A stretch of 16,647 nucleotides of DNA from assembly GCA_030595925.1 (NCBI GenBank), contig JAUVLC010000053.1:1-16647 (forward strand), in the 5' to 3' direction. Within the stretch, counting starts at the first letter, position 1. Every line of letters starts with the position of its first letter. This document shows positions 1 through 16,647 of this stretch, one piece after another. The stretch comes from Clostridia bacterium. Lineage in GTDB: Bacteria; CBDUZB01; JAGLHV01. The translations under genes were made by a program, and so were the position numbers. The notes beneath the pieces were generated by a model that saw only the letters and a list, made by a program, of their open reading frames with translations, had not been told where the DNA came from and did no database searches.

Positions 1-421
1 GGGAAGTGCCCGTGATCCTCAGGTTGCCATAGACTCAAATGGGAATGCTCTTGCTGTCTGGGAGCATCATGATGGGACGGTGTATAATATCCAGGCGAAT
101 AGGTATGAATCCGGGAGTTGGCAAACGGCAGGACTTATTGAGACAGATGATACGGGAAGTGCCCGTGATCCTCAGGTTGCCATAGACTCAAATGGGAATG
201 CTCTTGCTGTCTGGGAGCACTATGATGGGACGGTGTATAATATCCAGGCGAATAGGTATGTAGCAGGTGTAGGCTGGCAAACGGCAGGACTTATTGAGAC
301 AGATGATGCGGGAAGTGCCACTGATCCTCAGGTTGCCACAGACTTAAACGGTAATGCTCTTGCTGTCTGGGAGCATGATGATGGGACGAGGTATAATATC
401 GGAGCAAATAGATATGAATAG
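1..421 (+). repeat. Tandem DNA repeat, 153/156-bp unit, about 2.7 copies
   Basis: The word GGGAAGTGCC recurs at 1, 154 and 310, giving periods of 153 and 156 bp. Over their first 105 bases or so, copies 1 and 2 differ at only two positions, both in the CATCAT/CACTAT codons. The 3-bp length difference comes from a short variable block (ESGSWQ versus VAGVGWQ). Copy 3 is more diverged and ends at the stop codon. Near identity at the DNA level implies recent duplication or gene conversion. Confidence 0.9.
2..421 (+). CDS. C-terminal part of a repeat protein (51-52 residue repeats), 5' end outside window
   Basis: The reading frame is open from the first complete codon at base 2 to the TAG at 419-421, so the real start lies upstream of the window. 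The visible 139 residues are two full copies and one final partial copy of a repeat with the core DPQVAIDSNGNALAVWEH, then a DGT.YNI.ANRY block and a W.TA.LIETDD block. The regular D-P-Q-V-A, N-G-N-A and A-V-W pattern looks like blades of a beta-propeller (BNR/sialidase-like) surface or secreted protein; that fold is inference from the repeat length and pattern. The last copy ends directly after the NRY block, so the protein stops at a blade boundary. No catalytic residues are recognisable and I do not assign a function. Adhesion or glycan binding would be a guess from the repeat architecture. Confidence 0.75.
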   Translation, partial: GSARDPQVAIDSNGNALAVWEHHDGTVYNIQANRYESGSWQTAGLIETDDTGSARDPQVAIDSNGNALAVWEHYDGTVYNIQANRYVAGVGWQTAGLIETDDAGSATDPQVATDLNGNALAVWEHDDGTRYNIGANRYE

Positions 422-746
422 TGTTTAAAACAGGAAACTTTTCTCTATCTATTTTCCAACAAAGTTTTGCCATAAGGGTAGGTAAAATTGAGGATGTAGA
501 TGGATTTTAGATGTCGTTCAATGTGTTCTTTGACCCGATTGTTTGTAAACTTCTTGTGTAATTACCCTATAATCTAAAGCCTCCTTTTTTGGCTTTAGAT
601 TATAGGCGATGTCCCCTATTTTTCCTCGACCAAGCCGGTCATTTATCGTATGGGTGCGGCTACTTTGCAATCGATGTATTCCCCGGAAATGACTGCCCAC
701 AGTGCCGGGTTTATCATTGAAGTAGTTGAATAAAATTAAAATTTAC
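422..746. other. Gene-poor interval with a large inverted repeat
   Basis: I see no convincing complete gene here. The main structure is the perfect inverted repeat at 566-606, described separately. A short open stretch at 599-733 on the plus strand would read like protein (it includes a YRMGAATLQSMYSPEMTAHS segment), but it has no ribosome-binding site and is interrupted by a stop at 596-598. It may be a gene remnant or chance. The promoter of the toxin-antitoxin pair starts at 747. Confidence 0.5.
566..606. repeat. Perfect 16-bp inverted repeat with 9-nt loop
   Basis: CCTATAATCTAAAGCC at 566-581 is exactly complementary to GGCTTTAGATTATAGG at 591-606; the loop TCCTTTTTT is at 582-590. No T-run follows the stem on either strand, so it does not look like an ordinary intrinsic terminator. 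It could be a cruciform or hairpin, a mini-element remnant, or a transcript-stabilising structure. Confidence 0.85.
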
Positions 747-775
747 TTGACATTACGTACATAATATGGTACGCT
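747..775 (+). promoter_or_regulatory. Promoter of the YefM-YoeB-type operon with palindromic operator
   Basis: TTGACA at 747-752 is followed 17 nt later by TACGCT at 770-775, a weak -10. A 5-bp inverted repeat CGTAC-N8-GTACG (756-760 and 769-773) sits between and over the -10 box. A palindrome at this place is what antitoxin autoregulation would need: YefM/Phd antitoxins repress their own operons through short palindromes. The ribosome-binding site AGGAGGT (782-788) is strong. Confidence 0.55.
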
Positions 776-795
776 TTAAATAGGAGGTAATTAAA

Positions 796-1038
796 ATGAC
801 AGTACTTACAGTTAGTAAAGCAAGAGCAAATTTATATAAGTTGTTGGATAAAGTAGCTGAAGCGCATAAGCCAATACAAATTATCGGAAAAAGACATAAT
901 GCTGTTTTAATTGCGGAAGAGGATTGGCTTGCAATCAATGAAACAGTATATCTGCTTTCCATTCCGGGAATGAGAAAATCTATTCTCAAAGGATTAAAAA
1001 CTCCTCTTAAGAAATGCGATAAAAAGTTAAAATGGTAA
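796..1038 (+). CDS. Phd/YefM-family antitoxin
   Basis: This 80-residue protein matches the Phd/YefM antitoxin family in size and start: MTVLTVSKARANLYKLLDKV, then an IQIIGKRHNAVLIAEEDW block typical of the N-terminal DNA-binding dimer domain. The C-terminal part (from about residue 50) is basic and would be the flexible segment that wraps the toxin. In this family the antitoxin neutralises a YoeB-like mRNA interferase and represses the operon, alone or in complex with toxin. The start is fixed by AGGAGGT seven bases upstream. Its stop overlaps the toxin start by 7 nt (ATGGTAA at 1032-1038), which implies translational coupling. The family call is clear; whether it is nearer YefM, Axe or another branch is not. 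Confidence 0.9.
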   Translation: MTVLTVSKARANLYKLLDKVAEAHKPIQIIGKRHNAVLIAEEDWLAINETVYLLSIPGMRKSILKGLKTPLKKCDKKLKW

Positions 1039-1298
1039 AGTGGAAACTGGTTTATACAAAACAAGCACAAAAAGATGCAAAAAAACTTTCTTTTGCAGGA
1101 TTACGTCAAAAAGCAGAAACTCTTCTTGAAATCTTAGAAAAAAACCCTTTTCAAGTTCCCCCTCCGTTAGAAAAATTAGTAGGTGATCTCGAAGGAGCTT
1201 ATTCCCGGAGAATAAATATTCAACATCGACTGATATATCAAGTTATAAAGCAATATAAAAAGATAAAAATTATTCGTATGTGGACACATTATGAATAA
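1032..1298 (+). CDS. Txe/YoeB-family toxin (ribosome-dependent mRNA interferase)
   Basis: This 88-residue basic protein follows the antitoxin with a 7-nt overlap. It has the Txe/YoeB layout: an N-terminal helix pair rich in Lys, then NPFQVPPPLEKL, then GAYSRRINIQHRLIYQV, and the end RMWTHYE. By alignment from memory with E. coli YoeB, catalytic Glu46, Arg65 and His83-Tyr84 correspond to Glu47, Arg66 and His86-Tyr87 here, so the toxin looks intact. Family members cleave mRNA in the ribosomal A site when the labile antitoxin is degraded, arresting translation. Length is normal for the family (about 84-90). The pair probably works as a stress, stabilisation or anti-phage module; its place in an accessory region fits stabilisation, which is inference. 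Confidence 0.92.
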   Translation: MVKWKLVYTKQAQKDAKKLSFAGLRQKAETLLEILEKNPFQVPPPLEKLVGDLEGAYSRRINIQHRLIYQVIKQYKKIKIIRMWTHYE

Positions 1299-1430
1299 TC
1301 AGTTTTAGTTTATGTCTTAGAGGACATACTACCCTGATTTTGATATAGTCCGTATAAAAACAAATAGATTGACAGATATTTTGCCTTATTAGAGAGAATA
1401 TTTGTTTTTTTATTGCATAATATGCAAAAA

Positions 1431-1490
1431 TATAGTAACTTAAAAGCATAGCGAAAAATACAATAAAATAATAGCTTTGTCTATTAATTG
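1431..1490 (+). promoter_or_regulatory. Three-block leader motif, copy A
   Basis: The first block is AAAAATATAGTAAC (1427-1440 region, TATAGTAA from 1431). AATAAAATA follows 31 nt after the first TATAG base, and ATTAATTG at offset 52. The same three blocks at almost the same spacing occur at 6401 and 7008. Here it ends 36 nt before the start of the gene at 1526. TATAGT could be a -10 box, but no good -35 lies at the right distance. The role is unknown. Confidence 0.45.
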
Positions 1491-1525
1491 TTAGCTCAAA
1501 AATATAATATAATTGGAAAATTTTA

Positions 1526-2212
1526 ATGACAGGTTTTAGGGTTGACTTTTCAATATTATTAAAACACGTATCTGATTATTGGGCTAAACATATAAGGCAA
1601 CGGGATGAGCTAATAAGGAAATTATTTAACCTCGTTATTGATATTTCAGTTTGTGGTTATCATAAACAAGAATCACAAGCGGAAAATAAATACAAAATTA
1701 TTTTTTCACCTAATTATTATGGATATGGAAATCCACCTCAATATAATGCTTCTCAAATTGTTTCTCGCATTGTTGAAATTTTAAAAGAACATGGGTGGGA
1801 AGTTCCAATAATTGCTAATATTCTCATAAGATTTAAGTTGTTTCTTGAAGATTACAAATGGGAAGAAAGCAAAGACGGAGATAAATTTATTATATTTACC
1901 ATAAAAAAAGATGAAGGTATTGAGGACTTTAGAAAAAAATATCAATATTTTATAGATCAGATGCAGAATTTTATTTATTCGGAATGGTCTCATAAAATTA
2001 CGATATTCAAGAAAATCATATGTTTTACAGTTTTTAGCAGTATTATCACATTAGTAATATTATTTTTATTATTAATAATTTTTATTCCCGATTTATTCAA
2101 ATTCATCATTCAAAATTATGTAGATGGAATTTTTGTTTGGATAATCCTTTTAATTAGTTTAGCGGTGGGGATTTCTATAACATATTTTATTTGTAAAAAA
2201 CAAAAAAAATAA
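1526..2212 (+). CDS. Unknown protein with two C-terminal membrane helices
   Basis: I do not recognise this 228-residue protein. Residues 1 to about 150 are soluble and mixed alpha/beta in character, starting with a charged helix-rich stretch (SDYWAKHIRQRDELIRKLF). A middle part contains SPNYYGYGNPPQYNASQIV, HGWEVPI, and an aromatic-rich DGDKFIIFTIKK strand. From about residue 158 come two strongly hydrophobic helices separated by a short loop (around PDLFKFIIQNYVDGIF), then a basic tail CKKQKK. This predicts an inner-membrane anchor with both ends cytoplasmic. The ribosome-binding site is weak (GGAAAA near 1514). Base composition is even more AT-rich than the neighbours. It lies 60 nt before the DuOB-DUF488 operon on the same strand and could be its membrane partner, but nothing in the sequence proves that. 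Confidence 0.7.
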   Translation: MTGFRVDFSILLKHVSDYWAKHIRQRDELIRKLFNLVIDISVCGYHKQESQAENKYKIIFSPNYYGYGNPPQYNASQIVSRIVEILKEHGWEVPIIANILIRFKLFLEDYKWEESKDGDKFIIFTIKKDEGIEDFRKKYQYFIDQMQNFIYSEWSHKITIFKKIICFTVFSSIITLVILFLLLIIFIPDLFKFIIQNYVDGIFVWIILLISLAVGISITYFICKKQKK

Positions 2213-2272
2213 GCATAACAAATTGATGAAACAAAATTGTATTTAGTTTTGCTATTAAATTAAGAGGGATAT

Positions 2273-2962
2273 ATGGATCACAGTATAAAAACAATTGTAT
2301 GCCTTGCAAATTCCAGGAAAAGTTCTGGCAGATGTATTGCTGGAAAGCTTTTGGATTCCGATAAAATAATTCAAGAATGGATTCGACCGGTTAGTGCACG
2401 CCCAAACGAAGAAATCTCAGAAGATGAAAGACGTTACTCAAATGGGGAAATGCCCCACGTTTTAGACATCATTGAAGTTCCCGTTAAGGAAAAAAAATCA
2501 ACATTGTTTCAGAAAGAAAATTATTTAATTCACGATACATATTACTGGAAAAAGCTTGGAGGGTATAGCAAATCCTTATCAATGATAATAGATTCTCCAA
2601 AGCTTTTATGGAATAAGGATTGCAGCAGTTATTACGGAAAAAATGATAGAGTTTCCAAGTCGTCTGCTGGCTATTTCAATGAATCTCTTTATCTTATAAA
2701 GCCTTTAAATCTTGAAGTGACTGTTAAAATTGAAGGCGAAGAATTTAATAATCCGAAAAGAAAGATTCGTGCAAAATTCAGATATAATAAAATTGATTAC
2801 ATTTTTTTGGTTACCGATCCTAAAATTGAAAAAATGTTTTTGAAACGTGAAAATGGCGAATATCATATAACAAAAGATAATGTATTTTTATGTGTAAGTA
2901 TGGGTTTACCATATCAGGATGGCTATTGCTATAAATTTGTCGCGTCTATAATAGGGATATGA
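2273..2962 (+). CDS. Dual-OB (DuOB)-like domain protein
   Basis: This 229-residue protein resembles the family annotated as dual OB-containing domain proteins. The signs are CLANSRKSSGRCIAG at residues 10-24, WIRPVS at 36-41 followed by EEISEDERRY, HVLDIIEVP at 62-70, QKENYLI at 80-86, a PKRKIRAKFR strand at 161-170, TDP at 181-183, and the end SMGLPYQDGYCYK at 209-221. The match is from memory of the family pattern, not a search. OB folds usually bind nucleic acid or nucleotides, and the family has been discussed in prokaryotic conflict systems. The molecular function is not established. AGAGGG at 2263-2268 serves as ribosome-binding site. The stop overlaps the next start as ATGA, so it is co-translated with the DUF488 genes. 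It could supply target recognition for them; that is inference. Confidence 0.75.
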   Translation: MDHSIKTIVCLANSRKSSGRCIAGKLLDSDKIIQEWIRPVSARPNEEISEDERRYSNGEMPHVLDIIEVPVKEKKSTLFQKENYLIHDTYYWKKLGGYSKSLSMIIDSPKLLWNKDCSSYYGKNDRVSKSSAGYFNESLYLIKPLNLEVTVKIEGEEFNNPKRKIRAKFRYNKIDYIFLVTDPKIEKMFLKRENGEYHITKDNVFLCVSMGLPYQDGYCYKFVASIIGI

Positions 2963-3561
2963 TTATGAAAAAAACATTGTATACAATCGGATACTCACAC
3001 TTTTCTTTATCTGAATTTATTAACGTTTTGAAGATGCACAATGTTAATGCTATCTCAGATGTTAGATCCGTTCCTTACAGCAAATATAAACCAGACTTTA
3101 ATAAAAATGTTTTGGAAAGGGAATTAAAAGAACAAGGAATTGAATATGTATTTATGGGAGATTACTGTGGTGCAAAGATAAAAGATCCTAATTGTTATGT
3201 TGGACAAAGAGTTGATTATTCTCTTGTTGCAAATTCAGATGTGTTTAAGATTGGTATTCAAAGAATTATTAAAGGTCTGGAAAAATTTTCTATAGCACTT
3301 ATGTGTGCGGAAAAAGATCCAATAAGATGTCATAGGATGATTCTTGTTTCAAAAAATATCAAAATAGAACATTCAGATATTTTCCATATTGGGTCAAAGG
3401 GCTATTTAGAGGAGAATCTTTTTGCAGAGAAAAGATTAATGACTTTGTTTGGGTTGGATGAACCAAATTTTCTTTTTTCTGAAAAAGAACGTGTGGAAGA
3501 AGCTTATAAAAAACAAGCTATGAATATTTCGTTTGAAAAAGAAAAGATAGGAATCTTGTAA
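2959..3561 (+). CDS. DUF488 family protein (first of two)
   Basis: This 200-residue protein has the DUF488 hallmarks: YTIGYS at residues 8-13, DVRSVPYS at 34-41, then CAE at 116-118 and CHR at 124-126, the paired C-x-E...C-H-R motif of the family. The biochemical activity of DUF488 is not established to my knowledge; the conserved Cys, Glu, His and Arg suggest an active or metal site. It has a C-terminal extension of about 60 residues beyond the CHR motif, charged and probably helical. The start at 2959 overlaps the upstream stop by 4 nt; an alternative ATG at 2965 would give a protein starting MKKTLYTIGYS, the usual family start, so the true start may be two codons later. One base separates its stop from the next gene. 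Confidence 0.9.
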   Translation: MIMKKTLYTIGYSHFSLSEFINVLKMHNVNAISDVRSVPYSKYKPDFNKNVLERELKEQGIEYVFMGDYCGAKIKDPNCYVGQRVDYSLVANSDVFKIGIQRIIKGLEKFSIALMCAEKDPIRCHRMILVSKNIKIEHSDIFHIGSKGYLEENLFAEKRLMTLFGLDEPNFLFSEKERVEEAYKKQAMNISFEKEKIGIL

Positions 3562-3562
3562 T

Positions 3563-4012
3563 ATGCTGGATATTATAATATATACAATTGGATTTACAAA
3601 AAAATCGGCACAAGATTTTTTCACAACGATACGAAAAAATAAAATTGATAAGATGATAGATGTTAGATTAAATAATGTTTCTCAACTTGCAGGTTTTGCA
3701 AAAAAAAGAGACATGGAATATTTTCTTAAAGAGATTTGTAACTGTAAATATGAGCATTTGCCCATGCTGGCGCCAACGAAAAAAATATTAGATGGATACA
3801 AAAGAAATCAAATTACGTGGGATGAATATGAAAGGATGTTTTCTGAATTATTGAAAAAAAGATCCGGTATAATTGAGAAGTACTTTTTGTCAACGAAAGA
3901 AAGAAATATTTGTTTGCTATGTAGTGAACCTACTGCAGAAAAATGTCACAGGCGATTGGTTGCCGGGTTTATACAAAGACAGTTAAAAGAAATTAGAGTA
4001 ATACATTTATAA
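3563..4012 (+). CDS. DUF488 family protein (second, shorter)
   Basis: This 149-residue paralogue has the same frame of motifs: YTIGFT at residues 7-12, DVRLNN at 33-38, CSE at 120-122 and CHR at 128-130. It lacks the long C-terminal extension of its neighbour and differs in the middle, with LAGFAKKRDMEYFL and HLPMLAPTKKILDGYK where the first copy has the YSKYKP and GAKIKDPNCY blocks. The two are therefore different DUF488 subtypes, not a recent duplication, and their one-base spacing suggests subunits of one complex. The last base of the stop codon is also the first base of the attC-like site, the classic position of an integron cassette recombination site. Function is unknown. Confidence 0.88.
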   Translation: MLDIIIYTIGFTKKSAQDFFTTIRKNKIDKMIDVRLNNVSQLAGFAKKRDMEYFLKEICNCKYEHLPMLAPTKKILDGYKRNQITWDEYERMFSELLKKRSGIIEKYFLSTKERNICLLCSEPTAEKCHRRLVAGFIQRQLKEIRVIHL

Positions 4013-4085
4013 TTTAACAAATCGCTGCAGTGAACTTTTTCTGCGGCTTTTCCATTCCAAAAACTGCTGATTTTGTTCGTTAGGC
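4012..4085 (+). repeat. attC-like integron recombination site
   Basis: The 74-nt stretch begins with ATTTAAC (4012-4018), matching RYYYAAC, and ends with GTTAGGC (4079-4085), matching GTTRRRY. The flanks of a single-strand hairpin are visible: AACAAATC and GCAGT on the left against ACTGC and GATTTTGTT on the right, then TTTTT against AAAAA, with small bulges (for example GAAC at 4032-4035) and an unpaired centre. That is the imperfect, bulged palindrome recognised by integron integrases, and the size is within the known range. It sits exactly at the end of the DUF488 operon. No integrase and no second convincing attC is in the window, so it could be an isolated or relic site. Confidence 0.55.
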
Positions 4086-4120
4086 ATAATAAATAATTAA
4101 CAAAAGGGAGGAAGAAAAAA

Positions 4121-4771
4121 ATGGAAGAAACAAAAATCAACATGCCGTTATTAGGAGATGAATTTCCGGAACTGAAGGTTCAAACGACACACGGGCCAAT
4201 GAATATTCCGGGTGATTTGAAAGGGAAATGGTTTGTGCTGTTTAGTCATCCTGCGGATTTTACTCCGGTTTGCACAACAGAATTTGTTGCATTTCAAAAG
4301 AGATACGAGGAATTTAATAAGCTTAAGTGTCAATTGATTGGAATGTCCATTGATCAGGTATTTTCTCATATCAAATGGGTTCAATGGATAAAAGAAAAAC
4401 TTGATGTTGAGATTAAATTTCCGATTGTTGCGGCAAATGATTCCGTTGCCTTAAAACTTGGCATGTTGCACCCGGGGAAAGGGACAAACACTGTCCGGGC
4501 AGTATTTATCGTTGATTCGGAGAGTAAGGTTCGTTTGATAATGTACTATCCGCAAGAAGTCGGCCGAAATATGGATGAAGTTGTTCGAGCAGTTAAAGCA
4601 CTTCAAATATCAGATAAACAAGGCGCTATGCCGGCAGGATGGCCGAATAATGAATTGATAGGAGACCGTATTATTATTCCTCCGGCAAAAGATGAACAAA
4701 CGGCCAAAAAAAGGCTGAAGGAATTTGAAGGATATGATTGGTGGTTTTGTCATAAACCGCTTGAAAAATAA
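4121..4771 (+). CDS. Peroxiredoxin, archaeal-type (Prx6-like, ApTPx-like)
   Basis: This 216-residue thiol peroxidase reduces hydrogen peroxide and alkyl hydroperoxides in the cytoplasm. The active-site block is [13 protein letters not shown] with peroxidatic Cys51, Pro44 and Thr48 in PxxxTxxC, and Arg126 in TVRAVFIVD completing the site. The long C-terminal arm characteristic of this subfamily is present: MPAGWPNN, then IIIPPA, and near the end DWWFC with Cys210, which aligns with resolving Cys213 of Aeropyrum pernix peroxiredoxin. The auxiliary Cys207 of that enzyme is absent. So a two-cysteine mechanism between subunits is likely. Start is set by GGGAGG at 4106-4111. It lies 36 nt after the attC-like site and its codon use is less AT-extreme than the DUF488 genes. 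The family is clear; it was probably acquired from or shared with archaea and anaerobes. Confidence 0.95.
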
Positions 4772-4799
4772 GAATGATTAAGTGCTTCAAAATTTTGTC

Positions 4800-4845
4800 T
4801 TGACAAACAACCGGTAAGTTAGTAATATACTAACATACTGGAGAG
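4800..4845 (+). promoter_or_regulatory. AbiE promoter with long palindromic operator
   Basis: TTGACA (4800-4805), 17-nt spacer, TAATAT (4823-4828): a good sigma-70 promoter. A palindrome covers the -10: GTTAGTA (4818-4824), ATA, TACTAAC (4828-4834), perfect over 7 bp per arm. It extends outward to 4811-4841 with 12 of 14 positions paired. AbiEi antitoxins repress their operon by binding inverted repeats in the promoter, so this is the likely operator. GGAGAG at 4840-4845 is the ribosome-binding site and favours the ATG at 4853 over 4859. Confidence 0.8.
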
Positions 4846-4852
4846 AATAAAA

Positions 4853-5479
4853 ATGTTTATGAATCTAAGGAAATTAGCGTTAACGGAAGAATTTGATTAT
4901 AATCTTATTGTTTGTGCGTTATCGAAATATAAAAATCCTCGAGTTAAAATAAATGATTTGCTTAAAAAAGGTAAAATAATACGGGTAAAGAAAGGGCTTT
5001 ATGTGTTTGGCCATGAGTTGTCCAGGCAGCCATACTCAAGAGAAACATTGGCAAACCTGATTTATGGCCCCTCATATATTTCTCTTGAATATGCACTTTC
5101 TTTTTATGGTTTGATTCCTGAACGGGTGGAGGCCGTTACCAGTGTTACAAATAAGAGGAAGAAACTTTTTACTACGCCTCTCGGAGTTTTTTCATACCGG
5201 CACATAAATCCTGCTCTTTTTTCATATGGCATAACTCTTTACAAAGTAGATAATTTTCATACAATTTTAATTGCTACTAAGGAAAAGGCTCTTAGCGATT
5301 TGATATATTTCTCAGATAAAATTATTGATGAAAATCGGATGGGAAAATACCTTTTTGAAAATTTAAGAATCGAGGAAGGATATCTTAAAAATTTTAATTT
5401 GCAGAAAGTTAAAAAATTAGCCCAATTATATGGGAAAAATGTTAAAATTTTTTATAAATTGCTTAAGGAAATAAAATGA
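4853..5479 (+). CDS. abiEi: AbiEi-family antitoxin of a type IV toxin-antitoxin system
   Basis: This 208-residue protein has an N-terminal winged-helix domain (about residues 1-65, including DLLKKGKIIRVKKGLYVFG) followed by the AbiEi antitoxin domain: PYSRETLANLIYGPSYISLEYAL, the block AVTSVTNKRKKLFTTPLGVFSY, then ATKEKALSDLIYF at about 142-154. In the studied systems the N-terminal part binds the operator and represses the operon, while the C-terminal part counteracts the AbiEii toxin without forming a stable complex. The next gene overlaps by ATGA (5476-5479), as expected for translational coupling. Length is normal for the family. AbiE systems can abort phage infection and stabilise genetic elements. 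Confidence 0.9.
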   Translation: MFMNLRKLALTEEFDYNLIVCALSKYKNPRVKINDLLKKGKIIRVKKGLYVFGHELSRQPYSRETLANLIYGPSYISLEYALSFYGLIPERVEAVTSVTNKRKKLFTTPLGVFSYRHINPALFSYGITLYKVDNFHTILIATKEKALSDLIYFSDKIIDENRMGKYLFENLRIEEGYLKNFNLQKVKKLAQLYGKNVKIFYKLLKEIK

Positions 5480-6342
5480 ATGATGCAATAAAAATAATGT
5501 TATCCCGGTATAATTGCCGGAGTACGGTTGATTATGAAAATGCTTTGAAGGAAATCATTCAGGAAATAGCACTGCTTGGTTTTTGGCGTTCAAAATTTTT
5601 CGAAAAAGCTTCTTTTTACGGAGGATCGGCGTTAAGAATACTATATGGACTTGATCGATTTTCTGAAGACCTGGATTTTTCACTTTTGAATAGAAATAAA
5701 AAATTTTCACTTATGAGTTATTGTAAGGCTATTGAAAATGAACTGAAAAGCTTTGGGTTTTCTGTAACTATTGAAGAAAAGAAAAAAAAAACACAAACGA
5801 ATATTGATTCTGCCTTTATTAAGACAGGGACATTACAAAATATGATTATGATTGATACCCCCAAATCGGCAATTAAAAGAATACATCCGGGAAAAATACT
5901 AAAAATAAAACTAGAAGTTGATGTAAATCCTCCGCAGGGCTTTCGGGTGGAAGCCAAATACCTTTTTCATCCGGTACCTTTTTTAATTAATACCTATGTT
6001 CAGCCGGATCTTTTTGCAGGGAAATTACATGCGGTCTTATGCAGGTCATGGGGGAATAGGGTAAAAGGAAGAGATTGGTATGATATGGTATGGTTTGTGG
6101 GAAGAGATATAGCGGTTCATTTGAAACACCTTGAAAATAGGATGAAACAAACAGGATTTTTAAAGAAGAATGCCTGTTTAAATGAAAAAACACTAAAAGG
6201 AATGCTTTTAGAAAAGATTAAGACTACAGATTTTGATAAGGCTAAAGAAGATGTTGAAAATTTTCTAAAAGATACTTCATCTCTTAAGCTTTGGTCGGGG
6301 GAATATTTTCGGGTTATTTGCGATAAAATTAAAACCGTTTAA
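5476..6342 (+). CDS. abiEii: AbiEii-family nucleotidyltransferase toxin
   Basis: This 288-residue protein is an AbiEii/AbiGii toxin of the polymerase-beta-like nucleotidyltransferase superfamily. The motifs are intact: GGSALR at residues 49-54, the acidic block DRFSEDLDF at 60-68 (two Asp for metal binding), a third acidic strand KLEVDV at 145-150, Lys183 in PDLFAGKLHAV, and KGRDWYD at 197-203. Family members use nucleotides (GTP in early work, tRNA 3' ends for relatives such as MenT) to modify a target and halt growth. It overlaps the antitoxin gene by 4 nt. No frameshift or motif loss is visible, so the toxin is probably functional. The exact substrate here is not known. Confidence 0.92.
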   Translation: MNDAIKIMLSRYNCRSTVDYENALKEIIQEIALLGFWRSKFFEKASFYGGSALRILYGLDRFSEDLDFSLLNRNKKFSLMSYCKAIENELKSFGFSVTIEEKKKKTQTNIDSAFIKTGTLQNMIMIDTPKSAIKRIHPGKILKIKLEVDVNPPQGFRVEAKYLFHPVPFLINTYVQPDLFAGKLHAVLCRSWGNRVKGRDWYDMVWFVGRDIAVHLKHLENRMKQTGFLKKNACLNEKTLKGMLLEKIKTTDFDKAKEDVENFLKDTSSLKLWSGEYFRVICDKIKTV

Positions 6343-6400
6343 TTCGTATTTAAGTTGTAATTTAAAAAAACAGGGGAGTGTCAGAAAAAAACAAATAAAA

Positions 6401-6462
6401 TATAGTAACCTTCACAGTGCAGTAGGGGCCACAATAAAATAAGAATTTCGATTTATTAATTG
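6401..6462 (+). promoter_or_regulatory. Three-block leader motif, copy B
   Basis: TAAAATATAGTAAC ends at 6409 (TATAGTAA from 6401), AATAAAATA is at 6433-6441 (offset 32), and ATTAATTG at 6455-6462 (offset 54). The first block and the third block match copy A exactly over 13 and 8 bases. It lies 33 nt before the start codon at 6496. The spacer between blocks 1 and 2 is more GC-rich here (GTGCAGTAGGGGCCAC). Apart from this motif, nothing else is visible in the 153-nt gap. Confidence 0.45.
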
Positions 6463-6495
6463 TAAAGATAAACAAAAACAGTAAAAGGAGGGACA

Positions 6496-6960
6496 ATGCC
6501 AAGAAATTTAAAAATTCTCAAAGAAAATGAGTGGTTTTTGGGGAAAGACGAAAAACAGGGTTATCCTGTAAGTTACAGATACGTGATTTGTTATTCTTTA
6601 AGGTGTTACCTTTGTTCAATAGACTTTAATAAAGACTCAGGAATAAAAGCGTTGGAAGAGTTAAAGAGCAGTATTGAAAAAAAATCATATTTTAAAAAGG
6701 AGTGCTTTTTCGAACTTTTTCCATTAAAGGAAGATTTAGGGTTTGTCGTAGTAGATCAATCGAATGGAATTTATCCATTAGTAATTTATGCGGAAGAAAC
6801 AGGAGATTGCAACCAAAAAGTTCTTGCCTTTCAGATGTCAATTGATGAGGTAATTAAAAACTATAATAAGGTTTTTAATGTTTTTTCGGAAGACAAATCT
6901 GCGGATTGGACTAAAGAATATCAGGAAAATCTATTTGGAAAAGCAGGGTTTATATCGTAA
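6496..6960 (+). CDS. Unknown 154-residue cytoplasmic protein
   Basis: I do not recognise this protein. It has no signal peptide or membrane segment and looks like a small alpha/beta domain: an N-terminal LKENEWFLGKDEKQGYP, two cysteines in LRCYLCSIDF (around 36-40), then FELFPLKEDLGFVVVDQ, PLVIYAEETGD, and a charged C-terminal helix. The two cysteines separated by two residues could form half of a metal site but there is no partner pair. The start is certain: AGGAGGGA lies at 6485-6492 just before the ATG. It follows leader motif B, is on the same strand as its neighbours, and is separated from the next gene by 126 nt that contains motif C, so it is probably its own unit. Confidence 0.75.
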   Translation: MPRNLKILKENEWFLGKDEKQGYPVSYRYVICYSLRCYLCSIDFNKDSGIKALEELKSSIEKKSYFKKECFFELFPLKEDLGFVVVDQSNGIYPLVIYAEETGDCNQKVLAFQMSIDEVIKNYNKVFNVFSEDKSADWTKEYQENLFGKAGFIS

Positions 6961-7007
6961 AAGGGAAAGAGAAAAACAAAGAGTTTTTCTTGCATCTTCT
7001 TTAAAAA

Positions 7008-7067
7008 TATAGTAATCTTAATGCCATAAGTGGAAAATAAAATAGAATACGAAATATAAATTAATTT
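7008..7067 (+). promoter_or_regulatory. Three-block leader motif, copy C
   Basis: AAAAATATAGTAAT has TATAGTAA from 7008; AATAAAATA follows at 7036-7044 (offset 28) and ATTAATTT at 7060-7067 (offset 52). It ends 19 nt before the start codon at 7087. Upstream of TATAGT there is TTGCAT at 6990-6995, but the 12-nt gap is too short for a sigma-70 promoter. Confidence 0.45.
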
Positions 7068-7086
7068 CGTAAGGGAGCGGGATAAA

Positions 7087-7386
7087 ATGAAAAGAATTAA
7101 TGTTTTTTTGATGTTATTGGTGCTATCCATAATGGGAATAAACTTATCCCAGGTAAAGGCTAAACCCATTGAACTTGATGGGACACTCGGCGGAGCTTTA
7201 GCCCGGTATTCGTATACTGATGCTTACGGGGAAGCCAATTCCATTACTCCCTTAAATCTTAGTTTGGGAGCAATGGTTCTTTTTTCAGAGGATGGACAGC
7301 TTCTTTTTGATTTTAATACGGAAGAAACCCAGATTGTAACCCCAGTGCGTAATACCCGGATCGGCCTTGGTTTTCAACAAAAATGA
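7087..7386 (+). pseudogene. 5' part of an outer-membrane protein gene interrupted by an insertion sequence
   Basis: The first 99 codons start with a clear signal peptide: KR at residues 3-4, hydrophobic core VFLMLLVLSIMGI, and a likely cleavage near VKAKP (about residue 26). Beta-strand-like alternating segments follow (LGGALARYSYTD, NLSLGAMVLF, GQLLFDFNT, IGLGFQQ). The frame ends at TGA 7384-7386, right at the left hairpin of the inserted element. The 3' part of the same gene resumes after the element at about 7939 in the same frame. AGGGAG at about 7072-7077 is the ribosome-binding site. Alone, this fragment would give a short exported peptide. Whether the intact gene encoded a porin or a channel for the protein next door is not known. 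Confidence 0.8.
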
Positions 7387-7388
7387 AC

Positions 7389-7414
7389 TACCCTGTGGCA
7401 GAGACCACAGGGTA
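7389..7414. repeat. Left subterminal hairpin of the IS (right end relative to tnpA)
   Basis: TACCCTGTGG (7389-7398), loop CAGAGA (7399-7404), CCACAGGGTA (7405-7414): 10 perfect base pairs. Together with the copy at 7916-7937 it brackets the element. Confidence 0.85.
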
Positions 7415-7422
7415 TCAACAAC

Positions 7423-7856
7423 CTAAAACAATCGTAATTGCACTGCTTCTGGCTTATACCCTTGATCCTTAATATATTTTTCAACCACTGTCCAATTCCC
7501 TCTTTCTCCCACTGTCCCTACATAATACCCATCACTCCAAAATTCTCCTCCCCACAATTCTTTCTTCAATTCAGGAAATTTACTGAATAATTCTTTTGCT
7601 GTAATACTTTTGTATATTCTTACCACTTGCCCTACACTATATTTTGGATGGAAATTACATAGCAGGTGAATATGATTCTGATCACATCCTATCTCTTCCA
7701 TCTCTATTTCATTTCATATCTCTCTTCTATTTTTTTGCTCACCTCTTTCATTTCTTTTGTAATTCTATCATCAAGCAATGCTTTACGATATTTTACAGGA
7801 AATACTATGTGGTAATGTACTTCGTATGCACAATGATATGCTTTCTTTACTATCAT
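7423..7856 (-). pseudogene. tnpA: IS200-type transposase TnpA (Y1 HUH), frameshifted
   Basis: On the minus strand ATG at 7856 opens MIVKKAYHCAYEVHYHIVF, then KYRKALLDD and SKKIEERYE, the normal IS200 TnpA N-terminus. The frame hits a stop just after ERYEMK. The C-terminal half continues in another frame from codon ATG at 7701: DQNHIHLLC holds the HUH pair (His-Ile-His, 60 and 62 of the restored protein), WGGEFWSDGYYVGTVG follows, and the catalytic tyrosine is in KYIKDQ (Tyr126, Gln130). The break is a tandem duplication GAAATGAAAT (plus strand 7706-7715). Removing five bases restores an ERYEIEMEEIGCDQ reading and a 142-residue enzyme of normal length. All catalytic residues survive, so the disruption looks recent, unless it is a sequencing error. 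Confidence 0.88.
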
Positions 7857-7869
7857 AATGCCCTATTAT

Positions 7870-7896
7870 ATCTTGAAAACCTACGATTTTCAAGAT
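7870..7896 (-). promoter_or_regulatory. Hairpin in the tnpA leader
   Basis: ATCTTGAAAA (7870-7879) pairs with TTTTCAAGAT (7887-7896), 10 bp with a 7-nt loop. It lies directly upstream of the weak tnpA ribosome-binding site (minus strand, near 7861-7864). In IS200 a leader hairpin hides the start region and keeps transposase levels low, and this may do the same. Confidence 0.5.
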
Positions 7897-7915
7897 ATCC
7901 CTAACAGCAAGGTTA

Positions 7916-7937
7916 CCCTGCGGCAGAGACCGCAGGG
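7916..7937. repeat. Right subterminal hairpin of the IS (left end relative to tnpA)
   Basis: CCCTGCGG (7916-7923), loop CAGAGA (7924-7929), CCGCAGGG (7930-7937). It shares loop and most of the stem with the left hairpin; the stem differs by a compensated T-A to C-G change (GTGG/CCAC versus GCGG/CCGC), so pairing is conserved. Confidence 0.85.
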
Positions 7938-7938
7938 A

Positions 7939-9189
7939 ATAGCAAATTTACTTCCCTGGTTAAACAAGAAAGGAAAAATGAAATTGGGGTATAGGTTTAA
8001 TGGGTATTCCGATAGAATAAATAACAATAGCAGTTTTAGCGGTAATGAATTAAGTTTGATATCAAATTTGTTTATGCGAGAGACAATGAATGTTAAATTT
8101 AAATACATCTTTTTTGATAAATCATTGGATGATGATAATGCGGATTATAATTATCATAATATTGTTTTGGGTACTGATATGAAATTAAGAAATAATCGTG
8201 ATATCCTTAATCTTGGGTTTGATTTATTCAAAAAAGATGCAGGGACTGATGCTGCTTGTTTTGACCGTAATGCGGTCGATGCGCGTTACGTAAGGGAATT
8301 ATCGTTAGGTGATGAAATAGAAAGTGCAATTCATTGGCGGGGAATTAATTATGCTTCTGCAGGGGATGTTTCAGACCGTAATGAAACCGGGTTGGAGTTT
8401 TCTTATTTAAATGGACACAATAAGGGGACTACCCGCTGGGGCGGAGAGTTTTATTTAGAGCGTTATCCGAATGACGAAGGGAGTGAATTTAATCTTTATG
8501 AATTTTTTTGTAAACGCTCTTTGTATTCGAATGAAAAATGGAGGAGGAGAAGTTCTAATCATAGAATTGAATATTTTGATGTTAACCTTTCTGAGGCTAA
8601 TGATTATTTTGAATGGCTCTGGGATATAGATGCTCATTCGTACTTTAAAAAAAACAGAGGTTTTTATCTCAATAATGGACTGAAAGTAAGAAAATGGATG
8701 AATAATAATGATGTTATCAAAAATCAGCATTTTTTGGAGGATATTGTGAGTGTGGGGATGGAGTGGAGCTCTTTATCTCTGGGTTCTTTTTCCATAGGGC
8801 CTGTATTGGGGCATAGATTTTATCAGGATCCCAACGCTAAACGTAATGATGTTTCCAGTGATGACTCACTGTTTAAAAATCCGGCTAATTTTCTTTTATA
8901 CGGGATAAAAATGGTTAGTGGTTTTTCTTTAAAAAAGGGGATGAACATGAATATAGTTTATAATTACCGGATGTTTTTAAATTATATGGGGAAACCGGAG
9001 AAATTTAGCACGGAATTGTCGGATTTATCTTTACAATTGAGGCAGACTATCGCAGATAATTTACAGCTTTCCTGTGATATTGCTTATGCTGACAACGCTA
9101 ATGATAATGGGCCGGTTACAATAGGTGTAAATAAAATGAATGCGCAAATGAAATTGGAATATAAATTTAGTAAATTAATAGGGGAATAA
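7939..9189 (+). pseudogene. 3' part of the interrupted outer-membrane beta-barrel protein gene
   Basis: From about 7939 (ANLLPWLNKKGKMKLGYRF) the frame is open for about 415 codons to the TAA at 9187-9189. The sequence is a chain of amphipathic strands with aromatic residues and Asn/Asp-rich turns (MKLGYRFNGYSDR, MNVKFKYIFFDKSLDD, GLEFSYLNG, WGGEFYLERYP, FSIGPVLGHRFYQD, MNIVYNYRMF, AQMKLEYKFSKL), which is typical of a large outer-membrane beta-barrel. Joined to the 5' part it would make a protein of about 515 residues with a signal peptide. The open frame artificially begins at an ATG within the insertion (7858), but that product has no signal peptide. ATG 7978 is another possible restart. 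The next gene follows after 4 nt, so the two form an operon and the insertion may have polar effects. Confidence 0.8.
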
Positions 9190-9193
9190 AAAA

Positions 9194-10585
9194 ATGAAAT
9201 TAAAAAAAATAATATTAGTTTGTAGTCTGTTAGCTGTTTTAAATCCTTTACAAGGATTTACCAAAAGCAAGGATCCTTTTGGGGTGTTTATGCGAAAGGA
9301 AGCTATGAATAAGCTTAATAAAGAGTCTTATGCTAAATTAATATTCGATTTAAACGAATATTGGATTGAAAAAACAGGTGCGGATATTGCCGGCGATTTT
9401 AAATTGTTTTCTAAGGTGATGGATATTGGTAAGATAAATACGGCACTGGAAGTGGGAGAAAAATTATATGCCGGGGATTATAAAAAAGCAATAGGAGTAG
9501 CAGAACTTGCTGTTTTGTCCGCTTATGTTCCTATAGCAGGACCGGTACTGTTGGCTGGAAAAGGCCTGGATGCCTGGATAAATTCCTTGAGTGCGGATAT
9601 TTTTGCTGCTAATACTAAAAAAATATACAAAGATGTATTTAAAACCCAGCCTGTTTATTTCGAAGAAGAAGGGGTTGATTTGTTTTATAATTATATTCAT
9701 AAATCCGGAAAAGGGAAGTTAAAGGTAAGGGCATGGTTTTATGAATATGCTAAATCAGTAAATAATTCACTTCCTTCGGGATGGCATATACCCTCAAATA
9801 GAGAAAAGACCAGAACTCAGGTAAGAACGGTTGTTAATACCCTGCGGCGTGATATGATTAGTTTAAGAGAGATGGAAAAAAAGAAAGAGGAATTAAAAAA
9901 GCAAAAAAAAATATTAAGAGAACAACTTAATGCACTCAAAAGATTTAATCGTTTTTTGGATTCCAAAGCAACTAGAAACTGGATTTTGGGAAAAGTTAAA
10001 GAAATGGATAAATCCCAGAAATTAATTGATGAAGTACCGCTGATGATTGCATCGATGGAAGAGTCGTTCAATCAATTTATGAAATATTATAGGTATTTTA
10101 TGCAGTTGGTTAATTCGGGACAGGCGGTGGAGATGACCAGAAGAGGTTTGGAGGTAGACGGAGGGCCGGGATGTACCTGCCCGACGTATATAATAGAAAG
10201 AGGACTTTCCGGAAAGGCATCTTATAGTTTAAGTCAGGCAGCATCGATAAAAAGTAAATTTAGGTCATATGAAAGTGATTGGCGGGTGATGCTTAGAAAA
10301 TTAACACAGTTGGCAGAAGACAAAGAGAACTTAAAGGTTAAGGTTTCAACTAAGGATTTAGCAGAAGCACTTGAATCAGCCAATAAAACTAATGAGTTTT
10401 ATTTTACTTCCGGAAATAGAGTGGAGATACTTTATGCTGAAATGCAGACTAAACTTAATGAACTCGACATAGGAAGGAAAGATTCCACCATTAATGCTGA
10501 TACTATGCCGGATGGCCTGGATCCTTTGTTTGTGCCTAATGTAATGAATCTGGATAGTGTTCCTGCTACACAGAGTAGTGAGTAG
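9194..10585 (+). CDS. Exported coiled-coil protein of unknown function
   Basis: I do not recognise this 463-residue protein. An N-terminal signal peptide is clear (KLKK, then IILVCSLLAVL, with cleavage probably after GFTKS near residue 25); the lone Cys10 is in the hydrophobic core and is not a lipobox. A long hydrophobic stretch at about 98-121 (IGVAELAVLSAYVPIAGPVLL) could be a membrane-inserting hairpin or buried helix. Residues 225-250 form a highly charged coiled coil (EMEKKKEELKKQKKILREQL). A second helical part covers 280-310. GGPGCTCPTY at about 323-332 has a Cys-x-Cys pair, the only cysteines in the mature protein. The C-terminus is disordered and acidic. It is 4 nt from the outer-membrane gene, with ribosome-binding site AGGGGA at 9180-9185, and so is a likely partner of that barrel in the envelope. 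Confidence 0.8.
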   Translation: MKLKKIILVCSLLAVLNPLQGFTKSKDPFGVFMRKEAMNKLNKESYAKLIFDLNEYWIEKTGADIAGDFKLFSKVMDIGKINTALEVGEKLYAGDYKKAIGVAELAVLSAYVPIAGPVLLAGKGLDAWINSLSADIFAANTKKIYKDVFKTQPVYFEEEGVDLFYNYIHKSGKGKLKVRAWFYEYAKSVNNSLPSGWHIPSNREKTRTQVRTVVNTLRRDMISLREMEKKKEELKKQKKILREQLNALKRFNRFLDSKATRNWILGKVKEMDKSQKLIDEVPLMIASMEESFNQFMKYYRYFMQLVNSGQAVEMTRRGLEVDGGPGCTCPTYIIERGLSGKASYSLSQAASIKSKFRSYESDWRVMLRKLTQLAEDKENLKVKVSTKDLAEALESANKTNEFYFTSGNRVEILYAEMQTKLNELDIGRKDSTINADTMPDGLDPLFVPNVMNLDSVPATQSSE

Positions 10586-10655
10586 AGAAAACTGTATTAT
10601 TATATCCATTTTTTTTGTGTAAATTTTTTATTAAAAAATTTTATAAAAAAAAATC

Positions 10656-10684
10656 TTGACAAAAATATAATATTTTTCTATAAT
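10656..10684 (+). promoter_or_regulatory. groESL sigma-70 promoter with AT-rich upstream region
   Basis: TTGACA (10656-10661), a 17-nt spacer, and TATAAT (10679-10684) are perfect consensus boxes. The 35 bases upstream are almost only A and T, including an AAATTTTTTA-T-TAAAAAATTT palindrome at 10621-10641, and may act as an UP element. Transcription should start near 10691, inside the CIRCE operator. Confidence 0.92.
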
Positions 10685-10710
10685 TAGCACTCTTGTTACT
10701 TGAGTGCTAA
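10684..10710. promoter_or_regulatory. CIRCE operator (HrcA binding site)
   Basis: TTAGCACTC (10684-10692), N9, GAGTGCTAA (10702-10710) is the exact CIRCE consensus. It overlaps the end of the -10 box and the expected transcription start, so HrcA would block initiation and heat shock would relieve it. The gene for HrcA is not in the window. Confidence 0.97.
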
Positions 10711-10741
10711 TTATTTTTTTTTACACAGGAAGAAAATAAAT

Positions 10742-10816
10742 ATGAACTTAAGTGAAGAATATAAAAATTTATTAAGGAAAGGGGTAAAGAAAAATGAAAG
10801 TAAGACCATTAGGTGA
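10742..10816 (+). CDS. Possible 24-codon leader ORF overlapping groES start
   Basis: Between CIRCE and groES, an ATG at 10742 has its own ribosome-binding site (AGGAAG, 10727-10732, 9 nt spacing). It opens MNLSEEYKNLLRKGVKKNES and four more codons, ending at TGA 10814-10816. This is 23 nt inside groES in a different frame. It could couple translation to groES or be chance. The groES gene has a separate good site (GGGG at 10781-10784) inside this leader. I rate it as possible only. Confidence 0.3.
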   Translation: MNLSEEYKNLLRKGVKKNESKTIR

Positions 10817-11081
10817 CCGGGTTTTAGTAAAACCTTTGGAAACGAAAGAAGTAAAAAAAGGAGGGATTATTATTCCTGATACAGTGAAAGAAAAACCTCA
10901 GGAAGGGGAAGTAATTGCCTTAGGAACAGGGAAGATTACTGATGAAGGTAAAAAAATTCCTATGGAAGTCAAAATAGGAGAAAAAATTTTATTCAAAAAA
11001 TACGGAGGAGATGAAATAAAAATCAGTGATGTGGAACACAAAATTTTAGACAGAGAAGACATTTTAGCGGTAATAGAATAA
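10794..11081 (+). CDS. groES: Co-chaperonin GroES
   Basis: This 95-residue protein is GroES (Hsp10), the heptameric lid of the GroEL folding chamber. It starts MKVRPLGDRVLVKPL, has the mobile loop ETKEVKKGGIIIPDTVKEK (residues 17-35) with the GGIIIPD segment that binds GroEL, then GEVIALGTGK and the closing strand EDILAVIE. Length is standard. The start is set by the purine-rich AAGGAAAGGGG upstream. It is the first gene of a CIRCE-controlled operon with groEL 30 nt downstream. Confidence 0.98.
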   Translation: MKVRPLGDRVLVKPLETKEVKKGGIIIPDTVKEKPQEGEVIALGTGKITDEGKKIPMEVKIGEKILFKKYGGDEIKISDVEHKILDREDILAVIE

Positions 11082-11105
11082 AAAAATTATAAAACAAGGA
11101 GATGA

Positions 11106-12752
<1,647 letters not shown>

Positions 12753-12801
12753 GTAAGAGAAGTAAAATTTGATTTAAATGAAATAAGTGAAAATAGTTTT
12801 G

Positions 12802-12834
12802 GGGCTTCTTTCTACCGGAAAGAAGCCCTTTTTT
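12802..12834 (+). terminator. Intrinsic terminator of groESL
   Basis: GGGCTTCTTTC (12802-12812), loop TACCG, GAAAGAAGCCC (12818-12828) forms 11 perfect base pairs, followed at once by six T (12829-12834). It separates the groESL operon from dnaE. Confidence 0.95.
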
Positions 12835-12835
12835 C

Positions 12836-12864
12836 TTGACTTTTAATGGTAAAAGTAGTCTAAT
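12836..12864 (+). promoter_or_regulatory. dnaE promoter
   Basis: TTGACT (12836-12841), a 17-nt spacer, and TCTAAT (12859-12864): five of six matches in each box. It begins two bases after the groESL terminator, so dnaE has its own promoter. Leader length to the start at 12933 is about 60 nt. Confidence 0.75.
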
Positions 12865-12932
12865 TAAAAATCAGAAATTGAGAATCAAGAAGAAAATGTT
12901 AGTTATTTATGTTAATTTACGAGAGAATAGAA

Positions 12933-15900
12933 ATGAAACATTCTGATTTTGTTCACTTGCATAATCATACCGAATATAGTCTTTTAGACGGTGCCTGCCA
13001 TATTTTAGATGATTCCGGGAAACCGGGGACATTTCTACAACAAGCAGAAAAATTTAAGATGCCTGCTCTGGCCATCACCGATCACGGAAATATGTTTGGG
13101 GCTATTGAGTTTTATCAGGCCTGCATGAAGATAGGCATTAAGCCGATTATTGGTAGTGAGGTTTATATTGCTCCGCAATCAAGATTAAATAAGGAAGCTT
13201 CCGGAATTGCAAAAGCGGCTTACCATTTGACCCTTTTAGTTAAAAATGAAATAGGATATAAAAATCTTATCCGTTTAACCAGCATAGGATATCTGGAAGG
13301 ATTTTATTATCGTCCGCGCATAGATAAAGAGGTTTTGAAACAATATAATGAAGGGTTGATTGGGCTTTCCGGTTGTATGAAAGGGGAAATTCCCCAGTTG
13401 ATTTTACAAGGAAATATTGATGCGGCACGGGAGCTTATTGGTGTTTATCAGGATATTTTCGGAAAGGATAACTTCTATTTAGAACTTCATGATCATGGAA
13501 TTGAGGGACAAAAAAAAATAATAGAAAATCTTCTCTTGTTAGCTAAACAATGTGATGCTCCCATGGTTGCCACCAATGATACCCACTATCTTCTAAAAGA
13601 AGATGCTGAAAGTCATGAAGTTTTATTAGGTATTGGCACCGGTAAAACTATTGATGACCCTACCCGGATGCGTTTCAGCACGGAAGAATTTTATTTTAAA
13701 TCACCACAGGAAATGAAAGAGTTATTTTCCTATGTTCCCGAGGCAATAAGAAATACCATTGAGATTACGGAAAAATGTAATTTAGAATTGGAATTCGGAA
13801 GAATTTATTTGCCTCATTATGATGTTCCATCGGGATTTTCTCCCAATTCTTATCTTGAAAAGTTGTGCAGGGAAGGAGCAAAAAGTCGCTATGGGCAGAT
13901 TTCTTCCCAGATAGAACAGCGGTTGCAGTATGAACTTGATGTTGTTAAACAGATGAATTATTCTGCTTATTTTTTAATTGTCTGGGATTTTATCCGGTAT
14001 GCAAAACAGCGTAATATTCCCGTTGGTCCGGGGAGGGGTTCAGGGGCGGGGAGTGTTGTGGCCTATACCCTGGGAATTACTAATATTGACCCTTTAAAAT
14101 ATGGACTTTTGTTCGAGAGGTTTCTTAATCCCAAAAGGGTTTCTATGCCGGATCTGGATATAGATTTTTCGGATGAAGGAAGGGAAGAGATAATAAATTA
14201 TGTAAAAAACAAGTACGGGGAAAAAAATGTTGCTCAAATTATTACTTTTGGAAGTATGCAGGCACGACTGGTCATTCGTGATGTAGGTAGGGTGTTAAAC
14301 ATTCCTTTAACTCAGGTAGACAAAATTGCTAAACAGATTCCTTTTGGAGAAGGAATTTATTCGGCATTAAAAAAAGTAGAAGGTTTAAAAAAACTGGCAA
14401 ATGAAAATCATGATATTGCCCGGTTAATAAAGATTTCTTCGAAGTTGGAAGGGTTGAAAAGGCATACAGGTGTGCATGCGGCAGGAATAGTTATTTCCAA
14501 GGATGATATGACCAATTATGTTCCTTTTGCCAGGGGTGCTAAAAATGTAATTACTACTCAATATGAGGGTAATTCCCTGGTAAAATTAGGTCTTTTAAAA
14601 ATGGATTTTCTTGGACTTCGTACGCTTACTGTAATTCAAAAGGCAATTAATTTAATTAAAGAAAACAATAAAAATGAAAAAATACAGACAGAAGAAGACT
14701 TTCCTTTAAACGATGAGAAAACATATCAACTTCTCTGTAGAGCCGAATCAAGCGGTGTTTTTCAATTGGAAAGTTCCGGAATGAAGGACCTTTTACGTAA
14801 AATAGCCCCAACGGAGTTTTTCGATTTAATTGCTCTTCTTGCTTTATATCGTCCGGGACCCATTGGAAGCGGGATGTTGGATGAATTTATTAAAAGAAAA
14901 CACAAAAAAGTGGTTATTACCTATGACCATCCGCTATTAGAACCTATTTTAAAGGAAACCTACGGGATTGTAGTGTATCAGGAACAGGTAATGCGTATAG
15001 CTCAGGATTTAGCCGGATTCAGTTTAGGCAGAGCGGACCTTTTACGTCGGGCTATGGGGAAAAAAGATTTAGATGAAATGGAAAAACAAAGAACGGAATT
15101 TATGAAAGGGGCCCAACAGAAAGGAATAAAAACTAAAACAGCAAATAAAATTTTCAATACGATGTCTAAATTCGGAGCATATGGATTTAATAAAAGTCAT
15201 TCTGCTGCTTATGCCTTGATTTCTTATCAAACAGCCTATCTTAAAGCAAATTATCCCCTGGAGTATATGACGGCTCTTTTAAATAGTGAAATTAATAATA
15301 CCGATAAAATGGTTCAATATATCAATGAATGTCAGGCGATGAAAATTCCTATTTTTCCTCCCGATGTTCAGACAAGTTTTCATAATTTTGTTTTTGAAAA
15401 AGAAGGAATTCGTTTTGGCCTTTTAGGAATAAAGAATGTGGGGGAAGGAGCAATTAGCTCATTGGTAGAGGCAAGAAAAAAGAAAGGATTTTTTGAATCT
15501 TTTTATGATTTTTGTTATAGGGTAGATTTACATCATACAAATAAACAGGTAATTAAAAGTATGATTAAAGCCGGTGCGTTTGATTCTTTGGGTGTTTCGC
15601 GGGCACAATTAATGCAGAAAATGGATGAGATTTTAAATAAAGCTATCAGTAGACAAAAGGATAAAATGATTGGACAAACATCTATGTTTGAAATGATTGA
15701 CGAGGAAAAAGAAGCGGAGGAGAAGTCGAAGAAAAAATTAGCTGAGAAAAAAGAGGAATGGCCGGGAAACAAACTTCTTGCTTACGAAAAAGAAGTTTTG
15801 GGTTTTTATTTTAGCGGACATCCGCTTAAAGCTTATGTGAGAGAAATAGAAAAATATTCTACTCATACTATTAGCCAATTGCATGAGCAGGAAAATATTA

Positions 15901-16412
15901 ATGGCGATAGTATAAGTGTGGGTGGGATAATTACTCATATTAAACGCATTACAACCAGAAAGAACGAATTAATGGCAGTATGTATTCTGGAAGATTTGGA
16001 GGGGAAAATAGAAGTAGTAATTTTTCCCAGGAATTATAATGATGGGATAATCCGGTATTTAAAAATTGATGAAATTGTTATTGTAAAAGGCAAGGTGGAT
16101 GGGAGGGAAGAGCGAAGTAAAATTTTAGCGGATGAAATTATGCCTTTATTGTTAATCCGGCAAAAAAAGATAAAAAGTCTTTGTATAAAAATGGGTTCTG
16201 ATGTTTTTAATAAAGAAGAAATTTTGCATTCGTTAAAAAAAATAATGGAACAAAATGAAGGGAACTGCCCGGTGATTTTTGATCTGGCAATACCCGAAAA
16301 GAAAAATGTGATGATTAATTCAATGAGCCGTATTCTCCCTTCTGAAGAAGTAATTGTTGAAATTGAAAAAATTTTTGGCGAAAAAAGTGTGGAAATAAAA
16401 ATAGAAAAGTGA
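12933..16412 (+). CDS. dnaE: DNA polymerase III alpha subunit (DnaE1 type)
   Basis: This is the catalytic subunit of the replicative polymerase, 1159 residues from the chosen start. An in-frame ATG at 12909 has no ribosome-binding site, while ATG 12933 has GAGAG seven bases upstream and gives the usual beginning (MKHSDFVHLHNHTEYSLLDG). Domains in order: PHP (His8, His10, His12, then TDHGN at 49-53); polymerase palm with PDLDIDF (Asp407, Asp409) and the third aspartate Asp558 in KMDFLGLRT; fingers with FQLESSGM, ALYRPGPI and the block GAYGFNKSHSAAYALISYQT; a helix-hairpin-helix region near AGAFDSLG; the beta-clamp motif QTSMF (915-919); and a C-terminal OB fold (SVGGIITHIKRITTRK). The HLH residues of the PHP domain are present, unlike the degenerate E. 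coli domain, so it may proofread. Transcribed alone from its own promoter. Confidence 0.98.
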   Translation: MKHSDFVHLHNHTEYSLLDGACHILDDSGKPGTFLQQAEKFKMPALAITDHGNMFGAIEFYQACMKIGIKPIIGSEVYIAPQSRLNKEASGIAKAAYHLTLLVKNEIGYKNLIRLTSIGYLEGFYYRPRIDKEVLKQYNEGLIGLSGCMKGEIPQLILQGNIDAARELIGVYQDIFGKDNFYLELHDHGIEGQKKIIENLLLLAKQCDAPMVATNDTHYLLKEDAESHEVLLGIGTGKTIDDPTRMRFSTEEFYFKSPQEMKELFSYVPEAIRNTIEITEKCNLELEFGRIYLPHYDVPSGFSPNSYLEKLCREGAKSRYGQISSQIEQRLQYELDVVKQMNYSAYFLIVWDFIRYAKQRNIPVGPGRGSGAGSVVAYTLGITNIDPLKYGLLFERFLNPKRVSMPDLDIDFSDEGREEIINYVKNKYGEKNVAQIITFGSMQARLVIRDVGRVLNIPLTQVDKIAKQIPFGEGIYSALKKVEGLKKLANENHDIARLIKISSKLEGLKRHTGVHAAGIVISKDDMTNYVPFARGAKNVITTQYEGNSLVKLGLLKMDFLGLRTLTVIQKAINLIKENNKNEKIQTEEDFPLNDEKTYQLLCRAESSGVFQLESSGMKDLLRKIAPTEFFDLIALLALYRPGPIGSGMLDEFIKRKHKKVVITYDHPLLEPILKETYGIVVYQEQVMRIAQDLAGFSLGRADLLRRAMGKKDLDEMEKQRTEFMKGAQQKGIKTKTANKIFNTMSKFGAYGFNKSHSAAYALISYQTAYLKANYPLEYMTALLNSEINNTDKMVQYINECQAMKIPIFPPDVQTSFHNFVFEKEGIRFGLLGIKNVGEGAISSLVEARKKKGFFESFYDFCYRVDLHHTNKQVIKSMIKAGAFDSLGVSRAQLMQKMDEILNKAISRQKDKMIGQTSMFEMIDEEKEAEEKSKKKLAEKKEEWPGNKLLAYEKEVLGFYFSGHPLKAYVREIEKYSTHTISQLHEQENINGDSISVGGIITHIKRITTRKNELMAVCILEDLEGKIEVVIFPRNYNDGIIRYLKIDEIVIVKGKVDGREERSKILADEIMPLLLIRQKKIKSLCIKMGSDVFNKEEILHSLKKIMEQNEGNCPVIFDLAIPEKKNVMINSMSRILPSEEVIVEIEKIFGEKSVEIKIEK

Positions 16413-16413
16413 A

Positions 16414-16429
16414 GAAAAAATATTTTTTC
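16414..16429. repeat. AT palindrome after dnaE
   Basis: GAAAAAATATTTTTTC is a perfect 16-bp palindrome starting 2 nt after the dnaE stop. It could help end the transcript, but the stem has no G-C core, so I do not call it a terminator. Confidence 0.4.
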
Positions 16430-16568
16430 CTTATTGACAAGTCTTTTTCGCCATTTTTTTTATGATAGAGGTGTGTGTCCGATGATAAAATAATCATTGG
16501 ATAGCGATTTTTAGCACTAATTGTTATTTTCCGTTATTTCAGAAATTGTTTAAGTCTATCTTCATCTA

Positions 16569-16595
16569 CCTGTCTGCGTGCAACGCACAGGCAGG
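16569..16595. repeat. GC-rich imperfect inverted repeat
   Basis: CCTGTCTGCGTG (16569-16580), CAA, CGCACAGGCAGG (16584-16595) pairs along almost its full length with one mismatch and two G-T pairs. It contrasts with the AT-rich surroundings and looks like a dispersed extragenic (REP-like) repeat. Just after it, CCGAGGC occurs twice around TTCG (16608-16627). The stretch from 16430 to the window end holds no gene I can support. Confidence 0.5.
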
Positions 16596-16647
16596 AAAGA
16601 TTCTTACCCGAGGCTTCGCCCCGAGGCAAGTCTGCGAGAATTTTAGT

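Follow-up and report, generated by a model that had tools for sequence, protein, structure and literature searches.

The operon of three co-directional genes at positions 2,273 to 4,012 of the 16,647-nucleotide Clostridia bacterium sequence analysed here (the window) is a further example of PDC-M45, a catalogued but uncharacterised candidate anti-virus system, and not a new discovery. It encodes a dual OB (DuOB) protein and two DUF488 proteins, DUF488-B and DUF488-C. These matched the PADLOC entries PDC-M45A (PDLC04653, E 7.1e-79, 263 bits, residues 4-227 on 3-223/230), PDC-M45B (PDLC04657, E 6.6e-66, 220 bits, 3-195/204), and PDC-M45C (PDLC04658, E 6e-57, 190 bits, 3-143/145), respectively. 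The proteins are the same three as in the PADLOC-DB 2.0 phage defence candidate, each with a near full-length match, and no essential difference was found; the copy in the window is divergent, its DuOB sharing no more than 51% identity with any of the relatives identified, and it comes from a phylum with few sampled genomes. The original prediction had called the system undescribed, a claim that has to be given up since PADLOC-DB (2023) lists exactly this trio as PDC-M45A/B/C, while Pfam has entries for DuOB and for "active/inactive DUF488-N3" and RefSeq names a "dual OB domain-containing protein" beside DUF488 and DUF4326. The remainder of that reading stands: a recurring three-gene unit, likely a multi-subunit machine with a nucleic-acid-binding part and two catalytic-type subunits, in a defence-type setting.

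According to a passage in PMC12988326 that cites Payne et al. 2024, PDCs are candidates drawn from "guilt by embedding" within known immune systems, and most of them lack validation (PMC12988326). In the literature searched, we found no paper on PDC-M45 by name and no antiviral assay of it. Relatives of the window operon are embedded in this manner, within a BREX operon and beside type I RM genes, whereas the neighbours in the window are toxin-antitoxin pairs instead. The features of this region are as follows.

734..6430: variable segment of about 5.7 kb with the operon, the YoeB pair, the peroxiredoxin and the AbiE pair (congener comparison)
796..1298, + strand: YefM antitoxin and YoeB-type toxin pair, a flanking neighbour outside the system
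1526..2212, + strand: membrane protein ORF of 228 aa, family unassigned, just upstream of the operon
2273..2962, + strand: DuOB gene (PDC-M45A), 229 aa, predicted tandem OB folds (ORF call, Pfam, PADLOC, model)
2959..3561, + strand: DUF488-B gene (PDC-M45B), 200 aa, ATGA overlap with DuOB (ORF call, Pfam, PADLOC)
3563..4012, + strand: DUF488-C gene (PDC-M45C), 149 aa, the subunit almost always retained (ORF call, Pfam, PADLOC, model)
4121-4771: peroxiredoxin, between the operon and the AbiE pair
4853..6342, + strand: AbiEi/AbiEii pair, a flanking neighbour outside the system

The DuOB and DUF488-B genes overlap by 4 nt (ATGA), and DUF488-B and DUF488-C are separated by 1 nt, all on one strand; the ORFs, frames, and gaps agree with those predicted. 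Pfam assigned DuOB to PF22557 (E 1.3e-66, 225 bits) and both DUF488 proteins to PF04343 (E 1.2e-21 for B and 4.4e-19 for C), with DUF488-C also matching DUF488-N3a at 45 bits. The YoeB-type and AbiE pairs expected on the two sides are both present, but the membrane protein ORF and the peroxiredoxin intervene. We considered the peroxiredoxin as a fourth operon gene and rejected it; in one tight Bacteroidales clade, the module likewise has a peroxiredoxin gene 64 bp upstream, but this counterpart is distant (26-33% identity), shorter, and in another position, which points to coincidence.

Comparison with the window's own lineage, for which three genomes of the phylum were covered, revealed that DuOB and DUF488-B are absent in both congeners (2/2). 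In one of them, the flanks are kept at 82-93% identity, and 734-6430 of the window corresponds to about 1.4 kb with a single AAA_14/DUF4143 ATPase gene. Since this stretch is replaced while the flanks stay, the operon, both toxin-antitoxin pairs, and the peroxiredoxin lie in a variable segment. Elsewhere in the window, a stretch at 7383-7944 resembling an IS200/IS605 small transposase, assigned by eye, splits the gene for an outer-membrane-type protein, which is one 512-aa ORF in a congener and is present in the window as halves of 99 aa and 443 aa. The ends of this element recur at two other contig ends.

A recurring linkage of DuOB and DUF488 across genomes had been named in advance as the test of the proposed system, and it was borne out. 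A scan guided by profiles, run over 84,980 species genomes, yielded 60 DuOB loci from about 15 phyla; the scan patterns were drawn from three relatives, so these loci are a sample and not a census, and the window and seven plasmid loci were left out of the counts of linkage and order. A DUF488 gene of the B or C type adjoins DuOB on the same strand in 58/60 loci, usually with gaps of -25 to 75 nt, and the C type does so in 57 of those. The linkage is thus far above chance and near-universal. With A, B, and C standing for DuOB, DUF488-B, and DUF488-C, and D for an mSLOG domain fused to DUF4326 that takes the place of B, the gene orders among the 60 loci were A-B-C (23), B-C-A (27), A-C-D (3), C-A (3), A-B (1), A-C (1), and A alone (2). 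Both solitary DuOB genes are cyanobacterial, and in Spirulina DUF488-C was found on another contig.

Distances in the A, B, and C trees are correlated (0.78-0.87, against a permutation maximum of 0.19), and therefore the three genes are inherited together. In the DuOB tree, phyla are intermingled, and the DuOB of the window groups with that of a gammaproteobacterium (support 99/84). No DuOB was found in phage records and viral contigs. Three loci hold broken copies, with DUF488-C split or truncated or an in-frame stop in DuOB, which suggests gain and decay.

DuOB was found on 20 plasmids, and the module was present in all seven that were examined. On an Agrobacterium plasmid, it lies beside CBASS genes, and on an Allochromatium plasmid beside CRISPR genes (Cas1/Csx). 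E. coli carries the module in islands at ffs and icd that also contain genes for an integrase or recombinase; a related DUF4326-type gene is found in at least 12 of 5,426 complete E. coli genomes, and the whole DuOB-DUF488-DUF4326 unit is present in 3/3 examined. Operons of this kind, from the E. coli ffs and icd islands and from Acinetobacter, Citrobacter, and Salmonella plasmids, have DuOB and DUF488-C in common with the window, adjacent and co-directional, but their third gene is mSLOG-DUF4326 where that of the window is DUF488-B. A DUF2188 gene is a repeated neighbour of the module, on the Agrobacterium plasmid and in two E. coli ffs islands.

Embedding within a known immune system was observed in Pelotomaculum (locus L038, 4479-11479), where a BREX operon runs brxC, pglX, DUF488-N3a, DUF488-C, DuOB, brxHI, pglZ, brxA, co-directional and with small gaps. 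In another locus (L040), the module is contiguous with type I RM genes and follows them. In Bacteroidales, a Pif1-HRDC-HTH helicase gene lies about 54 bp upstream of the module in eight related loci (for example L050, 4243-6855). This Pif1-like helicase has a C-terminal HTH_40, and a similar helicase is the fusion partner of DuOB in one Prevotella locus. In one subclade (three loci), a Schlafen AlbA_2 gene is immediately upstream of DuOB. A comparison of DuOB neighbourhoods with distant regions of the same genomes for enrichment of defence genes gave 74 versus 48 PADLOC families at 1e-15; these are numbers of families and not of genes, and one control region is a type III CRISPR locus, so the enrichment is not clean and we base no claim on it.

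The predicted structure of DuOB (pLDDT 95.6) has its best fold matches in RPA (4gop_C, E 5e-4), CST, telomere-end-binding protein alpha (1ph1, Z 8.0), and HIN-200. The RPA match covers residues 1-229 (Z 6.2, rmsd 5.5), while most matches span only the first OB fold (OB1, residues 1-100); a viral structure library yielded nothing beyond weak matches such as baculovirus Lef-3. The model thus appears to share its tandem OB arrangement, which is also reflected in the Pfam name dual OB, with RPA, CST, and the telomere-end-binding proteins as its closest folds, but DuOB has no detectable sequence similarity to them and has invariant polar residues of its own. For all three proteins, searches by single sequence or profile gave no convincing relative of solved structure. 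The invariant residues of DuOB are S14, K16, C21, A23, G24, W36, R38, E82, and K221. The seven from S14 to R38 map to the first three strands of OB1, where, judging from the model, they may form one specific ligand site. DuOB is fused to a Pif1 helicase in L066 (Prevotella, 7995-10844), and fusions to C-terminal Myb-like/HTH regions also occur. A DuOB-DapB fusion in one further locus was set aside as a possible assembly or annotation artefact.

Both DUF488 proteins have an intact C-x-E...C-H-R motif with the cysteines at the positions predicted (C116/C124 in B and C120/C128 in C), and the homologues agree: the motif is unbroken in 55/55 of the B type and in 63/65 of the C type, where only two truncated genes deviate, and it is retained in 7/7 mSLOG-DUF4326 proteins. 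The invariant residues are C116, E118, P121, C124, H125, and R126 in DUF488-B and C120, E122, C128, H129, R130, and R131 in DUF488-C. The predicted structure of DUF488-C (pLDDT 93.0) matched archaeal and human PTP-fold phosphatases (SsoPTP, PRL, KAP), the RapZ C-domain, diphthine synthase, and the CobF/CbiL methylases. The scores are weak (Foldseek E 0.01-0.1) and lie at a level that can be unspecific (Z 6.7-9.0, with 6.7-7.4 for PTP, RapZ, and diphthine synthase and 9.0 for CobF). Middling as they are, the predicted matches are the set expected of the rhodanese-phosphatase superfamily, at the level of fold only. A 2023 paper by Burroughs and Aravind, cited in PMC12419801, reportedly unites the PTP, RapZ-C, and diphthine synthase folds in this superfamily, a classification with which the predicted matches of DUF488-C would agree, and is said to predict DNA-end processing in conflict systems. 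In the model, C120 ends a core strand (115-120) and H129-R130 start a helix (129-140). This predicted layout resembles that of phosphatase loops, with an invariant Cys at the nucleophile position, but the loop is longer: across 50 C sequences, C120 and R130 never vary, and their spacing is C-x9-R, while classical PTPs have C-x5-R. The original statement that the activity of DUF488 is unknown therefore holds for experiment but not for prediction, since the fold search leads to PTP phosphatases, RapZ-C, and diphthine synthases.

Building on what is directly supported, namely the operon, its conservation, the predicted folds, its mobility, and its embedding in defence loci, we hypothesize that the trio is a PDC-M45 defence complex in which DuOB would act on invader ssDNA or ends and the DUF488 pair would act through cysteine-dependent phosphate or sugar-phosphate chemistry. 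We favour this reading, while rating its chances as slightly short of even. DuOB would use its first OB fold to bind invader DNA where single strands or ends are exposed and would present the DNA end to the two DUF488 subunits, C as the core and B. These would then remove or transfer phosphate or sugar-phosphate groups at the end, and the altered invader DNA would be blocked in replication, packaging, or repair. We infer DNA ends as the substrate, and likewise the reaction, the formation of a complex, and the antiviral outcome; a DNA substrate is favoured because of the helicase fusions and the embedding in BREX and RM loci. In a bolder form, which we hold only tentatively, this would be a nuclease-free end-processing defence, with tandem OB folds capturing invader DNA ends and two thiol-based phosphatase-fold enzymes capping or stripping them. 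To our knowledge, such thiol-based capping or stripping of invader DNA ends is a type of reaction that has been demonstrated in no prokaryotic immune system.

The alternative that survives best, though we consider it unlikely, keeps the same defence role and changes the substrate to a nucleotide signal or an RNA sugar-phosphate end (ADP-ribose-like or cyclic-phosphate), with the enzymes clearing or making such groups and DuOB sensing RNA or a ligand. OB folds bind RNA too, RapZ, whose C-domain is among the fold matches of DUF488-C, is an RNA-binding adaptor, and the invariant S14, K16, C21, W36, R38, E82, and K221 of DuOB suggest a specific pocket more than a general binder of single strands. 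The exchange of B for mSLOG-DUF4326 in the A-C-D loci favours a nucleotide or RNA-end substrate. These families are linked to ADP-ribose-type nucleotides, so the substrate of the trio may be a nucleotide: DUF4326, for which processing of the terminal phosphates on ADP-ribose derivatives has been proposed, frequently occurs in fusions with SLOG, Macro, or NADAR (PMC9503650). Against this, the fusions and partners of DuOB are DNA helicases and HTH-type regions, and the module lies inside BREX and beside type I RM, both of which target DNA.

Three further explanations appear much less probable than a defence complex acting on DNA ends. It is quite improbable that the trio thiolates or redox-senses nucleic acid, with each Cys pair forming a rhodanese-like persulfide or disulfide. 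The rhodanese-phosphatase superfamily does include rhodaneses, each enzyme has two invariant cysteines in one loop, and an SspH-type gene is among the neighbours; but no sulfur-donor gene recurs beside the module, and the invariant H-R and D-x-R fit phosphate binding. The top fold matches listed for DUF488-C are PTPs, RapZ, and methylases with no rhodaneses, which counts weakly against this chemistry and is compatible with kinship to rhodaneses.

We likewise see little prospect for a toxin-antitoxin-like or abortive-infection unit, in which one toxic subunit would be restrained by the others. Such a unit would suit a small, tight operon that is also carried on plasmids and that, in the window, has a toxin-antitoxin pair on either side within a variable segment, but all three genes have conserved motifs, the trio is almost always kept together, and the variable order (A-B-C or B-C-A) and the exchange of B for DUF4326 are unusual for a two-part toxin-antitoxin pair. 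A cellular or plasmid operon for nucleic-acid repair or maintenance, with no role in defence, is very unlikely as well: DUF488 also occurs in ordinary genomes (6/14 controls), and Bacteroidales and cyanobacteria carry the module among ordinary genes, but DuOB was found in 0/14 controls, the module is missing from both congeners, phyla are mixed in the DuOB tree, and the module is embedded in BREX.

PDC-M45 is thus a catalogued operon with the status of a candidate in the literature searched, and it is an attractive target since the unit is near-universal, mobile, present in E. coli, and embedded in a BREX operon. The predicted DUF488 fold would imply a definite cysteine-based chemistry, and the question at stake is whether bacterial immunity makes use of thiol phosphatase-fold enzymes.
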